Both the position numbers and the translations under genes were made by a program. The notes beneath the pieces were generated by a model that worked only from the letters and a program-made list of their open reading frames with translations, was not told the origin of the DNA and ran no database searches. A stretch of 64,000 bases of DNA from positions 1 through 64,000 of the IMG/VR virus record IMGVR_UViG_3300045974_000429; one strand, 5' to 3'. Origin of the DNA: a virus. Shown here in pieces: positions 1-64,000 of this stretch (positions are counted from its first letter, which is position 1; the number at the start of each line of letters is the position of its first letter).

Positions 1-88
1 GGGGCCTATGGTGGCGGTGGTGCTCGGCAACGAACGCCTTCGCGTCCTGAATCGAGCACGGGACCACGGTCAGCCGCTCGTCGCTCAC
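1..88 (-). CDS. XF1762-like protein, N-terminal part only (runs off window)
   Basis: Start of a gene that leaves the window. The visible 29 codons read VSDERLTVVPCSIQDAKAFV followed by AEHHRHHRP. An Ala-x-x-Phe-Val segment followed by a His-rich HHRHH stretch resembles the N-terminus of the small XF1762 family found in phages and mobile elements, whose biochemical role is not established. The GTG start overlaps an upstream TGA (GTGA), the usual coupling in this genome. The reading frame is open further upstream to 241, so the start is uncertain. Confidence 0.5.
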   Translation of the reverse strand, partial: MSDERLTVVPCSIQDAKAFVAEHHRHHRP

Positions 89-241
89 GCCGCCTCCGTC
101 GCGCGCTTGGCGCTCCTGGCGATCTGCTCGCCGATCCATCTCATCACCGGCACCGCCATGCTGTTCCGCTCGGCCGTCGCTTCCGAGGTTGCCCAGGTTG
201 AGCCAGTCCCTGGCGCCCGGCTTCTTCTTGGGGGCTTTCAC
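85..241 (-). pseudogene. small ORF, apparently shifted by one base
   Basis: A GTG at 241 overlaps the methyltransferase stop (GTGA) and opens a Lys-rich frame with strong G/C third positions (KAPKKKPGARDWLNLGNLGS). After about 26 codons that codon bias moves to another frame, which reads MAVPVMRWIGEQIARSAKRA from 159 and stops at 85, overlapping the next start. 157 nt is not a multiple of three. One missing or extra base near 160 would give a single protein of about 51 aa coupled at both ends. It may be a sequencing error, a true frameshift or two overlapping ORFs. Function unknown. Confidence 0.35.
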
Positions 242-804
242 GGCTTCCACACCAGCGGACGGCCGATGCCGCCGCCTCCGGCCAGACCGGAGCCCCAGAT
301 GAACACGCCGTATTCACTGGCGTCCGTCCTCCCGTCACCCGTGAAGCTCGGCCTGCCGGCGATGGGGATGAGCCCGACGAGCGGGTGGGCCTCGTAGAGC
401 GGGACGCGCCCGACTCCGGCGGAGAAGGACAGGCGGAGGATGAAGGCCAGGAGCCCGCCGGGCCGGAGGCGCTTGATGGCGGCCTGCACCTCGTCCTCCG
501 CGACGCCGAAGGGTGGGTTCCCGAGGACGAGGTTGAATCCGCCGCGGTAGGAACCCGGCGGCGCGTGACCCTGGAGGTCCTCCGAGCAGACCTCGGCCGC
601 GGTCCAAATGGCGCGAGCCGCCGTCACGAAGGCCCCCGCGCCGGCGTGCGGCTCCAGGATGCGGTCCGGGCGCGCGAGCGCCTGGAAGCCGGGCGAGGCG
701 GCCATCTCCTTCAGGCGCTGGCAGATCGCCATCGCGAGGGCTGGCGGGGTCATGTAGGCGTCGCGGGGGACGCGGGATTCGGGCGGCTTGAGGAGTGGGC
801 GCAT
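238..804 (-). CDS. DNA adenine-N6 methyltransferase, minimal
   Basis: 188 aa. The AdoMet-binding motif I is ILEPHAGAGAF (about residue 48) and the catalytic motif IV is NPPF (LVLGNPPFG, about residue 96), the signature of amino-methyltransferases acting on adenine. A hydrophobic strand follows (GGLLAFILRLSF). There is no room for a separate target-recognition domain, so it is shorter than most restriction-associated enzymes; no endonuclease partner is adjacent. The ATG lies 6 nt after AAGGAT, inside the bipartite element at 811-835. It may protect phage DNA alongside the deazaguanine pathway; that is inference. Confidence 0.82.
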   Translation of the reverse strand: MRPLLKPPESRVPRDAYMTPPALAMAICQRLKEMAASPGFQALARPDRILEPHAGAGAFVTAARAIWTAAEVCSEDLQGHAPPGSYRGGFNLVLGNPPFGVAEDEVQAAIKRLRPGGLLAFILRLSFSAGVGRVPLYEAHPLVGLIPIAGRPSFTGDGRTDASEYGVFIWGSGLAGGGGIGRPLVWKP

Positions 805-810
805 GCCTAG

Positions 811-835
811 ATCCTTGCGCGCCTCGGGCGATTTT
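811..835 (-). promoter_or_regulatory. bipartite element, copy A
   Basis: Minus strand reads AAAATCG, 7 nt, then CGCGCAAGGAT. It begins within the TAA stop of the upstream gene and ends 6 nt before the methyltransferase ATG, so its AAGGA can serve as ribosome-binding site. One of six copies with the same 7-nt spacing. Confidence 0.6.
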
Positions 836-1037
836 ATGCTTCGGCGTGCCGCACGTCTGCACAAGCCAGATCGTGGGCGGCGTGAAGCTGCCGCTCCGCG
901 AGGTCGCGCCGGCCATCCCGGACGGCCTGGGCGGCCCTTCGCAGGCACATCTCGACGCGAGGGTTCGCGGCCTCGGCGGTCGCGAGGAGATCGAGCTGGT
1001 CTGCGAAAAGCTTCTGAAAGCTGATGGCGCTGCCCAC
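834..1037 (-). CDS. hypothetical small protein
   Basis: 67 aa, not recognised. GTG was chosen because AGGAGG stands 8 nt upstream; a longer frame to 1175 would overlap the terminase gene and has no such site. The protein is Ala/Arg-rich and probably helical, with VEMCLRRAAQAV and RRDLAERQLHAAHDL and several Leu/Ala heptad positions. It lies between terL and the methyltransferase; the context does not suggest a specific role. Confidence 0.55.
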   Translation of the reverse strand: MGSAISFQKLFADQLDLLATAEAANPRVEMCLRRAAQAVRDGRRDLAERQLHAAHDLACADVRHAEA

Positions 1038-1086
1038 TGGGTGGACCTCCTGGATCCACTGACAAGATGCCAGAGGAGCCAAAGAT

Positions 1087-1122
1087 GTGCAAGCTTGTGC
1101 ATGGCGCGCGCACAACTTGTGC
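1087..1122. repeat. two GCACAA/TTGTGC palindromic sites downstream of terL
   Basis: GCACAACTTGTGC (1110-1122) is an inverted repeat around one central base. GTGCAAGCTTGTGCA (1087-1101) is a near-palindrome with the same half-site. They lie in the short gap after the terminase gene. Related CTTGTG words occur ahead of the terminase small subunit gene at 3831-3884. They may bind terminase or a regulator. Confidence 0.4.
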
Positions 1123-1140
1123 GTGAAGGAGCGGCGGCGC

Positions 1141-2673
1141 CTATCGCCGGAGGGTCGCGACGCGCATGGGTTCAATCGCCTGCATAGCGCCAGCCCTGGC
1201 GGCCTCGCGAGCGAACCAGCAGGCCATTAACCTGTCGCCGACGTGGGCCTTGGGATCGTAGTGGAGCATCTCGTCGATCCACTTCCCGACCTCCGGGCTC
1301 GTGCGCCCCCCGTCGTTGGGGATGGCCCACTTGCCGCCATACATCTCGGTCGCCAGGGACTCCACGCCGAACTCGGCGTTCTTGTTCGTGCCGGTCGTAA
1401 AGCTGCGGATCGGAATATGTGCCGCGTCGTTCCGCGTGAACTGAACGATAAATTGCTGCGCCGCGTTGCTCTCCACGTAGACGACGGAGTTGTACCTGCG
1501 GTGCGCCTCGCGGATGCGGTTCACAATATCCGGCCCCGACCAACGCCCCGACTCCAAGTCGACGACCTCGCGGGTTCCGGCGGGGAGCACGGAGCCCGAA
1601 GGGTGGACGAGGATCGTGAACAGGGCGGTCAGGTCCGCGCTGGCCTTCTGAGAGACGGCGAGATCCACGCCCGTGTAGGTCTTGTAGCCGGGCAGGAGCT
1701 GCGGGAGGCCGAGCGGCATCATGCGCCGCCCCTCTCCGAGCTTCAGGGCGCGCTCGATGTACTCGCGCTTGAAGCGGGCCGCGTCGTCGTCCCGCGCGAT
1801 GCAGAGCATCTGCCGGGCAAACTCCAGGGGGGAGCTTTCCGCGCGGCGGCGCGCGACGCGCTCCAGGGGCCACCGCTCCGGCCAGTGGCTCTGCCCGTAG
1901 GTGAGGCTCGCCGGGTCGTCATCGATGACCGGGAATCGAACGGCTGCTCCGGGGTCGTGCGCGCTCCATCTCTTGGCCAGGACGTGGAGGAGATCCTCCG
2001 GGTGCCACGCCGTCCCGATGCAGAGCACGCGCGCCCTGTGTGTGAGGCGGCCGAGGAAGGTGGCGTCGTACCAATTCACGAGCCCCTCTCGCTGCGCAGG
2101 CGTCAGGGTATTTTCGTAGTCGAGCACGTCGTCCAGGATGAGCCGGTCGAGGCGAGCGCCGAGGACGTTGCCGTGGACGCCCAGCGCCTGGATGGAAGGG
2201 TCTTTCGCCACTGTGCTCCGCTTGACCGTGATCGCCGAGGCCGTCCAGGGCAGCGCGGGCTTCAGGTCGGGGAATACCTTGTGGAGCTTCTCCGACTTCT
2301 GAATATACGCGGAAATGATCCTCAATATCTTCTGCGCCTGTCCGGCCGTGTTCGAGCAAATCGCGAAACGGAGTTCGGGATTTCTGCCCAGCTCCCATAT
2401 GGTCCGAGCCACCGCAGCCTGCGAGGTTTTGGCCGCCTCCACGTGCGCCCATATCAGGAGCCGGTCGTGCCTGTCGGCAAGCTCATGCCAGCGTTTATGC
2501 GGCCAGCTCTGCATGATGCCGTGCCCTGTGGACTCGTCCTGGAGAACGTACTCGCAGAATGAATTAATATCCCTGCGAGCCATTTCCACGCGGAGGCCGT
2601 CGAGGGCTCGCAGGCGCGCCGCGATTTCCGCGTGGGGAAGCGGCGCGGGCATTTCCTGCACAAGTTGACTCAC
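1141..2673 (-). CDS. terL: terminase large subunit (packaging ATPase/nuclease)
   Basis: 510 aa, normal for the family. The ATPase domain has a degenerate Walker A-type loop HVEAAKTSQ (77-85), an adenine-motif region FAICSNTAGQA (103-113) and Walker B DRLILDD (176-182). The RNase H-like nuclease domain shows the three expected acidic residues: D337 in YTGVDLAVS, E401 in VVYVES and D480 in HVGDRLMA. It cuts and translocates phage DNA into the prohead through the portal. The GTG start overlaps the upstream stop (GTGA). terS lies two genes upstream; the portal gene is not in this window. Confidence 0.93.
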   Translation of the reverse strand: MSQLVQEMPAPLPHAEIAARLRALDGLRVEMARRDINSFCEYVLQDESTGHGIMQSWPHKRWHELADRHDRLLIWAHVEAAKTSQAAVARTIWELGRNPELRFAICSNTAGQAQKILRIISAYIQKSEKLHKVFPDLKPALPWTASAITVKRSTVAKDPSIQALGVHGNVLGARLDRLILDDVLDYENTLTPAQREGLVNWYDATFLGRLTHRARVLCIGTAWHPEDLLHVLAKRWSAHDPGAAVRFPVIDDDPASLTYGQSHWPERWPLERVARRRAESSPLEFARQMLCIARDDDAARFKREYIERALKLGEGRRMMPLGLPQLLPGYKTYTGVDLAVSQKASADLTALFTILVHPSGSVLPAGTREVVDLESGRWSGPDIVNRIREAHRRYNSVVYVESNAAQQFIVQFTRNDAAHIPIRSFTTGTNKNAEFGVESLATEMYGGKWAIPNDGGRTSPEVGKWIDEMLHYDPKAHVGDRLMACWFAREAARAGAMQAIEPMRVATLRR

Positions 2674-3101
2674 GGCTCCTCGACGAGCAGCCAGATTTTA
2701 CCGCCTCGGCGGAGAAGGTCGAACGCCTGCCCCACCATTTCCGGGTCGAAGAGAGCGGGCCGCAGGTCCACATGAAGCTGGGTGGGCTGTGGACCCGTGT
2801 TGGTGCTCCCGGCCGCGTAGCCCTTCACCCCGATCTCGCCGGGAATGAATGCGCCGAGCGCCCGGCACCCATTTAATTTCGCCCAGCCGGCGAGCGCCTC
2901 CGAAGCCTCGTCGGCAGACGCTTGGTCCACTCGGCCGCCTGGGAATATCGGCGTGACGGGCGCAGGCGGACTCTGAATGACGGTGGCGCCCTTCGGATAC
3001 CCGAACCCGACACCCCCTGGAGTATTCGGCCAAAGCTGAACCGAGGTCGCCAACGGGGGCGGAACCTGCGTCGTGCCGCCGCCCCAAATATTCTGAGCCA
3101 T
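2670..3101 (-). CDS. hypothetical protein between terS and terL
   Basis: 143 aa, not recognised. The N-terminal half is rich in Pro and Gly (GGGTTQVPPPLA, PKGATVIQSPPAPVTP). The C-terminal half looks folded and ends DPEMVGQAFDLLRRGGKIWL. The ATG at 3101 follows GGGAG at good distance; a GTG two codons earlier is less likely. The stop overlaps the terL GTG, so the two are translationally coupled. Position suggests a packaging accessory or small virion protein, but nothing in the sequence proves it. Confidence 0.75.
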   Translation of the reverse strand: MAQNIWGGGTTQVPPPLATSVQLWPNTPGGVGFGYPKGATVIQSPPAPVTPIFPGGRVDQASADEASEALAGWAKLNGCRALGAFIPGEIGVKGYAAGSTNTGPQPTQLHVDLRPALFDPEMVGQAFDLLRRGGKIWLLVEEP

Positions 3102-3113
3102 TTTCACTCCCGG

Positions 3114-3812
3114 CTAATTCTGCATTTCCTGGGGCGGGCTGGAGATATTCTGGCCGGGGGCGAGCCCCAATTCCTTCGCGCGGTCGAGCGCGTTGGCGGC
3201 GGCCTTCAATTCCCGCTCCATGTCCGCGAGGGTGAGCGCGTCGTCGTTGGAGAGGCCGGCGATGGCGATGACGTCGGAGGGCTGCCCGAGGCGACGGCGC
3301 TCCATGACCTGGGCCATTTCCGCGATGCTCGCGACACGGGCGGCGGAAGTGATGAACCGCTGGAGGACGAGCATCGCGGCGGTGGGGTCGCCCTTGAGCC
3401 TGCCGGCCTTGACGTCCTCCACGATTTGTTTGCCCAGCTCCTGGGCAGCGGGGAAGACCAGGGCGATGACGCCGAGGGAGGCGGAGGCGGCCTGCCGCAC
3501 GTTCCTGACGAGCTTGGCCTCTTCCGCGAGCTGCGTGGAGGCGTCCTCCACGACGGCTTTCGTGCGGGTCATCTCCTGCTGCGCGTAGGCGAGCTTCTCT
3601 CTGGCGCGCTGCTGCTCTCCCTCCAGGGTGGTCTTGATGGGGACGGCCCACGGGGTCGTGGCCTGGGTCCAGCCGGCGAGCCACGCCTTCTTCGCCGTGC
3701 GCTGGTCGCAGCCCGAGACTTGTGCTGCGTGGCGGTAGTTGCCCGGCTTGTTCTTGAAGGCTTCCATCAGCCGATCGTACAGATCCTGCGTGATTTTCTT
3801 ACGGTTTGGCAT
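3114..3812 (-). CDS. terS: terminase small subunit (putative)
   Basis: 232 aa. The N-terminus carries a helix-turn-helix of the kind used by small terminase subunits (YDRLMEAFKNKPGNYRHAAQ, then SGCDQRTAKKAW, residues 12-45). A long Ala/Glu/Gln-rich helical middle (about 75-170) would form the oligomeric core, and the C-terminus is low in complexity. It recognises the phage packaging site and loads TerL, encoded two genes downstream. The ATG at 3812 has only a weak ribosome-binding site. A TTG at 3851 would add 13 residues. Confidence 0.75.
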   Translation of the reverse strand: MPNRKKITQDLYDRLMEAFKNKPGNYRHAAQVSGCDQRTAKKAWLAGWTQATTPWAVPIKTTLEGEQQRAREKLAYAQQEMTRTKAVVEDASTQLAEEAKLVRNVRQAASASLGVIALVFPAAQELGKQIVEDVKAGRLKGDPTAAMLVLQRFITSAARVASIAEMAQVMERRRLGQPSDVIAIAGLSNDDALTLADMERELKAAANALDRAKELGLAPGQNISSPPQEMQN

Positions 3813-3830
3813 GGTCGGCGGATGATGCCA

Positions 3831-3884
3831 CACTTGTGCTCCGCCTGACAAGCCTTATGCAGCGCCCAAAAAAACTTGTGTCAG
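3831..3884 (-). promoter_or_regulatory. leader of terS with CTTGTG words and inverted repeat
   Basis: The region ahead of terS has CACTTGTGC (3831-3839) and the inverted pair CTGACAAG (3845-3852) / CTTGTGTCAG (3875-3884) flanking a T7 run (minus strand). CTGACA followed after 17 nt by TGCATA could be a weak promoter. The same half-site occurs behind terL at 1087-1122. Packaging-site or regulatory use is possible but unproven. Confidence 0.35.
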
Positions 3885-3885
3885 C

Positions 3886-4197
3886 TTAGGTCGGGATCCT
3901 GCGGAAGACGTAGAAGCGAGTGAGCGTCCTGGGTTGGCTGCCCGGAGGGCTTTCAGGTCTGGTGACGCGGACGCAGCGAAAGAGGCCCTTCACGGGTCGC
4001 GTGGGCTCGGAGGAATCTATCTCCCGGAGGAACCTGCGGCGCCAGACGAAGGCTGGGACGCTCGCCGGCTCCAGGCGGCGCTCCGCGAGTCTGCCGGACT
4101 CCGTCCGCCACCTGATGCGGTTCGCCAGCGTCAATGCCGCCTTCACGGCGTTCACGGCTTCCCGAAGGGTTGGCTTCCAGGTTTCTTGCCTGGGCAC
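3886..4197 (-). CDS. small basic paralogue, array member 6
   Basis: 103 aa. Last of six tandem genes that share a plan: an N-terminal LRxxVxAVKA segment (here TLREAVNAVKAALTLA), a central FLR motif (RRRFLREID) and a basic aromatic end (LTRFYVFRRIPT). About one residue in five is Arg or Lys. GTG start after GGAGG. No known domain recognised; strong positive charge suggests nucleic-acid or host-protein binding. Confidence 0.75.
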   Translation of the reverse strand: MPRQETWKPTLREAVNAVKAALTLANRIRWRTESGRLAERRLEPASVPAFVWRRRFLREIDSSEPTRPVKGLFRCVRVTRPESPPGSQPRTLTRFYVFRRIPT

Positions 4198-4198
4198 G

Positions 4199-4504
4199 CT
4201 AGTCCCTCCTGAATCGGTAGACCGTCAGGCGGTGCCGGAACAGCTTGTCTTTGGCCCTGTCGCCGCTCCACTTGCGCCGGTGGGTGGCGCCGCCCTTGAA
4301 GATGCCCTTGAGCAGCCCCAAAAGCGATCCCGTCTTCGGATCTCGTCGGAGGAACATGGGCCGGAGGCGCCAGGGGCGCCGCAAATCGGTGGAGCAGTAG
4401 GTGCGCCACAACCTCCCATCCACCCCGAGGGTGGCGGGTGCGCTCGCGGTCATCATGTTCATCAAAGCCTTCACGGCGTTCACGTCTTCCCTCAAACTCG
4501 ACAC
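4199..4504 (-). CDS. small basic paralogue, array member 5
   Basis: 101 aa. Begins VSSLREDVNAVKALMNMMTA, has RPMFLRRDPKTG in the centre and ends LTVYRFRRD, the clearest match to the array consensus. The GTG at 4504 is preceded by AAGGAGG at 5 nt and overlaps the end of the upstream member by 13 nt. The central segment (GGATHRRKWSGDRAKDKLFR) is very basic. Function unknown. Confidence 0.78.
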   Translation of the reverse strand: MSSLREDVNAVKALMNMMTASAPATLGVDGRLWRTYCSTDLRRPWRLRPMFLRRDPKTGSLLGLLKGIFKGGATHRRKWSGDRAKDKLFRHRLTVYRFRRD

Positions 4505-4794
4505 GAGAGCCTCCTTCGCAGGATGTTCCGGCTGCTGGCGCGGCAGAAGCGTCCCGGGAAGGGGAGGCTCTCGCCCCAATCTCCCCAGGCGCGGACGTAG
4601 GATTCGGGCTCCTCGAATCGGAGGAGCCACTCCCAGGTGTCGCGCTTATGCTTGCGGGGGCGGAAATTCGCCGGCGCGTTGGACAGGAAGGCGCGCATCC
4701 CGAGGGCGTGAGCCAGCTCCGGGCCGGATGGATTTCCCAGGAGCTTCACGAGAGCCTTGGCGGCGTCCACGTCTCGGCGGAGGGAGCGCCTCAC
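4492..4794 (-). CDS. small basic paralogue, array member 4
   Basis: 100 aa. Starts VRRSLRRDVDAAKALVKLLG, contains GMRAFLSNAPANFRPR in place of the usual FLR motif and ends in a run of Arg and Cys (RASSRNILRRRLSCRV). The GTG start overlaps the previous stop (GTGA). It is more divergent in its C-terminal half than members 1, 2 and 5. Function unknown. Confidence 0.75.
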   Translation of the reverse strand: MRRSLRRDVDAAKALVKLLGNPSGPELAHALGMRAFLSNAPANFRPRKHKRDTWEWLLRFEEPESYVRAWGDWGESLPFPGRFCRASSRNILRRRLSCRV

Positions 4795-5201
4795 GGGGTC
4801 TCCTTCAGGCCGGGCAGCAGCCGGTAGGCTTGCCGGATCCGCTTCCTGGGCTTCCTGACCGGGTCGTCCAAATCGAAGACGCGCGTGAGGCAGCAGAGGT
4901 GCTCCGCGCACCGGGTCGGCAGATGGTGGCGCCCGAGAGACGGGTTCTTGGAGTCCCAGGCGCGGGTGTGCCTCCTCCGGCAACGCTCCGGGACTTGGTG
5001 AAAGAACTCGTCCAGGATAACCTCCACGTCGAAACGCTCGGGTCCGGCCTTCCTGACGCACTGCGGCGCGAGGCGCTCCCTGAAATGCTCCTCCGGCGTG
5101 CGCAGCCCGACGAAATTGTCGTTGGGGTATCTGGAATATAGCCTGACGCCGCGCAGCTTGGCCGTTGCCTTGATGGCGTCTATGAGCTGGCGGAGTTTCA
5201 C
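4791..5201 (-). CDS. small basic paralogue, array member 3 (longest, Cys/His-rich)
   Basis: 136 aa. The start KLRQLIDAIKATAKLRGVRL keeps the N-terminal pattern of the array. It then differs: a middle with FDVEVILDEFFHQVPERC and several Cys/His (RRRHTRAW, GRHHLPTRCAEHLCC) that could bind zinc, and a basic end (VRKPRKRIRQAYRLL). Coupled by GTGA to members 2 and 4. It may be an older or extended member. Function unknown. Confidence 0.72.
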   Translation of the reverse strand: MKLRQLIDAIKATAKLRGVRLYSRYPNDNFVGLRTPEEHFRERLAPQCVRKAGPERFDVEVILDEFFHQVPERCRRRHTRAWDSKNPSLGRHHLPTRCAEHLCCLTRVFDLDDPVRKPRKRIRQAYRLLPGLKETP

Positions 5202-5521
5202 CTCACCCTCCTGAACCTGTAGACGACGTCTCGGAGCCCGCGGTGGGAGATGCCGGCGTTCCTGAACAGCCCACTGCGGACTCCCTGCGCGGCGACGGAG
5301 CGCAAAAACATGGGGCCGAGCCTGCAGCTTATCTCCCCAGGAAGGCGCCTGACCGAAACGAGCCTGCGCCCCTCCACCTTCACGAGCCCGGAGACGACCA
5401 GGGCGGTGAATACCGCATCCACGTCCCGGCGGAGAGAGGGCCTATCGCTTTTGATTGCAGAAACCTGATGCCGCTCGGGATTTTCTGGAGGCGCCCCTGT
5501 CGGTTTTGATTTCCGGCTCAC
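5198..5521 (-). CDS. small basic paralogue, array member 2, carrying two iterons
   Basis: 107 aa. The family part begins at about residue 28 (SLRRDVDAVFTALVV), has GPMFLRSVAA and ends VVYRFRRVR. Unlike its neighbours it has about 27 extra N-terminal residues, and that extension is where two copies of the 19-bp origin-type repeat lie (5439-5456, 5494-5511). The extension may therefore exist only because the DNA sites are there. GTG start overlaps the previous stop. Confidence 0.75.
   Translation of the reverse strand: MSRKSKPTGAPPENPERHQVSAIKSDRPSLRRDVDAVFTALVVSGLVKVEGRRLVSVRRLPGEISCRLGPMFLRSVAAQGVRSGLFRNAGISHRGLRDVVYRFRRVR
5439..5511 (-). repeat. pair of iteron-like repeats, 55 bp apart
   Basis: Minus-strand copies AATCAAAAGCGATAGGCCC (ends at 5456) and AATCAAAACCGACAGGGGC (ends at 5511) match the four repeats inside the initiator gene at 25971-26189. 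The first is read here in a different frame (AIKSDRP) from those in the initiator (SKAIGP), so the DNA rather than the protein is conserved. Confidence 0.72.
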
Positions 5522-5769
5522 TTGGTCCTCCAGATCAATTTCGGGCCGCGCCGGTAGGTTTCCACGTACCCCTGCCTAGAGAAGAATTGCCGCGTGAACC
5601 GGCAATTATCGTGCGCCCTGAGAAATCCGGGCCGGAGGCGGAGACCGATCTTGGCGCCGTTGAAATTGTGCTTCTGCGTCGCCCGGTAGAAGGCGATGCT
5701 CTCCTGGATGGGCAGGAGAGCGATGGCGGCCTTGATGGCGTCCACCGTCTCCCGCAGGCTGCGCCTCAC
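5518..5769 (-). CDS. small basic paralogue, array member 1
   Basis: 83 aa, the shortest member. Begins VRRSLRETVDAIKAAIALLP, has RPGFLRAHDNCRFTRQFFSR centrally and ends YRRGPKLIWRTK. GTG start overlaps the upstream stop. First of the six in transcription order. Function unknown; like the others it is strongly basic. Confidence 0.76.
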   Translation of the reverse strand: MRRSLRETVDAIKAAIALLPIQESIAFYRATQKHNFNGAKIGLRLRPGFLRAHDNCRFTRQFFSRQGYVETYRRGPKLIWRTK

Positions 5770-6113
5770 GGCCAGCCTCCCGAGCGCTTCGAGGCCGTCT
5801 CCCGGTCCGGGATGAGGGCGGCGCGCAAGACCTCCACCTGATCGCCTCCCAGGCGCGCGACCGCCGAGGCCGCGAGCAGCACCTCGTCAGGGAGCAGCGG
5901 TTCGCCGCATCGGTAGCACTCCGGCCCGGCCGAGATGAAGACGTCCAAGGCGGCGTAGGTGCCGCACTCGCAGACGAGGATGATGGGAGACACGAGTCCG
6001 ACGCCCGGAGCCGCGCGACCCTGCGGGCGCTGCCAGGAGCGACGTGGGCCGCCCCCCTTCGCGGCGGCGGGCTTCCCGTCGAGCGTCCTGATGTAGAAGA
6101 ACTTGGCGGCCAC
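5766..6113 (-). CDS. zinc-ribbon protein, unknown function
   Basis: 115 aa. A four-Cys cluster (CECGTYAALD, then PECYRCGEPLL, about 55-78) fits a zinc ribbon. The N-terminus is basic with KFFYIRTLDGKPAAAKGGGP. The GTG at 6113 stands 6 nt after GCAAAGAT of element copy B. It follows queE and precedes the paralogue array with a GTGA overlap. It might bind DNA or serve the modification pathway; not recognised further. Confidence 0.68.
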   Translation of the reverse strand: MAAKFFYIRTLDGKPAAAKGGGPRRSWQRPQGRAAPGVGLVSPIILVCECGTYAALDVFISAGPECYRCGEPLLPDEVLLAASAVARLGGDQVEVLRAALIPDRETASKRSGGWP

Positions 6114-6119
6114 GATCCA

Positions 6120-6144
6120 ATCTTTGCGCGGCCGCGCGGGAATT
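6120..6144 (-). promoter_or_regulatory. bipartite element, copy B (degenerate)
   Basis: AATTCCC, 7 nt, CGCGCAAAGAT, with the first half overlapping the queE stop TAA. One mismatch in the 11-mer relative to the other copies. Ends 6 nt before the GTG of the zinc-ribbon gene. Confidence 0.5.
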
Positions 6145-6844
6145 ACTCCAGGCCCCAGAGCTTGTGGAGCTGCGCTCCCAGGCGCCACCTGGGGTGCGCC
6201 TGCACGAACTCCAGGCAACGGGCGAGCGCGGCCGAGTAGGCGGGCAGGGACGCCTCGCCTGGGGCACGGAGGTGGGTCGCCTCAAGCACCTGCGAGGTGA
6301 GCGGGTCGCGGGGCTGAACGAAGTAGTGCGCGGCCGGGAGGGCCACCTCCAGGGCCAGGAGCGCCTCGTCCGCCCAGTCATCCGCGCCGACGACCACCTT
6401 GACCTCCTCGCAAGCGCGAACCACCAAGGGAGGCGCTGCGAGCTTCGGGCTGACGGTCAGGTGATCGACGTAGGCCGGGAGCGGGCGGGTGCCGTTCGTC
6501 TCGACGGCGATCCGCCACCCGTTCCCGTGGAGCGCCTCGACGAGCTGCGCATCCACCTGGAGCAGCGGCTCGCCTCCCGTCAGGACGCACCAGCGGTCTT
6601 CTCCCGAAGCCTCCGGCCAGCGAACCTCCAACTTCGCCAGAATGTCCGCCACGGAGAGCTTGTCGCCGCCCAGAAAATCCGTGTCGCACCAGTGAGCGCA
6701 GGCCCCGGAGCCCTTTTCGCGGTCTTCGGGGCGCCCGCTCCAGAGGTTGCATCCAGAAAATCTGAGGAACACCGATTTCGCTCCCGCGCGAGAACCCTCG
6801 CCCTGGAGCGTGCAGAACACCGACTTGACGAGGTAGGTTTTCAC
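6143..6844 (-). CDS. queE: 7-carboxy-7-deazaguanine synthase (radical SAM)
   Basis: 233 aa. Converts 6-carboxytetrahydropterin to 7-carboxy-7-deazaguanine, the step after QueD. TLQGEGSRAGAKSVFLRFSG at the N-terminus is typical. The radical-SAM cysteines are spaced as in the QueE subfamily with an insert: CNLWSG, then GACAHWCDTDFLGG. VLTGGEPLLQ and VETNGT are the glycine-rich and substrate loops. The GTG start overlaps the queD stop, so the two are coupled. Part of a folE-queC-dpdA-queD-queE block for DNA base modification. Confidence 0.93.
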   Translation of the reverse strand: MKTYLVKSVFCTLQGEGSRAGAKSVFLRFSGCNLWSGRPEDREKGSGACAHWCDTDFLGGDKLSVADILAKLEVRWPEASGEDRWCVLTGGEPLLQVDAQLVEALHGNGWRIAVETNGTRPLPAYVDHLTVSPKLAAPPLVVRACEEVKVVVGADDWADEALLALEVALPAAHYFVQPRDPLTSQVLEATHLRAPGEASLPAYSAALARCLEFVQAHPRWRLGAQLHKLWGLE

Positions 6845-7206
6845 GGCCGGTACTCGCAGCGGCTCGTGCAAGTTTCCTCGATGGCGACCGAGGCGAGGCA
6901 GGGGAGCGCGGGCGCGAGCTGATCGAAGATCCAGCGCGCAAGTTCCTCACTCGTGGGGTTCTCCAAGCCGGTCGTCTCGTTGAGGTGCCAGTGGTCGAGC
7001 TTGGCGTCCACGAGGGGCTGGAGAGCGGCCTTCATCTCGCCGTAGTCCAGGAGCATCCCTGCGCGAGGACCGGAGGTGGCGAGGCCCGAGCCTTCAACCG
7101 CGACCTCCCCCACCCAGGAGTGCCCGTGGAGCCTCGCGCACTTGCCGCCCTGGTGCGGGAGCCTGTGAGACGCTTCGAACCGGAACTTCTTCGTGAGCTT
7201 GAACAT
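6841..7206 (-). CDS. queD: 6-carboxy-tetrahydropterin synthase
   Basis: 121 aa, normal length. Makes 6-carboxytetrahydropterin from dihydroneopterin triphosphate, the FolE product. Zinc and catalytic residues visible: ASHRLP (His), CARLHGHSW (Cys and two His), LDHWHLNE and PTSEELARW near the C-terminus, then the Glu in AIEETCTSRCEY. ATG overlaps the preceding stop (ATGA) and its own stop overlaps the queE start. Confidence 0.93.
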   Translation of the reverse strand: MFKLTKKFRFEASHRLPHQGGKCARLHGHSWVGEVAVEGSGLATSGPRAGMLLDYGEMKAALQPLVDAKLDHWHLNETTGLENPTSEELARWIFDQLAPALPCLASVAIEETCTSRCEYRP

Positions 7207-7937
7207 CACGCCTCCTGGACCTTGGGAGACTTCTTGGAGCCCTTCTTCTTGGGGGGCTCCTGGGGCAGCGGAACCAGCTTGGAGACAGCCGCAGCCTCGC
7301 AGAGCGCGACGAAGGCGCCGGCCGCGTTGCCTGGGCCGGTCATGCCGAACACCGCCAGGACGGCCTTGCAGGCGTCGGCCTGCGGGTCCGTCTCGACCTT
7401 GAAGACGAAGCGGCGCTCCTGGGCGGCGAGCCCCTCCGCCACGGCCGCCTCGTCGTTCTCGGTGGGAAGCGCGGCGGTGGCAGCGACCTCGGCCATCATG
7501 GAGGTGATGTCCTCGACCTCCGGCATCGTGAAGCCGGACAGCTCGATGTCGAGATCGGGAACCTGGGACAACCCGGAGAGCAGCTCGCCGAGCTTGTCGT
7601 AGTCCCACTCGCCGGAGATTTTATTGAGAGCGAGGTTCAGGAGGCGCGCTCGCTCGTCCGAGATGCCCGAGAGGAGCACGACCGGCACCTCGTAGGAGGT
7701 GATCTCCTTCGGAGACTTGCCTCCCTCCGCGAGCAACTCCCGGAGGGCCGCGAGGCGCTGGTGGCCGCCGATGAGGAGGCCGTCGTCCTCGCGCGCGACC
7801 GCGGGCTGAACGAACCCGAACTCCTTCAGGCTGTTCTTGAGCTTCTCCATCTCGTCGCCGCTGATCTGGCGCGGGTTGAGCGGGTCCGCTTGAAGGAACC
7901 CGAGGGGGCGGCTCTGCGGCTGCGGGAGATGAATCAC
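7206..7937 (-). CDS. ParB/sulfiredoxin-fold protein within the deazaguanine cluster
   Basis: 243 aa. The N-terminal domain has ParB-nuclease-like features: PLNPRQISGDEMEKLKNSLK, then FGFVQPAV, LLIGGHQRLAAL (the GxxR-type loop) and a helix with ARLLNLALNKISGEW. The C-terminal third is variable and ends in a Lys-rich tail (PPKKKGSKKSPK). The domain is known in chromosome partition proteins and many phage enzymes acting on DNA or nucleotides. Its place between dpdA and queD, coupled at both ends, suggests a role with DNA modification. A second ParB-like protein is at 28764-29393. Confidence 0.8.
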   Translation of the reverse strand: MIHLPQPQSRPLGFLQADPLNPRQISGDEMEKLKNSLKEFGFVQPAVAREDDGLLIGGHQRLAALRELLAEGGKSPKEITSYEVPVVLLSGISDERARLLNLALNKISGEWDYDKLGELLSGLSQVPDLDIELSGFTMPEVEDITSMMAEVAATAALPTENDEAAVAEGLAAQERRFVFKVETDPQADACKAVLAVFGMTGPGNAAGAFVALCEAAAVSKLVPLPQEPPKKKGSKKSPKVQEA

Positions 7938-9082
7938 GGCGACTCCTTCTTCTTGAGCGAGCGAGAGATCGAGGGCAACGAGTTCGGCGCGTCGCCGCTG
8001 ATGGTGGCGAGGTAGACGCTCATCCCGTTGGAGACGCAGGTCGCCGTGCCGTCGCCGTGCCCACCCATCGGCAGCGCGCCGCACGACAGGTAGAGGTTGT
8101 TCTTGGCGCGCCGCTTGTTCAGCCACTCCTCGGCGCGCTGCCACGCCTCCACGCTGGCGCCGCAGATCAGGTCGCGGTCGTAGCTGCCGGCGTGGCACTG
8201 CGACGGCCGGAGGCGATATTCGGAGAGAAGCGGCGCGGCCTTGAGGAGCGCGCGGTGATCCCGCATGTCGAGCTTCTCCCAGGCGCTCCGCTGGGAGTTG
8301 AACAGGGGCAAGCTGGCGTAGCGAAACGGCGCGGTCCAGGAGGACGAGTCCACGCTGTACCAGGGGAAGTTCTTGAGTGTGTTCCAAGAGGTCATCCCGA
8401 AACCGTGAACCCGCACATCGGGTGGCAATTGGGCGAATGACTGCCGCAGCCACGCAGCCACGAAATCGGGCCGGGCGGAATGCGGCACCATCCCGCCGAA
8501 GGCTAGGTAGTCGGTTCGTCCGAACCAATGCTGTAGATATTTCGGATCTTCCCCCAGATGAAAAACCGGCAATATCTGAACGCAGGACACCCGGCGGAGC
8601 AATTCCTCCGTGGCCCACTGCGTGGCCGCGGGGTCTCCAATTACGTCGAACCCGGCCGCGCAGGTGAAGAGATGCCCCCACCGATTCAACCACTCGGCGT
8701 AACCATCCAACCCAACCGGAGTTCCCGTGGTGAAAGCCGAGAATGCCCCAGAGTCGGCGAAGAGGTCCACCTTCCGATCCGGGAAACAGGCCGAGAGCAG
8801 CGCCTGAATATCCTCATCTCGGTAGTAGAAATAGGAAAGGAGCAGGCGAAGCGGGCGCCGAGGAGGGGCGCGCCCAATATTCGGCACGTCGCGCTGAATA
8901 GCTGGACCCGTAGGCATTCCGAAGTAGATCCGCCCTCCAGAGGCCAACGCCTGCTCACATTGGGTGGGCGGCGCAAGCGCCTCCATGGAACCGCCGCCAC
9001 GCCCCAAATAACCCGGCGTATCGCTCATGGCGCGCATATCAGCCCCCCCCCGTCCCTGCGCGTCACCGAGATAGATTTGCAC
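7934..9082 (-). CDS. dpdA: DpdA-like DNA guanine transglycosylase
   Basis: 382 aa. Related to tRNA-guanine transglycosylase; phage relatives exchange guanine in DNA for a 7-deazaguanine. Recognisable segments in order: LLLSYFYYRDED, DLFADSGAFSAFT (about 110-122), FDVIGDP, LPVFHLGED, YLAFGGMVP, then VHGFGMTSWNTL and YSVDSSSW. The order DSGAF, then GGMV, then SVDS follows DpdA proteins. GTG at 9082 has AGGAG at 6 nt, but a G9 run 30 nt inside the gene and an ATGA-coupled ATG at 9165 in another frame leave the true N-terminus open. Downstream gene coupled by GTGA. Confidence 0.85.
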   Translation of the reverse strand: MQIYLGDAQGRGGADMRAMSDTPGYLGRGGGSMEALAPPTQCEQALASGGRIYFGMPTGPAIQRDVPNIGRAPPRRPLRLLLSYFYYRDEDIQALLSACFPDRKVDLFADSGAFSAFTTGTPVGLDGYAEWLNRWGHLFTCAAGFDVIGDPAATQWATEELLRRVSCVQILPVFHLGEDPKYLQHWFGRTDYLAFGGMVPHSARPDFVAAWLRQSFAQLPPDVRVHGFGMTSWNTLKNFPWYSVDSSSWTAPFRYASLPLFNSQRSAWEKLDMRDHRALLKAAPLLSEYRLRPSQCHAGSYDRDLICGASVEAWQRAEEWLNKRRAKNNLYLSCGALPMGGHGDGTATCVSNGMSVYLATISGDAPNSLPSISRSLKKKESP

Positions 9083-9165
9083 AACCCACTCCTGATGCTC
9101 TGAGGTGACCCGTCGGCGCCCAATGAGTTGGGATGCGAATAGGTGCAGCCAAGATATATTATCAT
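9025..9165 (-). CDS. short ORF coupled to queC, possible alternative dpdA N-terminus
   Basis: 46 codons starting MIIYLGCTYSHPNSLGADG at an ATG that overlaps the queC stop (ATGA) after GGAG. It crosses a run of nine G (9044-9052) and stops at 9025. One extra G, or two fewer, would join it in frame to dpdA. It may be the real start of dpdA, a leader peptide, or noise. Codons are less GC-biased than in queC. Confidence 0.35.
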   Translation of the reverse strand: MIIYLGCTYSHPNSLGADGSPQSIRSGLCKSISVTRRDGGGLICAP

Positions 9166-9848
9166 CTCTCCGCTGGGTCCGACTCGCCGGCCTCTGCGAA
9201 TCCCTTGGCGCGCAGCACGCAGGCCGCGCAAACGCCGCAGCCGGGGCGCTTGCCCTCGTAGCAGGTCCGCGATAGCGCGAGCGCCTCCCAGCAGCCGGGG
9301 AGCCGCCTCGCGAGCTTCACGGACTCGGCCTTGGTGATGTGCATGAGGGGGGTGTGGATGCGGAGCGGGCCGGCGCTGGATGGCATCGCGAGCGTGAGCG
9401 CCTTCTCCATCGCGTCGATGAACTCGCGCCGGCAATCCGGGTAGCCCGAGTAGTCGGTCTGGCAGACGCCGGTGTAGATGTCTCTCGCACCTTCCCGTAC
9501 CGCGATGGCCGCGGCGACCCCGAGCAGGAGCGCGTTGCGCCCCGGCACGAACGAGGAGGGGAGCCCCTGCGGCATGGCGGCGTCCGGGATGCCTCCTTCC
9601 CAGGTCAGCGGCTTGGAGGCGTCGGTGAGGGCGCTGGAGGTGGTGAGCTTGCCGAGGGCTTCCAGCTCCACGCGCTCGAAGGGAACCCCGGCCAGCTTGG
9701 CGATCTCCTCCGCGGAAGCGCGCTCAGCCACGTGCCGCTGGCCGTAGCCGATGCTGACGGCGTGGACGCCGTCGTGCAGCGTCTTCGCGAGGTAGAGGGT
9801 GGTGGTGGAATCCTGGCCGCCGGAAAGCAGAACGACTGCGCGCGTCAT
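9162..9848 (-). CDS. queC: 7-cyano-7-deazaguanine (preQ0) synthase
   Basis: 228 aa. ATP-dependent conversion of 7-carboxy-7-deazaguanine to preQ0. The N-terminal PP-loop is VVLLSGGQDSTT (residues 5-16). RNALLLGVAAAIAV and QTDYSGYPDCRREF fit QueC. Four cysteines at the C-terminus (CYEGKRPGCGVCAACVLRA) form the zinc site. ATG overlaps the folE stop. With folE, queD and queE it completes the route from GTP to preQ0. Confidence 0.94.
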   Translation of the reverse strand: MTRAVVLLSGGQDSTTTLYLAKTLHDGVHAVSIGYGQRHVAERASAEEIAKLAGVPFERVELEALGKLTTSSALTDASKPLTWEGGIPDAAMPQGLPSSFVPGRNALLLGVAAAIAVREGARDIYTGVCQTDYSGYPDCRREFIDAMEKALTLAMPSSAGPLRIHTPLMHITKAESVKLARRLPGCWEALALSRTCYEGKRPGCGVCAACVLRAKGFAEAGESDPAER

Positions 9849-10486
9849 GCGAGACTCCTTGTGAGCAGGGAGAGAAGCTCAGCTCTGGCCGGTGCGTCGC
9901 TGCGGAAGCAGCCGAGCATGGTCGAGGTGGTGGTGATGTGGCCCGGAGCCTTCACACCCCTCATGCTCATGCAGAGGTGCTCGGCCTGGAGGATGACGCC
10001 GACGCCCAAGGGGCGGAGCTGGCACTGGAGGTGCTCGGCGACCTGCTCCGTGATCTGCTCCTGGGTCTGGAAGCGGTGCGCGAAATGCTCCACGACTCGG
10101 GCGAGCTTGGAGAGCCCGACGATCTGCTTGCTCTCGCCGGGCAGATAACCCACCGCCGCGGATCCCACGAAGGGGAGGCCGTGGTGGGCGCAGACCGAGT
10201 AGAACGGGATCTTGCCGACCGCAATGATCGCGTCGTAATTCCCGTTCGGGAACGTCGTCAGCTTGGGAGGCGTTTCCCGCTGCGTGTGCCAGGAGAGCAG
10301 GAACTTCGCCACGCGGTCGGGGCTGTCCTTGAGATGCGGATCTTGGAGGTCGTAGCCGAGAGCTTGGATGATCTGCGCCCAAGCCAGGGCGATGACGGCC
10401 TGCCGTTCCGCGTGCGGGTCTTGCACCATGCCAGAGCACCTCTTGCCGGAAACCTTAGCGCGCTTCACGCGCCCGTGTCTAGTCAT
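9845..10486 (-). CDS. folE: GTP cyclohydrolase I
   Basis: 213 aa. Opens GTP to dihydroneopterin triphosphate, the first step of deazaguanine synthesis. The zinc-binding SVCAHHGLPFVG (Cys, His) and CMSMRGVKAPGH (Cys) motifs are present, with VGLSKLARVVEHFAHRFQTQ between them. The ATG at 10486 overlaps the upstream stop; another ATG at 10429 also has a reasonable site and would remove 19 basic residues. First intact gene of the modification block. Confidence 0.92.
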   Translation of the reverse strand: MTRHGRVKRAKVSGKRCSGMVQDPHAERQAVIALAWAQIIQALGYDLQDPHLKDSPDRVAKFLLSWHTQRETPPKLTTFPNGNYDAIIAVGKIPFYSVCAHHGLPFVGSAAVGYLPGESKQIVGLSKLARVVEHFAHRFQTQEQITEQVAEHLQCQLRPLGVGVILQAEHLCMSMRGVKAPGHITTTSTMLGCFRSDAPARAELLSLLTRSLA

Positions 10487-11108
10487 CTGCGCCCCCTTCC
10501 GAATAGCGAGTATTGCCGCCGCGCAAGATCCAACGGCGCAACAGTCACAGCGAATCGCGAGGCTGAGGTTCCATCGAAGCTGTCTGCTCCAGCAGCCGCG
10601 CACCGCGCGATCCTGCGCGCAGTATTCACCCGCCCAACGTGGAGCCAGCAACCCCGCTCCCGCGCGAGGCTGCCCCAAGCCTCCATCGTCGAAAGCTTCC
10701 AATCAGTGCTGCCTCCAATAAATATTCCAACTCGCGGCCCGAGGTACGGCCGCACATCCGCAGCGCGCATTCCATCCTGCACAGCCAGTAGAGCCTTCGG
10801 AGCACTCCCAAGAACTCGGTCAACCCAAGAAATTGAGAGAGAGAGAGAGAAGCTGAACCGCCGGCTACAATATCGGGAAGAACTACCCAATCAGCTCCGG
10901 CTCCGAGGACGCGCAAGCTTCTCTCGAACCCGACGAAGTCGAACTCTCGCTTCTGCTGGTAGGCAGACCACGCTCCATTATCCAGGGCATAGAGAAACCC
11001 AGCCAAAGGCTTCTGGCGCGTCTGAGGCGACATGAGAAGGCGCCAACCGGCCACTCTCAACGCTTGGAGATTTCGCCTCGTTCCGGTGATTGTGGCATAA
11101 GCAATCAC
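10483..11108 (-). pseudogene. second transglycosylase-like (DpdA-type) gene, out of frame at a (TC)8 repeat
   Basis: Two frames together spell one TGT/DpdA-type protein. Frame 1 from GTG 11108 (coupled to sbcC): LYALDNGAWSAY and ADWVVLPDIVAGGSASLSLS, about 86 residues. Frame 2 continues at the repeat: SAPKALLAVQDGM, GIFIGGSTDWKL, WLHVGRVNTARRI and GADSFDGTSAS, to the stop at 10483. The break falls in a run of eight TC units (10835-10850). With seven units the gene would be open for about 207 aa; with eight it ends at 10626 after 160 aa. Either phase-variable, expressed by frameshifting, or a sequence error. The downstream folE start overlaps its full-length stop, which supports the long form as the native one. 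Confidence 0.72.
10835..10850. repeat. dinucleotide repeat (GA)8 / (TC)8
   Basis: Sixteen bases of pure GA on the plus strand, inside the transglycosylase-like gene, exactly where its reading frame changes. Gain or loss of a unit alters the frame by two bases: seven or ten units would be in frame, eight is not. Confidence 0.9.
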
Positions 11109-12775
11109 GCCACGCTCACGCGGCCCTTGTCTACCGTCAGCCGCAGCTTCGCGGGGAGCCGCTCCGCCAGCTCGGGACTGTGCGTGATGACGACCACGCA
11201 GCGGGTGCGCGCCAATTCCTCCAGCGCCTCGGACACGGCCGCCAGTCCGTCCGGGTCCAGCGCATCGGCGACCTCGTCCAGGAAGAGCGTTCCGGGCGCC
11301 TTCCCGGCCGCGGCCGCCGCGATCTCGGAGAGCGCCAGGAGCAGCGCCACGTCCACGCGGCGCCGCTCGCCGCCCGACAGGGAATCGTATTCCCGGAGCT
11401 GGCCGCCGACCGGCCCGAGCTTGATGGACAGGACATCCGACTGCCCGCCGGCCTTCTTCTCGGAGTAGGCCGAGAGCTTCATCTCCATCGCGCCGCGAGA
11501 GAGCCTGGACAGCCAGGAGGCGCCCGCGCTCTCCAGGCCGGCGAGCGCGCGAGCGAGGACGTGGGCGCGGGCGCCCTTCATCCCGAGCACCTTATCCACG
11601 GCGCGCAGCAGGTCGGCCCGAGCCTGCTCCGCGGCCACGCGCGCCTGAGCGCCCGCGCGGTCTTCCAGAACGGCCAACCGGGCGGTGGAGGCGCGCTGCA
11701 GGGCTGCATCCGCGCGAGCGTGAGCCTCCGCCCGAGCCGTCACGGCCGCCACCTCCTGCCGGAGCGCCTGCGCGCGCCGCCGGAGGGCGTCGGCCTCCTC
11801 GTCCAGCTCCTCCGCCTCCTGGCGGGCCTGGGCGGCCTCCTGGCGGGCTTGCTGCTCGGCTGCTCGGGCGCGGGTGGCCTCCGCGGCGACCAAGGCCGTG
11901 AGCTGCTCCACGAGGTCCGCGGGGACGTGCTGGCGGCACGTCGGGCACTCGGCCTTGCCGGAGAGCGCCCCGAGACGCTGCGTGAGCCCGCGGAGGTCCG
12001 CGCCCTTGCCGGCCATGCCGGAGAGCGCTTGCTGCTCCCTGCCGCGAGCCGCGCGGGCTTCCTTCTGGGCGTCCGCGGCGAGCTTCTCCTGCTTGGCGGC
12101 TTTCTCCTGGAGCAGCTCCTTGTCGAGCGCGGGAGGAGGCGCGGCCTGAACTTCTGCGGCGGCGGCGGCGACCGCCTTCTCGGCGGCCTCCAGCTTGGCG
12201 GCAGCCACCGCGAGGTCGCGCTCCGCGATGCCGGCCTTCGTCTCCGCCTGCGCCAGCTCCGCCCGGCAGCGGACGAGGGCGGCGTCGAACCTATCGATGC
12301 CGAGCAGGCGCTCCATGAGCCGCTTGCGCTCCGCATCCGTGGCGGTCGAGAAGTGGGCGGCGTCGGAAGAGGAGAAAACGTGCGTGCGGCGCCAAACCTC
12401 CCACGGCCCAACGATCTGCTCCAGGGCCTCCTGCGCCTTGGTGGCCGTGTCGTAGATCGTGGATTGCTGGCCGGGGACCGTCCAGAAGAGAGAAGTTTTC
12501 CCGCCGTCCGAGCGGTCGCGCTGCGCTTCCAGCTCGCCGATGCCGCTCGACATCAGGGCTCCGGCCTGGACCGCTGCCTGTCCCTTCGCGCCATCCCGCC
12601 AGGGGGCGGAGCCGCGCAAGCTCTTGCCCCAGAGCGCGGCCGAGACGGCTTCCACGAGGCTGCTCTTGCCGCTGCCGTTGGGGCCCGCGACCGTGACGAG
12701 GCCGGCAGGCGGCAGCGAGATGATCGTCCGGTCGTGGGAGGTGAAGCCGGAGAGGGCGATCTTGTCGATGTTCAC
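11105..12775 (-). CDS. sbcC: SbcC/Rad50-type recombination ATPase (gp46-like)
   Basis: 556 aa. Walker A VAGPNGSGKSSL (about 28-39) near the N-terminus, a long Ala/Glu-rich coiled coil (about 165-420) with a central zinc hook CPTCRQH (about 293-299), then the ABC signature LSGGERRRVDVALLLAL and Walker B TLFLDEVADALD near the end, with a switch His in VVITHSPEL. Acts with the SbcD nuclease (14846-15955) in processing DNA ends for recombination-driven replication. GTG start overlaps the upstream stop. Confidence 0.93.
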   Translation of the reverse strand: MNIDKIALSGFTSHDRTIISLPPAGLVTVAGPNGSGKSSLVEAVSAALWGKSLRGSAPWRDGAKGQAAVQAGALMSSGIGELEAQRDRSDGGKTSLFWTVPGQQSTIYDTATKAQEALEQIVGPWEVWRRTHVFSSSDAAHFSTATDAERKRLMERLLGIDRFDAALVRCRAELAQAETKAGIAERDLAVAAAKLEAAEKAVAAAAAEVQAAPPPALDKELLQEKAAKQEKLAADAQKEARAARGREQQALSGMAGKGADLRGLTQRLGALSGKAECPTCRQHVPADLVEQLTALVAAEATRARAAEQQARQEAAQARQEAEELDEEADALRRRAQALRQEVAAVTARAEAHARADAALQRASTARLAVLEDRAGAQARVAAEQARADLLRAVDKVLGMKGARAHVLARALAGLESAGASWLSRLSRGAMEMKLSAYSEKKAGGQSDVLSIKLGPVGGQLREYDSLSGGERRRVDVALLLALSEIAAAAAGKAPGTLFLDEVADALDPDGLAAVSEALEELARTRCVVVITHSPELAERLPAKLRLTVDKGRVSVA

Positions 12776-12978
12776 GCGCCCTCCAGCCGCGCAATGATCT
12801 CCGCCGCGATCTCGATGACGGCCTCGCCGGGGTCGGCCGACACCATCAGGAGCCAGCCGGCGAACAGGATGGCGTCCTCCTTGGAGATCGGAACACATGC
12901 CGGGGGCGGCTTAAGGATCAAGACCTGCCCGTGAGCCTTGCCGCCGCGCGCCACCATGTACTTGTTGAACGTCTCCAT
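12772..12978 (-). CDS. hypothetical small protein
   Basis: 68 aa, not recognised. Basic N-terminus (METFNKYMVARGGKAHGQVL), then an amphipathic helical C-terminal half (FAGWLLMVSADPGEAVIEIA). Joined by ATGA to the SWIM gene upstream and by GTGA to sbcC downstream, so it is very likely translated with them. Confidence 0.7.
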   Translation of the reverse strand: METFNKYMVARGGKAHGQVLILKPPPACVPISKEDAILFAGWLLMVSADPGEAVIEIAAEIIARLEGA

Positions 12979-13367
12979 CACGCCCTCCAGTTGAGCACCG
13001 GCAGGACGAGGCCCGGCGCCGTCTCGGCGATCACCGCCATCTTGGTCAACTCCGGCAAGTCGAACACGGCGACGCCGTGCTCCAGCATGACCCGGAAGAG
13101 GTCGCCGGCCGAGGCCGCGAACTCCACCCGCCGAGCCTGTGCGTTCTCCCACGCCCGCAGCTTGCGAGCCTGTCGATCTGAGAGCAGCGCCCGAAGAGCC
13201 ATGAGCACGCCCCGGATGTGCTTGCAGTCCTCGCGGCGCGCCGCTCCGCGGGTCCAGGCCGGGCACGAGCACCCGATCTTTCCCTGCTCCGCGCCTTCCG
13301 TCTGCAAGCAGATGGAATACGGCTTGTCGGCGGTTCCGTAGACGTTCGCGATGTGCGCCCAGGCCAT
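12978..13367 (-). CDS. SWIM-type zinc finger protein
   Basis: 129 aa. IGCSCPAWTRG, then REDCKHIRGVLMAL gives the C-x-C-xn-C-x-H pattern of SWIM zinc fingers, which bind DNA or proteins (residues about 32-52). The C-terminal half is helical with EFAASAGDLFRVMLEHGVAV. Lies upstream of sbcC in a coupled run, consistent with a recombination or replication accessory role. Confidence 0.75.
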   Translation of the reverse strand: MAWAHIANVYGTADKPYSICLQTEGAEQGKIGCSCPAWTRGAARREDCKHIRGVLMALRALLSDRQARKLRAWENAQARRVEFAASAGDLFRVMLEHGVAVFDLPELTKMAVIAETAPGLVLPVLNWRA

Positions 13368-13381
13368 GAGTTTCCTCCGGG

Positions 13382-14074
13382 TCAGTTGTCGAAGAAGAAG
13401 ACCACCCGCACATTGCTCACTCCACCGCTGGCGCCCGCGATCTCCTCCAGGCGCGGCATCAGCGCGGAACAGAACTCGCGCGCCAAATGCTTTCTGGACA
13501 CAGTCCAGGAGACGTTGACGGCCAGGGTCGGGTCGAGCTTCTCCAGGGCCTCGGCCGCTTCCCGCCGCTGATCACGCTCAAGCGGCGTCCCGCGGTAGGT
13601 GGCGAATCCGTCTTCCTGCTCGTCGGCGGGCCTCTCCGGCCCGGCCTTGTCGGAGATCAACGCCAGCAGCTTCTCGTGCGAGAGCGAATCGCGCTGACGC
13701 CCCCACGCGAGCACATCGCCGGGGGTGCCCGTCTCCAGCCAGCGCAGGAACCCCGCCGGCCCTACCTGCGCCTCCAGCTCCTCTGCCGATGCGAGCCAAT
13801 CGTAAGCGAGGAGCTGCGCGAGCGTGTGGTGAGAGTGGGAGTGGGAGTGCCCGTCCATGCCCCATGCCTTCACCGCATGAAGGTACTCGGCCGAGGCATC
13901 CTCCGGCACGCCGCGCGGCTCCGCGATGGCCGGGAGTCCGTCCCGCCTGACGGCCGCGAGCATCCCGAAGAGTTGATAGTTGCGCCCGAAGTTGCACTCC
14001 GGGAGCCTAACCATCTGCCAGGGAGCCTTCTTGCTCTTGCGCCGCTCGACGAACAGGTGGATGTCGCAGCCCAC
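13382..14074 (-). CDS. conserved phage protein with MGCDIH start
   Basis: 230 aa. It begins MGCDIHLFVERRKSKKAPWQ and has CNFGRNYQLFGMLAAVR, a start seen in a widespread phage/bacterial family without assigned function. A His-Ser repeat (GHSHSHSHH, about 76-84) may bind metal. The GTG start has no strong ribosome-binding site and follows the upstream stop by 1 nt, suggesting coupling. Confidence 0.72.
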   Translation of the reverse strand: MGCDIHLFVERRKSKKAPWQMVRLPECNFGRNYQLFGMLAAVRRDGLPAIAEPRGVPEDASAEYLHAVKAWGMDGHSHSHSHHTLAQLLAYDWLASAEELEAQVGPAGFLRWLETGTPGDVLAWGRQRDSLSHEKLLALISDKAGPERPADEQEDGFATYRGTPLERDQRREAAEALEKLDPTLAVNVSWTVSRKHLAREFCSALMPRLEEIAGASGGVSNVRVVFFFDN

Positions 14075-14075
14075 G

Positions 14076-14441
14076 CTATTCGCCGCCCTGAAGGGCGCCC
14101 TCGTCGGCGATGAGTTTGTAGAGGAGCAGGTAGTTGATCATGTCCACGAGGCGCCCCTCGATGGGCTCGCTCTCGACCTGCCCGTCCCGCGCGTGCTTCA
14201 TCACCGCGGTCCAATGTTTGTGGGCGTAGACCGCCCAGACCTGCCGCATCGGCAGGCCCAGATCGATTGCCGCGCCGCGGAAATTGCGGACCCGGTCGAG
14301 ATGCCCCTGGCCGACCGTGTAGTCCGCGCCCTTCGCATCGAGCACCCTGGCGCACTCCTCCAGGAGCGCCTGCATCGCCGGCTCCCGGAGGATGACGCCC
14401 TGCTTCGCCTTCTGCACCGCGTTTCCCATGTTGCCTCCCAT
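14076..14441 (-). CDS. DUF1599-like (nucleotide-modification-associated) protein
   Basis: 121 aa. Core about 34-115 contains GADYTVGQGHLDRVRNF, then AVYAHKHWTAVMKHA and EGRLVDMINYLLLYKLI. The K-D-Y, N-F, KH and R-x-x-D-x-x-NY pattern resembles DUF1599/Nmad1 proteins, which are linked by context to phage DNA base modification. A role with the deazaguanine cluster 3 kb downstream is inference. ATG lies 6 nt after AAGGAT of element copy C. Confidence 0.68.
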   Translation of the reverse strand: MGGNMGNAVQKAKQGVILREPAMQALLEECARVLDAKGADYTVGQGHLDRVRNFRGAAIDLGLPMRQVWAVYAHKHWTAVMKHARDGQVESEPIEGRLVDMINYLLLYKLIADEGALQGGE

Positions 14442-14447
14442 GCCTAT

Positions 14448-14472
14448 ATCCTTGCGCGGAGGGGGCGAAATT
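14448..14472 (-). promoter_or_regulatory. bipartite element, copy C
   Basis: AATTTCG, 7 nt, CGCGCAAGGAT, placed between the upstream TGA (14486) and the ATG at 14441. This is the clearest intergenic copy, free of coding on both sides. Confidence 0.65.
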
Positions 14473-14485
14473 ACGCGCCGGCGGA

Positions 14486-14836
14486 TCAGTTCGCGCCCTC
14501 GACCGGCCCGCCCGGCAGAGGGTTGAAGCTGGCTGGCTGCTGGTCGCTGGTGTACTCCCACAGCCGCTGCGCGTGGACGTGCAGGAGGTCGGCCGCCACC
14601 ACGGCATCGCGCAGGTGACCCGGCGCGAGGATCTGGCCGCTCGCGTCCACGATGGGACCGCGCGACTGCACGATCCGCGTCAGGCCACCGTCGATGCCGA
14701 CGATGCCGACCACGATGGCGAGGCAGTGACCCTCGCGGATGTCGGTCTCGGTCACCTCAATCAGGTGCCGCGCGAACTCTCGCGCCTTGTTGGTCTTCTC
14801 CACGTCGATGACGTACTTCGGATCGTCCACCATCAT
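14486..14836 (-). CDS. hypothetical protein
   Basis: 116 aa, not recognised. A central hydrophobic beta-rich segment (CLAIVVGIVGIDGGLTRIVQ) is followed by GHLRDAVVAADLLHVHAQRL, which looks like a helix. ATG has GGAGG at 5 nt. Sits between sbcD and the DUF1599-like gene. Confidence 0.7.
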   Translation of the reverse strand: MMVDDPKYVIDVEKTNKAREFARHLIEVTETDIREGHCLAIVVGIVGIDGGLTRIVQSRGPIVDASGQILAPGHLRDAVVAADLLHVHAQRLWEYTSDQQPASFNPLPGGPVEGAN

Positions 14837-14845
14837 GTGCGCCTC

Positions 14846-15955
14846 CTATCCGGCAGCGAGAAACCGCCGGCACTCCGACAAGACCGCCTCCCGGCTCACG
14901 CTCTCCGGGATCTGCATCGCGCCCACGAATGCGGCGAGCACCTCGTCCAGCCCCGCGCCGCTGGCGGCCTGGGCGCGCTCCGCGGCGTTACGGGCGGCCG
15001 AGCGAGCGGCGCTCGCCCCGTCGCCGAGATCCAGGACGACCTCGCAGGCCCGGAGGCGGCCGGACTCCACGAGGTACTCGGCGCGCGCCCGGCAGGCGGC
15101 TTCCTCATCCTCCGGCCCGACCGACCAGCGGACATAGGCGTCTCGGGAAGGCGGCGGCTGAACGTGCTCCGGGTCGCAGGAGATACTCAGGAAGCGCGGT
15201 CCTGGGATCTCCTCCCTGGAGAGCTTGCCCGTCTTGGAGTCCCAGATCGCCAGCGTCCCGTAGCCCTCCATGCCGAAATTGTCCCAGCCGGTCGGGACCA
15301 GCGCCCCGATCTGGCAAATATTCCCCCATGCGTGGAACCCGTGCCAATTTCCCGCCAGAACTGCCGAGATGCCCTGCGCGGACAGTGCTTGAAGCGCCTC
15401 CAGCTCGACTGCGTCGTGCGCGTCGCGCAGGTAGGGCGGCGTGGCGCCCGTCACGATGCCAACATGCGTCACGAGCGCCCGAGGCTTCCCGTTCCCGGCG
15501 CCGAGCCCGAGGGCGGCCACGGACTCCGGGAGCCACTTGCGGGCGTCGCCGGGCTGGAACGGGACCAGGAGCAGGTCTGCCGAGCCGGCGGCCACCACGC
15601 GCGGCACCTCCACGACCTCGACGTGCGGCAGCGCCCGGAGCGGCCCGAGGGCGTTGTCGCCCTCCTTGGCGCTGACGATGTCGTGGTTGCCGGCGATGAT
15701 GAATGTCTTGATCGGGCGCTCCGAGGCGGACAGGGCCTCCTGCGCCCGGCGGACGAGCTGCGGGGACGGGCTGGCGGCGTCGAAGAGGTCGCCGGCGACG
15801 ACGAACCGCTCGCAGCCGGCGCGCTCCGCGGCCTGGACGGCCAGGGCCAGCGCGTTCGCGATCTCCTCCGCCCGCCGATTCAGCCCGGCGACCGTTTCAC
15901 CGCCGTGGACGCGGTGATTGGCGAGGTGGACATCGGCCACGCAGGCGACGCGCAC
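14846..15955 (-). CDS. sbcD: SbcD/Mre11-type nuclease (gp47-like)
   Basis: 369 aa. Calcineurin-like phosphoesterase motifs in order: ACVADVHLAN (Asp, His, residues 4-13), VVAGDLFDA (about 52-60), IIAGNHDIV (about 85-93), LVTHVGI and NWHGFHAWG. Partner of SbcC (11105-12775): nuclease subunit for end resection. GTG start, with AGGAGG upstream, overlaps the previous gene's stop. Confidence 0.92.
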   Translation of the reverse strand: MRVACVADVHLANHRVHGGETVAGLNRRAEEIANALALAVQAAERAGCERFVVAGDLFDAASPSPQLVRRAQEALSASERPIKTFIIAGNHDIVSAKEGDNALGPLRALPHVEVVEVPRVVAAGSADLLLVPFQPGDARKWLPESVAALGLGAGNGKPRALVTHVGIVTGATPPYLRDAHDAVELEALQALSAQGISAVLAGNWHGFHAWGNICQIGALVPTGWDNFGMEGYGTLAIWDSKTGKLSREEIPGPRFLSISCDPEHVQPPPSRDAYVRWSVGPEDEEAACRARAEYLVESGRLRACEVVLDLGDGASAARSAARNAAERAQAASGAGLDEVLAAFVGAMQIPESVSREAVLSECRRFLAAG

Positions 15956-16158
15956 TAGATCCCCTCCTTCTCAGCCCACCACCCGTTCACGACCAACGTG
16001 CCCGCGTCGCCCGGCTTCCAGATTTCGCTGTCGTCGTGGATCTGGCTCTTCGGGATCCAAACCTCCCGCCCATCATCCAGGCAGACTAGCAGCGCCTTCG
16101 CCGTCTCCCGAATCACTCGACAACCCGCCCGCTCCTCCGGTTCCTGTCCCACGCGCAT
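15955..16158 (-). CDS. small phage protein, unknown function
   Basis: 67 aa. IRETAKALLVCLDDGREVWI, then PKSQIHDDSEIWKPGD and VVNGWWAEKEGI gives a compact beta fold. Similar short proteins occur beside phage recombination genes, but I know of no function. Coupled by ATGA to recA and by its stop to sbcD. Confidence 0.72.
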   Translation of the reverse strand: MRVGQEPEERAGCRVIRETAKALLVCLDDGREVWIPKSQIHDDSEIWKPGDAGTLVVNGWWAEKEGI

Positions 16159-17171
16159 CAGGCTTCCTCCTTCTGAGCCGACACGACGTCGGCCTCCGCG
16201 GCTTCAACCGGCGCCGGGGCGGCGCCCCAGCCCAAATCCTTGCGCGCAGCCTCGTAGTTCGCGAGCGTGGGCCTGGAGGACTCCGGCAGGCAGCCCATTT
16301 CCTTCGCGTGCTCGCAGAGGCTCCACAGCTCGTCCCAGCCGCGGTCGAAGGTAAAGCGCACCTTCGCCTCCCGGTGGGGGACGGCGTGGCGGTTCTTGAT
16401 GGTCCTGAAGCTGGGAACCTGCCCGACCACGGCATCCTTCACCTTCAACTTCTCGCCGGGGTAGAGGCGCACCCGCAGGGAGCAGTGGAACTTGGGTGCG
16501 TCGCCGCCCGGCGTGTAGGTCGGGTCGCCGAAGGACACGCCCACCTTCTTGCGGATCTGGTTCGTGAACATGACGTGGGCGCGGGCGCGGAGCGCCACGG
16601 TCGTCAGGCCGCGGACGAGCTTCGCGACCTGCCCGGCCTTCTTGCCCATCGCGTCGCCGGAGGTGTCGCCCTCGACCTCCGCGTTGGTGGCGGAGCCGCC
16701 GATGGAGTCGTAGACGATCAGCGCTGGAACCGAGCCGTCGAGCGCGCCGGCCGCCGCGAGCATCGCCGGGACGTACTCCTCCAGCGTGTCGCACTGCACG
16801 AGCATCACCCGCGCCGGGTCCACGCCGAAGGTCTTCGCGCGCTCCTCGTTGAAGGAGTGCTCCGCGTCGCCGTAGATGCCGATGCCGCCCATGCGCTGAA
16901 CGCTGGCGATGGCCAGGAGGGAGAGGCTGGTCTTGCCCGCGCTCTCGGGGCCGGACCACTCGGAGGAGCGGCCGATGGGCAGACCGCCGGTGCCGATGAT
17001 CCAGCGGTCGAGAACGGAGATGCCTGTCGGGATGACCTCGCCGGCGCCGTCCCGCACGCCGCCTTCCGAGAGGCGGACGGCAAAATCGGTGCGCTTGAGC
17101 TTGGAGCGGACCGCCTCCAGCGCCGCATCGAGCGCGCGAGCGGCGGCCTTCGATGGATCTGGCTTGACCAC
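16158..17171 (-). CDS. recA: RecA/UvsX-type recombinase
   Basis: 337 aa. Walker A GPESAGKT (74-81), catalytic Glu region GDAEHSFNEE (101-110), Walker B PALIVYDS (149-156), and a motif-3-like TNQIRKKVGVSFGDP with a Thr-Pro-Gly-Gly-Asp DNA-loop element. Strand exchange in recombination and repair. GTG at 17171 was chosen for its AGGAAGAAGG site; upstream frame (to 17393) overlaps the ssDNA-binding gene. The last 26 codons include the 11-mer CGCGCAAGGAT, here without the left half of the element. Confidence 0.93.
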   Translation of the reverse strand: MVKPDPSKAAARALDAALEAVRSKLKRTDFAVRLSEGGVRDGAGEVIPTGISVLDRWIIGTGGLPIGRSSEWSGPESAGKTSLSLLAIASVQRMGGIGIYGDAEHSFNEERAKTFGVDPARVMLVQCDTLEEYVPAMLAAAGALDGSVPALIVYDSIGGSATNAEVEGDTSGDAMGKKAGQVAKLVRGLTTVALRARAHVMFTNQIRKKVGVSFGDPTYTPGGDAPKFHCSLRVRLYPGEKLKVKDAVVGQVPSFRTIKNRHAVPHREAKVRFTFDRGWDELWSLCEHAKEMGCLPESSRPTLANYEAARKDLGWGAAPAPVEAAEADVVSAQKEEA

Positions 17172-17248
17172 GAGAACCTTCTTCCTGTTGAGGATGCTCG
17201 CGGCGGCCTGGCCGACCCGCCGCAAGCGTTGAGCCCTGTCGTAAGGTG

Positions 17249-17263
17249 CCCGGCGCGACCGGG
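17249..17263 (-). other. short GC hairpin between ssb and recA
   Basis: CCCGG-TCGCG-CCGGG in the 136-nt gap ahead of recA (17172-17307). No T-run follows, so it is a weak terminator at best. The rest of the gap shows no clear promoter. Confidence 0.35.
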
Positions 17264-17307
17264 GGGAGTAGCCGCGCCGCCTGACCTGCCGGGAGAGCGA
17301 GAGAAGC

Positions 17308-18084
17308 CTACTCCTCGGCGTCCTCGTCCGCCAAGTCCTGGGCGGTCCGCCTGGGCTGCGCGAGGGGGGCCGACGGCTTGGGCTTGGAGGCAAGCTGGCG
17401 CGAGGGCGGGGTCACGTCCCGCGCCTCGTCGGGATCCTCGCCGAGCAGCTCCAGGATCTCGGCGGTGGACCGCGGCATCGCGTACTGCGCGAGGTTCGCC
17501 TGGGCCTCGATCCACTCCAGCTCGCCGAGCGGGGAGGACTGCCGCGCCGGCGCCACGAAATACTCCGTGTCCATGCCCGAGCCCTTCCGGGTCAGGATCA
17601 CGTCGAACCCGTTGATCGGATCCGTGAAGTCGCCGCCCGCGTCCTCGTCGGTGCGGAGCTGGAGGAGCTGCGTCCAGACGCTCTTCCCGAAGGCGATCTT
17701 CTGCGGCCCCAGGTCCGGTGCGTTGCGGTTGATCACGTTCGCGAACACCCGCAACTTGGCTGCCATGTCACTGGCCGCCTTGCGGTCGGCTCCGACGCCC
17801 GTCGCCCGGAGCTGCTCGACCCGGTCGCAGGCCGGGCACTGCATCTTGGCGTGAGCCCGCGGGCAGGCGAACCCGCCCGACTTCCCCTCCGGGCTCTTGA
17901 TGAAGTGCTGCTGCACCTTCACGAACGGGTGCGCCTGCCCCTCCTTGGGCGGGAGGAAGCGCAGCACGTTGCGCCCCTCCTCGATCTTCATGAACTCCCC
18001 ACCCGACGCCTTCGCCGCCTCTTCGACGTCGCTGGCGGCCGCCTCCGGCGTCCACGTCCCGTACTTGATCATGCTCTGTCCCAT
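17308..18084 (-). CDS. gp32-like single-stranded DNA-binding protein
   Basis: 258 aa. The N-terminal part has the gp32-family opening GGEFMKIEEGRNVLRFLPP and VQQHFIKS. A four-residue metal site is visible: CPRAHAKMQCPACD (Cys, His, Cys, Cys). The C-terminus is acidic (DLADEDAEE), as in other ssDNA-binding proteins where it recruits partners. Upstream of recA, downstream of polymerase, forming a T4-like recombination-replication set. ATG with GGAGAGAG ahead. Confidence 0.87.
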   Translation of the reverse strand: MGQSMIKYGTWTPEAAASDVEEAAKASGGEFMKIEEGRNVLRFLPPKEGQAHPFVKVQQHFIKSPEGKSGGFACPRAHAKMQCPACDRVEQLRATGVGADRKAASDMAAKLRVFANVINRNAPDLGPQKIAFGKSVWTQLLQLRTDEDAGGDFTDPINGFDVILTRKGSGMDTEYFVAPARQSSPLGELEWIEAQANLAQYAMPRSTAEILELLGEDPDEARDVTPPSRQLASKPKPSAPLAQPRRTAQDLADEDAEE

Positions 18085-18170
18085 CGCTCTCTCCTCTAGC
18101 CTCTGGCCGTCTCGGGCCTGTGGCGCCCCTGAGTTTCCCGCGCAGCCGGGGCGAGCCGCGCGAGGTGCTT

Positions 18171-18695
18171 CTAGGCGTTGCGCGCCAGCGCGGAGCGCAG
18201 GAGCGGGTCCGACATCTCGCTACGCAACTTGGCGCCGATGCTCTGGAGCATGTCCTTCTTGGCTTCCAGCGCGGAGACGACGCCGCGGAGCCGGGTGCGC
18301 TCCACCTCGGCCTCCAGCTCCGCGAGCCGCACCTCGTGGTAGCGCGGATCGGACACCATCCGCGCCCGGACGATCTCGCCAGCCGGCTCCCTGCCCGCCG
18401 ACTCGCCCTTGTCCTTCGCGCCGGCGGAGGCCAGCTTCGCGGCGCGCCACTCGGTCAAGGCCGTCTCGCGGACCTCCAGGAGCAACACCGCCTCCGCGCG
18501 CTCCGCGTCGAGCTTCGCGAGGAGGTGCGCCTTGTGCGCCCGCGCGTACCGCTCGTTCCAGTAGGCGAGATCCGCAGCGATGCGGATGAACTCCTCGTCG
18601 AGCGCCTCCGGTTCCACGTTGACGCTGTCGTAGAGGTAGGCATCGACTTCGACCTCTCCGCCCTTCGGCCCCAAGCTTCTGGTTGCTGTTCCCAT
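18171..18695 (-). CDS. helical phage protein next to ssb (recombination mediator?)
   Basis: 174 aa, mostly charged helix (DLAYWNERYARAHKAHLLAK, then ARMVSDPRYHEVRLAELEAE). Proteins with this profile often lie beside ssDNA-binding and RecA genes in phages and may load the recombinase as UvsY does; that role is a guess from position. ATG lies 6 nt after AAGGAT of element copy D. Confidence 0.65.
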   Translation of the reverse strand: MGTATRSLGPKGGEVEVDAYLYDSVNVEPEALDEEFIRIAADLAYWNERYARAHKAHLLAKLDAERAEAVLLLEVRETALTEWRAAKLASAGAKDKGESAGREPAGEIVRARMVSDPRYHEVRLAELEAEVERTRLRGVVSALEAKKDMLQSIGAKLRSEMSDPLLRSALARNA

Positions 18696-18701
18696 GACCC
18701 A

Positions 18702-18726
18702 ATCCTTGCGCGGTCCGCGCGAAATC
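18702..18726 (-). promoter_or_regulatory. bipartite element, copy D
   Basis: GATTTCG, 7 nt, CGCGCAAGGAT. Its first bases are the TGA stop of the DNA polymerase gene; its end is 6 nt from the next ATG. Confidence 0.62.
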
Positions 18727-21409
18727 ACTGCGTCGCTCGCTTGTGCGCCGACGCCGCGAGCCACTTGTCCAGAGGAATCATGCTCGCCCAGGTGAGCCCG
18801 GCCTTCACGTCCGCGTCGAGCGGCACCTCACCGGAGTCCCAGGAGAGCATCACCGCCTTCACCGTAGCAGCCACCTCCGACACGTCCGCGATCTTGCACT
18901 CCAAGAGCAGCGAGTCGTGGACCGGAAGGATGAGCTTCGCCGGCAGGCCCTCCTCCTCGATCAACCGAACGACCTCGCCGAGCGAGCGCAGGAGGAAGTC
19001 CGACCCGGTGCCCTGGATCGGCGTGTTGTAGCTGCTCCGCTCCGGCGTGCCGCGGCGCGCCTCGTCGGGGCTCCCGATGTCCCAGAGCGGGCGGCGGCGG
19101 CCGGGCCGCCCCTCCCACCACGTCTCGGCGTAGCCGTGCGTGCGCGCAAAGGCGAGCCGCTGCTTGATCCAGGCCCCGAGCACCCGGTAGCGCCCGAGGA
19201 TGGCGTCGAGCGCCGCCTGGGCCACCTGGACGCTCGTGCCGAGCGTGACGGCCATCGCCTTCGCCCCCTTGCCGTAGAGGGCGGCGAGGCCGACCGGCTT
19301 CGCCTCGTCGCGCTGGGCCTTCGTGATCTCGGCCTTCCCGTCGGGGCGGATTGGCGCCTTCGGCCACAGGTAGGGCTGGACGATCTGCGCCGTCTCACCG
19401 TGGAAATCGCGGCCCTCCACGAACACCTGTGTCAGCGCCGGATCGCCGGAGAGCAGCGCCGCGATGCAGGGCTCCAGGCGGGAATAGTCCAGCTCCAGGA
19501 GCGCGCATCCCGCCGGGGCCGCGATGCAGCGCCGGATCATCTCGCCGTCCTCCGACTTGGCGCCGGGCACGTTCTGGAGGTTCGGAGAAGCCATCGAGGT
19601 TCGGCCGGATCCGGCGCCGTCCAACAGGATGTAGCCGTGGGCGCGCCCGTCGATCCCGATGGCGCGCTCCAAGCCCTCGACGTAGGTGCCGAGCATCTTC
19701 TCGATGCGCCTGCGCTCCAGGAGGTCTTTGATCGCCGGGTGCCTGTCGCTGATCCGCGCCAGCGTCTCCTCGTCGGTCGCCGGCCGCCCGGAGTCCGTGA
19801 GCTGCGGGCAGGGGATCTTGAGCTTCTCGTAGAAGAGGGCGGCGACCTGGATCGTGGAAGACCAGTTGAAGCCGGGCTCGACGTAGGCCGCGAGCCGCGC
19901 GTCCACCTCCGCCAGCTTGCCGGTCAGGTGCGCGCGCACGAGATCCACGGCCGAGCGGTCGATGGGGACGCCCCACGCCTCCACGCGCTGCACCGCCGGG
20001 AGCGCGTGCCGCACGACCCTGTCCCAGATGCGCGCCGGGCCGGCGTTCTCCTCTCGGGCGAGCCGCTCCGAGCACCAACAGTAGAGCCGCGCCGTGGCGA
20101 GGGCGTCGCGAGCGTTGTACCGGGCGCCAAGCTCCCGCGGGAGGAGCCCGAGGGCGTAGGCGCGGACCTCCGTGCCGGACTGTGCCGCGAGCGTGAAGGC
20201 CAAGACCTCGACCCGCTCCGGGACGTGCGGGAACAGCCTGGGCAGGCAATAGTCCGAGATGTGTTGGTTGAGGAGCGTGCCCACGGCGTACATCTTGGCG
20301 CGAGCGCGGAGTTCCTTCTTGACCGCCTTCCCGATCCGCTCGACCTCCGCGTCGGCCTCCTCCTTGTGGCCCCCCATCCCGACGAGTTCGGCCATCGTGG
20401 CGATGTCGCCGTCCGCGTCGGCCTCCAAGAGCTTGCGCTGGAGGCGGACGTCCGCGTGCTGGCCGCGAACCGGGACGCCCAGGCCGCGCTCCACGGCGTG
20501 AACGTCCACAGGCAGGTTCGCGCCGACCTTGAGCACCCGACCGGATCGCATCAGGCGCTTGAGCGGCTCCGCTCTGCCATCTTGGAGGGACTCCAAAGGC
20601 CAGACCCAGACGTGCTCCGGCCCGTCGCGGTCGCAGGGGGCGCAGGCAATGTTCGTGAGGTGGAACCCCTCGCGGCCGTAGGGGCGCCCGATCCACTCGC
20701 AGTCGTAGGCGAAAATGCTCGCGTCTGCGAGGTCGAGGGCGGCCTCCTGCGCGTCGGCCTCCGTCTCCACGAGAGAGAAGGTCGCGGCCTCCGGCCCGGC
20801 AGGCACCTTGACGGAGAGCGCCCAGGCCAAGTCCTCCTGGAGCGCGAGCTGGAGGTGGCGGTTGCCGGCCGCTTGTGCCGGCGAGAGCACAACGAATACT
20901 GGGATGCCCTTCGCGGTACGCGCGAAGCTCTTGCGCGCCGAGAGCGGGGAAACCCTGCGCCCGAGAACCGCCTCCGCTGCCGCGGCACCCAGGCAGACGA
21001 TCCTGTCCGGCAGCTCGTCGTCCACGACCCAGGCGAGGTAGCCGCGGCAGGCGTCCAGGTGCTTCTCGGACACCTCCGCGGAGCCCGGAGCGCAGCGCAC
21101 GGCGGAGGTGATCACCGAGCGCCCGGCGCCAAGCGGCAGCACCCGCTTGAGCAGGTCGAACGCGGCGCCGTGCCCGAGTGCCCCGACGCGATCCTCCTCC
21201 CGACTCGGGCGCTCTGCGACGAACAGCGCGCCGCCGGTTCCGGGAGCCGTCTCGATGGGCGGCAGGCAGCAGCTCCTCGCGCCCTCCCGCAGCGAGCACC
21301 GGAAACACCCCTCGTCTCGCGGGAGGCGCGGCGCAACGTCGATGGCGGCGGCCGAGCCCCCTTCCGCGAGGGGCTTTCCGGCGAGGTAGAGCGGGAGGCG
21401 CGAGGTCAT
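18725..21409 (-). CDS. fusion of uracil-DNA-glycosylase-like domain and family A DNA polymerase
   Basis: 894 aa. Residues about 35-205 resemble family 4 uracil-DNA glycosylases: Cys pair CFRCSLREGARSCC, FVAERPSREEDRVG (cf. GExPGxxED) and CLGAAAAEAVLG. The late His-Pro catalytic motif is not evident (LSPAQ), so activity is doubtful. A 3'-5' exonuclease domain starts about 230 (FAYDCEW; D, E). Polymerase motifs: A DYSRLEP (D641), B KPVGLAALYGK (about 703), C PVHDSLLLE (about 830) with Ser in place of the usual Glu after HD. Replicates the phage genome. The preceding gene ends just upstream. Confidence 0.9.
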   Translation of the reverse strand: MTSRLPLYLAGKPLAEGGSAAAIDVAPRLPRDEGCFRCSLREGARSCCLPPIETAPGTGGALFVAERPSREEDRVGALGHGAAFDLLKRVLPLGAGRSVITSAVRCAPGSAEVSEKHLDACRGYLAWVVDDELPDRIVCLGAAAAEAVLGRRVSPLSARKSFARTAKGIPVFVVLSPAQAAGNRHLQLALQEDLAWALSVKVPAGPEAATFSLVETEADAQEAALDLADASIFAYDCEWIGRPYGREGFHLTNIACAPCDRDGPEHVWVWPLESLQDGRAEPLKRLMRSGRVLKVGANLPVDVHAVERGLGVPVRGQHADVRLQRKLLEADADGDIATMAELVGMGGHKEEADAEVERIGKAVKKELRARAKMYAVGTLLNQHISDYCLPRLFPHVPERVEVLAFTLAAQSGTEVRAYALGLLPRELGARYNARDALATARLYCWCSERLAREENAGPARIWDRVVRHALPAVQRVEAWGVPIDRSAVDLVRAHLTGKLAEVDARLAAYVEPGFNWSSTIQVAALFYEKLKIPCPQLTDSGRPATDEETLARISDRHPAIKDLLERRRIEKMLGTYVEGLERAIGIDGRAHGYILLDGAGSGRTSMASPNLQNVPGAKSEDGEMIRRCIAAPAGCALLELDYSRLEPCIAALLSGDPALTQVFVEGRDFHGETAQIVQPYLWPKAPIRPDGKAEITKAQRDEAKPVGLAALYGKGAKAMAVTLGTSVQVAQAALDAILGRYRVLGAWIKQRLAFARTHGYAETWWEGRPGRRRPLWDIGSPDEARRGTPERSSYNTPIQGTGSDFLLRSLGEVVRLIEEEGLPAKLILPVHDSLLLECKIADVSEVAATVKAVMLSWDSGEVPLDADVKAGLTWASMIPLDKWLAASAHKRATQ

Positions 21410-21412
21410 CGG

Positions 21413-22189
21413 CTAGGCTCCCACGACCTTGGAGTCGGCCTCGGAGCCCAGGATCTCCAGCATCCGTGTGACGCGGTCCTCCATGCGCGGGATCTTGGCG
21501 AGCTTCGGAACGTCCGCCCGGAGCGCCTCGCAGACGGCGGTGAGCATCCGCGGCGCCTTCACGCCCTGGTCCTGGAGGAACACGATGATCTCCTTGATCG
21601 TCGCCTCGACGAGCTTCGCCGCCGGGATCAGCTCCTTCACCGCCTGGACGCAGGCCGCGACGTCCACGTCCGCCGGCTCACCCTCCCTCGCGAGCCGCTC
21701 ACCCTCGGTCGGCTCCGCGGCGGCGGCCATCTGCGGGGCGGGGGCGGCCTGCTGCGCGACGACGGGCTCCGGGTGGGCCTCCGGGGCGGGCGCCGCCGGA
21801 ACCTCCGCAGACGCGACCAAGGGCGGCTCCTTGGGCTTGTTCTTGGATCCGGGCGGGCGGCCGGGTCCGCGCTTCACCGGCTGCTCCTGGGCGGGCGCGG
21901 GGGCGGCCGCCTCCGGCTGGGGCGCCGCGATGGCGGGCTCCGGGTGGGCCTCGGGAACCTTGGGCACCGACACCTTCACCTCGACGCCGCTCATCATCGC
22001 GGCGCGAGCGCCCTCCACCGTCCGCAGGATGAACTCCGCCTCCACGTGGTTCTGGACGAAGAACGTCAGCGTGACCGGGAACTCGTCATCGTCATCGTTG
22101 CCCAGCACCTCCGCGCGCCGGCACTGCACGTCGGCGCCCAACTTCTCCCAATCGATCTCGAACTCTGCTTCCAGCACCCGCATTTTCAT
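21413..22189 (-). CDS. AT-hook-containing protein
   Basis: 258 aa. N-terminal folded part (about 1-75), then a Pro/Ala-rich linker with two imperfect repeats around HPEPAIAAPQPEA and HPEPVVAQQAAPA, separated by an AT-hook KRGPGRPPGSKNK (about 121-133), which binds the minor groove of AT-rich DNA. The C-terminal 90 residues are helical (VAACVQAVKELIPAAKLVEA). Located between primase and polymerase. In a GC-rich genome, AT tracts are rare, so the hook may aim it at promoters or the origin. Confidence 0.75.
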   Translation of the reverse strand: MKMRVLEAEFEIDWEKLGADVQCRRAEVLGNDDDDEFPVTLTFFVQNHVEAEFILRTVEGARAAMMSGVEVKVSVPKVPEAHPEPAIAAPQPEAAAPAPAQEQPVKRGPGRPPGSKNKPKEPPLVASAEVPAAPAPEAHPEPVVAQQAAPAPQMAAAAEPTEGERLAREGEPADVDVAACVQAVKELIPAAKLVEATIKEIIVFLQDQGVKAPRMLTAVCEALRADVPKLAKIPRMEDRVTRMLEILGSEADSKVVGA

Positions 22190-22217
22190 CTACGCTCCTG
22201 GTTGATTGCCTGAAATG

Positions 22218-22242
22218 ATCCTTGCGCGGTCAGTCGGAAATT
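22218..22242 (-). promoter_or_regulatory. bipartite element, copy E
   Basis: AATTTCC, 7 nt, CGCGCAAGGAT. The left half codes for the last residues of the primase. It stands 28 nt from the next ATG, which has its own CAGGAG site, so here the AAGGA cannot be the ribosome-binding site. Confidence 0.6.
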
Positions 22243-23084
22243 ACCCGCCGCGCCTCCTCGAAAAGCCAATTTCGATCCACTTGGTCGGGGTCTTTCTTCG
22301 GCGGCAGCCTCACGGAGCCGGCCCGGATCCCGTCGAGCCGCAACTTCATCGCCAGCGCCCACCCCTCCTCGTGCGCATCGCCGTCCAGAACCACGGCCAC
22401 GGGTCGGCGGGCGGTCGTCTTGATGATCCAGAGCTGCTCCTCGGTTGGCTTCCCGAGCACCGCCACGGCGTCGCCGACGAACGGGAGCGCATCGAACACC
22501 CCCTCGGTGATCATGACCGGGGTTTCCGTCTCCCGGCGCAGGGCATCCGCACCGAAGAGAACGTCGCCGCGCCAGTTGCCTCGCGCGTTCAGGTATTTTT
22601 TCTCGGCCTTGCCGGTGAAGTCGCGCGCGACCCAACCGCGCCAGTTGCCGTCCACCAGCACGGGAACGACCACTCGGCCGGCGTGGCGCCCGCTGCCGAG
22701 TACGCACCCGATCTGGAGCTTCCTGGCCGTCTCCGGGCTCACGCCGCGCTTCTGGAGGTACGCTCTCGCCGGCTTGGCCGAGAACGCTCGCAGCCCGTCA
22801 CCTTCACCCAGCGGCAGGAAACCATCCGGCGGCCGGCGCGCCTCCGAGTCGTCGGGGGGCGGAGTCTTGACGGCCTCCTGGAGCGCGTCGTCGTCAGCCT
22901 CCAGGCTCCCGCCGGTGTGACACCTGAAACAGTGCCAGTGGCCGGTGCTCGGCTGAATCGAGAACGTCGGATCTGGGCGAGCGGGAACGCAGAACGGGCA
23001 GGCGCCGCGCCACCACCCGGAGGCCCGAGGCTTAGCCTCCCTGGCCGCCGCGCGGGCTAGATCCAGCTTCTCCTCCAACCTCAC
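22230..23084 (-). CDS. DnaG-type primase (zinc and Toprim domains)
   Basis: 284 aa, short for a primase. Zinc domain CPFCVPARPD, then HWHCFRCHTGG (about 29-57). Toprim: VMITEGVFDAL (catalytic Glu, about 193) and VVLDGDAHEEG (DxD-type Asp pair, about 234). Makes RNA primers for lagging-strand synthesis with the DnaB-like helicase two genes upstream. GTG start overlaps the previous stop. Confidence 0.9.
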   Translation of the reverse strand: MRLEEKLDLARAAAREAKPRASGWWRGACPFCVPARPDPTFSIQPSTGHWHCFRCHTGGSLEADDDALQEAVKTPPPDDSEARRPPDGFLPLGEGDGLRAFSAKPARAYLQKRGVSPETARKLQIGCVLGSGRHAGRVVVPVLVDGNWRGWVARDFTGKAEKKYLNARGNWRGDVLFGADALRRETETPVMITEGVFDALPFVGDAVAVLGKPTEEQLWIIKTTARRPVAVVLDGDAHEEGWALAMKLRLDGIRAGSVRLPPKKDPDQVDRNWLFEEARRVISD

Positions 23085-23671
23085 CGATGCAGCTCCGGCC
23101 AGAGCTGCGCGAACGCTCGCGCGAACTCCGCCCGAGCCTGCTTCCAGGGTAGCGGCCGCACGTCGAACCGCACCGGGTCCAAGACCGCACCGAGCACGTG
23201 CCACGGCGCCGGCCGAGTCACCTCCGGGAAAAATTGCGCCGCCTCGGAGACGAGCAGGTCCAGGTCGGCCTGCTTCACGTCCGGCGGCTCCTCGCCGACG
23301 AGTCCGAACCTCTCCGCCACGGCCCGCATGATTTTTTCCTCGCAGCGCCGGAACTCGACCATCTCGGGCTGGCTCTTGAGCGGCTTCGGCATGTCGCCGA
23401 TGTACGCCTCCGCCGCATCGTGGAGCAGGCCCCAGCGGGCGACGTTGATCCGCTCCGCTTCGAGCATCCCGGCGGAGAGGCTATACGCCCGTCTGGAGAC
23501 GAGCACGCTGTGCTGTGCGACCGAGTAGGGCTCGGGGGCGTGGCCGTTGTAGCGGTTCACGCAGGCGAGCGCGTGGGCGATGTCGGGGAGCTTGATGTCT
23601 TCCGGCCGCGGGTCGAGCGGCCAGAACATGAAGCCGCGGTAGGTCTGGGTCCAGCTTCCTTTTCGCGTCAC
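23081..23671 (-). CDS. HD-domain phosphohydrolase
   Basis: 196 aa. His/Asp metal ligands: YSVAQHSVLV (about 52), LLHDAAEAYIGDMPKPL (HD pair, about 84, and the later Asp) and a Glu/Asp-rich helix after. Resembles YfbR-type 5'-nucleotidases or dNTPases; substrate not determined. Sits between helicase and primase, coupled to both, so nucleotide-pool control is likely. Confidence 0.83.
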   Translation of the reverse strand: MTRKGSWTQTYRGFMFWPLDPRPEDIKLPDIAHALACVNRYNGHAPEPYSVAQHSVLVSRRAYSLSAGMLEAERINVARWGLLHDAAEAYIGDMPKPLKSQPEMVEFRRCEEKIMRAVAERFGLVGEEPPDVKQADLDLLVSEAAQFFPEVTRPAPWHVLGAVLDPVRFDVRPLPWKQARAEFARAFAQLWPELHR

Positions 23672-25047
23672 GTCGTTCCTCCCGAGGCCGCCGGAGCGGC
23701 GGGTCCGAACCTCACGATGGGGCCGATGGCGGCGCAGGCGAGATCGAGCGGGATCGGCCCGCTCGATCCGCACGCCTTGCCGGTGCGATTCTTCGGCAGA
23801 AAAAACTCGATGCTCATCTGGTCCTCGGCGATCTCCGCCACGAGGAGCTTGTCACAGACGCGCGCCTTGCCCATTCCGTCCGCGAGATCATCCGTCCCGA
23901 TCCGCTTGCGCTTCGCGCCTGTGCTGGACACGCCCTTGGGCTGGCTCACCGTCCAGCCCCAGCACTGCAGCTCGTCGTGGACGAGCCGGCGCAGCTCCGT
24001 GAACACCCGCTTCACCCGCTCGTGGCCGGGCACCTCCTGGCGCGTCTGCGGAATGGTCAAGTCGTCGGCCGAGTCCACGACGAGCAGGTCCACGTCCCGC
24101 CCCTGATCGCGGGAGAGGTCGCGACACCAGCGCCCGATCTCGCCGACGGTCGTCGCACCAGGCGTGAAGTAACGCACCGCCACGCCGCCCCCCGTCGCCG
24201 CCTGCCGCGCCTTCAGCAGCTTCGCGGCCCGGTCCCGCCCGTCGCCGGGCTTCAGCAGCGCGTCGATGGGGATGCCCGTCATGTTCGCGACGACCCGCGC
24301 GTGCCAGATCGCCACGCTGACCTCCGTCGTCGCCACGGCCACGAACCGCCCGTCGTAGGCCGCCTGCCCCGCGAAGTGCGCCAGGGTCATGCTCTTGCCT
24401 CTCCCGGTCGCGAGGGAGACGAGTCCCAGCTCGCGCTTCGGGAGGCCGCCGCCGAGCAGGTCGTCCAACTCCATCACGCCCGTGAAGAGCAGCGCCTGAT
24501 GCGCCTCCTCGTCGGCCTCCGCCCAGGCTGCCGCGTCGCCCAGGAGCACACCCGATGACTCCTCCGCGCTGCCCAAGCGCTCCGCCTTCTCCAGCAGCTC
24601 CGCGACGACCGCGAGCGGCTTCCTGTTCGCGTAGGCGTCCATCCCGGCCTTCAGGGCCGCCGACTCCTGGCGGCGCCGCAGCTCCTTCGCGAGCTGCGCC
24701 ACGACGGACTCCACGTCCGGGGGCGGGAACATCTCGTCGAAGGCGTCGAAGTAGGCGCCGGCCGCGGCGAGCTGCTCGTGCGTCGCCTTGCCCTCGTTCA
24801 TCCTCCGGCGGAGATGCTGAAGAACGTAGGTCGGCGAGCCGGGAACGCCGCGCTCCGCGGCGACCTCGTGCGCCGCCTGCGCGACGGTCTTCGCATCCGC
24901 GGAACCGAGGCAGGCCGGGTCGATGGCGTGGCCGACTCGGCGATAGAAGCCCGCATCCGAGCAGGCGAGCCCGACCGCCTCGCGCTCGAACTTCGGGTCC
25001 AGGTTGTAGGGGTCAGCTTTCGGGGCCTTCACGAGCGCGAGCGCCAT
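23668..25047 (-). CDS. DnaB-like replicative helicase
   Basis: 459 aa. N-terminal helical domain to about 150. RecA-fold core with LGGGLPKRELGLVSLATGRG then KSMTLA (Walker A GRGKSM, about 213), ATTEVS (H1a-like, Glu), and LLVVDSADDL (Walker B, about 299). A sensor/DNA loop segment WGWTVSQPKG follows. Unwinds DNA at the fork; encoded right after the initiator gene, the usual order for initiator and helicase pairs. Confidence 0.88.
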   Translation of the reverse strand: MALALVKAPKADPYNLDPKFEREAVGLACSDAGFYRRVGHAIDPACLGSADAKTVAQAAHEVAAERGVPGSPTYVLQHLRRRMNEGKATHEQLAAAGAYFDAFDEMFPPPDVESVVAQLAKELRRRQESAALKAGMDAYANRKPLAVVAELLEKAERLGSAEESSGVLLGDAAAWAEADEEAHQALLFTGVMELDDLLGGGLPKRELGLVSLATGRGKSMTLAHFAGQAAYDGRFVAVATTEVSVAIWHARVVANMTGIPIDALLKPGDGRDRAAKLLKARQAATGGGVAVRYFTPGATTVGEIGRWCRDLSRDQGRDVDLLVVDSADDLTIPQTRQEVPGHERVKRVFTELRRLVHDELQCWGWTVSQPKGVSSTGAKRKRIGTDDLADGMGKARVCDKLLVAEIAEDQMSIEFFLPKNRTGKACGSSGPIPLDLACAAIGPIVRFGPAAPAASGGTT

Positions 25048-25053
25048 ACCTCA

Positions 25054-26697
25054 TCACCTCCCAGCGGCACGATGTGCCGAGTCCCAGACGAATACGCCCT
25101 CTTCGACCTGCCGGCGAAGGGCCTGCTCGGATCCTTGCGCGGCCGCACCGATTTTCTTTCGCGCCGCCTCCAGGCTCGCGCACCCGTTGCGGAACTCCGC
25201 CGCGACCGCGGCGCGCTGCGCATCCAGGTCGCCCTCGGCGCAGGCGGACACCCCGGACGCCATCCGCCGCCAGCGGGCGTAGAGGGCCTTCGCCTCCTCC
25301 GTGCTCGGCAGCGGGGTGCCCCCCTCGCAGCGGTCGCGGTGCTCCAGCATCTCGTCGAGCCCGCGGCCCTCCATCCAGCGAACCATGAAAACGTTCTCCA
25401 GGCGCGGCGCGGTATTCGGGCCATTCTTTTCGCGGTGCTCGTTGAACCGCCAGTTGACCCAGGAAATTGGAGCCACCTCGCGATCTCGCAGGAGCTTGCC
25501 AGCCTGGAGCAGGACTGTCCTGGAGCTGGGGCGGAGCTTCAACCAGCATTTCCCGAGCCGATGCTGGTGGACGCACTGGTAGGCGGCGAAGAGTTTTTTG
25601 ACGACCTGCTCGTCGGAATCCGTCGCCAGGAGCCTCGGAGCCGGCGGGAGTTTGGCTCGCGCCGGGAATGGAAACTCCGGCGGCATGCTGAGACGAGCCA
25701 GCCGGGTGGGCAGCGGGGTGACGGGAATAACTGGCCGGGTGGGGGTCGGGCCGGAGATGCTCGGCGTGCTTTTAGCCCTAGCGACGGGCGCCGGATTTTT
25801 CGGCGCCTGGGATCTGAGCGTAGCGAAGATCTCTAGCTTCTTTTCTTTACTCGGGTCGCGGTTTTGATTCTCGATCAAGCTGGGCGCGGGTTTGCGCGCC
25901 CCCCCTTCCGGCGCGGATTCGGGGGGGATCGCCGGCACCGGAGCTTCCGGCCTTGTCGTCTTTGATTCCGGCCCTATCGCTTTTGATTGCAGATCCTCGG
26001 AAGCACGCAGCTTCCCGGGAAATGCCCCTATCGCTTTTGATTCTCGCGGGGGCGGCGCGGCCGAGCCGCGAGAAATATTCCAAGAATTGTTTTCCGCCTC
26101 TCGAACCTTTGATTCAGGCCCTATCGCTTTTGATTGCACCTCGCTGGAAGCAGGCGCTTTTTCTGAGTCGGGGCCTGTCGCTTTTGATTTCCTGCCAGCA
26201 CCCTTCCTGGCGCCGCCGGAGAAGCCGACCCCGGCGAGCAGCGCGGCTTGAGCTTTCGGGGGGAGGCGGACCCGGTCGTAGGGGAGCCGCTCGCCCATGG
26301 CCTCGACGCGGCGAACCCACATCATGCGGTGGCCGTCCGGGTGGTTCCGATCTGGCATGTCGAGGTAGGCGAGCCCGCGACCGGACGGCGCGTCGAGGTC
26401 CTGCGGCAGCTTGAAGTCCTTCGGGGGCGGCCAGAGATCCTTGTCCTTTGGAAGCTGTGGGCGGTACTCCAGCCAGCCGAGGCGGTAGAGCCGGGCATAG
26501 GCGCGGTGGACGGACGTCACGCTCATCCCGAGGATGCGCGCCACGGCCTCGTGGGTCTGCGTGCTGTAGGGCATGGAGAAGGTCTTGCGCCGCTGGAGGT
26601 GATCCCACACCCTCCAGGCCATCCTCTGCCACTTCTTGACGCCTGCTTCGGACAACTCCGAGCCGGCTTCCACTAGATACGGTGCTGGTGCGCCCAC
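25054..26697 (-). CDS. replication initiator with winged-helix domain and embedded iterons
   Basis: 547 aa. Residues about 15-85 form a winged-helix DNA-binding domain: KKWQRMAWRVWDHLQ, HEAVARILGMSVTSVHRAYA and RLGWLEYRPQL. Residues about 165-245 are a low-complexity Pro/Ser/Lys linker containing SKAIGPESK-type repeats, which are the translation of DNA repeats at 25971-26189. The C-terminal 220 residues (LFAAYQCVHQHRLG onwards) look folded and may recruit the helicase encoded next. The layout matches lambda O, with origin repeats inside the initiator gene. GTG at 26697 was chosen since AAGGAGG stands 6 nt upstream, in the arm of a stem. Confidence 0.75.
   Translation of the reverse strand: MGAPAPYLVEAGSELSEAGVKKWQRMAWRVWDHLQRRKTFSMPYSTQTHEAVARILGMSVTSVHRAYARLYRLGWLEYRPQLPKDKDLWPPPKDFKLPQDLDAPSGRGLAYLDMPDRNHPDGHRMMWVRRVEAMGERLPYDRVRLPPKAQAALLAGVGFSGGARKGAGRKSKATGPDSEKAPASSEVQSKAIGPESKVREAENNSWNISRGSAAPPPRESKAIGAFPGKLRASEDLQSKAIGPESKTTRPEAPVPAIPPESAPEGGARKPAPSLIENQNRDPSKEKKLEIFATLRSQAPKNPAPVARAKSTPSISGPTPTRPVIPVTPLPTRLARLSMPPEFPFPARAKLPPAPRLLATDSDEQVVKKLFAAYQCVHQHRLGKCWLKLRPSSRTVLLQAGKLLRDREVAPISWVNWRFNEHREKNGPNTAPRLENVFMVRWMEGRGLDEMLEHRDRCEGGTPLPSTEEAKALYARWRRMASGVSACAEGDLDAQRAAVAAEFRNGCASLEAARKKIGAAAQGSEQALRRQVEEGVFVWDSAHRAAGR
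25131..25155 (-). promoter_or_regulatory. bipartite element, copy F (inside the initiator gene)
   Basis: AAAATCG, 7 nt, CGCGCAAGGAT: both halves identical to copy A though fully inside coding DNA, 84 nt ahead of the dnaB-like start. It fits an element that acts on dnaB transcription or on an RNA-level event. Confidence 0.55.
25860..26189 (-). repeat. iterons: probable replication origin
   Basis: Four 19-bp copies on the minus strand, consensus AATCAAAAGCGATAGGGCC, with cores at 25971-25988, 26025-26042, 26118-26135 and 26172-26189. Starts are 54, 93 and 54 bp apart. Copies 1 and 3 carry an extra half-site GAATCAAAG exactly 11 bp away (25960, 26107). A partial copy (AATCAAAAC) lies at 25860-25868. 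The longer gap includes an AT-rich stretch (AAATATTCC, AATTGTTTTC), a possible unwinding site. All lie within the initiator gene. Confidence 0.72.
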
Positions 26698-26702
26698 ACG
26701 GC

Positions 26703-26838
26703 CCCTCCTTGAATGAGGACCGGACCGGATGGAACCCTTTGGGGCGGCAGGGCGGGCTAGAGTGGGTGTCGGCTGGCACCCTCTGGACCCTGACGCCTTG
26801 TGGACGATGGGTCCGACCCGGCCCTCATTCAAGGAGGG
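26703..26838 (-). promoter_or_regulatory. 16-bp stem sequestering the initiator ribosome-binding site
   Basis: In the transcript, CCCTCCTTGAATGAGG (26838-26823) is the exact complement of CCTCATTCAAGGAGGG (26718-26703), 104 nt downstream. The second arm contains AAGGAGG, the ribosome-binding site of the initiator GTG at 26697. Folding would block initiation. The 104-nt loop could bind a ligand, protein or antisense partner, or could re-pair. Confidence 0.68.
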
Positions 26839-26847
26839 ACGGAAGCT

Positions 26848-26876
26848 ACTCTAGTCCACCTCGACTCGCCGCGCAA
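26848..26876 (-). promoter_or_regulatory. candidate promoter for the initiator gene
   Basis: TTGCGC (26876-26871), 17-bp spacer, TAGAGT (26853-26848). Matches to sigma70 consensus are weak, but transcription would begin near 26841, just before the first arm of the stem at 26838. It lies in the largest non-coding gap of the window (26698-26946). Confidence 0.35.
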
Positions 26877-26946
26877 GGGTTCCAATCCTGCGCCCGATCC
26901 GAAGATGTCTTTCGACCCTATAGCACCTCGCCAGAAAGATCTACCC

Positions 26947-28395
26947 CTACGCCGCCCCCTCCTCCGCCCGGAGGCGCGCAGCCTCGTCGGCCTTCGCGCG
27001 CGCCATCAGGGAGAGCTGCTCGGCGGGGAGCACGACGACCTCGTGTTTCTCGCGCCCGTAGGCCGCGAACCGCGCGAGGGCGTGCCGGTCGAGCCAGCGG
27101 TGCGTTTTGCGGTCGAGGACGTCCCAGACCTCGAAGGTGGTCTTGCCGGCGGCGACGCGCATCCCGCGCCCGATGCGCTGGAGGGCGGCGATGACGCTCT
27201 TCCCGGCCGTCCCGATGACGACCGAGGCTAGGGTGGGGATGTCGATGCCCTCTTGGAAAACACCCGAGCAGACGAGCACGTCCAGATCGCCGCGGACGAG
27301 GGCGCTGATCTTGTCCTGGCGTCGCCGCACGCTGTCGGTCCCGTGCGTGAAGCCTGTGCGGAGCCCGGTCCGCCCGACGAGCCTCTCCAGCTCCCGCCCG
27401 TGGGCGACGTGCTGCACGAAGAGGAGCGCAGGCTTCTCGGCCGCCTGGGCCATCTCGACCAGGAGGGCGTTGCGCTTGCCGGACTCGGCGACCAGCTCCC
27501 GGTACATTTCCTGATGCGTGGCGAGCTTGCGCCCGGCGACGGAGGGCTGTTCGCAGGGGATCATGCGGATCGTGGGCTTGGAGAGCACGCCAGCAGCGAT
27601 CAGCTCCGCGGCCCGCACGCGCGCCACGACCTTGCCCGTCGCAGCCGTCACGAGGAGGCTGCGCTTGTCCGTGCGGTCGAGCGGGGTTCCCGACATCGCG
27701 ATGCGGTAGTAGGCGCCGGTGAGCGCCATCACGGTTGCCCAGTACGTCTGGCTCGCGACGACGTGGCCCTCGTCGGCGATGAACCCGCCCACCGAGGCGG
27801 CGAGCGCTTTCGCTCGCGCGTGGTGGGGGTGGGAGTCGTTCACGAGCGCGTCTCGGAAACTTTGGAACGTGGTGCAGGTCAGCACGGCGCCCTCCGACCA
27901 CGTTCCGCCGCCGATGCGCCCGGCGATGCCGCTCGTGCGCTTCTCGTAGCGGTCCGCGACGTCGAGCACGAGCTGCTCCCGATGGACGAGGAAAAGCCAC
28001 TTGCAGTAAGGCGCGCGGCGCACGAGACCGACCGCGACTTCCCCTTTACCTCCTCCTGTGGAAATCCATATAATTCCCTGGCCTTCGGTGAGGGCGGAGT
28101 CCACGGCTCCGCGCTGGTAGTCGCGGAGCCATGCGAGGTCCGCGTTGATGTCGAGCGGCGGCCGCTTGCGGCGGTCGATGACCTCGACCTTCATCCGCTC
28201 GTCGACCGCTCCGCGCTCCACGAGGTGGAGGAACCCGCGCGGGAACGTCCCGCGCCACTTCTGGAACATGCGGATCTTGCGCCCGCCCCCCATGTAACTC
28301 CGGTCCTCGAACGCGAGGAACTCGGACAGCCATGCCGTCTCCGCCTCGCTGGCGGCGGCCACTCGGCAGCGCGCGTTCTCGACCTCGATCAGCAC
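26947..28395 (-). CDS. UvsW-type superfamily 2 helicase
   Basis: 482 aa. Motif I IISTGGGKG-like segment IIWISTGGGKGEV (about 109-121), motif Ia LVHREQL, motif II ADEGH (DEGH box, about 183), motif III AMSGTP, motif V FQEGIDIPTL and motif VI QRIGRGMR (about 433). An N-terminal domain of about 90 residues precedes. UvsW-like enzymes remodel recombination intermediates and R-loops. GTG start right after the upstream stop. Confidence 0.9.
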   Translation of the reverse strand: MLIEVENARCRVAAASEAETAWLSEFLAFEDRSYMGGGRKIRMFQKWRGTFPRGFLHLVERGAVDERMKVEVIDRRKRPPLDINADLAWLRDYQRGAVDSALTEGQGIIWISTGGGKGEVAVGLVRRAPYCKWLFLVHREQLVLDVADRYEKRTSGIAGRIGGGTWSEGAVLTCTTFQSFRDALVNDSHPHHARAKALAASVGGFIADEGHVVASQTYWATVMALTGAYYRIAMSGTPLDRTDKRSLLVTAATGKVVARVRAAELIAAGVLSKPTIRMIPCEQPSVAGRKLATHQEMYRELVAESGKRNALLVEMAQAAEKPALLFVQHVAHGRELERLVGRTGLRTGFTHGTDSVRRRQDKISALVRGDLDVLVCSGVFQEGIDIPTLASVVIGTAGKSVIAALQRIGRGMRVAAGKTTFEVWDVLDRKTHRWLDRHALARFAAYGREKHEVVVLPAEQLSLMARAKADEAARLRAEEGAA

Positions 28396-28397
28396 CG

Positions 28398-28724
28398 TCA
28401 GCTCGCCTTCAGGCCCAGGAGCTTCGCGGCGGCCTGCCCGACGAGTTTCCCGAGGGAGGATTCCCGGACGTAGAACATGTGGCCGACCCGGACCACGTCC
28501 ACGCTCGGCTTGCCCGTGTCGTCTCCGAGCGCGAGGGCGCCGGTCTTGATCGCGCGGTGAATGTAGAGGACCGACTTCCCGATCTTGCTCGCGGAGATGC
28601 TGATCTTGTGGAACCCCTTCGCCTTGAGCAGCAGCTCCAGCGCGCTCACCTTCCTGGGGCGCCTACGCGCCTTGTCGGGTCTGCGCTCGTCCACTCGCCT
28701 CTTCGTCTGCATCTGCGCCGTCAT
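28398..28724 (-). CDS. small basic protein, helicase-linked
   Basis: 108 aa. Basic N-terminus with KARRRPRKVSALELLLKAKG, then ISASKIGKSVLYIHRAIKTG, which could be a helix-turn-helix, and a beta-rich end HMFYVRESSLGKLVG. ATG with GGAGAG upstream. Function not recognised; a DNA-binding regulator is one possibility. Confidence 0.7.
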   Translation of the reverse strand: MTAQMQTKRRVDERRPDKARRRPRKVSALELLLKAKGFHKISISASKIGKSVLYIHRAIKTGALALGDDTGKPSVDVVRVGHMFYVRESSLGKLVGQAAAKLLGLKAS

Positions 28725-28763
28725 GTTCTCTCCGATCTGGGGGTTCTGTGGTTGGTGGTGCGA

Positions 28764-29393
28764 TCAGTCCTCGGCCAGCGCCTTGAGGAGCCCCGCCTCC
28801 AGCGGGGCGCCCTTGCCGGCGAGTTTCTTGAGCCGGCGCTTCACGCGGTTCAGCTCCTCGCGGGAGGAGAACTCCAGCTCCAGCGCCCAGCGCGGCGCGG
28901 ACTCGTCCCGCACGTCCGGCTCGGAGAAGCTGTTCGGCAGCTCGTCCTCGGCGTCCCGATCTTGCCCAGCGCCGGCGCGCAGGAGCGCGTCCACCTCGTC
29001 GGACGAGAAGCCCGTCGCCGCGAGTTGCCCCACGTCCCAGCCGGCCTCCGCGAGCGCCTGGAACTCCCTGGCGACCACCGTCAGGTCGAGTTCGCCCCGG
29101 AGCCGGTTCATCGAGATCCGCAGCGCCCGCGCCTGCTCCGGCCCCACGTCGAGGACGATTGCTGGGATGTCGGTGAGCCCGGCGGCCTGGGCTGCCCGCT
29201 TCCGGTGCGAGCCGTCGATGATTTCGACGCGGTTCCCGCCCAGGTTCCGCACGAGCACGGGCTGAACGAACCCGTCTCGCCGGATGGTTCCGACGAGGTG
29301 CTCGAAATCCTCGGGCCGCATCACGTTCGGGTTTTCCTCCGCGGGGTCGGAGATGCTCCTGATGGGAATGATCACGCCGCCGTTCGTCGTCAC
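28764..29393 (-). CDS. ParB-like nuclease-domain protein
   Basis: 209 aa. Typical ParB-fold segments: IPIRSISDPAEENPNVM, DFEHLVGTIRRDGFVQPVLV, EIIDGSHRKRAAQAAGL (G-x-H-R loop, about 62) and QARALRISMNRLRGELD. The C-terminal 80 residues are acidic then basic (LEFSSREELNRVKRRLKKLA). Second such protein in the window. GTG start overlaps the stop of the sigma-like gene, so the two are coupled. Confidence 0.82.
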   Translation of the reverse strand: MTTNGGVIIPIRSISDPAEENPNVMRPEDFEHLVGTIRRDGFVQPVLVRNLGGNRVEIIDGSHRKRAAQAAGLTDIPAIVLDVGPEQARALRISMNRLRGELDLTVVAREFQALAEAGWDVGQLAATGFSSDEVDALLRAGAGQDRDAEDELPNSFSEPDVRDESAPRWALELEFSSREELNRVKRRLKKLAGKGAPLEAGLLKALAED

Positions 29394-29986
29394 GCCGCCT
29401 CCTGGTATGCCTGCCTGAGAATCCGATTGCGCCGCAGCAGCGCCTTCGCCTTCGCCGTCGCGGCGTAGACCTGCTGGACGGGCACCCGCCGGTCCTTAGA
29501 CACGGAGGCCGGCTTCTGGCCAGCCAGGAGCACTTGAGCGGCGAGTCCGGCCGGGTCTGCTGCCTGGAGCGCGGCAGGCACCTCGCGGCGCGCAGCGGCC
29601 CGTCCTCGGGCCTCGCAGAGCAGCTCCTCCGGCGTCCGCGCGTCCACGAGCGCCGGCGGGAGGAGCGCCAGGGCCATCGCGGCCTCCGCGCTCTCGGTTT
29701 CGCGCGGCAGCTCGGCGCGCCGCGGAATGGGGCCGCTGCCCGCTCGGCGGAGCCGCGCCGGGCTGGAGGTCTGGCGGACCCACTCCCGGAGGTGGTGGTC
29801 CACCGCGCACTGGACCCACGTCGAGCGCGACACCCGGCCGACCGCGGGGTCGTAGGAGGCATCGGCCTCCAGGGCCGCCACCCACGCCTCGCCCTGGAGA
29901 TCGCGGAGGTCCGCCCACCACGCGATTCGCGCGGCCTTGCGCGCGTGGCAGGAGACGATGGAGGCGAGGAGTTGGTCGTCGCGCAT
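29390..29986 (-). CDS. sigma-factor-like protein
   Basis: 198 aa. Region-2-like segment (about 28-75): DLRDLQGEAWVAALEADASY, then GRVSRSTWVQCAVDHHLREW, as in sigma70-family -10-binding helices. The C-terminus resembles region 4 (AGQKPASVSKDRRVPVQQVY, then AKALLRRNRILRQAY). It may redirect host RNA polymerase to phage promoters. ATG at 29986 has no ribosome-binding site and lies within a few bases of the predicted transcription start; a longer start at 30004 would overlap the -10 region. Confidence 0.65.
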   Translation of the reverse strand: MRDDQLLASIVSCHARKAARIAWWADLRDLQGEAWVAALEADASYDPAVGRVSRSTWVQCAVDHHLREWVRQTSSPARLRRAGSGPIPRRAELPRETESAEAAMALALLPPALVDARTPEELLCEARGRAAARREVPAALQAADPAGLAAQVLLAGQKPASVSKDRRVPVQQVYAATAKAKALLRRNRILRQAYQEAA

Positions 29987-29994
29987 AGTTGTAT

Positions 29995-30023
29995 TGTGTA
30001 GCATCTTTTTTCTCGGGTGTGAA
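29995..30023 (-). promoter_or_regulatory. sigma70-type promoter for the sigma-like gene
   Basis: TTCACA (30023-30018), 17-bp spacer with an A6 run, TACACA (30000-29995). The predicted start (about 29988) is almost at the ATG (29986), so the message would be leaderless or nearly so. Confidence 0.5.
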
Positions 30024-30040
30024 GGGTTGAGAAGGGGGAT

Positions 30041-30064
30041 GGGCGCCCCCGCGAAGGGGCGCCC
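30041..30064 (-). terminator. strong GC hairpin after the DUF6744-like gene
   Basis: GGGCGCCCC-TTCGCG-GGGGCGCCC, nine perfect base pairs and a six-base loop, 18 nt after the stop at 30083 and just ahead of the next promoter. It is followed by a C/T stretch rather than a clean T-run, so termination may be partial. Confidence 0.6.
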
Positions 30065-30082
30065 GAACGACCTCGCCGCGCG

Positions 30083-31333
30083 CTACTTCTTGGCGGCCTC
30101 GGCGGCGTCCTTCTCGGCCTGGGCGACGAGCGCCGCCGCCGCGATGGTCGCCTTGAGCTGCTCCAGGCGCGCGACGAGAGCAGGCATCGCCGCCCCGAGC
30201 GTCCTCCCGTACCGCTCGACCTTGGCGAGCATCGCCTCCGCCTTCTCGGCGCGGCCGGAGAGTTTGCGGGGCGACATCCCGCCGGCCATCACCTCGGCCT
30301 CCAGCTCCGCCGCCTCGCCGCCGGCCTCCTGCTCCAGCGCGTCGAGCACCGCGGAGACGGCGTCCTCGGTCCGCATCGCGGGAACCGTGGCGAAAACGTG
30401 CGAGGAGATGCCCTTGAGGACCGCCGTCCGCTGCGCCCAAGCGGCCGTGACGTCGCGCGGGAGGAAGTAGACGCCGCCGGACTCCCGGAGGCCGACCGCG
30501 CCCAAGCGCCGCGCCTGAACCGCGAGCCACGCCCCGAACGTCCCGGAGGCGTGCGCCTGGAGGGCGGCGGCGTAGTCTGTCGCGATCTGCTCGGCGGCCG
30601 GGTGGTCGGCCGGCTCGAACCGGAGCGCGTCCGCCTCGTCGCGGAGCACCTTCAGGCCGGTCGCCCAGGCGAGGTCGTTGGCGGCGGCGTCCGCGCTCTC
30701 CCGGACGATGGCCCAGCCGTCGCCGGTCGGGAGCGGGCGCGCCAGGACGTGCCGGGCGCGCTGGCCGTTCACCGCGGCCCGGAGCGCGTCCGCGCCCGAG
30801 GGCGGGGAGAGCAGCTCGTCCTCGTCGAGCCCGGCGGCCACCCAGGCCGCCTTCAGGATCTCGTGGTTGACCGTGCCCGAGAGGCGCCACCAGACGATGG
30901 CGCCCGCGGCGTCGCCCGCATCGGGGACGACCACCAACCCGCCCGAGCCCGCGACCGGGGACGGGGACGGCTTGGCCGGGGACGCGTTCGGGACCATCGG
31001 GGCCTCCGCGGCCTGGAGGACGGCCTCGTGCTCCTGCGCGCGCTCGACTTCGGCCTGGAGCGCGATGGCGGCGGCCTCCTCCGGCGACTCCGGGATCTGG
31101 ACGACCGGGTTCGGATCCTGCGGCCCGAAGAACTCGGCCGGCGGCTCGCCGTCCGGCTCCAGCTCGTCCTGGAGGGCCTTGCGGGCCTCCGCCTCGGAGT
31201 AGCAGGGGCGCTCGCGGGCGCCATCGATGGCGAACACGAACCCCTCGGGCGCGAGCACGAGGTGGGTGAGGCCGAGGGAGCGGAGGGAGGCGTCTTCGAT
31301 CTTCGTGAGGGAGGGGGCGGGGGTCGGGTTCAT
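30083..31333 (-). CDS. DUF6744-like phage protein
   Basis: 416 aa. The C-terminal two thirds carry features of a family common in large phages: AIVWWRLSGTVNHEILKAAW, GGVYFLPRDVTAAW and SSHVFATVPAMRTEDAVSAV, ending in a long helix (about 350-416) rich in Ala, Glu and Lys. Residues 85-150 are a Pro/Glu/Ala-rich linker. Function not known. Own promoter at 31381-31409 and terminator-like hairpin behind it, so a single-gene unit. Confidence 0.7.
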   Translation of the reverse strand: MNPTPAPSLTKIEDASLRSLGLTHLVLAPEGFVFAIDGARERPCYSEAEARKALQDELEPDGEPPAEFFGPQDPNPVVQIPESPEEAAAIALQAEVERAQEHEAVLQAAEAPMVPNASPAKPSPSPVAGSGGLVVVPDAGDAAGAIVWWRLSGTVNHEILKAAWVAAGLDEDELLSPPSGADALRAAVNGQRARHVLARPLPTGDGWAIVRESADAAANDLAWATGLKVLRDEADALRFEPADHPAAEQIATDYAAALQAHASGTFGAWLAVQARRLGAVGLRESGGVYFLPRDVTAAWAQRTAVLKGISSHVFATVPAMRTEDAVSAVLDALEQEAGGEAAELEAEVMAGGMSPRKLSGRAEKAEAMLAKVERYGRTLGAAMPALVARLEQLKATIAAAALVAQAEKDAAEAAKK

Positions 31334-31380
31334 CGGGTTTCTCCTTGGTCGATGCCGCGATGCGCAGCGGTGACAGAAGC

Positions 31381-31409
31381 AAGATAGGCTTTCTTCTCTT
31401 TTGCGTCAA
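31381..31409 (-). promoter_or_regulatory. sigma70-type promoter P1 of the conserved set
   Basis: TTGACG (31409-31404), 17-bp purine-rich spacer, TATCTT (31386-31381). The TGA inside TTGACG is the stop codon of the upstream gene, the same arrangement as P3. Confidence 0.75.
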
Positions 31410-31858
31410 GCTTTCTTTTCGCTCTGCGCCGCTTCCCGCGCGAGGCGGGAAATTGCGGCGGGTTCCGCTCCGAGCTTGTGGAGCGCGAGGCATGCCTGAA
31501 ACGCATCCGGGTGCGACAGGCGGAGAGCGAGGACGCGGCGCCTGGTCTCCGGGGTGAGGGAGGTGTCGCCGGCTAGCCTGACGACATCGCGGTGCTGCGC
31601 CGCCGCCCAGTGGCCCCAGAGCAGCTTGGCGCGCCTGCCCCGCATGCCCAGCTGGTAGCCGGTCACGTCGCGGACCAGATCGACGCCGGCGGCCTGGAGG
31701 TGCTCGCCCCAGGGAGTCGGCACGATGACCTCGCCGGCCGCGAACCGCGCGCGGCGGGTGGTCAGCGCCTGACACCGATCGCCGGCTCGGTGCTGGGCGA
31801 GCCGCGAGGTGGCAATCTCGGCGGTGCAGCCAGGGCAGATCGTTATTGGGTCGGTCAC
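31406..31858 (-). CDS. small protein with N-terminal zinc motif
   Basis: 150 aa. ITICPGCTAEIATSRLAQHR, then AGDRCQAL near the start is a Cys/His cluster suited to zinc. The rest is helical: GMRGRRAKLLWGHWAAAQHR and SHPDAFQACLALHKLG. GTG overlaps the stop of the VWA gene. Its stop codon forms part of promoter P1. Function unknown. Confidence 0.72.
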   Translation of the reverse strand: MTDPITICPGCTAEIATSRLAQHRAGDRCQALTTRRARFAAGEVIVPTPWGEHLQAAGVDLVRDVTGYQLGMRGRRAKLLWGHWAAAQHRDVVRLAGDTSLTPETRRRVLALRLSHPDAFQACLALHKLGAEPAAISRLAREAAQSEKKA

Positions 31859-33273
31859 GGCGTCGGCTCCCGGTCCACGAGGACCACCTCGCCGAACCTC
31901 TTGACGTCGTTGGTGTAGGTGCTCCCAATGAGCGCCCAGATGACCTTGGCGCCCTTGGGCTCCGGGCCGGGGTCGCCGATCATGCCGTCCGTCAGGACGA
32001 TGATCACGCTGGGCGGCGTCCTGGATTCCATGAGGAGCTTGAGGGCCGGCTTCATGTCGGTGCCGCCGCCGCCCTTGAGCTTGGAGGCCGCCTCCTTGGC
32101 GGACCTGACCTTGAGGAGCCCATCCGTGCCCGCGTCGATGGCGCAGAAGGTGACGTCGCCGCCGACCGCCCGGAGGATGCCGTCCACCTCGCCGAGGGCC
32201 TGCGCGAGCTGCGCGCCGCTCATGCTGCCGGAGGTGTCCACGACGACCGCGACGTTGGGCTTGTGGCCGTGGAAGCTCGGCATCAGCGGGCGGCCCGGCC
32301 CGTAACCCAGGCCCGCCTGCCGGCGGCTCGGCTTGGAGAAGCCCATGTCGGTGGCGCCGGAGGCCCGCATGAGCGTGCGCCGCACGAGGCGCTGGAGCTT
32401 GTCCTGCCACCGGACCTTGGGCGGCTTGATCTTCTCCTCCGCCCACCGCGCGAGCCCGCCGGGGACGCTGCCGCGCCCCTTCTGCGCAACGTGGGAGGCG
32501 ACCTCGCGCGCGACCTGCGCCCGGATGCGCTCCGCCTCCGCCTCGCCGACGCCCAGCGGGTCGCCCTGGGCGGCCTCGCCCGAGCCCTTGCCCGGCTGTC
32601 CCTGACCGGCGCCGTCGCCGTCGCCGGGCTGCGGCTTGTCCAAGCCCAACTTCTTCTCGATGTCGTGCGCGTTGCCGGCGCAGGAGCCGCACTGGCCGTT
32701 GCCAGGGCCGCCCTTGCCCGGCTGCCCCTGGCCCTTGTTGCCCTGCTTCTTCTGGGACTGCTTCTTCCGCAGCTCCTCCAGGTAGACCTGGGCGGGCTGC
32801 CCCTCCGGCATCCCGATGCTGCTCGGCAGCCAGAAGATGTTCTCCACCTGGGCCTGGGCGGCGTACTCCGCCTTCGTGAGCGGGCGACCGGGCAGTTTCC
32901 AGCCTCCGGCGACGAGGTCGTCGTTGTTCGCCATGTCGCTGGCGAGGTTCGCGTTGTGGTGCTGGCTCGGGTCCGCCTTGCAGAGCGCCTCGAACCGCTT
33001 GACGTCCTGCCGGATGAAGTGGAGCAGCTCGTGGACGAGCGCGCCGGCCAGCTCGTCCGTCGGCAGGCCCGAGACGAATGCGGCCGAGTAGTAGCAGACG
33101 TTTTGGTCGGTCATCCCGAGCGTCGAGAACCCGCCCGGCCGGACCGGCTCGCACTCGGCGGCCGGCACCTCCAGGAACACGGTCCGCGAGAGCGCCGCCC
33201 AGAAATAGGGAGCCTTCGTGCGGACCGCTCGCCGAGCGATCTGGATGCACTGCATCGCGGTCAACTTGGCCAC
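31855..33273 (-). CDS. VWA-domain/metallopeptidase-like protein (MoxR partner)
   Basis: 472 aa. N-terminal domain with HExxH-type zinc site LVHELLHFIRQ (about 81-91), as in DUF2201-like proteins. A Gly/Gln/Lys-rich linker follows (about 172-232). The C-terminal von Willebrand A domain has the MIDAS motif VVVDTSGSMSG (about 337-347) and LTDGMIGD. MoxR ATPases usually work with VWA proteins to remodel complexes; here the MoxR gene is two genes upstream. GTG start. Confidence 0.88.
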   Translation of the reverse strand: MAKLTAMQCIQIARRAVRTKAPYFWAALSRTVFLEVPAAECEPVRPGGFSTLGMTDQNVCYYSAAFVSGLPTDELAGALVHELLHFIRQDVKRFEALCKADPSQHHNANLASDMANNDDLVAGGWKLPGRPLTKAEYAAQAQVENIFWLPSSIGMPEGQPAQVYLEELRKKQSQKKQGNKGQGQPGKGGPGNGQCGSCAGNAHDIEKKLGLDKPQPGDGDGAGQGQPGKGSGEAAQGDPLGVGEAEAERIRAQVAREVASHVAQKGRGSVPGGLARWAEEKIKPPKVRWQDKLQRLVRRTLMRASGATDMGFSKPSRRQAGLGYGPGRPLMPSFHGHKPNVAVVVDTSGSMSGAQLAQALGEVDGILRAVGGDVTFCAIDAGTDGLLKVRSAKEAASKLKGGGGTDMKPALKLLMESRTPPSVIIVLTDGMIGDPGPEPKGAKVIWALIGSTYTNDVKRFGEVVLVDREPTP

Positions 33274-33275
33274 GG

Positions 33276-33590
33276 CTACCACCCACCGCTGTAGCGGCCG
33301 GAGGTGCTCCCGCGCCCGTCGCACTCGTCGCAGTGCGACGGGTGGCAGCCGGGGTAGCCGCAGGGGCGCCAGTTGCGCGGCGCGGAGCGCGGCCGCTGGG
33401 GGAACTGCTCCGCCGCCATGATCTCCGCCCCAGATTGCGGCGCGGCCGCCAGCGGCGCGGGGCAGGCCAAGTGCGCCGCCTGCGCGCCCGGCGCCCAGAG
33501 GATCTGCGTTCCGGCCGGGAACCGCGCCCCGCACTTCGCGCAGGTTCCCGGAAACTTCGCCGCCATCTGCCTCGTGCCCGTCGTCGCCAT
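33276..33590 (-). CDS. zinc-ribbon protein
   Basis: 104 aa. Two Cys clusters: CAKCGARFPAG (about 17-27) with LACPAP, and CGYPGCHPSHCDECDGRG (about 76-93). The second looks like a small treble-clef or ribbon. ATG after GAGGAGACGAAG, a leader shared with the gene at 36381-36623. Lies between the MoxR and VWA genes. Function unknown. Confidence 0.75.
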   Translation of the reverse strand: MATTGTRQMAAKFPGTCAKCGARFPAGTQILWAPGAQAAHLACPAPLAAAPQSGAEIMAAEQFPQRPRSAPRNWRPCGYPGCHPSHCDECDGRGSTSGRYSGGW

Positions 33591-33610
33591 CTTCGTCTCC
33601 TCGTGAGAGG

Positions 33611-33631
33611 GGGCGGCCGCGGAGGCCGCCC
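33611..33631 (-). other. leader hairpin downstream of promoter P2
   Basis: GGGCGGCC-TCCGC-GGCCGCCC between promoter P2 and the ribosome-binding site of the zinc-ribbon gene. A 5' hairpin followed by GAGGAGACGAAG is also seen ahead of 36623. It may protect mRNA ends or act as an attenuator. Confidence 0.5.
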
Positions 33632-33642
33632 TCTTGAGTCTC

Positions 33643-33671
33643 TTTGTACGCTTCCTTTTCTTTCTTGTCTA
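33643..33671 (-). promoter_or_regulatory. sigma70-type promoter P2
   Basis: TAGACA (33671-33666), 17-bp spacer AGAAAGAAAAGGAAGCG, TACAAA (33648-33643). It starts 4 nt after the MoxR stop codon. Confidence 0.75.
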
Positions 33672-33675
33672 GCTT

Positions 33676-36051
33676 TTATTTCACGGCGACCAGGATCGGG
33701 TTGAGTTTGGCCAGTGTCTTCATCGACGCGGCGCCGAGCAGCCGGGCGCCGGCGAGCGCCCTGGCGGGCGCCTCGACCAGATCCGCGGCGTCATCCATCA
33801 GCGTCTCCAGGAGCGCCCACATCTTCGCGGCGCGCACCTTCTGGGAGGCGCCGGCGTCGCCGGTCACGAGCGCGGTGCAGGAGGAGAGGACCGCGTCCGA
33901 GATATCGAGGCGGTGAGGGTTGTGCTTCCACTTCGCCTTCCCGTCCAGGATCTCCGCCGGGTCCGGCAGGTCCATGTTCGTGGCGTAGGTCAGGAACTCG
34001 CCGGCGGGGCCGTCGCCGACGAAGGCTGCGACGAGCGTGTCCCGGTCGCCGGCCGAGAGGCCGTGGATCTTGGAGGCGGCGAAGGCCCGCGTGGCAGCCT
34101 CCCAGCTCCGGGGGGAGGGCCACGCCTGGGAGGCGGCCGGGCTGTTCGCCTCGGGCACCTTGAGGAGCAGGTCCGACTTGCGCTTGACGAACCCGGCGAC
34201 GAGGCCCCGAGCGGTCGCCCACGGCGTGCCCCAGGCGGCGAGCACCCGCGCCTCCTCGGCCGCCGGGTCGATGGGCGCGGCGGCGGCGCTCTCGCCACCG
34301 CCCAGGAGCCAGTTCGTCCACTCCTCGGCGGTCGGGGCCTCCCAGTTGATGTGGCCGAGTCGGTTGGCGACCGGCATCGCGAGGTCCCACCCGCCGGCCG
34401 CTTGGTCGGTCGGGTTCGCCGTGGCGAGCACCCGGACGCCCGAGGCGAGCGGCTGTCCGCCGATCATGCGCTCCTGGATGAGCCCGAGGAGCGGCGGCTG
34501 GAGCGCGGGCGGGGCGCAGTTGTGCACCAAGGTGCCGCCTGCCCCTGCGAAGAAATTGTGGTCGCGTTCGACGGTCAGGTCGTAGACGATGCAGGAAACG
34601 GCGTTGCGCTGGATTCGGTGCACGCGCACGAACGCAGGAAGTTGCGGATCAGCGCCTCCAGTGCGTCCGGAGTCCGGAGAAGCTGCGCACGAACCCGCAA
34701 GGTCCGCCAGCCCGCCGCGCGATAGTCTTGTGCTTCCAGCAGAGGCTCCGAGGGCGTTAAGCGGTCTAGCAGAATCGCCGCGCGCAGCGGCAGATCCGCA
34801 AAGTCCGGCACCCGCCAGTTTCTGCGCCCCCCCGGCGGGATCGGTACCCGCAAGCTTCCATCCCCCGTGTACGGCAGCGCGATCTTGCGCGCAGTGAGAA
34901 ACGTGATCATCTCCCGTTCTGTTGGCGTCGGTTTCGCCATGCGGAACACGCACGGGATCCGCCCGGAGATCGTGTGCGCGCGGTTCTTCGCTGCTATCGA
35001 GTCCATCTGCCCGTGCTTCCAGGCCGCCAGGAACTTGGTTGACGCCATCTCGCGCCCCGCAGCACTGCGCCAGAACGCTCCCGCAGCCCGCCCGCCCATC
35101 TGCGATAGATTTGGATGGATCTTCCGAGCCGCTGCAGCTGCACGCGATGCCGCTGCGGCCCGCTCCGCCGCGGTCGTCCTCGCGAGGAACGTTGCCGTGC
35201 TCTTGCGCTGAATTATTGCATTCACTTCGAGCGAAAGCGTTGCACGCATCTCGGCCAGCCTCGTTCCGTGCGCACGCTTCTCCGCAGCAAACGCTGGATC
35301 CGCCATCCGTGCGCGCTGCGTTACCGCCGCAGCCGCCCCGCGCCTTGCTGACATCTGCGGGTCCGCCAGCAGTGCTGCAGGGAACCGCGTGCGAAACTCC
35401 GCTACCGTCATCCCATGCCGCTTCTGAAGATGCGTCGCTGTGAGGACCCACATCGGCAGCAAGCAGATCGCGCAGCGCAACGAGGGTGCTTCCAGCGCGG
35501 AGCTGCTCTGCTGGGATCCAGCGTCCTTCGCTGTAGATGGGGTGGTCAGGGGTGCAGCGGATCGTCGTGCCATCGGTCAGCTCCAGGGTGAGCAGCGCCG
35601 TGACGCGGCGCTGCATGACTCCAGAAACCAGATTAGCGCGGCGCATCCCACGTTGCAAGGCGCAGGACCAGACGGCGTCACCGACCCGCAGCTGCTCGAT
35701 TGGCCGCTGGCCTTGTGGCGTGTGGACCGGCGTGCCTGCGGGGAAACAGGAAATCTCGTCGATGATGACCAGCCCCCTCTCCGCCATCCCGAGCGTCCAC
35801 TCGGGCGCGGGGTAGGAGAGGAGGGTGCGCCCGTTGATCGTGGTCGGGACCGGGACGACGCCGAAGGCGCCCTCGCCGCGCTCGCCGGGGGAGAGGATCT
35901 CGACCTTGAGGCCGCCAGCCTTTCCGGCCGCCTCGCAGCTCTGTGTTTTGGCGACACCCGGAGGGCCGCGGAACAGGAGGGGCAGGCCCCAGCGGTTCCG
36001 GCTGATGGGGGTGAAGAGGGCTGCGTGGAGGATCTTGGCCTTGTTCGTCAT
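33676..36051 (-). CDS. MoxR-type AAA+ ATPase interrupted by an intein
   Basis: 791 aa before splicing, 381 aa after. N-extein: Walker A RGPPGVAKT (28-36) and Walker B RGLVIIDEIS (92-101). The intein (residues 102-511) sits directly after DEIS; the C-extein resumes CAPPALQPPLLG, then LATANPTD (sensor 1) and RLGHINWEAP (Arg finger region). The insertion point in Walker B is a conserved site, as inteins prefer. MoxR proteins remodel partner complexes with VWA proteins; the partner is at 31855-33273. Driven by promoter P3. Confidence 0.9.
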   Translation of the reverse strand: MTNKAKILHAALFTPISRNRWGLPLLFRGPPGVAKTQSCEAAGKAGGLKVEILSPGERGEGAFGVVPVPTTINGRTLLSYPAPEWTLGMAERGLVIIDEISCFPAGTPVHTPQGQRPIEQLRVGDAVWSCALQRGMRRANLVSGVMQRRVTALLTLELTDGTTIRCTPDHPIYSEGRWIPAEQLRAGSTLVALRDLLAADVGPHSDASSEAAWDDGSGVSHAVPCSTAGGPADVSKARGGCGGNAARTDGGSSVCCGEACARNEAGRDACNAFARSECNNSAQEHGNVPREDDRGGAGRSGIACSCSGSEDPSKSIADGRAGCGSVLAQCCGARDGVNQVPGGLEARADGLDSSEEPRAHDLRADPVRVPHGETDANRTGDDHVSHCAQDRAAVHGGWKLAGTDPAGGAQKLAGAGLCGSAAARGDSARPLNALGASAGSTRLSRGGLADLAGSCAASPDSGRTGGADPQLPAFVRVHRIQRNAVSCIVYDLTVERDHNFFAGAGGTLVHNCAPPALQPPLLGLIQERMIGGQPLASGVRVLATANPTDQAAGGWDLAMPVANRLGHINWEAPTAEEWTNWLLGGGESAAAAPIDPAAEEARVLAAWGTPWATARGLVAGFVKRKSDLLLKVPEANSPAASQAWPSPRSWEAATRAFAASKIHGLSAGDRDTLVAAFVGDGPAGEFLTYATNMDLPDPAEILDGKAKWKHNPHRLDISDAVLSSCTALVTGDAGASQKVRAAKMWALLETLMDDAADLVEAPARALAGARLLGAASMKTLAKLNPILVAVK
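34519..35748 (-). mobile_element. intein in the MoxR ATPase, with HEN gene in another frame
   Basis: 410 codons. N-terminal splicing block A CFPAGTPVHTPQG, then block B GTTIRCTPDHPIYS (TxxH-type), then C-terminal blocks F/G VYDLTVERDHNFFAGAGGTL and the end VHN followed by Cys of the C-extein. Class 1 layout: Cys1, penultimate His, terminal Asn, Cys+1. About 300 codons in between read as Ala/Gly/Ser/Asp-rich low-complexity sequence in the splicing frame; the same DNA codes for a plausible homing endonuclease one frame away. Confidence 0.88.
34575..35573 (-). CDS. homing endonuclease, out of frame within the intein
   Basis: 332 aa in the +1 frame relative to the MoxR-intein frame. N-terminal MucR/ROS-like zinc finger with CAICLLPMWVLTATHLQKRH and GMTVAEFRTRFP (about 33-64). 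Helical Ala-rich middle. C-terminal Vsr/EDxHD-like nuclease region: PTPTEREMITFL, WRVPDFADLPLRAAILLDRL (acidic positions) and AAGWRTLRVRAQLL. Vsr-like endonucleases are known with split or interrupted inteins. It overlaps intein blocks at both ends, so the whole gene is dual-coded. No clear ribosome-binding site found. Confidence 0.7.
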   Translation of the reverse strand: MARRSAAPLTTPSTAKDAGSQQSSSALEAPSLRCAICLLPMWVLTATHLQKRHGMTVAEFRTRFPAALLADPQMSARRGAAAAVTQRARMADPAFAAEKRAHGTRLAEMRATLSLEVNAIIQRKSTATFLARTTAAERAAAASRAAAAARKIHPNLSQMGGRAAGAFWRSAAGREMASTKFLAAWKHGQMDSIAAKNRAHTISGRIPCVFRMAKPTPTEREMITFLTARKIALPYTGDGSLRVPIPPGGRRNWRVPDFADLPLRAAILLDRLTPSEPLLEAQDYRAAGWRTLRVRAQLLRTPDALEALIRNFLRSCACTESSATPFPASSTT

Positions 36052-36084
36052 GGGTTTCTCCGTCGAGTGCGGCGAGGTGAAGGT

Positions 36085-36113
36085 AAAGTAAGCTTTCTTC
36101 TCTTTCTTGTCAA
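36085..36113 (-). promoter_or_regulatory. sigma70-type promoter P3 (MoxR gene)
   Basis: Consensus TTGACA (36113-36108), 17-bp spacer AGAAAGAGAAGAAAGCT, TACTTT (36090-36085). The TGA in TTGACA is the stop codon of the small gene at 36110-36283. Confidence 0.85.
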
Positions 36114-36283
36114 GCGTCGATCTGCTCGACCTGGAAGCGCCGAGCGGCGCGAACGAAGTCGCGCGCCAGGGCGCGGTGCTCCTCGGCCAGCTCCGCCGTC
36201 TCGGCGTGGCGAGCGGCGTCCACCTCGCAGCGGGCTTGGAGGCGGAGCCAGTTGAGCATCTGCTGCGGGGTCGAGAGTTTCAT
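36110..36283 (-). CDS. small helical protein (57 aa)
   Basis: 57 aa: MKLSTPQQMLNWLRLQARCE, then VDAARHAETAELAEEHRALA, RDFVRAARRFQVEQIDA, a single amphipathic helix or coiled coil. ATG after GGAGAACCCG, a leader like those of 36051 and 31333 (GGAGAAACCC). Third positions are strongly G/C, supporting real coding. Function unknown. Confidence 0.75.
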   Translation of the reverse strand: MKLSTPQQMLNWLRLQARCEVDAARHAETAELAEEHRALARDFVRAARRFQVEQIDA

Positions 36284-36380
36284 CGGGTTCTCCTCTGCCC
36301 TCTCGGGCGGCCATCGTCAGGGGCAGCATCACCGCCCGACCGCGGCGCCCGGAGGCGCTGGCGGTTTCGGCCTGCGCGAG

Positions 36381-36623
36381 CTAGTCGAAGTGGAGGGCAT
36401 ATACGCGGCCGTCGATTTCCGCCCAGCGGTACGAGCCCCCGTCATCGATCTCCACCCCGCGCTCCGCGGCGGCGGCAAGGAGCTTGGTGATCATCATCGC
36501 TCCGGCCTTGGTCTCAGCGTCGTAGTACTTGCCGCGGCAGCCGCAGGCGCATCCCGGCTTCCCGCTGTAGGCGCGGACCGGACTCCTCGGCGCCGCGTTC
36601 GTCTGTTCCGTCGTCGTCGGCAT
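36381..36623 (-). CDS. small protein with Cys-rich loop
   Basis: 80 aa. KPGCACGCRGKYYDAETKAG (about 22-41) has three Cys near Arg/Lys and Tyr, and the end YRWAEIDGRVYALHFD is beta-rich. ATG after GAGGAGACGAAG behind a hairpin leader and promoter P4. Probably an early protein; function unknown. A 97-nt gap to the next gene has a GCGCC/GGCGC hairpin (about 36346-36360). Confidence 0.72.
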   Translation of the reverse strand: MPTTTEQTNAAPRSPVRAYSGKPGCACGCRGKYYDAETKAGAMMITKLLAAAAERGVEIDDGGSYRWAEIDGRVYALHFD

Positions 36624-36636
36624 CTTCGTCTCCTCT

Positions 36637-36653
36637 GCGGGGGTGCCCCCCGC
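36637..36653 (-). other. leader hairpin downstream of promoter P4
   Basis: GCGGGGG-GCA-CCCCCGC, seven base pairs, between P4 and the ribosome-binding site at 36623. Parallels the hairpin at 33611-33631, with the same GAGGAGACGAAG following. Confidence 0.5.
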
Positions 36654-36668
36654 GCGGTTGATGAAAGA

Positions 36669-36721
36669 ACCTTACTCTTCCTTTTCTTTCTTGTCTAGTC
36701 CTCTCTTCCTTTTCTTCTATT
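36669..36721. promoter_or_regulatory. divergent promoter region (P4 minus, candidate plus-strand promoter)
   Basis: Minus: TAGACA (36697-36692), 17-bp spacer, TAAGGT (36674-36669). Plus: TTGTCT (36691-36696) with TCTATT (36716-36721) 19 bp on is a weak candidate for the gene at 36770. The -35 boxes overlap in the palindromic CTAGACAAG/CTTGTCTAG. This is the only point where transcription diverges. Confidence 0.55.
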
Positions 36722-36769
36722 GCCTCGACGCCGCTGGTCTTTTTTTCCTTCCCGCGCTAGCCTCGCCGG

Positions 36770-37204
36770 ATGTCCTCCCCCACCTCTCGATCTCTGGACG
36801 AACTCCGCGGGCGAGGCTGGACCGCGCAGGTAGTCGAACGCTGGAACCAATACGCGCGGGTCCGGGTGGACCTGTTCGGCTGCATCGATCTGGTGGCGGC
36901 CGCGCCGCCGACCGCGCTGTGCGCCTGCCGACCGACCTGTCCGGGAGCGCGCTGCCGCAACGCCGGCGTCTGGGGGATTCAAGCCTGCGCGGGAGCCTCC
37001 CACGCCGCGCGGCGCACGAAGTCGTTGGCGGAGCCTCGGCTGCGGGCGTGGCTTGAGGCCGGAGGCCGGTTCGCGATCTGGTCCTGGGCACAGCGCCGCA
37101 CCGACGCCGTGCTGCGGGACGGTCGGCGGAGCCGCAGGAAGGTCTGGACGCTGCGGGAGGAGGAGCTGACCTTGGCGGACATCCTCGCAGAGGCCGCCGC
37201 CTAG
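36770..37204 (+). CDS. nuclease-like protein (Holliday-junction-resolvase-like), only plus-strand gene
   Basis: 144 aa. Order of segments: RGWTAQVVERWNQYARVRVD, LFGCIDLVA (catalytic Asp position), GVWGIQACAGASHAARRTKS (Q-x-C/T strand plus basic loop) and LRAWLEAGGRFAIWSWAQRR. That is the D-xn-(Q/E)xK-like plan of phage PD-(D/E)xK or VRR-NUC proteins that cut branched DNA. Its TAG shares the CTAG at 37201-37204 with the stop of the opposing gene. Plus-strand location sets it apart from every other gene here. Confidence 0.72.
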   Translation: MSSPTSRSLDELRGRGWTAQVVERWNQYARVRVDLFGCIDLVAAAPPTALCACRPTCPGARCRNAGVWGIQACAGASHAARRTKSLAEPRLRAWLEAGGRFAIWSWAQRRTDAVLRDGRRSRRKVWTLREEELTLADILAEAAA

Positions 37205-37422
37205 CCTCGGGCGAGCCCCAGGCTCGCCAGGATGTCCGCCCCCTGGAGGCACTCGCCGGACCTACACCGCCGGTCGGCAGGCGTCTCCGCCCGCCCGGTC
37301 TTCCAGCCGCGCGATGTCTTGAGGGGGGCCAACTGGCGGTCCGCACACGCCGCGGGCGTGAGCCGGCACCGGAGGTGCCAGCACAGGAACGTCCGGTCTG
37401 CGAGGAATCCGGTGGCGTCCAC
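37201..37422 (-). CDS. small Cys-rich protein
   Basis: 73 aa. FLCWHLRCRLTPAACADRQL and CRSGECLQGADILASL carry six Cys, suggesting a zinc-binding fold; similar short Cys proteins occur beside phage lysis/tail genes, with no assigned role. GTG start 11 nt after the previous stop. Convergent with the plus-strand nuclease gene and sharing its stop palindrome. Confidence 0.7.
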   Translation of the reverse strand: MDATGFLADRTFLCWHLRCRLTPAACADRQLAPLKTSRGWKTGRAETPADRRCRSGECLQGADILASLGLARG

Positions 37423-37433
37423 CTAGTCCGAGG

Positions 37434-37847
37434 CTACCGGATCTCCAGCGTGCGGAGGCCGTTCGCGACCGTGCCCGCCACCGAGTAGCAGTAGAGCTGC
37501 GGGAGGGCGTCCGACCCGCGGTAGCCCAGGTCGAATGACGCCGTCGTGGAGGAGCCGGCGATGGGGAACCCGGTGCTCGTACTGGCGGCGATGGGCGAGA
37601 CGTAGATCGTGGCCGAGTCCTGGTTGCTGACGAACAACTGCGTCCGGCCCGGCAACGGGCTCGTGATGCAGGGAGTGGACGTGGCGCCGGCCGCCAGGGT
37701 CTTGGAGGTGACCTGGACCGCGGGCTGGGCGCCCACGATGGCGGCCTGAGCCGGAGGATCCTGGAGGATCAGCACGGCGGCGGCGAAGCCGACGAGCACC
37801 CCGAGTAGCGCCAGGAGGGCGCGAGACGCGGACGATGGTCTGGGCAT
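37434..37847 (-). CDS. membrane/secreted-type small protein
   Basis: 137 aa. N-terminal hydrophobic segment LLALLGVLVGFAAAVLIL (about 11-28) after basic residues, as in a signal anchor. The rest is Ser/Thr/Ala-rich beta (TPCITSPLPGRTQLFVSNQD) and matches the next gene along its length, including a C-terminal EIR and paired Cys. Probable paralogue of 37851-38258. Role unknown; surface or periplasmic location likely. Confidence 0.75.
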   Translation of the reverse strand: MPRPSSASRALLALLGVLVGFAAAVLILQDPPAQAAIVGAQPAVQVTSKTLAAGATSTPCITSPLPGRTQLFVSNQDSATIYVSPIAASTSTGFPIAGSSTTASFDLGYRGSDALPQLYCYSVAGTVANGLRTLEIR

Positions 37848-37850
37848 GGC

Positions 37851-38258
37851 CTACCGGATCTCGATGAACCGGATGTCGCCGGTCGTGGTCGCGGACTGCC
37901 AGCACCAGAGCTGCCCGTAGGTCGTCGGGGGGCCGTAGAACCCGCCCGTGTAGGGAGTCACCCCCTGATACCAGTACGGCATGAACGGCGTGGTCGAGCC
38001 CGCGCCGAGGTACGCTCCGGTCGAGGAGGTCATGGTGGCAGCCGGTCCGAAATACAGCGTGCTCGTGGAGTTGTTCAGGATCTGGAGCTGGGTGCGGTTG
38101 AGCAGCGGGCTGGCGATGCAGGGCGAGGAGGACGCCGCCCCGAACGTGGCCACCGTGACCTGCATGGCGGGCAGGGATTGGGCCGAGGCCGGGTTGGAGA
38201 TCAGGAGGCCGGCGAGGAGCGCGGCGAGGCCGAGGAGCTTCTGGGCGGTGCGAGTCAT
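37851..38258 (-). CDS. secreted-type small protein with signal peptide
   Basis: 135 aa. Classic signal peptide: MTRTAQKLLGLAALLAGLL, then ISNPASAQS with a likely cut after Ala-Ser-Ala. The mature part shares SPCIASPLLNRTQLQILNNS with its neighbour (SPLPGRTQLFVSN) and ends IRFIEIR. Phage genes with signal peptides often alter the host envelope or superinfection; the location behind the tail spike also allows a tail-associated part. GGAGGG ahead of ATG. Confidence 0.78.
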   Translation of the reverse strand: MTRTAQKLLGLAALLAGLLISNPASAQSLPAMQVTVATFGAASSSPCIASPLLNRTQLQILNNSTSTLYFGPAATMTSSTGAYLGAGSTTPFMPYWYQGVTPYTGGFYGPPTTYGQLWCWQSATTTGDIRFIEIR

Positions 38259-38382
38259 GTGTCCCTCCGAGGGATGAATGTTGTCGGGAGGCACCTTGCC
38301 ACCGACGAACGGAAAATGGAAGTCGGGCGGGGCGCCACCACGGCAACGGCGGTCAGGACGGTGCGCCATGGGCTGGGCTGGC

Positions 38383-40239
38383 TCAATTGCACACCCACGC
38401 GCCGTTCAGCCGCTTGGCGATGGCCCCCGTGCCTCCCGCTGCGCATGGGTTGGCGATCGTGCAGTCGGAGCAATAGGAGATCGTGCCGTTGGTTGTGACG
38501 CCCGTACCAAGACCCGAGAACGTTACCGGCGAGAGCGTGAGCTTGCCGTAGACGTCCACCGACATCGTAGACGTCGCGTTGTTCTGCACGAGGAGGCTGT
38601 AGCCGGCGGTTCTGGCGCCGCTGGACGCTAGGGTGACATCAGCACCCGCAGAGCCAGCAGCCAGCCCGCTCGTGATGGTCACCCGGCTGCTGTTGTAGGC
38701 GCCGGACAGGGTTCCCGCGTAGACGGTGCCGCCGCCGCCTCCCACGTTGATGGGGGCCGAGAACTGCTGCTGGAACGATGCGTTCATAAAAATATCCGCC
38801 CCAGAGTAGCCGCCATAGGTATTGATTTTCGACCCGGCCGGCACCACGACGCCGCCCGCGAACGTTCCCGTACCGGACTGGCTGATCGAGTAGACCGTGG
38901 TCGTGCTGTAGCCGCCAGCGACGAGGTTTGCCGACGAGATGTCGATTGTGTTGACGGAGTAGGAGCCGACCGCCTCCCACGGCATCGTCAGGACAGTGTA
39001 GATGCTAGAGCTGATGACCTGGACGGGGGTGCCCGCTCCTGTCCCGGCGGCGACGTTGAACACGCTCGACTCGATGACTACACTCGAGACGGCGGTGTCG
39101 ATTTGGAGGTCAGGATAGGTGGACGTGCCCGCCGTGCTACGCACCCCGCGAATGCTGACCTGACTGCCGCCGGCCACGAGGGGGCCCTTGCCGATGTAGA
39201 TCATCGGACGATTGGCGGGGTTCGGCTGGTCCCAGACCATCGAGTCGGAAATCTCACTCGTGATGCACGACAGGACCTTGATCGCGCCACCGCCCGGAGT
39301 CTCAAATGCCACGTCTCGAATGTGGTTCGCATAGCCGTAGCTCGCGTAGCCGTTGTTGGTCTGCTCCAGCCAGATCGCGTACGTGCCTGACGTCGTGCTC
39401 CCGCCATAGGAGTATGCGTGCTCGATCGTGATGTGCTCCGTCGAGGCGCTCGCCAGATTGAGCGCGGGCACCGTGTTGCCGGCCGCATAGGCAAACGAGA
39501 AGTCGTGAAGGTTGTTAACGAAGAACCCCATTGTGGTGCTGGAGGCGTTGATAACGGACTTGGCGGGGTTGGTCTGGACCATGACGACGTTTCGCCACTC
39601 AGACGCGGTGACGTTGCTGGCCGCCGTCAGGTTGAAAACGTGCCCGCCCGTGCCGAGCGCGGAGACCATCGTCAGCCCGTCCACGAGGACACCACTGATC
39701 GCCGCGTTCGATGACGCTGTGAACAGGTCCGACACGCTGTTCGTGATCAGCGATGGCCCAATGCCCCAGACGCAGCCGGGGTTGCTGCATCCGGTCCCCG
39801 CCTGTCCGCGCCCCGCGCCCCGGAGCCGGAGGCCCGACTTAATCACGATGGGGGCCGACGTCTTGTAGGTGCCGGCAGGGAAAAAGACCTCGCCGGTGGA
39901 TGCTGCCACGGCGGCGTTGATCGCGTTCGTGTCGTCCTCGGTGTGGGTGGTGCCGTCGTAGAGGCCGACAGCCCCGAAGTCTTTCACGGACACGGTGTCG
40001 GCGAATCGGTCCTGCAGTGTCCGCCCCGTCGTGCTCCCGGTGCTCGTGACGTGGGAGTCGTGGACGTGGTCGGCGCGCGAGAAATATAGGCTGGAGCCCT
40101 CCGAGGCGGAGGTGCCGAGTAGCCCGGTGCTCGTGGCGGTGAGCGCCTGCTTGGTGGACAGGCCGGTCGAGCCCGCCAGGATGCCTCCGGCGGCGAGGAG
40201 AATCAGGGCTGCGAGCGCGATGCGGGTGAAGGGGTTCAT
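38383..40239 (-). CDS. tail spike / receptor-binding protein with pectate-lyase-like fold
   Basis: 618 aa. Residues about 75-140 contain the hallmark start of a right-handed beta-helix: TVSVKDFGAVGLYDGTTHTE, then NAINAAVAASTGEVFFPAGTY and LRLRGAGRG. Ser/Thr/Gly-rich repeats follow to the end. Unusually, it begins with MNPFTRIALAALILLAAGGI, a signal-peptide-like hydrophobic stretch. Likely binds or depolymerises a host glycan. ATG overlaps the lysozyme stop. Confidence 0.82.
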   Translation of the reverse strand: MNPFTRIALAALILLAAGGILAGSTGLSTKQALTATSTGLLGTSASEGSSLYFSRADHVHDSHVTSTGSTTGRTLQDRFADTVSVKDFGAVGLYDGTTHTEDDTNAINAAVAASTGEVFFPAGTYKTSAPIVIKSGLRLRGAGRGQAGTGCSNPGCVWGIGPSLITNSVSDLFTASSNAAISGVLVDGLTMVSALGTGGHVFNLTAASNVTASEWRNVVMVQTNPAKSVINASSTTMGFFVNNLHDFSFAYAAGNTVPALNLASASTEHITIEHAYSYGGSTTSGTYAIWLEQTNNGYASYGYANHIRDVAFETPGGGAIKVLSCITSEISDSMVWDQPNPANRPMIYIGKGPLVAGGSQVSIRGVRSTAGTSTYPDLQIDTAVSSVVIESSVFNVAAGTGAGTPVQVISSSIYTVLTMPWEAVGSYSVNTIDISSANLVAGGYSTTTVYSISQSGTGTFAGGVVVPAGSKINTYGGYSGADIFMNASFQQQFSAPINVGGGGGTVYAGTLSGAYNSSRVTITSGLAAGSAGADVTLASSGARTAGYSLLVQNNATSTMSVDVYGKLTLSPVTFSGLGTGVTTNGTISYCSDCTIANPCAAGGTGAIAKRLNGAWVCN

Positions 40240-40685
40240 GCTGCCTCCAGGGAGTCGGGCGAGTTCCAGATGTCGATCTCCGCCTGCCGCCGCGCGAGCA
40301 GGCCGCGGTTCGGGATGCCCCCGATCTTGTTCCAGCGCAGAAGCTCCCGCGGCACCTCATCCCAGCGTCCGGCGTTCACGGCCTTAAGCAGCGTGCTCCC
40401 CGAGAACGCGCCGAGACCGACGTTGAAGGCAAAGACGAACAGCGCCGCCATCCTGTGCGCCCCGATGCCGATCTGCACGAGCCCGCGCACGCCGCGAGAG
40501 AACCGCGTGAGGTCGAGGATGAGCCGCGCATCGGCCTGGGCCTGCGTCCATATGAGCCCGGCGCGAACCTCCGGCCCGGTGTGCCCGTAACCGATGGTCC
40601 AGACGCCACCCTGGTCCTGGTAGGCGGCGAGGCGGCAGCCCTCCAGCTTCTTGAGGGCGAAGAACGCGATCTCGTCAGCGGTCAC
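40236..40685 (-). CDS. T4-type lysozyme (endolysin)
   Basis: 149 aa, glycoside hydrolase family 24. Catalytic triad spacing identical to T4 lysozyme: E15, D24, T30 in LEGCRLAAYQDQGGVWTIGY. FNVGLGAFSGSTLLKAVNAG and RGLLARRQAEIDIW are typical. Cuts peptidoglycan for lysis or may be tail-associated. No holin is obvious beside it. GTG overlaps the upstream stop. Confidence 0.92.
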   Translation of the reverse strand: MTADEIAFFALKKLEGCRLAAYQDQGGVWTIGYGHTGPEVRAGLIWTQAQADARLILDLTRFSRGVRGLVQIGIGAHRMAALFVFAFNVGLGAFSGSTLLKAVNAGRWDEVPRELLRWNKIGGIPNRGLLARRQAEIDIWNSPDSLEAA

Positions 40686-41107
40686 AGGTCACCCGGTTCG
40701 ACGAGGAAGGGGCTGATCGGGACCACCTTGTCGATGCCGTAGGCGGTCCGGGACAGCGCGACCTCGTAGGAGTACCGACCCCACGCCACCCGAGTCGCCG
40801 GCAGGCTGGTCGCCGCGAACGTGAAGTCCATCCGGCCCGGCTCCGCCAGTGACGGCGCCGCACCGATCAGGGTCAGGATGGCGTAGCCAGCGGGGGTCGG
40901 CCGCTTCCTGACGGCGAGCTGGACCGTAGTCCCGACCGCGGAGAGATCCACGGGAGCGCCCGAGGCCGTCAGGATCTTGAGCTTCACGAGCAGGGTCGAA
41001 CCCTGCTGGTAGGAGATGGACACGCGCGGGTTCACGGGAGCGCCCGCGTAGCGCCGGATGAGGGGCGTTCCGTCCTCGACCACGCCGGTGAGTTCGATCA
41101 CGCGCAT
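40682..41107 (-). CDS. tail/baseplate accessory protein, beta-rich
   Basis: 141 aa. VSISYQQGSTLLVKLKILTA, VQLAVRKRPTPAGYAILTLI and YSYEVALSRTAYGIDKVVPI form an immunoglobulin-like beta pattern similar to BppU-type baseplate proteins that hold receptor-binding parts. Between the tail-fibre-like gene and lysozyme. Confidence 0.65.
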   Translation of the reverse strand: MRVIELTGVVEDGTPLIRRYAGAPVNPRVSISYQQGSTLLVKLKILTASGAPVDLSAVGTTVQLAVRKRPTPAGYAILTLIGAAPSLAEPGRMDFTFAATSLPATRVAWGRYSYEVALSRTAYGIDKVVPISPFLVEPGDL

Positions 41108-41110
41108 GTG

Positions 41111-42298
41111 CTAGTTCGCCCCGATGTCGATTGCGAAGGTGAGGTCGTAATATCCGCCGGCTCCACCCGTCATGGCGGTCAGCGAAACGCTGCACCACAT
41201 CACCGGCTGATTGTCCGGGAGGTTGAATTCCGGCGGGATGATGGTGCCACCGGACAGGTAGCTCCCCGCAATCGAGTGCATCGTCGAGGGAAGCACCGGC
41301 GTGGTGCCCGAGCCCAGGACCAACGCCCCGGTCGTGGGTGAAGCTCCTCCGGGACTGATCGTTCCCGTGAACACGGTCTTGTAGTTGGCGAACTGCCGTC
41401 CGCCCGCCGACACGTAGAACTCCATGCTCGGGGGATTGGTGCCCCCCGCCAGGAAGGCTCCCACGCGAACGCCTGGCGGAGCGCACAGATGCGTCAGCGT
41501 GGCTCCGAATATGGCGCTGGCGCTTGTGAGCGCGAAATTGAGCGACCCGGAGATGACGATTTGGTTGCCCGGGGCGGCGAGGTTTCTGAAGTCCCGGATG
41601 TTGCGGAATGCGACGCTGGTCGCCCCGGCGGCCACGTCGATCTCGGCGATCTTGGCGTAGCCGGAGGTCACGGAGGGCGCGACCGGAGAGGCGCTCGGCG
41701 CGCCGCTCTTGTACCCGATGCCGGTCGAGCTGGGCGTCGTCGGCCCGACGTAGCCCACCCGGCCGTCCAGGTAGTAGGCCAGTACCTTGTTGACGGTTCC
41801 GGCGGAGAATATCCCCGTGCTCGGGTTCAATGTGTCGCGGCTGGACGGCTGCTCCAGGCGTCGGTCAGCCTTGACCTCGATGATGTCGATTCGCCCGAAG
41901 GTGGCGTCCGCCGCCGGCACGGTGAGCGCCTGCGCGGCGGCCAGCACCAGCGGGTGAAGCGGCGAGAGGTCGTCGATGCCCGAGAGCCCGCCGATGGCGG
42001 ACGGCGTGTCGGCCGCGTCGTAGTAGAAGCCCGTCCCGGCCGTGAGCTGAACCCCCATCCCGGAAGTCGCGATTGAGGTGAAGGCGTCCCCCAGAAACGC
42101 CGCGTTGCCGCTCGGGTTCGTCCCGGAACCGAACAGCGGCTTGCCGGTCGAGTCGCCGGGAGAGGTCCGGGAGAGCAGCAGCGAGTTGACGAGGTGCATC
42201 AGGGAGCGATGGAAATTGCTCCCGATCTGGTTGATGTCGCTGGAGGCGGGGCGTTCCAGCGGGTTGATGACCATGCGATCAAATGGGCGGGTCGCCAT
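41111..42298 (-). CDS. baseplate/tail-fibre-like structural protein
   Basis: 395 aa. N-terminus DRMVINPLERPASSDINQIG, then GMGVQLTAGTGFYYDAADTP and RIDIIEVKADRRLEQP are features of phage baseplate-attached fibre proteins. The C-terminal half is beta-rich and Gly/Ser/Thr-rich. Likely binds the wedge or spike. ATG start. Confidence 0.7.
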   Translation of the reverse strand: MATRPFDRMVINPLERPASSDINQIGSNFHRSLMHLVNSLLLSRTSPGDSTGKPLFGSGTNPSGNAAFLGDAFTSIATSGMGVQLTAGTGFYYDAADTPSAIGGLSGIDDLSPLHPLVLAAAQALTVPAADATFGRIDIIEVKADRRLEQPSSRDTLNPSTGIFSAGTVNKVLAYYLDGRVGYVGPTTPSSTGIGYKSGAPSASPVAPSVTSGYAKIAEIDVAAGATSVAFRNIRDFRNLAAPGNQIVISGSLNFALTSASAIFGATLTHLCAPPGVRVGAFLAGGTNPPSMEFYVSAGGRQFANYKTVFTGTISPGGASPTTGALVLGSGTTPVLPSTMHSIAGSYLSGGTIIPPEFNLPDNQPVMWCSVSLTAMTGGAGGYYDLTFAIDIGAN

Positions 42299-42333
42299 CT
42301 CGTCTTCCTAGCACGCCCGGAGGGCGCGAGTCA

Positions 42334-43404
42334 TCACGGCCACGGGTGGACCACCCGCAGGGTCACGCCGCCAGCCAGCGCGTTTTTCAGCGCCGCCCAG
42401 AGCCCAGCGTAGAAGGCGTTTCGAGCCGGGTTCAAGCCGTCGTAGATCGGGTTGCCGTCTCCGCCGATGGCGTCCGTGGAGGCGGCCACCAGCGGGACGA
42501 CCACGATCACGGAGCCTCGCAGGTCGTCCTCGCAGAGCCACGCGCCCCAGAAGCCGGAGGCCGGAACGTTCGGGCCGCCCGGCACGCGCGGGTCGTCGTA
42601 GCAGCACACGGCGTTCAAGATCGGGTCCGCCATCGCCCCGGAAGTCGGCACGTCCCAGGCCGTCTGAAAGCTCGTGGACCACGGCTCCAACATCGCCGCG
42701 GAGTAGGCCGTGCCGTAGGCGGCCATGAAGGACACCGCGAGCAGCCGCCGGACGGCCGCGGGGCTGACCGAGTCCGGGAGCTGCGCGAGCCGCGCCCGGT
42801 AGGCGTTCAAGTCCTCGCTCGTCCCGCGCAGCTGGTCGAGGTCCGCCCCAAGCTGCCCGAGGTGGTCCGCGGCGCCGCCGGAGGCGTCCGCCACCTGGGA
42901 GACGGTGATCGTCGGGTCCGCGTAGTCCGGCGAGGTCACGAGCGAGAACACCTCGTCGATGTCCCCCGGAATGGTCGAGCCATCCGCGGCGGTTCGAGGC
43001 CCGCGGCAGTTGTTGAACTCGGCCGAGGGCGTGATGGCCGACACGGACACCGGCCCGGCGGATAGCGCCAGCGCCCCCACCGCGAGGTCCGACAGGAGGA
43101 CGAACTTCCTGCCGGTGGCCGAAGCAACCACGACCGTGCCAGCCTTGATCGTCAGGGCGCCGGCGAGCGCGGTGGGGCGGGAGAAGAGAACCTGCGCGGT
43201 CGCCAGGGAGGCCGTGCTGGCGGTGCGCGCGAAGGTCTGCGCCTCCAGGCCGCAGACGGCCTGAGAAACGCGGGCGCAGGCCGCCGCGTGCGCCTGGAGC
43301 AGCTCGTAGCCCGGCCCGGCGATCTGGAGCGGGAGCAGGTAGCCGTCCGGCAAGAACCGGGCGGCGACCGCGAGGAAGTCGTCTTGCGTGAACGGCGCGG
43401 TCAC
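42334..43404 (-). CDS. baseplate wedge-associated protein
   Basis: 356 aa. Position directly after baseplate J and content (FTQDDFLAVAARFLPDGYLL, PLQIAGPGYELLQAHAAACA, then beta stretches like FVLLSDLAVGALALSAGPVS) suggest a wedge protein like Mu gp48 or P2 gpI, though I cannot assign a family. C-terminus has FYAGLWAALKNALAGGVTLR. Confidence 0.65.
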   Translation of the reverse strand: MTAPFTQDDFLAVAARFLPDGYLLPLQIAGPGYELLQAHAAACARVSQAVCGLEAQTFARTASTASLATAQVLFSRPTALAGALTIKAGTVVVASATGRKFVLLSDLAVGALALSAGPVSVSAITPSAEFNNCRGPRTAADGSTIPGDIDEVFSLVTSPDYADPTITVSQVADASGGAADHLGQLGADLDQLRGTSEDLNAYRARLAQLPDSVSPAAVRRLLAVSFMAAYGTAYSAAMLEPWSTSFQTAWDVPTSGAMADPILNAVCCYDDPRVPGGPNVPASGFWGAWLCEDDLRGSVIVVVPLVAASTDAIGGDGNPIYDGLNPARNAFYAGLWAALKNALAGGVTLRVVHPWP

Positions 43405-43407
43405 CGA

Positions 43408-44622
43408 CTAGCCTCCCGCGGCCGCGTAGTTGTCCGGGGACGTTCCCACGAGCACGGGCTGCGCGCTGCCCATCGCGGAGGCGGCGTACACGGCTCCGAA
43501 CCCGGAGCGGAGCACCTGGAGGGGCTTCACGGAGATGACGCCGAGCGGACTCTGGATCTCCGCGCCCGTGATCTGGAGCCCCGGCACGGTGCGGAGCACC
43601 GCCTGCAAGCTGGCCGGGTTGAGCGCGTCACCCGGCAGGAGCGAGTTGATGTAGTTCACGATGGCCGCCTTCGCGACCACCGCCGTGAAGTCCACGTCCA
43701 CGCCTGCGAGGAACGTCAGGTTCAGCGTCACCGGCTGCATGATGACCTGGGCCACCTGGACCTGGACGTAGATGCCGGCCGCCCGATATTCATCCAGGCC
43801 GGAATAAACGGACGCCGCGAGTTGCTGGCTCTGCGTCTGGTAGGCAAGCGGAACGACCGAATATGTGGCGTACTGGTCGGTATATTGGTCGGCGATCATC
43901 AGGAGGACCATCCGAGCCGGGCGCCCGAGCGCGTCCAGAACCTCGACCGCTTGGGCCGAGACGACGCCGGGGACGGAGAGCGCGCCGGCCTCCAGCGCGG
44001 AGAGGGTGCCGCGCCTGGAGGTGATGAAGAACCGCCGGCAGCGGTCGCGCAGGGAGGTGTCGCTCTCGTCGTCCGAGGCGCCGGCGGTGGCGAGGGTGTT
44101 GTTGACGGAGAGCCCGTCCGGCGCGCCGGCCACGGCGCCCACGAGCGCCGTGATCTGCCCGGCCTTCTCATTCTGGCCTCCGCCCGCCAGGGAAGAGCGC
44201 ACCGGAACGATCAGGGAGGATTGCACGGCGTTGAATACCGTATCGCCGATGGTCAGGAATTGGTTCCCGTCAAGCGCCTGGAGGGTCGTCCCGTCCGGGA
44301 TCGTGAACCCGACGACGGCCGGCGTGGGCAGCGAGAACGTCACGCTGCCGAGCGAGCTGCTGGCGCTCTTGCGGATGAGCCCGTAGCGATCCTGGGCGTA
44401 GCGGTCGAGCTGGTCGCCCGTGGCCGAGTCGAGAAACAGCCCGCCGGCGACGTAGGCGAGTTGCATAACGACCTCCTCCGACATGGCCGCCATCGCGGCC
44501 AGGAGCACGTTCACGTCCGAGCCGTCGCGGTTCACGGCGTCCTGGGAGATGAGCGCGTTTCGAGCTAGGATCTCGTCGCGCGCTATGCCCAGGAGGTCGT
44601 TCAGTTTTGGGAGGTCTGCCAC
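43408..44622 (-). CDS. baseplate J-like wedge protein
   Basis: 404 aa, family of T4 gp6/P2 gpJ/Mu gp47. AYVAGGLFLDSATGDQLDRY, then RRGTLSALEAGALSVPGVVS and GAEIQSPLGVISVKPLQVLR are recognisable. Forms the inner wedge ring of the baseplate. GTG start overlaps the stop of the gp25-fusion gene upstream. Confidence 0.88.
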   Translation of the reverse strand: MADLPKLNDLLGIARDEILARNALISQDAVNRDGSDVNVLLAAMAAMSEEVVMQLAYVAGGLFLDSATGDQLDRYAQDRYGLIRKSASSSLGSVTFSLPTPAVVGFTIPDGTTLQALDGNQFLTIGDTVFNAVQSSLIVPVRSSLAGGGQNEKAGQITALVGAVAGAPDGLSVNNTLATAGASDDESDTSLRDRCRRFFITSRRGTLSALEAGALSVPGVVSAQAVEVLDALGRPARMVLLMIADQYTDQYATYSVVPLAYQTQSQQLAASVYSGLDEYRAAGIYVQVQVAQVIMQPVTLNLTFLAGVDVDFTAVVAKAAIVNYINSLLPGDALNPASLQAVLRTVPGLQITGAEIQSPLGVISVKPLQVLRSGFGAVYAASAMGSAQPVLVGTSPDNYAAAGG

Positions 44623-44625
44623 GGG

Positions 44626-46707
44626 TCACGCTCCTCCGAGAGAAACTTGCACGGTCTGCCCGCTCGTCGCGAGCGTCGCCGTGACCGAGATGTACAAGAT
44701 CCCGGCAGGGTCGAGAGAAATCTTCGCCCGCACCGTGGACACCTCCGGCTCCATCTTGACCTGCCGCTCGATCTCCGCCCGCAGCTTGATGAGGTCGTTC
44801 GGCTGGAACAATTGCTTGGCGGTGAGGAGTCCGAGCCCGTAGTTCGGGAGGTGCGCGAAGGCCCCCTTGGGCGTCGCCAGCCGGCGGTAGATCAATTTCT
44901 TCACGAGGTCCGCCCCGGTGACGTTGACGTAGTCGCCCCCCTTGAGCGCCAGCGTGCCGCCGACGTTTGAGGTTCCCGGAAGGCTCGCCTGCGGGTTCGC
45001 GAGGTCGGTAGTCACCCTCCGGCGCTGCGCCTCCTCTGCCGGAGCGGTGAAATATTCGTTCCAGGTGAGCCCCTTCACGTCCAGCGTGGCCGTCTGTGGC
45101 ACGCTCGTGAAGAGCAGGTTCTGGAAGCCCGCCAGCATCCCGACTAGATGAGAAGGGAACCGCTCCGCGGTCGAGATGTCGAACGTTGTCGAGTTGACCT
45201 GCGCGACCGCGACGGGCGTGAGGGAGGCGCCCGAGTCGTCGCGGGAGATCGCCCAGCAAGCCGGGTTCAGCGCGTCGCCGGCGATGGTCGGAAATTGCGC
45301 GGAGTCGGGCGCCGCGGATATTGAGATCCGCATCGTCCGCCAGTTGGTGGGAAATGCGGACACCACGCTCTGCACCGCCGTGGAGAGCTGGTAGCAGACG
45401 TCGATGGCCGCACCCGAGAGCGGAACCGCCCCGACCAGGAATTGGATCTGCCTACCCGAGAGCGCGTAGTCCACGCCCGGGATTTGGAGCAGCCGATCTA
45501 CGAACACCCACGCGCTGGCCGGAGCGCGCGTGAGGATCCATCTGGAACCTCCGAGCGCGGCCGGCGTCTCCTCCAAGTCGAACGGCGTGGCTGCCGCCGA
45601 GTAGTTCGCCCAGAGCAGCGCCCCCGCGGGCGGGACCGACCCGGTCAGGAACGCGATGGCAGCACCGGAGCGCGAGTAGTCCACGCCCGGCACCTGGAGG
45701 ATCCGGTCCACGAAGAGCTGGAGCCGCTGCGGGACGTAGGCCAGCGTGAAGTGCGAGTTGATGCCGTCCACGGTCCCGGTGGGGGCTTCGTCGTGCTCGA
45801 ACAGCGGCGCCGCGGTGCTGCGGTTGAAGCACCCCAAGACCACGGCGCCGGCTCTCGGCGTGGCGTCCGCGGTGAGGAACGTGACCACTGCGCCCGAGAG
45901 CGAGTAGTCCAGCCCCGGCGCCTGGAGCATCCCCTCGACGTAGAGCTGGAGCAGCGCGGGTGCGGAGGAGAACGTGAAGGTCTGCCGCACGCCGTCCGGC
46001 GTTTCCGCCGGCGCAGTCACCACGTCGAACGGCGCGTCCGCGGAGGAGCAGACAGCCACCGACGCGCCGGCCCTGGGCGTGGTCGCGAGTGAGGTGAACG
46101 TCAGGGTGGTGCCCGCGACGGAGTAGTCGGTGGTCGGCGTCGCCAGCGCGCCGTCCACGAAGATCACCGGCTGCGGGATGGCGTAGGGCAGCGCGAAGGT
46201 GAGGTTGACGCCGTCCGGCGCGGGAGTTGGCACGACGGGTGCGGCCAAGAACCGCGGGTGCCGCGCGGTCGTGCCGTAGCAGGCGCGGATGATGGCGCCG
46301 GACCTGGGGGCGAAAGACGTGAACGCGATCTTCCTGCCGGTGCGCGAGTAGTCGGTTCCGGGCAGCACGAGAGCGCGATCCACGAAGAGCTGGAGCCCGT
46401 AGGGGACGTTCGCGAGCGTGAAGGATCGGTTGGACCCGTTCGCGGTGCCCGCCGGCGTCTCGTGCGCGATGAACCACGCCGGCGTGATGGCGGGCTCGCA
46501 GGCGACGTCGATGTAGGAGCCGGCCGGAGGAGCGACCGCGAACGTGATCTGAAAGCTCGTCGCGGTGTAGGCGGCCGAGTAATCGGTGGTCGGGATCTGG
46601 AAGGCGCGGTCCACGAAGACCTGGGCGCGCTCCGGCACGGCGGCTCCCGTGATCGTGAACGCGGTCGTCGCGCCGTCCGCGGCGGGCGTGGGCGTCAGGT
46701 GGATCAC
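44626..46707 (-). CDS. six beta-repeats fused to a gp25-like baseplate wedge
   Basis: 693 aa. Residues 1-450 hold six imperfect repeats of about 72-80 aa with a shared pattern: DGxxxxFTL, LQLFVDRxLQxPGxDYS, SGxxIxF, then PxxGA. Clear examples are LQLFVDRALVLPGTDYSRTG and LQLFVDRILQVPGVDYSRSG. The C-terminal 100 residues (KKLIYRRLATPKGAFAHLPN, YGLGLLTAKQLFQ, LRAEIERQVKMEPEVSTVRA) match the gp25/W lysozyme-like wedge family. Usually gp25 is a separate small protein. GTG overlaps the spike gene stop. Confidence 0.85.
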   Translation of the reverse strand: MIHLTPTPAADGATTAFTITGAAVPERAQVFVDRAFQIPTTDYSAAYTATSFQITFAVAPPAGSYIDVACEPAITPAWFIAHETPAGTANGSNRSFTLANVPYGLQLFVDRALVLPGTDYSRTGRKIAFTSFAPRSGAIIRACYGTTARHPRFLAAPVVPTPAPDGVNLTFALPYAIPQPVIFVDGALATPTTDYSVAGTTLTFTSLATTPRAGASVAVCSSADAPFDVVTAPAETPDGVRQTFTFSSAPALLQLYVEGMLQAPGLDYSLSGAVVTFLTADATPRAGAVVLGCFNRSTAAPLFEHDEAPTGTVDGINSHFTLAYVPQRLQLFVDRILQVPGVDYSRSGAAIAFLTGSVPPAGALLWANYSAAATPFDLEETPAALGGSRWILTRAPASAWVFVDRLLQIPGVDYALSGRQIQFLVGAVPLSGAAIDVCYQLSTAVQSVVSAFPTNWRTMRISISAAPDSAQFPTIAGDALNPACWAISRDDSGASLTPVAVAQVNSTTFDISTAERFPSHLVGMLAGFQNLLFTSVPQTATLDVKGLTWNEYFTAPAEEAQRRRVTTDLANPQASLPGTSNVGGTLALKGGDYVNVTGADLVKKLIYRRLATPKGAFAHLPNYGLGLLTAKQLFQPNDLIKLRAEIERQVKMEPEVSTVRAKISLDPAGILYISVTATLATSGQTVQVSLGGA

Positions 46708-47441
46708 GGCAGCACCACGTTCTGGTCGAGGTAGGTGGCGGCCGAACCCTCGAACGTGCCGAGCGCCTGTGCGGCGGCCGTCGCGGCGGAGGCTTGGTTC
46801 GTGGCGGCAGTAGCCGCCGCCGTGAAGTTGGCTGCGAGCGGCGTGAGCGGAGGCGCCGAGCAAGCCGCGCCGAGCGCCGTCATGGCGGTGGCGAGCGCGG
46901 TGGACGCGGTGGCGAGCGCGGCGAGCTGCTGCTGGAGGGTCTGGTTCATCTTCGCCTCGCCCTTGCGGTAGTCCGTCCCGCGGACGAGCGCCTGCGTGCC
47001 GCCGGCAGCCTCCAGCTCGATCTTGTCCGCCACCAGCCGCAGGGTGGTTCCCGGCTGCGCCTGGAGGAGCGGGTCGTTGGTCGTCTTGGCCGCAGCCGCG
47101 ATGGCCGGAGGTGGGTCGGCCGCGGCCCAGAGGCGCGCGACCACCACGGCTCCGTGGGTGCAGTCGCCATCCGGGATCACGACGACCACCTCGTCGTCCA
47201 CGGCCAGCGGGGCGTGCAGACCCCAGCCGGAACCGGCGTAGGGCGACCCCACCCGCGCGGTGATCGACATCCCGGAGGGAAGCAGGGTCGCGTCGATGAA
47301 CGGGCCGTTGGCCGCGTCCACGTGCACGGCATCCACGCAGGCGGTGGACACCCACAGCCGCGGATCGATGCCGGGGAAGGATAGCGCCTGCCCGAAGCGG
47401 CGCGTGTCGAGAGAGGCGCCTGGCCTGCGGATTCGGCTCAT
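46704..47441 (-). CDS. baseplate spike (gpV/gp5-like)
   Basis: 245 aa. N-terminal OB-fold: RFGQALSFPGIDPRLWVSTA, LAVDDEVVVVIPDGDCTHGA and VVVARLWAAADPP. The C-terminal 100 residues are an Ala/Thr-rich helical coil (QQQLAALATASTALATAMTA), rather than the usual beta-helix needle. Pierces the envelope below the hub. ATG overlaps the hub stop. Confidence 0.8.
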   Translation of the reverse strand: MSRIRRPGASLDTRRFGQALSFPGIDPRLWVSTACVDAVHVDAANGPFIDATLLPSGMSITARVGSPYAGSGWGLHAPLAVDDEVVVVIPDGDCTHGAVVVARLWAAADPPPAIAAAAKTTNDPLLQAQPGTTLRLVADKIELEAAGGTQALVRGTDYRKGEAKMNQTLQQQLAALATASTALATAMTALGAACSAPPLTPLAANFTAAATAATNQASAATAAAQALGTFEGSAATYLDQNVVLP

Positions 47442-49243
47442 CGGTTGCCGCCCGCGGAGGTGAGCGGCGTGGTCTGAACCTTCGCACCGCCGCCCTTCCG
47501 CTTGAACACCGCCTTCTCGGCGGCGATGGCCGCGGCCGAGTTTCCATCCCTGGACTCGATGTAGTTCTGGAAGTCGAAGTCCACGCCGATGCCGCTGTTC
47601 TTGTCCCAGGCGAATCGCACGTTGGAGACGCGGTAGATGCTCTGCCGCTCCCGGATGCGCCCGAGGAGGGAATAGGCCACCACGCGGCCCAGATCGGCGT
47701 CGGAGAACCGCTGGCCGAGGATCATGGCGAGGGTCTGCGGGTCGGTCCTGAAGATGTCGCTCACGTCCGTGATGGGGGGCGGGTAGCTGTGCATCGCCCG
47801 GTCGTCCACCGTGAACTGCACCGGGTCGCCGGGGCGGAGGCGGAGGAGATCGGCGTCTTCCGTGCCCTCGGCCAACGAGGACAGGTCCTTGGTGGAGCAG
47901 GAGCCGGTCAGCTCTCCGCGTCCGATCTCCTCCCGGATGTCGTGGGCGATCTCCTCCAGGCGCTTCTTGTCCCGGATGCCGGGGATGGAGATGTAGATTT
48001 GCTCGTTCTGCACGACCGAGCCGTCGGGGCTGACCGTGGTCGCCTTGCTCGCTCCGCCGCCCTGGCCAGGCTGGCCCGTGGGCGGGGCCTTCGGCGGCCA
48101 CTGTGCCTCGACGTGCTTGCCCTTCTTCCCGCGCACCTTGGAGTCGGTGTCCACGGACACGCAGACCACGGTCGGCACCTTCGCGCCGCCGAGCTTCCGC
48201 TCCCGCTTGAGGGAGGAGATGTTCCTGCCCCAGGTCATGATTCGGATCTGGGTGGCGTAGACATTGCCGTCCGCGCCGCGGACGATGCGCGGCGTGCCGC
48301 CGGCGAACGGTGTTGGAAAGTTGGGGTCGAAGCCTGCCATCTTTGCCGGATCGTAGAGAGCGCGCGCCGGCCGGACGCGGAGCCCGGTGCCGACGAAATA
48401 CGGGACGGCGCCCACGAGCTGGCAGAGGTTCGAGATCAAGTCCCACAGCTTGATCTTCTGCGGAGGCGCAGCGGGCATCATCGGGCCGATCGAGCCGGAG
48501 CCCGGAGCGGCCTGTGCGCCGCCGGCGGCCTTCTGGTTGACTCTCGTCATCAGGGCCGGCGCGTTGGGGTGCGGCACCGTGCCGGAAGGCCAATCGTCCG
48601 CGCGAACATCGATGTGGACGCCGAGCGTCCTGAGGACCGGGGCGTTGTCCACAATATCCTGGATCACCTTGTCGATGGGCTGGTCCACGTTGAGCCGCTT
48701 GAGGACGTCGTGCTTGCAGACCAGATCGATCAGGATGCCGCGGAGGTCGCGCCCCTCGATGGAGACGGTGCCCCCCTTCTCGGAGTGCTCCACCCGGATC
48801 ACGTCGGCGACCCCGACGAGCATTTCGTTCTGCGGACTAGGAACGAGCGAGTTTCTAGTGGCCTTGCCAGCCACGGCGAACGCGGTGTTGTTCTTCGCCC
48901 AATCCGCCCCGTCCACGAGGTCGCCGTAGATGCGGACTGCGCAGGCCCGGATGATGTCCGGCTCGAACGGCATGTCCGTGAACGGGATCTCCAGCGTGAA
49001 CTTCCCGGCCTGCCGGAAGCCCGGCATGTCCACCGAGCAGCGCGTGGGCGTGACCAGCGTCTGGAAGGAGAGTCCATCCGACGCCGCCGGCTTGCTCTGC
49101 TGGAGCTGGACGAGCGTGGCCGGGATGGTGAAGTCGCCCGTCTCCGCGCTGACGGCCTGCGGGAGCGTGACGCCGTGGAGTTCCTCGTCGAACCGGAGCC
49201 CCAGCTCGACCGCGAACATCGGGTAGTAGATCGGCGCCGGCAT
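47438..49243 (-). CDS. baseplate hub (gp27/gpD-like)
   Basis: 601 aa. MPAPIYYPMFAVELGLRFDE, VADVIRVEHSEKGGTVSIEG, RDLRGILIDLV and the late SIYRVSNVRFAWDKNSGIGV, DFDFQNYIESRDG are hub/protease-hub features. A Gly/Pro-rich loop near residue 395 (PPTGQPGQGGGAS) interrupts. Connects the tail tube to the spike. Confidence 0.8.
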   Translation of the reverse strand: MPAPIYYPMFAVELGLRFDEELHGVTLPQAVSAETGDFTIPATLVQLQQSKPAASDGLSFQTLVTPTRCSVDMPGFRQAGKFTLEIPFTDMPFEPDIIRACAVRIYGDLVDGADWAKNNTAFAVAGKATRNSLVPSPQNEMLVGVADVIRVEHSEKGGTVSIEGRDLRGILIDLVCKHDVLKRLNVDQPIDKVIQDIVDNAPVLRTLGVHIDVRADDWPSGTVPHPNAPALMTRVNQKAAGGAQAAPGSGSIGPMMPAAPPQKIKLWDLISNLCQLVGAVPYFVGTGLRVRPARALYDPAKMAGFDPNFPTPFAGGTPRIVRGADGNVYATQIRIMTWGRNISSLKRERKLGGAKVPTVVCVSVDTDSKVRGKKGKHVEAQWPPKAPPTGQPGQGGGASKATTVSPDGSVVQNEQIYISIPGIRDKKRLEEIAHDIREEIGRGELTGSCSTKDLSSLAEGTEDADLLRLRPGDPVQFTVDDRAMHSYPPPITDVSDIFRTDPQTLAMILGQRFSDADLGRVVAYSLLGRIRERQSIYRVSNVRFAWDKNSGIGVDFDFQNYIESRDGNSAAAIAAEKAVFKRKGGGAKVQTTPLTSAGGNR

Positions 49244-49246
49244 TTC

Positions 49247-50584
49247 CTACCTCGCCGCCGGGATGCCGAAATCGGGGGGCGCGGGGAGCACGCGCGGGAC
49301 GAGGATGAGCTTGCCGGGCGCGGGCTGGCTCGTGGTGACCTTGTTGTACTGCGCGAGTCCGCTCCATGAGTTCTGCGAGCCGTAGTAGAGCGAGGCGGTG
49401 CGCCGGAGGTCCGTCGTGCTCTTGGACACGAACACCGCCAGCATCTCCGCGGGTTGAACCTGGGTGGCGAGCGCCGCCGCCTGCGTGACCGCGGTGCGCT
49501 TGAGGTCGCGCGCCGTCCGGCGCAGCTCCAGGTTGCGGGTGTCCGCGGCGAGGAGTTGCCCCATCGTAATGCCCGCAACCTGCGGGGCGCCCGCCGGCCC
49601 GAAGTCGGTCAGGTCGTCCGGCGTGAACAGGAGCGAGCGGGTGTTGAAGTAGTCGGTGGAGACGAGCGAGCCGAGGAGGTCGAGGAGCGCCTGGGCTTGG
49701 TCCGCGATGTACTGGAAGATGCCCAGCACGCGCTGGATGGCCTGAACGACGCCGTTCACAGAATTGACGATGCTCTGGACCGCGTCGCGCACGTCGTTGA
49801 TGGCCGAGTAGATCGAGTTCACGATGCTCGCGAGACCGCCCACGACGCCGGAGACGATCTCGATGCCGGAGGAAATCAGGGACAGCGCGTCCGAGAAAAT
49901 CGACAAGAGCCGGAAGAGCCCACCTGCCGCGGAGAGCAGCGAGTCGAACAGGCCGATCTTGCGAGCCGAGATCGAGAACGTGTCCACGGCGCCGCCGAGC
50001 GCGTCGGCAGCTGATTGGATGGAGGGTGGCGGGATGGCGAATGGGCCTGGGTCTTCACCCTGGCTGGCCCAGACGAACGTGATCTTCCACTCCACGTCCG
50101 TCTGCCGGAGCCAGTTGAACTCCGTCTCGGAGATGAGCCCGTGGCGGATGACCTGTCCCCACGTCATGCGCAGCGGCTGCGCCCGTCGGCGCATCTTGTC
50201 CACCTCGTCCACGAGATCCCAGACGGACAGCGCGTTCGCCGCGATGGTGCCGGGCGAGTCGGTGATCATCTGCGCGGGCGAGATGCCGCCAGGGTTGTTC
50301 CCGGCGGCGACGAACCGATCCTTCCAGATACCGTTGATCGTCGTGTCGCCTTCCTCCGAGCCGATGACTTGCTGCGTGGCGACCGGGTTGCCGGGGTAGT
50401 AGATGCTCTCGATCTTCATCTTCCCGACGACCTTAAGGCCCTGGTACGGCAGCGCCCGCCCGGTGAGGATGAGCTTCCGATACGGCGCCGTCAGCGTCTC
50501 CAGGGAGAAGCTCGGAGCGGTGGTGTCCGAAGCTCCGCCCTCGCCAGGAAAGGTGATGCCTGAACCTGTCGGAACGCCGGCCAT
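49247..50584 (-). CDS. tail protein with C-terminal LysM-like module
   Basis: 445 aa. N-terminal part contains LTGRALPYQGLKVVGKMKIE and a GxxPxG core. A helical middle (about 180-310) carries repeated Ile/Val/Ser (ISSGIEIVSGVVGGLASIVN). LYYGSQNSWSGLAQYNKVTT, then GKLILVPRVL at the end is LysM-like, as in gp53 or XkdP-type tail assembly proteins. Lies between tape measure and hub. Confidence 0.8.
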   Translation of the reverse strand: MAGVPTGSGITFPGEGGASDTTAPSFSLETLTAPYRKLILTGRALPYQGLKVVGKMKIESIYYPGNPVATQQVIGSEEGDTTINGIWKDRFVAAGNNPGGISPAQMITDSPGTIAANALSVWDLVDEVDKMRRRAQPLRMTWGQVIRHGLISETEFNWLRQTDVEWKITFVWASQGEDPGPFAIPPPSIQSAADALGGAVDTFSISARKIGLFDSLLSAAGGLFRLLSIFSDALSLISSGIEIVSGVVGGLASIVNSIYSAINDVRDAVQSIVNSVNGVVQAIQRVLGIFQYIADQAQALLDLLGSLVSTDYFNTRSLLFTPDDLTDFGPAGAPQVAGITMGQLLAADTRNLELRRTARDLKRTAVTQAAALATQVQPAEMLAVFVSKSTTDLRRTASLYYGSQNSWSGLAQYNKVTTSQPAPGKLILVPRVLPAPPDFGIPAAR

Positions 50585-50589
50585 CGCGG

Positions 50590-52332
50590 CTACCCCTTGC
50601 TCGTCGCGCCTGCGAAGGCGGGCTGGAAGCCTGACATGGTGCCGCGCTCGCCTAGCGCCGCGAGGTCGTTCGTGAAGGCTGTAAGCACGCGGTCCGGGTC
50701 GAAGCCCTCCTCGAACTTCTGCGTGATGTCGAACCGCGAGCCGTAGAAGTTCTGGTTGAAGTCACCCTTCTTGGCCTTGGCGTTGTCGCCGGCGACCCGC
50801 GTGTGCGTCGTGCGCTCTTTCTTCCGGTTCTCGTTCTCGACGCGCACCTGATCTGCGATGGCCATGAAGCTCGTGGCCTGGGCGGCAGCCTCGTTCTCGT
50901 ACTGGAAGCCGTTCCCAACGCTCTTGATGATGCCGCCGATCCACCGGCCGATGATCGTGATCATGTCCACGACGCCCTTGATGATCTGCGTGATCGCGAG
51001 CAGCGCCGCTGGAAGCACGAGCTGCATGAAGGAGGAGATCGCGCTGCCGCCTCCGAGCATGTCCGTGAGCGGCGAGAACATGGTCTCGACGGAGTCGATG
51101 ATGTCCGACACGGAGTCGATCAACTCGTCCAACCCTCCTCCCACGTTGTTCCAGAGTCCCTGCACACCGGCGATGACGATGGGCAGCAGGAGAGCGATGG
51201 GGCCGAGGACGCCCGCGAACCCGCGCAGGAGGTTCAAGGCCAGCGACACGGCGCCGCCGCCCGAAGCCCCCGTGGCCATCGCGGCCGCACCGACCACGTT
51301 GGTCGCGACGCCCTTGGCGTAGCCATATCCGGCCTGCGCCACGCCGCCGATGCCCATGCCGGAAGCCTTCTGGAGCGCCGCGTTCGCCAGCAGGATCTTG
51401 CCGAGCGTGGTCGCGAGTCCGACGGCCTGCGTCAAGTGCATGTTCAGGAACTCCCCGAACCGCTTCGCCGGCTCGACCCACTTTTTGGCGCCGTCCGCGA
51501 CGTGCTGGAGCAACTTGGCGACCACCGGCAGCATCTCGCGGCCGACGAGGAAGGAAATGTCCTCCCAGGCGCGGCCGACGTCGATCTGCGCCTGCTTCAT
51601 CGCCTTGAAGGCCGCGATGTCGGAATCCACGACGCCGCCGGTGTCCTTCATCGACTCCCGGATGGCGTCCGGCCCGGTCTTCAAGACCTTCATCAGCTTA
51701 TCGGCCTCGTCGTAGGAGAGCCGCATCCCGCGAGCGAGGCCCGCCGTTTCGAGCTTGCCGTCTTGCACCCGCTTGGACATCGCGAGCATGGACTGCACCG
51801 GCCCCCTGCGAATATCCACACCGAGCATGGCGTAGCTCTGCCGCGCGCCCGACGGGAACATTTTCATGCGCTCTGCACTCAACACCATGCGCTGGAGGAT
51901 GCTACCGGATACGTCCGCGCCGACGCCCACCGCTTCGAATGTTTCGTTGAGGGCGGAGGCTTCCTCGGTCGCGAGGCCGGTGAGCTTCTTGAGCCGGATG
52001 GTGTCGCCGATCTTTTCGTTCACGACCTCGAACATCTTGTGGAAGCCCAGCGCGGCCCCCAACCCGGCACCGACCCCGATCAGGTTCGAGAGGCCCGCGG
52101 AGAGCCCGTCGAACTTGTTGGAGAGCGTCTGAAGGCCACCAGCGAGGCGCCCGACGCCCGTGGAGGCCGCGGCGGCGACGGGAGAGCCCGGAGCCCCCAC
52201 GGCTCCGGCGACGTGCTTCTCGGCGTTCTCCGCGGCGGCGGCGAGCTTCTCCGCCGTCTTGATGACGCTCTCCATCGCGGAGGACGCCATGTCCTCCACG
52301 GTGAACTCCAGGCTGACGCCTTGAGATGCCAT
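50590..52332 (-). CDS. tail tape measure protein
   Basis: 580 aa, shorter than most. Long Ala-rich helices (SAMESVIKTAEKLAAAAENA), hydrophobic blocks about 95-115 and 355-405 (GVGAGLGAALGF, LRGFAGVLGPIALLLPIVIA) and two chaperone genes just upstream fix the identity. Length sets tail length, which would predict a tail of about 80-90 nm using the usual rule of roughly 0.15 nm per residue. ATG overlaps the chaperone stop. Confidence 0.85.
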   Translation of the reverse strand: MASQGVSLEFTVEDMASSAMESVIKTAEKLAAAAENAEKHVAGAVGAPGSPVAAAASTGVGRLAGGLQTLSNKFDGLSAGLSNLIGVGAGLGAALGFHKMFEVVNEKIGDTIRLKKLTGLATEEASALNETFEAVGVGADVSGSILQRMVLSAERMKMFPSGARQSYAMLGVDIRRGPVQSMLAMSKRVQDGKLETAGLARGMRLSYDEADKLMKVLKTGPDAIRESMKDTGGVVDSDIAAFKAMKQAQIDVGRAWEDISFLVGREMLPVVAKLLQHVADGAKKWVEPAKRFGEFLNMHLTQAVGLATTLGKILLANAALQKASGMGIGGVAQAGYGYAKGVATNVVGAAAMATGASGGGAVSLALNLLRGFAGVLGPIALLLPIVIAGVQGLWNNVGGGLDELIDSVSDIIDSVETMFSPLTDMLGGGSAISSFMQLVLPAALLAITQIIKGVVDMITIIGRWIGGIIKSVGNGFQYENEAAAQATSFMAIADQVRVENENRKKERTTHTRVAGDNAKAKKGDFNQNFYGSRFDITQKFEEGFDPDRVLTAFTNDLAALGERGTMSGFQPAFAGATSKG

Positions 52333-52637
52333 CAGCTCCCTCCCGAGGAACGCTGCGCGCGCTCGATGGCGTCGGACTCAGCCTGGAGCAATTTCCCAAC
52401 CGATGCGGCGAGCCGGTAGAGCCACCGCACGCTGCGATGGCGGGCGAGAGAGTCCGCACTCTGGTATCCGGCCCTGCCCAGGAATGCCAACAGGTCCATG
52501 ACCGCCTCCTCTCGACTCTCCGTCCACGACCGCCCTTCGACATGCGCCGCGTGCAGGCTGCCGAGGACCATCTCGGCGGACCCCGCACTCTGCCGGGGAG
52601 CGACTACACGCTCGTCGTCTCCCCTTCCAGAAAACCC
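52332..52637 (-). CDS. tail assembly chaperone, -1 frame extension (gpT-like)
   Basis: Open -1 frame that begins at the slippery GGGTTTT and runs to 52332, about 100 codons: SGRGDDERVVAPRQSAGSAE, MVLGSLHAAHVEGRSWTESR, then LLAFLGRAGYQSADSLARHR. In many tailed phages the chaperone is made in short and -1 frameshifted long forms. An internal ATG at 52499 with AGGAGG could also be used. The last codons overlap the tape measure ATG. Confidence 0.7.
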   Translation of the reverse strand, partial: GFSGRGDDERVVAPRQSAGSAEMVLGSLHAAHVEGRSWTESREEAVMDLLAFLGRAGYQSADSLARHRSVRWLYRLAASVGKLLQAESDAIERAQRSSGGS

Positions 52638-53023
52638 GCCTCCATCTCCGGCGGAGGGTTGTGCAGCTTCTGGAACGCTCGGAGGAGGAGCGCCCGCGCC
52701 TTCGGGCGCATCGCCACCCAGGCGACCTCCAGGGATTCGTCGGCCGAGGAGACGGCCTTGCCGTCCACTTGGACAACGCTCGCCTTCGCGAGATCGTACT
52801 GCGCCTTGATGCCGGAGGCGACCGAGGCGGTCTGCATTCGGCGCATCACGGCCATTTCTTCGTCGGCGGTCAGCTCCACGAGTCCGATGCTCGCGAGCCC
52901 GACCTCCTGCCGGTGCTCCTGCGGGACCGTGAAGGTGTGGACGGGGCGGCCCGAGCGGGAGGGCAGCCGCATCCCGACCGGGATCTTGGCGCGCAGGTCT
53001 TCGATGTCATCGACTTCGTTCAT
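52604..53023 (-). CDS. tail assembly chaperone, short form (gpG-like)
   Basis: 139 aa. Beta-rich N-terminus (LPSRSGRPVHTFTVPQEHRQ) and helical C-terminus (MRPKARALLLRAFQKLHNPP). Position between tube and tape measure is diagnostic, as the sequence is not. GGGTTTT at 52637-52631 near its end allows the -1 extension. Confidence 0.8.
   Translation of the reverse strand: MNEVDDIEDLRAKIPVGMRLPSRSGRPVHTFTVPQEHRQEVGLASIGLVELTADEEMAVMRRMQTASVASGIKAQYDLAKASVVQVDGKAVSSADESLEVAWVAMRPKARALLLRAFQKLHNPPPEMEAGFLEGETTSV
52631..52637 (-). other. slippery heptamer for -1 frameshift
   Basis: G-GGT-TTT on the minus strand, in the zero frame of the chaperone gene, 28 nt before its stop. It fits the X-XXY-YYZ pattern of -1 sites. 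Confidence 0.7.
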
Positions 53024-53062
53024 GGATCACTCCTGTGGTTGGCGAGGGCTGGTGCTGCGGTG

Positions 53063-53497
53063 CTAGCTCTTCACGATCCTGGCGTTCGAGCCCGCGAAGT
53101 CGAGTTTCAGCGAGCCGTACTGCTCCCGGCCGCCGAACGACAGCGGAATGGCGCCGAAAAAGCAGTCGTTGCCGAAGAACTTCGGCCGGTCCCCGTTGGG
53201 GAACGCGAGGGTCGCCTGGATGTTGATCTTGATGTTCGTGTTCCGGCGGGAGGCCCGGTCCAGGATCGTCTGCATGAACCCGACGAAATCCTGATTCTCC
53301 AGGTGCAGCTCCATCGAGCCCTTGAAGCCTTTCGCGAGTTCGTCGAACCGCGGAGCCGTCTCGCCGAGGTAGCCCTCCTCCTGGCGGTCGAACTCCAGTG
53401 ACACCTCGAACGACTTCACGTCGTTCATGGTCGTCAACGGCTGCCCGTTGGCGACGATGGTAATCGTCACCTCCTGACCCCTGATCCTGGAACTCAC
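53063..53497 (-). CDS. tail tube protein (putative)
   Basis: 144 aa. VTITIVANGQPLTTMNDVKS, FEVSLEFDRQEEGYLGE, FKGSMELHLENQDFVGF and ATLAFPNGDRPKFF resemble the beta-sandwich of contractile tail tubes. Found after sheath and before chaperones, the standard place. The start is uncertain: GTG at 53497 is best supported; the frame is open to 53545. Confidence 0.75.
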   Translation of the reverse strand: MSSRIRGQEVTITIVANGQPLTTMNDVKSFEVSLEFDRQEEGYLGETAPRFDELAKGFKGSMELHLENQDFVGFMQTILDRASRRNTNIKINIQATLAFPNGDRPKFFGNDCFFGAIPLSFGGREQYGSLKLDFAGSNARIVKS

Positions 53498-53537
53498 AAA
53501 GGCCAACCTTTCTCGGCACTTAGCCGATGTTCGAGTC

Positions 53538-53582
53538 AAAAGCAAGAGGCGCGAGGCCCCGTCTCCGGGAACCCCGCGCCCC
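53538..53582 (-). terminator. rho-independent-type terminator ahead of the tail tube gene
   Basis: GGCGCG-GGGTTCCCGGAGACGGGGC-CTCGCGCC type stem with internal mismatches (53582-53548), followed by TCTTGCTTTT. It separates the head-sheath transcripts from the tube-onward transcripts; read-through would be needed if no promoter follows. Confidence 0.6.
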
Positions 53583-53626
53583 TATCCCCGTTGCCGGGTG
53601 TAGCCGCGTCGAGCCGTCGGGCTCGT

Positions 53627-53929
53627 TCAGGCGGCGATGGTGCCACCGCCCGAGCCAGCCGTCAAGGGGGGCGGAGGCGGCGGGAGGTTCTTCTCCCCGG
53701 CGCGGAACATCATGGCGATGCCGGCCACGATGACGCCCGCCAGCTTGATCTTGGCAGCGTGTTCGGGGGTCTGCATGAGCGCGGCGATCTGCTCGCTGAA
53801 AGCGACCGAGGAGAGTCCAGCCGCCATGAGGGCGGCCCGGATGTTCGCGACCGCCGCTCCGCCCATCTTCTCGAACTGCTGCTCGTCGAAGAGGAACGCC
53901 TTCAGCTTGTTGTAGATCCACTTGAACAT
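53627..53929 (-). CDS. small protein between sheath and tube
   Basis: 100 aa. Basic-aromatic start MFKWIYNKLKAFLFDEQQFE, a hydrophobic segment IKLAGVIVAGIAMMF (about 62-76) that could be a membrane helix, and a Pro run (PPPPPPL) then Gly-rich tail. Not recognised; position suggests a tail or membrane-linked role. Confidence 0.7.
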   Translation of the reverse strand: MFKWIYNKLKAFLFDEQQFEKMGGAAVANIRAALMAAGLSSVAFSEQIAALMQTPEHAAKIKLAGVIVAGIAMMFRAGEKNLPPPPPPLTAGSGGGTIAA

Positions 53930-53940
53930 GACGCGCCTCC

Positions 53941-55974
53941 TCAGACCTGCTTGATGGTCACGCCCGGCCCGACGTCGGCCTGGAGGACGATGAAGTCTGC
54001 GGTGGCGAGCATCTGGACGGCGACCTTGATCACGAAGATGCCGAGCGCGAGCTGGGAGCGGGTGTTCCCGCTCTTGGCGTCCACGGAGTAGTCCGAGATG
54101 CGCTGCGCCGCCGGGTTGTTGGACGACTTCATGTCGTTCAAGAAGTTGTCGATCTCGCCCGTCGCCGCGTCGATGAGGGCGTTCGTCACCGGCAGCTTCA
54201 CGAAGGGCTGGAGCGCCTGCGCCAAGCTGTCCTCGATGAAGTCCGCGAACCGCCGCCGGTTGATGTTCGTCTGCCCGGACACGAGGCTGGTCGTGATGCC
54301 GCTGAGGATCTCCGGCCCGAGGATCTGGTCGAAGTGCAGCGCCGCCACGCCCTGGCTCCGCAGGTAGGAGTAGCTGTCGATGGTCAGGCCGGAGACGCCG
54401 CGCTGGAAGCCCGAGAGCACCGAGAGCACGCCGCCCGTTCCGCCGACCGGCGGAGCCGTCTGGCCGGGGTTGCGCTCCGGCGCCAGGACGGAGAGGACGG
54501 AGGCCACGAAGCCATCCATGCGGACGTCCAGGAGGCCGTCCGAGGTGAGCTTGCCGGAGGTCGCAGTCTGGACCGCGATGTTCGACGCCTCGCTGACGAG
54601 CATCTGCGCGCCCGGCCAGGAGTAGACCACCCGCTCGCTGCGGTTCGCCGCCACGCCCGGATCGGCCGATGCCGTAACCGCCGCCACGCTCTGCTGCGCG
54701 AGGTCTGGAGCCGCGACGAACATCCGGCCGCGCCCGCGCGAGCTGGCCGTGGCGACGTGCGCCGCGCCCGCCGAGCGGTTGTAGCTGGAGGTCCGAGCGC
54801 ACCAGACGATGTTCACGCTGCGCGCCGGGAGGTCGTCGGAGAGGAGCGCGTCGAAACAGGCTTGGTAGAACGGATCCCACGCGGCCGAGTAGGCCGCGTT
54901 GGGCGCCTGGATGGCCGCCGTATAGGTGATGGCGTTGGTGGCGTTCGTGAGGAACGTCAGGCCGGAGAGCGCCGCCCAGCCCGTGGCCGTGGGAGCCGCC
55001 GCTGGCGTCGTCGGAGCGACCACCGAGGAGACGGCGATGCCGCCCGTGTCCAGGGGCCGCGCCGGGACGGTGTAGGCCGCCAGGGTCGAGAAGGCCGCGC
55101 CCGGAGTGCTCGCCTGCCCGCCGGCCGCCGAGTCGTAGGTGGACGCGCAGTGGAGGCGCCACGGGATCGTGGTCTGGGTCGGGATCGCGAAGGTCGTCCC
55201 GTCGAGCTGCTGGATGGTGATGGTCGTCCCGGAGGCCGGGGCGGTGAGCACCCGGTAGCAGCCGTAGTAGCTGTTCAGGATGGTGGCGACGCCGTAGGTG
55301 GCGTCGCCGATCACGCCGAGGACGATGATGTCGCCCACGTTGATCTTCTTCGCCAGGAGCAGCGCGTTCAGGCTGGCGGAGGTGAACGTCTGGGACACGG
55401 CGGTGGTGGCCGAGGCGAGCGCGCCGTCCACGCCCGAGGCGTAGGCCGGCGTGTCCGTGAAGTTGACCATTCCGGCCGTGCGGACCCGCACGCCGCCCGA
55501 GGTCGTGAACTCGGTGCCCGCCGGGACGGCGCCGGCCTGCATGGCGACCGCGGGAGCCGGGTTGGTGGCGGAGGTGTTCGTCGGCAGCACGCGGACGAGC
55601 CGCCCGGCCTTCGCGGAGGCGATGTTCACCGCGCAGAGGACCAGCGCGGAGAACTGCTTGTTCTTGAGGGCGTCCACGTAGCCGTTGCCGCCTGAGATGC
55701 CGAAGTCGCCGATGGTCGGGTCGAAGCCGCCGACCTCGTTGACGGCGTCGGCCGCGGAGAACACCTGGGTCGGGACGATCTTCTGCGTGAAGCCGCCCGC
55801 GCCGTCCGGGAGGAGGCTGTTCGAACAGTCGGCGAACTCGCCGATGCAGCAAGCGACGCCCGTGCCCACACCCAGGATGCCGCCGGGCTGGGGCATGTCC
55901 GCGATGATGACACCCTCAATTTGCCCAATAACCTGCTGAGTCGGAAAGAAATTGTACCTGCGAACGAAGCCCAA
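53941..55974 (-). CDS. tail sheath protein
   Basis: 677 aa. N-terminus RYNFFPTQQVIGQIEGVIIA, then late blocks IQTATSGKLTSDGLLD-like VQTATSGKLTSDGLLDVRMD and LVSGQTNINRRRFADFIEDS, LAQALQPFVKLPVTN (sheath C-terminal domain) fit the family. Contracts to drive the tube through the envelope. The start is TTG at 55974, decided by GGAGG 6 nt upstream; no better ATG or GTG is available. Confidence 0.9.
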   Translation of the reverse strand: MGFVRRYNFFPTQQVIGQIEGVIIADMPQPGGILGVGTGVACCIGEFADCSNSLLPDGAGGFTQKIVPTQVFSAADAVNEVGGFDPTIGDFGISGGNGYVDALKNKQFSALVLCAVNIASAKAGRLVRVLPTNTSATNPAPAVAMQAGAVPAGTEFTTSGGVRVRTAGMVNFTDTPAYASGVDGALASATTAVSQTFTSASLNALLLAKKINVGDIIVLGVIGDATYGVATILNSYYGCYRVLTAPASGTTITIQQLDGTTFAIPTQTTIPWRLHCASTYDSAAGGQASTPGAAFSTLAAYTVPARPLDTGGIAVSSVVAPTTPAAAPTATGWAALSGLTFLTNATNAITYTAAIQAPNAAYSAAWDPFYQACFDALLSDDLPARSVNIVWCARTSSYNRSAGAAHVATASSRGRGRMFVAAPDLAQQSVAAVTASADPGVAANRSERVVYSWPGAQMLVSEASNIAVQTATSGKLTSDGLLDVRMDGFVASVLSVLAPERNPGQTAPPVGGTGGVLSVLSGFQRGVSGLTIDSYSYLRSQGVAALHFDQILGPEILSGITTSLVSGQTNINRRRFADFIEDSLAQALQPFVKLPVTNALIDAATGEIDNFLNDMKSSNNPAAQRISDYSVDAKSGNTRSQLALGIFVIKVAVQMLATADFIVLQADVGPGVTIKQV

Positions 55975-56034
55975 ATGGAACCTCCAGGTCTGTGCGCCGC
56001 GGCGCTAGATTCGGAACCTACACGAGCACAAGCA

Positions 56035-56742
56035 CTACGTCGATGGGGCGAGAGGATCTACCACCGGAACTTCCACCGTCACGCCGGCGTCCAGCTCGAC
56101 CCGGGGAATCATGGTCGGGAAGTCGTAGAGCTTCACCACCGCGATGTTCGCGTGGACCTTGAACACCGTGACCCGGAGCCGCTCCATCACGGACTCGGCC
56201 GTGTCCGGGTAGCCGGTGGACATGAGCTGGAAGTCGGCGTGCTGGCCGTAGTAGTGCGGCAGCGCGAGCCGGAACCCGAACATCCAATCCACCGGGTTCA
56301 TCGCGTCCTCGATGAGCGCCACGAGCCCCTCCCGCTCCGCGGGGTCGTTGCAGTGAAGCTCCGCCCGGATGTCCTGGGCGAGTTCCGCCCACTCGAACGT
56401 CCAGCGCCCGTCGGGCTGCTTGAGCCGGTCGGCCGGGGCGAACACGGGCGTGAGGTTCTTGGCCTCGTACTCCCCGTCGCCCTCCGGGATGCAGGCGAGC
56501 GCCGGGTAGATCGCGTCCTGCTCCGCCTCCGGCCACTGCCAGAAGCAGTTGTCCAGGCTGACGCGCCGCCCGCCGGGAAGGTCGAGGCTCAAGCCCTGGA
56601 GATATTCAGCCAGCCCGCGGCACAGCGCGGTCCGGGCATCCACCTCCCGGTGGCCGGTCGGAACGGGCCGCGTGGACGAGTCCGTGATGAGCTTGGTGCC
56701 GGTCTGGGCCGGCTTGCTGCCGGGAACCGTGTCGTAGCTCAT
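56035..56742 (-). CDS. neck/tail-terminator-like protein
   Basis: 235 aa. TALCRGLAEYLQGLSLDLPG, FWQWPEAEQDAIYPALACIP and MNPVDWMFGFRLALPHYYGQ, then MERLRVTVFKVHANIAVVKL: an alpha/beta protein in the place of a tail terminator or connector. Not matched to a family with certainty. Stop lies before a GCGCCGCGGCGC palindrome ahead of the sheath gene. Confidence 0.65.
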   Translation of the reverse strand: MSYDTVPGSKPAQTGTKLITDSSTRPVPTGHREVDARTALCRGLAEYLQGLSLDLPGGRRVSLDNCFWQWPEAEQDAIYPALACIPEGDGEYEAKNLTPVFAPADRLKQPDGRWTFEWAELAQDIRAELHCNDPAEREGLVALIEDAMNPVDWMFGFRLALPHYYGQHADFQLMSTGYPDTAESVMERLRVTVFKVHANIAVVKLYDFPTMIPRVELDAGVTVEVPVVDPLAPST

Positions 56743-57230
56743 GGGCCACCAGCCAGTAGGCGGTTGATCTCGCGGAGCACCTCTTCCTCCACGACGGCCG
56801 TCAGCGGGCCGACCATGTTGCCGAGGACGTGCTTGGCCGGAATGCCGCGCTTCCCGATGGCGCGCGCGATGAGGAATCCGATGCCGGCGGCCTGCTTCTT
56901 CGGGACGTGGAGCTTGCGCTGCGCCCAGCGGGCGATGACGGCTGACGGGGGCTGGCGCGCGCCGGGGCGGCGTCCTTCCTCGATGACGGGCGCGTGCGGG
57001 GCGTCGTTGAACACGCGCGCACCCTTCGCGGTGGGCTCCGCCTTCCAGCGCATCCGGTAGGTGCCGCGGTCGAATATTTTCAGCTCCGCGGTCTTGTTCT
57101 GCATGACGACGCGGCAGCGCATCGCGCCGGAGATCATGCCGCGCTTCAGGGCCACGGGAGCCTTCTTCCCGAGCTGCCGGAGGAGGCCGGGCAGCTTGCC
57201 GGGCAATATCTTGGCGCCGAAGATGGCCAT
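56739..57230 (-). CDS. HK97-gp10-like neck/tail completion protein
   Basis: 163 aa. Basic N-terminus LPGKLPGLLRQLGKKAPVAL, then RVVMQNKTAELKIFDRGTYR, APVIEEGRRPGARQPPSAVI and a C-terminal helix pair with PKKQAAGIGFLIARAIGKRG. The EEGRRP loop and phage order suit gp10-like proteins at the head-tail joint. Coupled at both ends by ATGA. Confidence 0.75.
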   Translation of the reverse strand: MAIFGAKILPGKLPGLLRQLGKKAPVALKRGMISGAMRCRVVMQNKTAELKIFDRGTYRMRWKAEPTAKGARVFNDAPHAPVIEEGRRPGARQPPSAVIARWAQRKLHVPKKQAAGIGFLIARAIGKRGIPAKHVLGNMVGPLTAVVEEEVLREINRLLAGGP

Positions 57231-57760
57231 CAGCGCCGCACGTCCCCGCCGCGCTGGCGCTCTGCGTTCTGCTTGCGGAGCTGCACCTGCCACTGGAGCC
57301 CGCCGGCGTTGTAGTAGGGCGCGGAGGTCGGGAAGAACCGCCGCCGCTCGCCCGGAGAGCCGTCGCGCCGCGGGAAGTGGATCTCGTAGAAGAACTGCTC
57401 ATCGGCGTCGATGGCCGTGCCGTCAGGGGCGATGCCGCGAAGCTGCTCCTCGGTCATGGTGCCGCTGATCTTGGACAGCAATATCTCGCCCTGCTCCGCG
57501 AGGCCCGCCGGAGAGGCGATGGCAGCTACGCCGGTCATGTCCGCGATGGCCGGAGTCGGACGCAGGAGCGTCTCCTCCACCACGACCTCCTCGCCGACGC
57601 CGCGCCGCCCACCCGTCCAGCGCGTGCGGACGAGCGAGACGGTGTAGGGCCGGAGCCCGAATTCCGTCAGGAGCGCCCGCAGCCTGTCCGCGACGGGAAC
57701 GAGCCGCTGCCCCAGGCTGCGCCGCATATCCGGCGGGGATAGCGGGTCGTAGCGAGGCAC
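57230..57760 (-). CDS. connector/neck protein
   Basis: 176 aa. LGQRLVPVADRLRALLTEFG, YTVSLVRTRWTGGRRGVGEE, VLLRPTP-like TLLRPTPAIADM and FYEIHFPRRDGSPGERRRFF. Similar to proteins between capsid and tail completion genes in many phages; function as connector is inferred from order. Confidence 0.7.
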   Translation of the reverse strand: MPRYDPLSPPDMRRSLGQRLVPVADRLRALLTEFGLRPYTVSLVRTRWTGGRRGVGEEVVVEETLLRPTPAIADMTGVAAIASPAGLAEQGEILLSKISGTMTEEQLRGIAPDGTAIDADEQFFYEIHFPRRDGSPGERRRFFPTSAPYYNAGGLQWQVQLRKQNAERQRGGDVRR

Positions 57761-57764
57761 GCGC

Positions 57765-58181
57765 CTAGTTCCTCTTGATCATGGAAACGCCGCTGCCTCG
57801 GGAGTCCCCGGAGCCGCCGCGCAGCTTGTTGGAGAACCCGTAGAACGGGACGCCGAACACGTCCGCGAGCCGGGAGGCCCAGCGGCGATATTCCTCCTCC
57901 AGCCGCTGCGTGGCATCTTCCCGAAGCGACAGCTCCTCCAGCTTTTCGGCGATGAGGTAGCTGCGCGCCTCGGACATCGCGGCCTCGCAGGCGTCCAACT
58001 CTCCCAAGATGCGCTGGACGCGCGGGACCGCGATCTCCATGAGCTGGTTCATCGCCGTCTCCAGCAGGTAGCTGGTGGCGAGCGGGCGCGGGATGCCGAA
58101 TTGAACCGACGCGAGAGCGGACACCGCCGGGTAGCCCAGCGCGTATCGGCATTTTTCGCGTTCCGTGTCAGTCAACGGCAT
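57765..58181 (-). CDS. head-tail connector-like protein
   Basis: 138 aa, helical: CRYALGYPAVSALASVQFGI, LLETAMNQLMEIAVPRVQRI, LEEEYRRWASRLADVFGVPF. The all-helical composition and order resemble head-tail adaptor proteins (gp6-type). ATG start. Ends MIKRN. Confidence 0.7.
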   Translation of the reverse strand: MPLTDTEREKCRYALGYPAVSALASVQFGIPRPLATSYLLETAMNQLMEIAVPRVQRILGELDACEAAMSEARSYLIAEKLEELSLREDATQRLEEEYRRWASRLADVFGVPFYGFSNKLRGGSGDSRGSGVSMIKRN

Positions 58182-58213
58182 GGGTCACCCATTCGCCATT
58201 CGCGAACCGCGAA

Positions 58214-58498
58214 CTACTCGAACTCTTCCGGCGGATCGACCGGCAGCAGGTTGAGCCCCGCCTTGCGGAGATCGTGGATGCCGCGGTGCGAGTAGTGCGC
58301 CGCGTCGAGAACCTGTCCCTCGTGGAACTGGATGACGACACCGCCCACGCTCACCTTCTTGCTGGTGCCCACCTTCCAGTGGCGGTGCGGGGGCGGAGCC
58401 GCGGGAGCCGGGGCGGCCTTGGCGGCGGGCGCGGCCTTGGCGGCCGGCTTCTTCGGGTCGAACGGAGAGGGCTGGATCGCGTCCACGGGGTCGGGCAT
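58214..58498 (-). CDS. small head protein
   Basis: 94 aa. Ala/Pro/Lys-rich N-terminal half (KKPAAKAAPAAKAAPAPAAP), then a folded half VSVGGVVIQFHEGQVLDAAH, YSHRGIHDLRKAGLNLLPVD. ATG at 58498 after CAGGAG. Located right after the capsid gene and its terminator. Function unknown. Confidence 0.7.
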   Translation of the reverse strand: MPDPVDAIQPSPFDPKKPAAKAAPAAKAAPAPAAPPPHRHWKVGTSKKVSVGGVVIQFHEGQVLDAAHYSHRGIHDLRKAGLNLLPVDPPEEFE

Positions 58499-58573
58499 CG
58501 TGTGTCTCCTGGCGAGAGGATGAAGTTTCATCCTGCTCCGCCGGCGTCCGAGCGTCAAGGACCAGAAAGTCAC

Positions 58574-58603
58574 GAGGCCGGGAGGCTTTCGCCCGCCGGC
58601 CTC
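58574..58603 (-). terminator. terminator hairpin behind the major capsid gene
   Basis: GAGGCCGG ... CCGGCCTC, eight base pairs with a 14-nt loop, 46 nt after the capsid stop. It is followed by GTGACTTTCTGG. Would lower connector expression relative to capsid. Confidence 0.6.
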
Positions 58604-58649
58604 GCTTCCCTTCAGCCCTCGCCGGCCTCAGACCGAGAGGTGCAATTGG

Positions 58650-60068
58650 CTAGGTGTGTTCGACGCAAACCGCGCGCTTGTGGCGGGCCGAGTCGCCGGT
58701 GGTCGCGTCCGTGCGGAAGGTCCAGCTGCCCATCCAGAGCCACGTCGAGGACACCACGTCCTGGGTGCGGTTCTGCGGGGCGCGGAGGATCAGCTTCACG
58801 CCGTCCGAGTTGATCTCGATGCCGTTGTTCGAGATGTCGAAGTCGCCGACCTTCCCGTTCAGGCCCGCCATCGTGATCATCTCGTCCTGGTTCTGGCCGA
58901 ACTCCTGGAGGCCCCCCTGGCCGAGGAAGATCGGGCGGTGGACCACGAGGCCCGAGGTCGCGCCGTTCGTGTACAGCTCGCCCGCGAACGGGTCCGCCGG
59001 CGTGTAGGTGATGCCGTCCGACGCCACCGTGAGGACGGTGGAGGGGAGCGGGTTCTCGGTGTCGGTGAAGAATACCGTGCCCTGCATCGTCCCGAGCGCC
59101 AACTCCTTGTAGAGAACGTAGTCCGGGATGGACGCGTTGAGCCGCTGGAACTCCTGGTCGGCGTACAGCTGCGTCTCCGAGGTCGGGTCCAGGTGGCAGT
59201 GGTAGTAGCCCGAGCCCGAGAACGTGGGGACGTTCATCGTGCGGAGCCGAGCCACCGCGGCGCGGATGAGGCTGGGCGTGAAGATGGAGGCCGAGCCCAG
59301 CGCGTCGAGGGTGTTGCCGGCGGCCGCCCGGACGATGGCCGAGCGGTCGGACGCGATGACGTAGGACCGCGAGGCAAACGTCACCGCGGAGTCCACCGTC
59401 AGGGTGCCGGGACCGGTTTCGTCGCCGGGGTTGTCCGCGACGAAGCCGGTCACGTTCACGCTCTGCGGCGTGCCCGTGTTGTCGATGACGACCGCCAGCG
59501 GGTTCGTGGTGCTGACCGGGTTGAACGCCACGGCGGAGCCGCCGGACGCCGCGAGGTCGGGCCGGCGAGCGCGGGTGAAGCCGTTCAGGCTCTTGACCGG
59601 AACCGAGGTCACGCCCGAGCCCGAGGAGCCCGTCTTGACCACCGTCCAGCCGGAGAGGGCGGCGTTGTACGCCTGATCGCGGGCGCCGGTGTTCAGCGAG
59701 AGCGCCGCCTGGAGGCCGAGCTGCTTGGTGTTCTCGAGGAAGAGCTTCACGATGGACGCGATGTCGGTCGGCATGTCCGTGTCGATGGTGCCGGCGTACT
59801 TCTGGATCTGCGTGGACCACTGCTCGACCGGGTAGGTCTGCGGCAGCGGGTCCGTGCCGGGAACCAGCGGCGCGACGTTGCGCGGGAGCAGGCCCTTGCC
59901 GGTGAAGTACAGCGTGTCGCCGACGTGGGTGGGGAACTCGGCCGGGATGGCCTCCCCGCGGTAGAGGAGACGCGGGAACAGCGCGTCCTTGAACTCGCGG
60001 GTGAGAAGGCCGCTCTGGACGACGGCGCGGACCGCCGGGGTCTGCACAATACTGCTGAAGGAAGGCAA
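58650..60068 (-). CDS. major capsid protein
   Basis: 472 aa. MPSFSSIVQTPAVRAVVQSG, LLTREFKDALFPRLLYRGEA, TDMPTDIASIVKLFLENTKQ and GYYHCHLDPTSETQLYADQE: a HK97-fold capsid protein by size, order after scaffold and segment types. TTG start at 60068, set by AAAGGAT 6 nt upstream. Highly expressed genes rarely use TTG, and the sheath gene does the same. Confidence 0.82.
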   Translation of the reverse strand: MPSFSSIVQTPAVRAVVQSGLLTREFKDALFPRLLYRGEAIPAEFPTHVGDTLYFTGKGLLPRNVAPLVPGTDPLPQTYPVEQWSTQIQKYAGTIDTDMPTDIASIVKLFLENTKQLGLQAALSLNTGARDQAYNAALSGWTVVKTGSSGSGVTSVPVKSLNGFTRARRPDLAASGGSAVAFNPVSTTNPLAVVIDNTGTPQSVNVTGFVADNPGDETGPGTLTVDSAVTFASRSYVIASDRSAIVRAAAGNTLDALGSASIFTPSLIRAAVARLRTMNVPTFSGSGYYHCHLDPTSETQLYADQEFQRLNASIPDYVLYKELALGTMQGTVFFTDTENPLPSTVLTVASDGITYTPADPFAGELYTNGATSGLVVHRPIFLGQGGLQEFGQNQDEMITMAGLNGKVGDFDISNNGIEINSDGVKLILRAPQNRTQDVVSSTWLWMGSWTFRTDATTGDSARHKRAVCVEHT

Positions 60069-60083
60069 GGGAATATCCTTTCG

Positions 60084-60749
60084 TTAGGCCGCGCCGCGGC
60101 CGCAGGTTGAAACTACGTGAAGAAGCCGATCCACGTCAACCCCGCGCTTCGCGCCCCACGTTCGCGCATCTCGCGCGTGCTTGGATGCGTTGCAGGGATT
60201 GCACGCCGGCAAGAGGTTGCCGATCTCGTGCTTCCCGCCATTGGAAATTGGCTGGACGTGGTCGAGCGTCTTAGCTGGTGCGGCCTTGCAATAGGCGCAG
60301 AGGCCGTCGAATGCGGCAAACAAGGCGTCGAGGTAAGATTGCGGGACCTCGATCTCGCGCAGCGCGGCATTGCGGCGCCGCATCTTGGCGGCGTGCTTGT
60401 CCTTGACCGCCGCGCGCCCTCGATAGAGCGCGCGCCAAGCGTGAAGCGCGGCAGCGTGAGACTTCTGGTACTTGGCTACCTTCGCGCAGCGAGCCGCAGC
60501 GTTTCGATGATAGGCGGCGCGGGCGTAGGCCCGGACCTTCTCCGGGTTCTTTGCCTGCCAGCGCCGAGAGGCCGCATTACAAGCTTCCGGCTTTTCCGAC
60601 CGGCGCAGTGCTGACGCAACAACGTCGCACGCCTTGCAGCGCGCCCGAGGCTTCCCGATGCGCCCGCGGCTCTGGTGGAGCGAATACTCGGAACGCGCCT
60701 TCGCGGCGCCGCACCCGGTACACGTTCGCATGTCGGGTGCGGCGTCCAT
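60084..60749 (-). CDS. HNH homing-type endonuclease
   Basis: 221 aa. N-terminal CTGCGAAKARSEYSLHQSRG, then RARCKACDVV (zinc ribbon), a long basic helical middle (about 45-130), and a C-terminal HNH: CAYCKAAPAKTLDHVQPISN, then NLLPACNPCNASK (DH, N, and Cys pairs). Freestanding HNH genes between capsid and scaffold genes are typical mobile insertions. ATG after AGGAG, 12 nt behind the scaffold stop. Confidence 0.88.
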   Translation of the reverse strand: MDAAPDMRTCTGCGAAKARSEYSLHQSRGRIGKPRARCKACDVVASALRRSEKPEACNAASRRWQAKNPEKVRAYARAAYHRNAAARCAKVAKYQKSHAAALHAWRALYRGRAAVKDKHAAKMRRRNAALREIEVPQSYLDALFAAFDGLCAYCKAAPAKTLDHVQPISNGGKHEIGNLLPACNPCNASKHARDARTWGAKRGVDVDRLLHVVSTCGRGAA

Positions 60750-60760
60750 CGCAGCGGCTC

Positions 60761-61696
60761 CTAGTTCTTGGGAAGCACCGGGCCACCCTGGCCGGCGCTC
60801 CGCAGGATCTCCTGGAGCGCGGCGTGCTTCTCGCGCTCGCTCATCATGTACTTGCCCGTCTTCGGATCCACGGTCAGCGCGTTCCGCGCCGCCGGATCCT
60901 TGCCCGCGCCGGGCTGCTGGTCGGGCGGGAGCGCGGAGGCCGTGCCCGCGCGGCCAGCCGGAGTGGATTCCTGGCCGCCGGTCGTGTCCACCGCGGCGAT
61001 CCGCTCGCCGAACAGGTAGGGGCGGTCGATCCGCAGCTTGGCGAGCCACGCATTCTCGTCGAACGCCTCCGCCTGCTCCGGGGTCATCCCGGCCGTCTCG
61101 CGCTCCAGGAGGCTGACCGCGTAGTCCAGGTCGCGGACGCCGCCGTTCACGAACACGCGCTCGATCTGGGCGCGAGCCTCGCGAGCCGCGATCTGCGCCT
61201 CGAACTCCCTGGCGCGCCGCTCGGCCTTCTGCCGCATCTTGCGTTCCTCCTCGACCTGCCGCGACAGCTCCCGGTCCTTCCGGGTCAGCGGCTTGGTGGG
61301 GTCGGTCGCGGGAGTCGCGGGCTCGGTCGCGGCGTCAGCCCCGGCCTTCTTCGCGGCGGCAGGAGCCTTCTCCAACCACTCCTCGTAAGTCTTGTAGCCC
61401 TTCGCCTGTGCCTTCTTGTTCAGCTCGCTCACGAACTCGTCGCGGCCGCGCCGGCGCTCCGCTTCCTTGAGCGCCTTCATCGCGCCGTTCGGGATGTAGT
61501 GGCCCGCCTTGGTCAGGTCGGGCGCCGGGTCGGTGCGGGACTGGGCTGCCGCCGAGGCCGCGTCTGCTGCGGGCTCCGCGGGCTTGGCCGCGGGAGCCGC
61601 CTGGGGCGCCGCGGGCTGGGATTGCTGCGATGTCGGGGCGGCTCCGCCGCTTCCTGCCTCCACTTCGGGGGACATCTGGATCTGGTTCTTGAGCAC
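60761..61696 (-). CDS. scaffold protein
   Basis: 311 aa. Ala/Pro/Gln-rich N-terminus, then charged coiled coil about 135-200 (RQVEEERKMRQKAERRAREF) and a basic/flexible C-terminus with MMSEREKHAALQEILRSAGQ. Typical for capsid scaffolds, which are encoded just before the capsid gene; here the HNH gene intervenes. GTG start. Confidence 0.78.
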   Translation of the reverse strand: MLKNQIQMSPEVEAGSGGAAPTSQQSQPAAPQAAPAAKPAEPAADAASAAAQSRTDPAPDLTKAGHYIPNGAMKALKEAERRRGRDEFVSELNKKAQAKGYKTYEEWLEKAPAAAKKAGADAATEPATPATDPTKPLTRKDRELSRQVEEERKMRQKAERRAREFEAQIAAREARAQIERVFVNGGVRDLDYAVSLLERETAGMTPEQAEAFDENAWLAKLRIDRPYLFGERIAAVDTTGGQESTPAGRAGTASALPPDQQPGAGKDPAARNALTVDPKTGKYMMSEREKHAALQEILRSAGQGGPVLPKN

Positions 61697-61801
61697 GGGT
61701 TCCTCGCTGTGGCCCTTGGATCGATTCCGGCCGTTTCACCGCCGCCGTCGCGTGGTGATCTTCCGGGTTTCGCTTGGGGTCCGTGGTTGGGTGATTCGGC
61801 G

Positions 61802-61821
61802 GGGCGCCAATTTCGGCGCCC
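61802..61821 (-). terminator. hairpin in the gap before the scaffold gene
   Basis: GGGCGCC-GAAATT-GGCGCCC, seven base pairs extended by further GC pairs, 27 nt after the stop at 61848. No T-run. The rest of the 151-nt gap (61697-61847) shows nothing else clear. Confidence 0.45.
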
Positions 61822-61847
61822 GCCTACGGTTGAACGGCGTGAGAAGA

Positions 61848-62363
61848 CTACTCCGCGCCCATGCCGTCCTGGGTGCCCGCGAAAAGCTGGGTATCGATGT
61901 CGATGCCCTTCCAGACGCCGCCGGAAAGGTAGCTGCCCGGCTTGGCGAAGTACTCGATCACGAAGCCGGTGACCGCCGCCTGGAAGGTCAGGGTCTTGTC
62001 GTCGGTGCCGAGGAGGACGCCGTGCGCCGTGCCCGCGCCGATGGCGGTCGCGGTGCCGCCCGCGTCGATGATGATCGCCGGGCCGGCAGCCAGGGTGCCG
62101 GCGGTGACGCGGAGCGAGCGGACGAGGCCGATGGGCGGGAGGATGCCGCTGGCGCGCACGCCGGCCGGGCCTTCGTTGATCGTGATCTTGGCCGCCGGAA
62201 TCGCCGTGATGTCCGGGGTCGCCGAGGAAGTCGCCGCGGCGATGGTGGCGCGGATCTTCCGCATCGACGTGCCGATGTCGAGTTGGTTGATCGCGTTGTC
62301 GATGCGCGACGGATGCGCGTCGTCGAGCGCCTGACGGAGGGTGTATGCGGCGGACGTGGTCAT
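61848..62363 (-). CDS. head structural protein (decoration-like)
   Basis: 171 aa. ALDDAHPSRIDNAINQLDIG, then beta-rich VRSLRVTAGTLAAGPAIIID, GGTATAIGAGTAHGVLLGTD and FVIEYFAKPGSYLSGGVWKG. Suits a decoration or virion surface protein near the capsid genes. Not matched to a family. Confidence 0.68.
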   Translation of the reverse strand: MTTSAAYTLRQALDDAHPSRIDNAINQLDIGTSMRKIRATIAAATSSATPDITAIPAAKITINEGPAGVRASGILPPIGLVRSLRVTAGTLAAGPAIIIDAGGTATAIGAGTAHGVLLGTDDKTLTFQAAVTGFVIEYFAKPGSYLSGGVWKGIDIDTQLFAGTQDGMGAE

Positions 62364-62390
62364 TTCGTGCTCCTTGCAGAAATTGCCGGG

Positions 62391-62795
62391 CTAGATTTGC
62401 CCGAGGAAGAGGTGAACGAACGTGTCATTTCCGGGCGTGCGGGTCAACGTCAGGGCCGTGATCGGGCTGACCGTGGTCGTGTGCAGCACGAACAGCGGGT
62501 CTACCGGGACGATTTGAGAAGCCCCGTCCGCCGTCGTGATGGCCGCCTTCACGCGCGGGCCGACCACCTTGATGACCACCACGTTCGCCAGCGGCGCGGA
62601 CGGGTTGGTCGAGGTCGGGCCGGGAAGCTGGACGGTGGCGGCCGCGTCCGAGATCAACTCGACCACCTGGGACGACTTGACCGAGAGCGTCAGAGCCTCA
62701 TTCAGCGGAACGTCGAGCGCGGCGATGCCCGACGAGAAGCCGCCCGAGATCGGGGCGACCGTGGCGTCTGCGATGAACGTGTAGGCGTCGGCCAC
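62391..62795 (-). CDS. head structural protein, beta-rich
   Basis: 134 aa. ALDVPLNEALTLSVKSSQVV, ANVVVIKVVGPRVKAAITTA and TALTLTRTPGNDTFVHLFLG: all-beta virion protein. GTG start. Function by position only. Confidence 0.65.
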   Translation of the reverse strand: MADAYTFIADATVAPISGGFSSGIAALDVPLNEALTLSVKSSQVVELISDAAATVQLPGPTSTNPSAPLANVVVIKVVGPRVKAAITTADGASQIVPVDPLFVLHTTTVSPITALTLTRTPGNDTFVHLFLGQI

Positions 62796-62820
62796 GGGTG
62801 CTCCAGGTCAGGGAGAGGAA

Positions 62821-63012
62821 CTACTCGCCCTGCCCGTTGCCGCGCAGGTTCTTGAAGGGCGTCTTCGGCTCGGCCAGCGTGGTCGCGTTGACCGCCGTGT
62901 CCGTGACCGGGATCGGCGTGCCGCGGTAGACGCCGTGCTTCTGGTCGTACGCCTTGGTCGGGTGCTCCGGGTTCTCCCGGGCCAGATCCTCGTTGCTCAC
63001 GCTCTCGGGCAT
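62821..63012 (-). CDS. small protein ending in FKNLRG
   Basis: 63 aa, polar. HGVYRGTPIPVTDTAV, then EPKTPFKNLRGNGQGE. The PFKNLRG end is shared with the next upstream gene (63037-63279), which suggests a short binding peptide for a capsid or assembly partner. Confidence 0.68.
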   Translation of the reverse strand: MPESVSNEDLARENPEHPTKAYDQKHGVYRGTPIPVTDTAVNATTLAEPKTPFKNLRGNGQGE

Positions 63013-63036
63013 CGTCGTTCTCCGTGTTCAGCGCGG

Positions 63037-63279
63037 CTAGCTGCCGCGCAGGTTCTTGAAGGGGTTCTCGGTCGGGCGGTGCAGGGGCGCCGCGTTGGGA
63101 AGATGGCCGGGAGTCGCCTTGTAGGTTCCGCCCGAGACGGCGACCGGCATCGAGCCGCCGCCGATGGCGCCCTCGATGGGCGGGCTCTCGGTGAAGTTGG
63201 CTGGGTCGGTGCCCTTTTCCACGGCGAGGCTGCGGACGGTGCGGTGCGAGACGTTCACGCCCTTGTAGTTCGCGGCCAT
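63037..63279 (-). CDS. small protein ending in PFKNLRGS
   Basis: 80 aa, polar. VNVSHRTVRSLAVEKGTDPA, GGGSMPVAVSGGTYKATPGH and the end RPTENPFKNLRGS. Paralogue of, or shares a terminal motif with, 62821-63012. ATG overlaps the stop of the gene before it (ATGA). Confidence 0.68.
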   Translation of the reverse strand: MAANYKGVNVSHRTVRSLAVEKGTDPANFTESPPIEGAIGGGSMPVAVSGGTYKATPGHLPNAAPLHRPTENPFKNLRGS

Positions 63280-63521
63280 CAGCGGCCCCCCTTCATGTTC
63301 TTGCCGACCTTGATGTCGGCCACGCGACCCATCGAGTCGTAGTTCTGGATCTCTCCGCCGCGGGCGGAGGCATCGGCCGGGCTGGGAACCGAGAAGCGCC
63401 CGTTGCCGGGAAAGTCCCGCTGCGCGTACCGCACGCCGGGCCGGATCTGAGCGACCCGGTCGAACGGGAATCCGCTCGCCAGGGTCGAAACCGGCATCCC
63501 GATGTTCTTGTTCTCTGCCAC
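63279..63521 (-). CDS. small head-region protein
   Basis: 80 aa. NKNIGMPVSTLASGFPFDRV, RPGVRYAQRDFPGNGRFSVP and a basic end VADIKVGKNMKGGR. Not recognised. GTG start; stop overlaps the next ATG. Confidence 0.68.
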   Translation of the reverse strand: MAENKNIGMPVSTLASGFPFDRVAQIRPGVRYAQRDFPGNGRFSVPSPADASARGGEIQNYDSMGRVADIKVGKNMKGGR

Positions 63522-63574
63522 GGCGAACCTCCAGGAAACTTAAACTACAGGCGCGGAGCGCCCGCGGTCAACTA

Positions 63575-64000
63575 CTACGGCCACGCCACAAGCTTGAACT
63601 TCTTGCCGGAGGTCACCGTCACGATGGCGTTGGTGGCGTCGTGGGTGCCCTCCGTGACCGTGAACACGCCGGCGGTGGCCGGGCTAGTATCGGTTGGGAT
63701 GCAGGTCACGCGGGTCGGAATGATACCCATGCCGTGGGCGATGCTCTGCGGCGAGCCCGTGCCTGTCTGCTCGGTGGAGATGAACTCGTCCAGGTTGGAG
63801 CCGCGCGAGCGGGCGGAGGACTGCCCGTCCGGGGCGACCGAGATCGAGATGCCGTCTCCGGGAACCGCGGAGAGCAGCGCGGCGACGTTCGCGACGGTGT
63901 CGTTGATCACCACGCCCGAAGAGTTCTTGACGTTGCCGCCCCCGTAGATGCCTGGAATGGGCAGCGGGCCCCCGGAGTTGTTCCAGACCAGGGTCGCCAT
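63575..64000 (-). CDS. virion protein at the window edge
   Basis: 141 aa. ATLVWNNSGGPLPIPGIYGG, GISISVAPDGQSSARSRGSN and QSIAHGMGIIPTRVTCIPTD: a beta protein of tail-fibre or head-decoration type. The ATG is exactly the last three bases of the window, so the start and any upstream extension cannot be checked. Confidence 0.65.
   Translation of the reverse strand: MATLVWNNSGGPLPIPGIYGGGNVKNSSGVVINDTVANVAALLSAVPGDGISISVAPDGQSSARSRGSNLDEFISTEQTGTGSPQSIAHGMGIIPTRVTCIPTDTSPATAGVFTVTEGTHDATNAIVTVTSGKKFKLVAWP

Follow-up and report, generated by a model that had tools for sequence, protein, structure and literature searches.

Upstream of a replication-initiator-like gene in the genome of an uncultured phage, we found a hairpin that looks like a real control switch, because a hairpin of this kind, differing in sequence, recurs in about one third of the comparable regions found in distantly related phages. 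We consider it about evenly balanced whether the full reading holds, namely that this hairpin sits at the 5' end of the transcript, locks the ribosome-binding site (RBS) of the initiator and is most likely opened by RNase III. The stretch analysed, called the window here, is 64,000 nt long (positions 1 to 64,000 of IMG/VR record IMGVR_UViG_3300045974_000429); the parent record has 83,744 bases and a GC content of ~0.69. On its minus strand lie, in this order, a helicase gene, the initiator-like gene, a DnaB-like helicase gene, a primase gene and a family A DNA polymerase gene.

A predicted 29-bp stem over the ribosome-binding site

A sequence-only reading of this DNA had proposed a perfect 16-bp stem that encloses a 104-nt loop and hides the RBS of the initiator. 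The exact 16-bp inverted repeat is present (26703-26718 with 26823-26838). Among perfect inverted repeats with arms no more than 400 nt apart it is the longest of the 83.7-kb record, although a length of 16, reached by 1 block shuffle in 40, is by itself only modestly unusual. The repeat can be followed over 27 nt with 89% complementarity, and in minus-strand RNA with G-U allowed it grows into a stem, P1, of 29 contiguous pairs (26840-26812 with 26729-26701). These comprise 25 Watson-Crick and 4 G-U pairs with no A-C, so that every non-Watson-Crick pair is G-U on the mRNA strand and therefore A-C on the other strand. The 104-nt loop is right for the 16-bp core, whereas the full P1 encloses 82 nt; the Shine-Dalgarno (SD) sequence does fall inside the 3' arm in the predicted fold, as the earlier reading had it. 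The features of the leader are as follows.

26812..26840, minus strand: P1 5' arm, pairing with 26701-26729; predicted first bases of the mRNA
26730..26811, minus strand: loop of 82 nt with a predicted inner hairpin, P2 (folding predictions)
26701..26729, minus strand: P1 3' arm, 29 contiguous pairs, holding the SD
26704..26710, minus strand: SD AAGGAGG, buried in P1 (anti-SD duplex -11.7 kcal/mol)
25054..26697, minus strand: initiator-like gene, 547 codons, GTG start at 26697-26695

The GTG start at 26697 thus comes 3 nt after the end of P1. P1 has a stem score of 71, whereas shuffling the 331-nt region 30 times gave at most 36, and it is the top-scoring stem in the 83.7-kb record, where the runner-up reaches 56 (spans up to 260 nt). 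The leader as a whole (26845-26690) has a folding energy of -84.5 kcal/mol (z = -5.85), and none of 200 shuffles was as stable. The RBS is buried in this predicted structure, and closure of P1 should, on these folding models, block translation of the initiator. A mobile-element scar with a short target duplication was looked for by eye and was unconvincing.

Distribution among distant phages

Two flanking genes served to place the element in other genomes.

26947..28395, minus strand: helicase gene upstream, the synteny anchor (Pfam ResIII/Helicase_C, phrog_16)
23668..25047, minus strand: DnaB-like helicase gene downstream (phrog_19, E 5.8e-36)

Neither the viral contigs nor the deposited phages searched contained a close relative of the initiator protein or of DnaB (near-identical records were possibly omitted), and distant kin were reached via helicase and polymerase searches, two of which supplied the best 80 of 222 and the best 80 of 122 matches. 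One scan of genome contigs added a single contig, from an archaeal MAG, which lacked any stem scoring 44. The matches listed gave 130 loci including the window, or 120 after removal of duplicates (e.g., L009/L042, L021/L081 and L027/L086). Helicase and DnaB genes lay on the same strand and 300-4500 nt apart in 68 regions, of which 64 were distinct. With a long stem defined by a score ≥44, a loop of 30-95 nt and at least 20 bp, 24 regions among the matches listed had one between helicase and DnaB; the stems of L060 and L142 pass this threshold and were set aside as elements. Accepted elements were thus found in 22 of the 64 distinct regions, window included, or about a third of those among the matches listed. 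Three loci in which DnaB was undetected (L039, L146 and L186) were added, for a total of 25 elements including the window, all distinct and 24 of them on distant phage contigs, again among the matches listed; 21 of these 24 lie between helicase and DnaB.

The hairpin sequences of the 24 other contigs are unrelated to that of the window, and no sequence alignment of the 25 elements is possible. Their stems span 23-40 positions, mismatches included (the lower limit of ~23 bp is partly a product of the chosen threshold), and their arms are 42-91 nt apart. Such stems are concentrated between helicase and DnaB, with 25 in 118 kb there versus 24 in 1097 kb elsewhere after deduplication (25 in 124 kb versus 24 in 1205 kb before), while one shuffle of the undeduplicated loci gave 2 and 11, respectively. 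Best-stem scores of 44-78 occurred in 25 of the 68 regions (four duplicates included), and none of the 68 shuffled regions reached 44. No accepted element was present in 42 of the 64 distinct regions, among them L005, the nearest relative. The element tracks the initiator's end of the region, since in L038, L052, L061 and L064 the stem begins 0.8-1.9 kb past the helicase match and 1.5-2.0 kb before DnaB. No initiator was identified after the stem in L039, and two equally strong long stems at other places in related phages (L015:15365-15462 and L011:1032-1177, scores 77 and 68) were excluded because no initiator start was seen after them.

In 15 of the 25 elements, a frame of 150 codons or more that is preceded by an SD opens between -4 and +15 nt relative to where the 3' arm ends; random positions drawn from these loci show this in 110 of 1500 cases. 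In 10 elements no long frame starts near the stem. Read by eye, the SD falls within the arm in 11 of the 25 (the window, L022, L030, L034, L038, L043, L046, L055, L059, L062 and L071) and immediately beyond it in L010 and L112. The in-stem SD of L030 serves a 17-codon frame (L030:1579-1632) that overlaps the initiator start as ATGA, possibly a leader peptide with translational coupling, and that of L022 serves a 163-codon gene preceding the initiator.

Signs of selection on pairing in the RNA

Mismatches within P1 point to selection acting on the sense RNA, because G-U pairs outnumber A-C there, unlike in control stems. Under strand-symmetric scoring, P1 held 73 G-U (G-T) versus 19 A-C over the 25 elements, with G-T exceeding A-C in 21 of 22 informative elements, whereas control stems elsewhere in the loci held 146 G-T and 140 A-C (Fisher p 1.6e-6 versus P1). 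Arm composition alone predicts a G-T:A-C ratio of 3.39:2.18, which the observed 73:19 exceeds (p 1.2e-4). As the elements had first been chosen with a scoring that favours G-U, the excess is best read together with that in all stems of a symmetric scan between helicase and DnaB, where it is smaller (70:31, p 0.0016 versus controls).

Covariation of the arms in relatives, which the sequence-only reading had named as a check, is also seen. Among the related trio L061, L112 and L064, 28 P1 pairs are 97.6% paired, and 7 of the 28 carry changes in both partners (mean of 2.6 in shuffles, none of 500 reaching 7), while slid versions of the arms pair only 33-39%; the count covers the outer 28 pairs of P1 because P2 was out of register in the trio alignment. 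The 24 distant contigs that carry a stem of unrelated sequence fit the same picture. From these comparisons of sequence and predicted folding, we regard the P1 structure, the placement of the SD and start, and the conservation of the structure in other phages as well supported.

The initiator-like gene

We infer the label "initiator" from the gene's architecture, its iterons and the adjacent DnaB-like gene. Its 547-aa product matched no Pfam family above cut-off and no PHROG, and its structure model (mean pLDDT 65.7, pTM 0.36) matched no PDB fold at E ≤ 0.001, so that searches of Pfam, PHROG and PDB gave none of the sequence or fold matches to a named initiator that a lambda O-like protein would be expected to show. 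In the model, the N-terminus can be interpreted as a winged helix, residues ~167-321 as a disordered linker and the C-terminus as helical; among nine proteins tested, L046 and L061 gave weak, below-cut-off matches to HTH_36. By tblastn (E ≤ 0.01) the product matches six loci of the set then compared, best L005 (29% over 552 columns). Aligned with the same-position products of nine other phages, it shows 17-29% identity; conserved blocks lie towards the two termini and the middle varies, and the kinship of these products is therefore partly positional.

25972..26189, minus strand: four iterons AATCAAAAGCGAYAGGS inside the initiator-like gene (25972, 26026, 26119 and 26173; repeat search)

These four close copies fall in the linker-coding part of the gene, and its total of 5 copies compares with 2-3 in six codon shuffles. 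Internal iterons exceeded all six codon shuffles in 12 of the 25 elements (the window, L010, L038, L046, L047, L048, L052, L062, L112, L146, L165 and L186), and 13 showed no excess. Elsewhere in the window, two further AATCAAAAGCGAYAGGS copies (0 and 1 mismatch; 5440-5456 and 5495-5511, minus strand) lie 55 bp apart inside the first part of a small ORF on the minus strand (5521-5198), possibly a second initiator binding site or a regulated gene.

The gene at 33676-36051 (minus strand), with a Walker-A-like start recognized by eye, is interrupted by an intein (Pfam Intein_splicing, 1.5e-11), and a DUF2201 metallopeptidase/VWA-like gene (33534-31855) comes next; in L005, the helicase gene likewise bears an intein, with a weak HNH match. 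The DNA polymerase A gene (18725-21409, minus strand) encodes an N-terminal uracil-DNA-glycosylase-superfamily domain (8.7e-10) ahead of its exonuclease and polymerase domains.

Promoters and the transcription start

26848..26876, minus strand: promoter-like TTGCGC-17-TAGAGT (score 8.1-8.5; p 0.15 alone)

The predicted transcription start of this site is 26841, at the start of the stem. Promoters were scored with a sigma-70-like model. The mean promoter score over the elements is highest where the predicted start falls at -2 to +1 of P1 (z 4.1); the best sigma-70-like upstream promoter starts within -8 to +3 (+1 being the first P1 base) in 10 of the 25 elements and is spread over -35 to -122 in the remaining 15. 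The sequence-only reading had held that transcription starting between the two arms would speak against the hairpin. At group level the starts peak instead at the first base of P1, but in the window itself a rival promoter-like site with a start between the arms (26797) scores higher, 9.5 versus 8.5 at the stem start. That reading had also suggested an antisense target in the loop, a suggestion that found no support, as sigma-70-type antisense promoters gave no signal across the leader (combined p 0.82 over the 25 elements); plasmid-type antisense copy control found no support on the same result. A sensor domain in the loop and a coupling of replication start to a signal, which that reading also put forward, are speculative.

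Away from the leader, two near-alike promoter-like sites (TTGAC...AAGAGAAGAAAGC...) at 31381-31409 and 36085-36113 (minus strand) precede ORFs beginning at 31333 and 36051, and this pattern has 4 matches in the window versus 0.26 expected.

The loop and its match to the promoter

Inner hairpins were predicted in most of 27 stems folded. Compared with shuffled versions, the loops form on average 4.4 fewer pairs with the 5' arm (fewer in 21 of 25 elements), and arm and loop together reach a more stable fold (mean z -1.57). Reduced pairing between loop and 5' arm is as expected if fast closing matters, and self-folding loops would show the same. The loop also matches sequence upstream of the stem.

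26848..26860, minus strand: segment A, GGTGGACTAGAGT, complementary to loop segment A' (p 0.025, strand-symmetric scoring)
26751..26763, minus strand: loop segment A', ACTCTAGCCCGCC, complementary to A
26875..26884, minus strand: TGGAACCCTT, overlapping the predicted -35, with an inverted copy in the loop at 26730-26739

In the window, another test of A:A' over 60 nt gave p 0.21. Across the elements, own A:A' pairs score 20.8 versus 15.8 for swapped pairs (-25 to +3; 0 of 20000 permutations as high), and the own-pair score is above the 95% level in 9 of 25. Loop complementarity extends to -50 to -22 (p 0.0014), with p at least 0.07 further out and downstream, and a direct-repeat signal between loop and upstream sequence was absent (p 0.62). 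The clearest examples are L062 (14 of 14), L146 and L186 (11 of 11) and L030 (14 with one G-T), the window being less clean; read by eye, L061, L112 and L064 have differing A and A' that nonetheless match within each. Segment A overlaps the predicted promoter. Mismatches in A:A' number 7 G-T and 14 A-C, which differs from P1 (Fisher p 8e-5) and is weak evidence against RNA pairing, because composition alone predicts 2.91:3.31. As a cis RNA pseudoknot alongside a fully closed P1, A:A' would by our estimate be sterically hard.

A:A' may be a DNA feature, may act as RNA in read-through transcripts or may be something new, and a fast co-evolving promoter and loop pair is accounted for by none of the models that we considered. 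It is a long shot that the element serves as a phage-specific, incompatibility-like feedback device matched to the promoter, with part of each phage's own promoter (-50 to +3) repeated in inverted, rapidly co-evolving form in the loop. If such a device were real, the loop could pair with the non-template strand of the promoter or with read-through mRNA, and initiator translation, promoter firing and possibly R-loop formation at the origin would be tied together.

How the hairpin might work

Under the RNase III reading, the initiator transcript would start at, or within one base of, the start of P1, and its leader would fold into a 5'-terminal 29-bp hairpin that buries the SD, such that the intact leader would probably go untranslated. 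P2 would fold independently and leave the 5' arm available for closing P1. Opening would then follow post-transcriptionally, most likely through host RNase III cutting the P1 duplex, to judge by analogy with known leaders, and the cut would free the RBS for a limited, timed supply of initiator. The elements maintain stem length but not sequence, a pattern that an enzyme specific for double strands would tolerate. RNase III is described as needing a target of at least 22 nt (PMC5371410), and P1 in the window has 29 uninterrupted pairs.

Other readings share parts of this evidence. Loops that avoid the 5' arm, an arm plus loop more stable than with shuffled loops and inner hairpins in most of the 27 folded stems would all suit a ligand or protein switch, in which P2 and the loop bind a small molecule or a protein, perhaps the initiator itself, that opens or holds P1 in a replication feedback. 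We nevertheless think this rather unlikely, for no conserved loop sequence or shape has been demonstrated, Rfam returned no match (none at the gathering threshold in the window and none at E ≤ 1 in L001, L010, L022 and L030) and a ligand would have to open a very stable stem of 29 bp. The avoidance of the 5' arm (21 of 25 elements below shuffled) favours fast closure and so counts against a kinetic window like that of MS2, in which ribosomes load on the nascent RNA before it pairs and P1 then shuts the gene permanently. The SD also sits in the closing arm itself, and this reading appears improbable despite arms 42-91 nt apart in the 25 elements and the precedent described for MS2 (PMC6071253, PMC6733600). 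An MS2-type transient structure that delays closure found no support either, again from the 21 of 25, a result of thermodynamic folding only.

Pairing reminiscent of copy control, with segment A from a read-through mRNA or the 3' end of the helicase mRNA kissing loop segment A' in trans or cis and altering the lock, would explain why own A:A' pairs beat swapped ones (20.8 versus 15.8, confined to -50 to +3) and why A and A' change together in L061, L112 and L064. It too is doubtful at best: A lies within the predicted promoter and would be missing from a short transcript, the A:A' mismatches (7 G-T, 14 A-C) are unlike those of P1, a weak point given composition, and no antisense promoter was detected (combined p 0.82). 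A feature of the DNA, with the arms as an operator pair or as a cruciform or origin element, draws on the window, whose arms are near-palindromes CCTCNTTNAANGAGG (7 of 8 palindromic, p 0.025) and the only exact matches there to the arm dyad CCTCNTTNAANGAGG, which with up to 2 mismatches has 4 matches versus 1.71 expected. Arms are not palindromic as a group, though (combined p 0.69 with the window, 0.87 without it), and the excess of G-U over A-C points to RNA, which makes a DNA-level role very improbable; a repressor-operator pair in particular is disfavoured at group level by the non-palindromic arms of the other 24 elements. Equally hard to credit is a 5'-terminal stem acting as a stabiliser: the stem would occupy the extreme 5' end, as that requires, but a stabiliser needs no stem reaching the SD, which lies in the stem in 11 of 25 elements.

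Comparison with known systems

Returning to a lock opened by RNase III, the closest likeness by description is the Staphylococcus aureus cspA mRNA, which is described as having a few unpaired bases followed by an almost perfect 32-bp 5' helix, whose cutting by RNase III undoes the structure at the RBS and increases translation (PMC3386247). Both leaders would have a long 5'-terminal helix over the ribosome-binding region; cspA, however, is a host cold-shock gene, whereas the phage leader belongs to an initiator gene and has its SD inside the 3' arm. Phage lambda cIII and Escherichia coli adhE are also described as having an RBS that is shut off by RNA structure and made accessible by RNase III (PMC5371410), as would be the case here if we infer the opener correctly, but these are other genes. 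The MS2 maturation-gene leader likewise hides its SD by 5'-leader pairing, according to its descriptions (PMC6071253, PMC6733600), but in an RNA phage and with a transient hairpin that delays closure, whereas the loop of the phage P1 stem leaves the 5' arm free. We would place the window leader with SD-sequestering leaders and, if the opener is right, with those opened by RNase III; nothing found here marks it as a riboswitch, an antisense-controlled leader or an MS2-like leader.

The plasmid initiator genes ColIb-P9 repZ and R1 repA have leaders with an antisense RNA and a pseudoknot. They resemble the phage leader in placing a replication initiator under translational control by leader RNA, with the 17-codon overlapping frame of L030 as a further likeness, and differ in that the phage elements give no antisense promoter signal and their lock is one long stem. 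Initiators of the lambda O type combine an N-terminal DNA-binding domain, iterons within the gene and a DnaB-related gene downstream. The window has a DNA-binding-like N-terminal domain, internal iterons and a downstream DnaB-related gene as well, but its protein lacks a sequence or fold match to a named initiator, and we know of no such leader for lambda O. The lock itself is familiar, while conservation as structure only on replication initiators and a promoter-matching loop were not found described in the titles and abstract openings searched, among which no title concerned such a phage initiator leader.

Implications for phage replication

Because the element is conserved as structure and not as sequence, it is easily missed by sequence and Rfam searches. 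If the RNase III reading is true, a leader-RNA lock on replication initiation would be common to diverse uncultured DNA phages, and a host nuclease or RNA-binding factor would license phage replication.

Follow-up and report, generated by a model that had tools for sequence, protein, structure and literature searches.

A gene for a MoxR-type AAA+ ATPase of a phage carries an intein within which a second, endonuclease-type ORF lies open in another reading frame and, judging from sequence, well over a hundred other phage genomes share this hidden layout, among them several lineages of isolated phages and more than 100 metagenomic lineages. The window analysed comprises the first 64,000 nucleotides of the virus record IMGVR_UViG_3300045974_000429 (83.7 kb), which encodes a tail sheath, a baseplate, a DNA polymerase and DnaB. 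We consider it highly probable that these elements are dual-coded inteins, in which one frame serves splicing and an endonuclease translated separately from another serves mobility. In this view the window holds a divergent and perhaps inactive example of a widespread architecture. In the proposed mechanism, a ribosome on moxR would read straight through the intein frame, the terminal splicing blocks would come together in one fold, release the intein of 410 residues and ligate the two MoxR halves, and the middle of the intein frame would be an unconstrained linker with the absence of stop codons as its sole requirement. An internal start in the +1 frame would yield a separate protein of the homing-endonuclease type, composed of a zinc finger, a linker and a Vsr-like nuclease, and in the relatives the free nuclease would cut intein-less alleles, into which the intein would then be copied. 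What was computed comprises the anatomy, the two open frames, purifying selection on the nuclease frame of the relatives, the avoidance of stops in the intein frame, the signals for a start and the exchange of inteins; splicing, separate translation, cleavage and homing are inferred, with no experiment behind them.

The host ORF (33676–36051, on the minus strand like all the window features given here) runs uninterrupted through 791 codons (791 aa) and matches the phage ATPase family phrog_1297 (4e-23). Its N-extein (35749–36051) contains the Walker A motif GPPGVAKT and the Walker B motif IIDEIS, directly after which we find the intein (34519–35748; 410 codons, host residues 102–511), which starts with Cys1 and ends in LVHN, followed by the Cys of the CAPP that begins the C-extein (33676–34518). 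The earlier note had read this region as a MoxR-intein frame open across 410 codons with good splicing blocks at both ends, and this was borne out by a complete set of motifs (Cys1, the TPDH of block B TxxH, the C-terminal His-Asn and the +1 Cys) and by matches to Pfam Intein_splicing (1.5e-11, above the cut-off) and NCBIfam intein_Cterm (7e-8). The N-terminal splicing block (35473–35748, intein codons 1–92) was aligned with the mini-inteins L191, K459 and K389, and the C-terminal one (34519–34638), reading VYDLTVERDHNFF...LVHN, with the VFDITVERDHNFLV...VVAHN of L191. This last locus (4001–4456) is a MoxR relative in which a mini-intein of 152 residues, without an endonuclease, occupies the very site of the window intein (ILIDEIS/CVPP). 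Intein-free MoxR relatives from other viral contigs, the closest with 40–48% identity, are continuous across the DEIS/CAPP site, so that removal of the intein would restore the host protein; they were retrieved with an alignment as query, whereas the spliced MoxR as a single query retrieved none. The gene after moxR (31855–33534) is DUF2201/VWA metallopeptidase-like, a type of gene commonly found as partner of MoxR genes, and its PHROGs family is labelled as an HNH endonuclease.

The nested ORF (34575–35573) comprises 332 codons from its ATG in the +1 frame, such that its third codon position coincides with the first position of the intein codons. It starts at intein codon 59 and stops at codon 391 of 410, overlapping both splicing blocks, as had been proposed from the first reading of the sequence. 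A GGAG resembling a Shine-Dalgarno core (35581–35584) lies 7 nt before the ATG, a signal whose significance holds at the level of the family only. Codon usage supports the ORF: in the middle of the intein, third-position GC of the intein frame drops from 0.95 to about 0.55, and that of the nuclease frame climbs to 0.83. Between ATG 35573 and a TTG at 35480 it is the intein frame that is favoured, and thereafter the nuclease frame. Since codon usage switches there and the nucleases of the relatives start at a similar place (about intein codons 86–92), the window protein may start at TTG 35480 (34575–35480, 301 codons), giving 301 aa, rather than at the ATG. Stop avoidance in the window itself is modest evidence: when the synonymous codons of the 332-aa ORF were shuffled, the intein frame stayed open in 0.5% of the trials, and in 14% when the codon usage of the exteins was applied (0.005 or 0.14), in high-GC DNA where long overlapping ORFs are common. 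The 332-aa protein with a MucR-like zinc finger and a Vsr-like region claimed by the earlier note stands as an ORF, with a start that may have been placed too early and with weaker domain support: a Ros/MucR-type zinc finger (CAIC...HLQKRHGMT, 35346–35477), predicted to be intact, weakly matches Pfam ROS_MUCR (E 0.0017, under the curated cut-off) and is 49% identical over 43 aa (E 7e-4) to that of an HNH nuclease from a Lysinibacillus phage, and a divergent Vsr/DUF559-like nuclease region (34659–34865) aligns with the overprinted Vsr/DUF559 family described below (hhalign P 3e-4, against 0.021 for the best of 30 shuffles).

An hmmsearch with a profile of the DUF559 core scored the window ORF no higher than shuffled sequences, and an AlphaFold (AF2) single-sequence model of it was uninformative at a pLDDT of 39. 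As for homologues of the 332-aa protein, whose absence would have counted against the original proposal, no close one appeared among viral contigs, genome contigs or plasmids, phages matched at the zinc finger only, a scan with the zinc finger alone gave no close homologue of the ORF either, and a bait made of a real zinc finger and an approximate Vsr-like consensus retrieved the zinc finger alone. Without such a homologue, the case for selection on the window nuclease is an indirect one. In the alignment with the family, the window AILLDRLTPS faces IAIEVDGxSH, with the family Glu changed to Leu and the Ser-His and several residues missing; as these positions are replaced, the activity of the window nuclease is doubtful, the catalytic residues having apparently been lost, and this is probably a degenerate as well as divergent copy. 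It could accordingly be argued, for the window only, that the intein frame is functional and the nuclease ORF a decaying remnant, still open since GC-rich DNA rarely forms stops. The altered catalytic positions, the lack of close relatives and the low-complexity, Ala-rich middle all fit such decay, whereas codon-position GC and codon usage still side with the nuclease frame and the zinc finger has been kept, and we see the chances as evenly balanced. This reading is limited to the window copy and remains compatible with a dual-coded explanation for the family.

The relatives of this intein provided much firmer ground. Through its N-block we reached Vibrio phage 1.088.O, where a Vsr-like ORF lies complete in the +1 frame of a helicase intein, a layout that recurs in V. 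cholerae phage CP-T1, Vibrio phages 159E43 and 103E44, Pseudomonas phage MR14 and Corynebacterium phage phi673, the helicase gene being uninterrupted in these last five. Scanning IMG/VR with a profile yielded 80 loci, of which 73 lie in +1 inside a longer host ORF, and further loci of this class, hereafter class 1, lie on contigs assigned to bacterial MAGs. When intein N-blocks resembling that of the window were scanned, a +1 ORF of at least 180 aa was present in 58 of 80, a proportion that gives no estimate for phage inteins in general, the queries coming largely from overprinted inteins. Altogether, 139 of the 149 pooled Vsr-like nuclease ORFs are nested in an uninterrupted host gene, all of them in +1 and none in +2, at GC contents of 30–66% and with isolates included; one of the ten non-nested cases (L032) is merely cut by the end of its contig. 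The hosts are SF2 and SNF2 helicases, clamp-loader ATPases and terminases, commonly interrupted at the DE motif of Walker B. The class 1 nucleases match DUF559 (6e-12) with an invariant D and an E-x-D-G-x-x-H motif, and a model of the CP-T1 type (AF2, pLDDT 86) found I-Bth0305I (3r3p) as its top PDB match with Foldseek (probability 1.0, E 4e-3, 19–20% identity). Model and alignment agree on a Vsr-like fold for the family, with acidic and His residues conserved.

Selection on the two frames was assessed in 94 distinct class 1 lineages by shuffling synonymous codons while the nuclease protein and its codon set were kept fixed. The intein frame contains no stops at all against 807 expected, and the third frame, taken as control, behaves neutrally (1418 observed, 1298 expected). 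Nesting was an entry condition for this set, and free-standing and split relatives were needed as a matching control: in free-standing nucleases (L058, L096, L102) and in those of split inteins (L056, L062, L073), stops in the corresponding frame occur at neutral frequency, with 11–32 observed against 14–29 expected. The comparison of codon positions in both frames, suggested at the outset as a check, was run on these relatives, and the differences between close pairs concentrate at position 3 of the nuclease codons, as in L002 and L015 (25 of 29), whose nuclease proteins are 98% identical compared with 86% for the intein-frame translations. From the excess at position 3 and the higher conservation of the nuclease, it follows that the nuclease of the relatives is under purifying selection and that the middle of their inteins is merely kept free of stops. 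It is mainly by way of these relatives, with a conserved nuclease frame and a stop-free intein frame, that the central proposals of the earlier note, a nested out-of-frame endonuclease and an odd linker as its by-product, found their support.

A second class was detected in the large subunit of terminases, where the +2 frame of the intein encodes an endonuclease of the HNH_3 family (Pfam, 3e-12 to 3e-17), as in L217, L221, L229, L241, L246 and most of the nested loci among L266–L347. Among 88 HNH ORFs, from loci obtained mostly in a dedicated scan, 58 are nested, all of them in +2, with Tetrasphaera phage TJE1 and Rhodobacteraceae phage LS06-2018-MD07 as isolates. Stops are again absent from the intein frame of 46 distinct lineages (0 against 95.5 expected), and the third frame shows 889 against 913. 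Because nuclease, frame and host site are all different, this class is apparently independent of class 1, and the arrangement would have evolved at least twice. In two of these terminases (L241 and L246) a second intein-like insert with a low-complexity middle lies upstream in the same ORF, and it may hide a further out-of-frame or decayed ORF. Moreover, the PHROG phrog_30251, labelled as terminase, matches residues 858–1066 of L246, which are the in-frame by-product of an overprinted intein; by-product linkers of this kind are already inside protein family libraries.

How the nuclease would be translated is indicated by the sequences around its start. In 36 of 93 lineages (39%) the nuclease frame has a Shine-Dalgarno core before its first ATG, compared with 9% of upstream positions (P 7e-14) and 13% of internal ATGs (P 3e-7), and in 9 lineages that ATG comes directly after a stop in its own frame; a looser test, in which the best of many candidate starts was taken, gave no Shine-Dalgarno excess. 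Programmed ribosomal frameshifting, which would make the endonuclease as a fusion to the N-block of the intein and without a start codon of its own, might have been suspected from the +1 offset common to all class 1 members and from nucleases that begin shortly after the N-block. We judge it improbable in the face of Shine-Dalgarno cores at the first nuclease ATG, of those 9 lineages, where the stop leaves no room for a fusion, and of the +2 offset of class 2. As for the mobility that dual-coded inteins would owe to the separate nuclease, Vibrio phages 1.088.O and 1.194.O share inteins that are 95.8% identical between exteins of 76–78% identity, and the loci K391 and K459, with exteins 88–94% identical, differ in the intein at their common site, which is overprinted in one and a mini-intein in the other. 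Such contrasts between intein and extein identity are the pattern expected of homing.

The window being a single virus contig, errors of sequencing or assembly could have split an ordinary in-frame intein endonuclease, and a sequencing correction had been named beforehand as a result that would refute the proposal. Given so many genomes this is no longer viable: both frames are clean throughout many isolates and contigs from several data sets, and the intein middle, read in frame, matched no family in L194 and L203, which served as two in-frame controls. Recurrence in isolates led us to reject the error for the family, and we grant it very little credence. A self-splicing intron with an endonuclease gene is hardly conceivable, out-of-frame endonuclease ORFs being normal in group I introns but the splicing blocks here being those of an intact intein; as candidates, group I and II introns were discarded when neither the window segment nor nine relatives gave an Rfam match.

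Canonical large inteins contain an in-frame endonuclease domain of the LAGLIDADG or HNH type, and the elements described here share with them the splicing blocks, the insertion at a conserved ATPase motif and the signs of mobility; the difference is that the endonuclease is a domain of the intein in the former and a separate protein-coding frame, in +1, in the window. The fractured genes of Dassa et al. in 2009 reportedly consist of split inteins whose halves enclose a Vsr-like endonuclease, and they resemble our family in that intein segments flank a separately encoded endonuclease of the I-Bth0305I type, with split members also found here (L056, L062, L073). In the window, however, the intein frame is uninterrupted within a single 791-codon ORF, the genes overlap and splicing would occur in cis. 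I-Bth0305I itself (PDB 3r3p) shares its fold with the class 1 nucleases at an identity of 19–20%, and the window copy lacks the conserved catalytic positions of the overprinted family. The closest precedent found in the literature is ShiLan, published in 2025, a mobile phage insertion in which the host frame is open and a zinc-finger HNH endonuclease is encoded out of frame, and for which the authors detected no intein or intron splicing domain (PMC11855218). Mobility, an open host frame and an out-of-frame zinc-finger endonuclease are common to both, but complete splicing blocks flank and overlap the endonuclease in the window and are missing from ShiLan, whose nuclease is HNH instead of Vsr-like (or HNH in +2 of terminases). 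The newness claimed for the arrangement carries the reservation that out-of-frame HNH insertions in phage genes, without a splicing domain, were already published (PMC11855218). For inteins proper, the literature search gave no report of an out-of-frame endonuclease, with the reservation that a preprint on non-canonical actinobacteriophage inteins may overlap (10.1101/2025.01.02.630785).

Alongside fusion in frame and the split (fractured) gene, overprinting would give inteins a third way to carry an endonuclease, and it suggests a possible origin for split inteins. We lean towards a broader view in which overprinting is a regular feature of phage inteins, with two unrelated nucleases (Vsr-like in +1 of P-loop ATPases and HNH in +2 of terminases), and begins with the insertion of a free-standing endonuclease gene into a mini-intein, in a frame that lets the intein stay open; stops would then turn the product into a split intein, and free-standing, overprinted and fractured forms would be states of one cycle. 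In practical terms, many phage inteins with odd linkers, or within genes annotated as "coil-containing" or "hypothetical", would hide a complete mobile-element gene that annotation has dropped. Long conserved overlaps on the same strand, with split and free-standing forms as natural controls, offer material to study the evolution of two proteins in one sequence, as well as a source of inteins whose endonuclease can be disabled with the splicing fold untouched.

Several loci deserve a separate mention. Five helicase inteins of the class 1 family are split or fractured (L056, L062, L063, L073, L074), with an N-half ORF that stops where the ATG of the endonuclease begins and a C-half that comes after the endonuclease. 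In L058 and L096 the family endonuclease is a free-standing gene immediately upstream of a helicase without intein, which may represent an ancestral or an alternative state. Two clamp-loader inteins, in AAA+ proteins of the DNA polymerase III delta type (L095 and L091), have the same +1 endonuclease, with one internal stop in the intein frame of L095. In Vibrio phage 1.238.A (L345, 2594–3446), a terminase gene, an HNH region and a separate gene with a Hint domain follow each other in a row, in what looks like a fractured terminase intein. Finally, the helicase of Vibrio phage 13VV501A (L011, 1652–4153) contains apparently two mini-inteins, one at Walker A and the other at Walker B.
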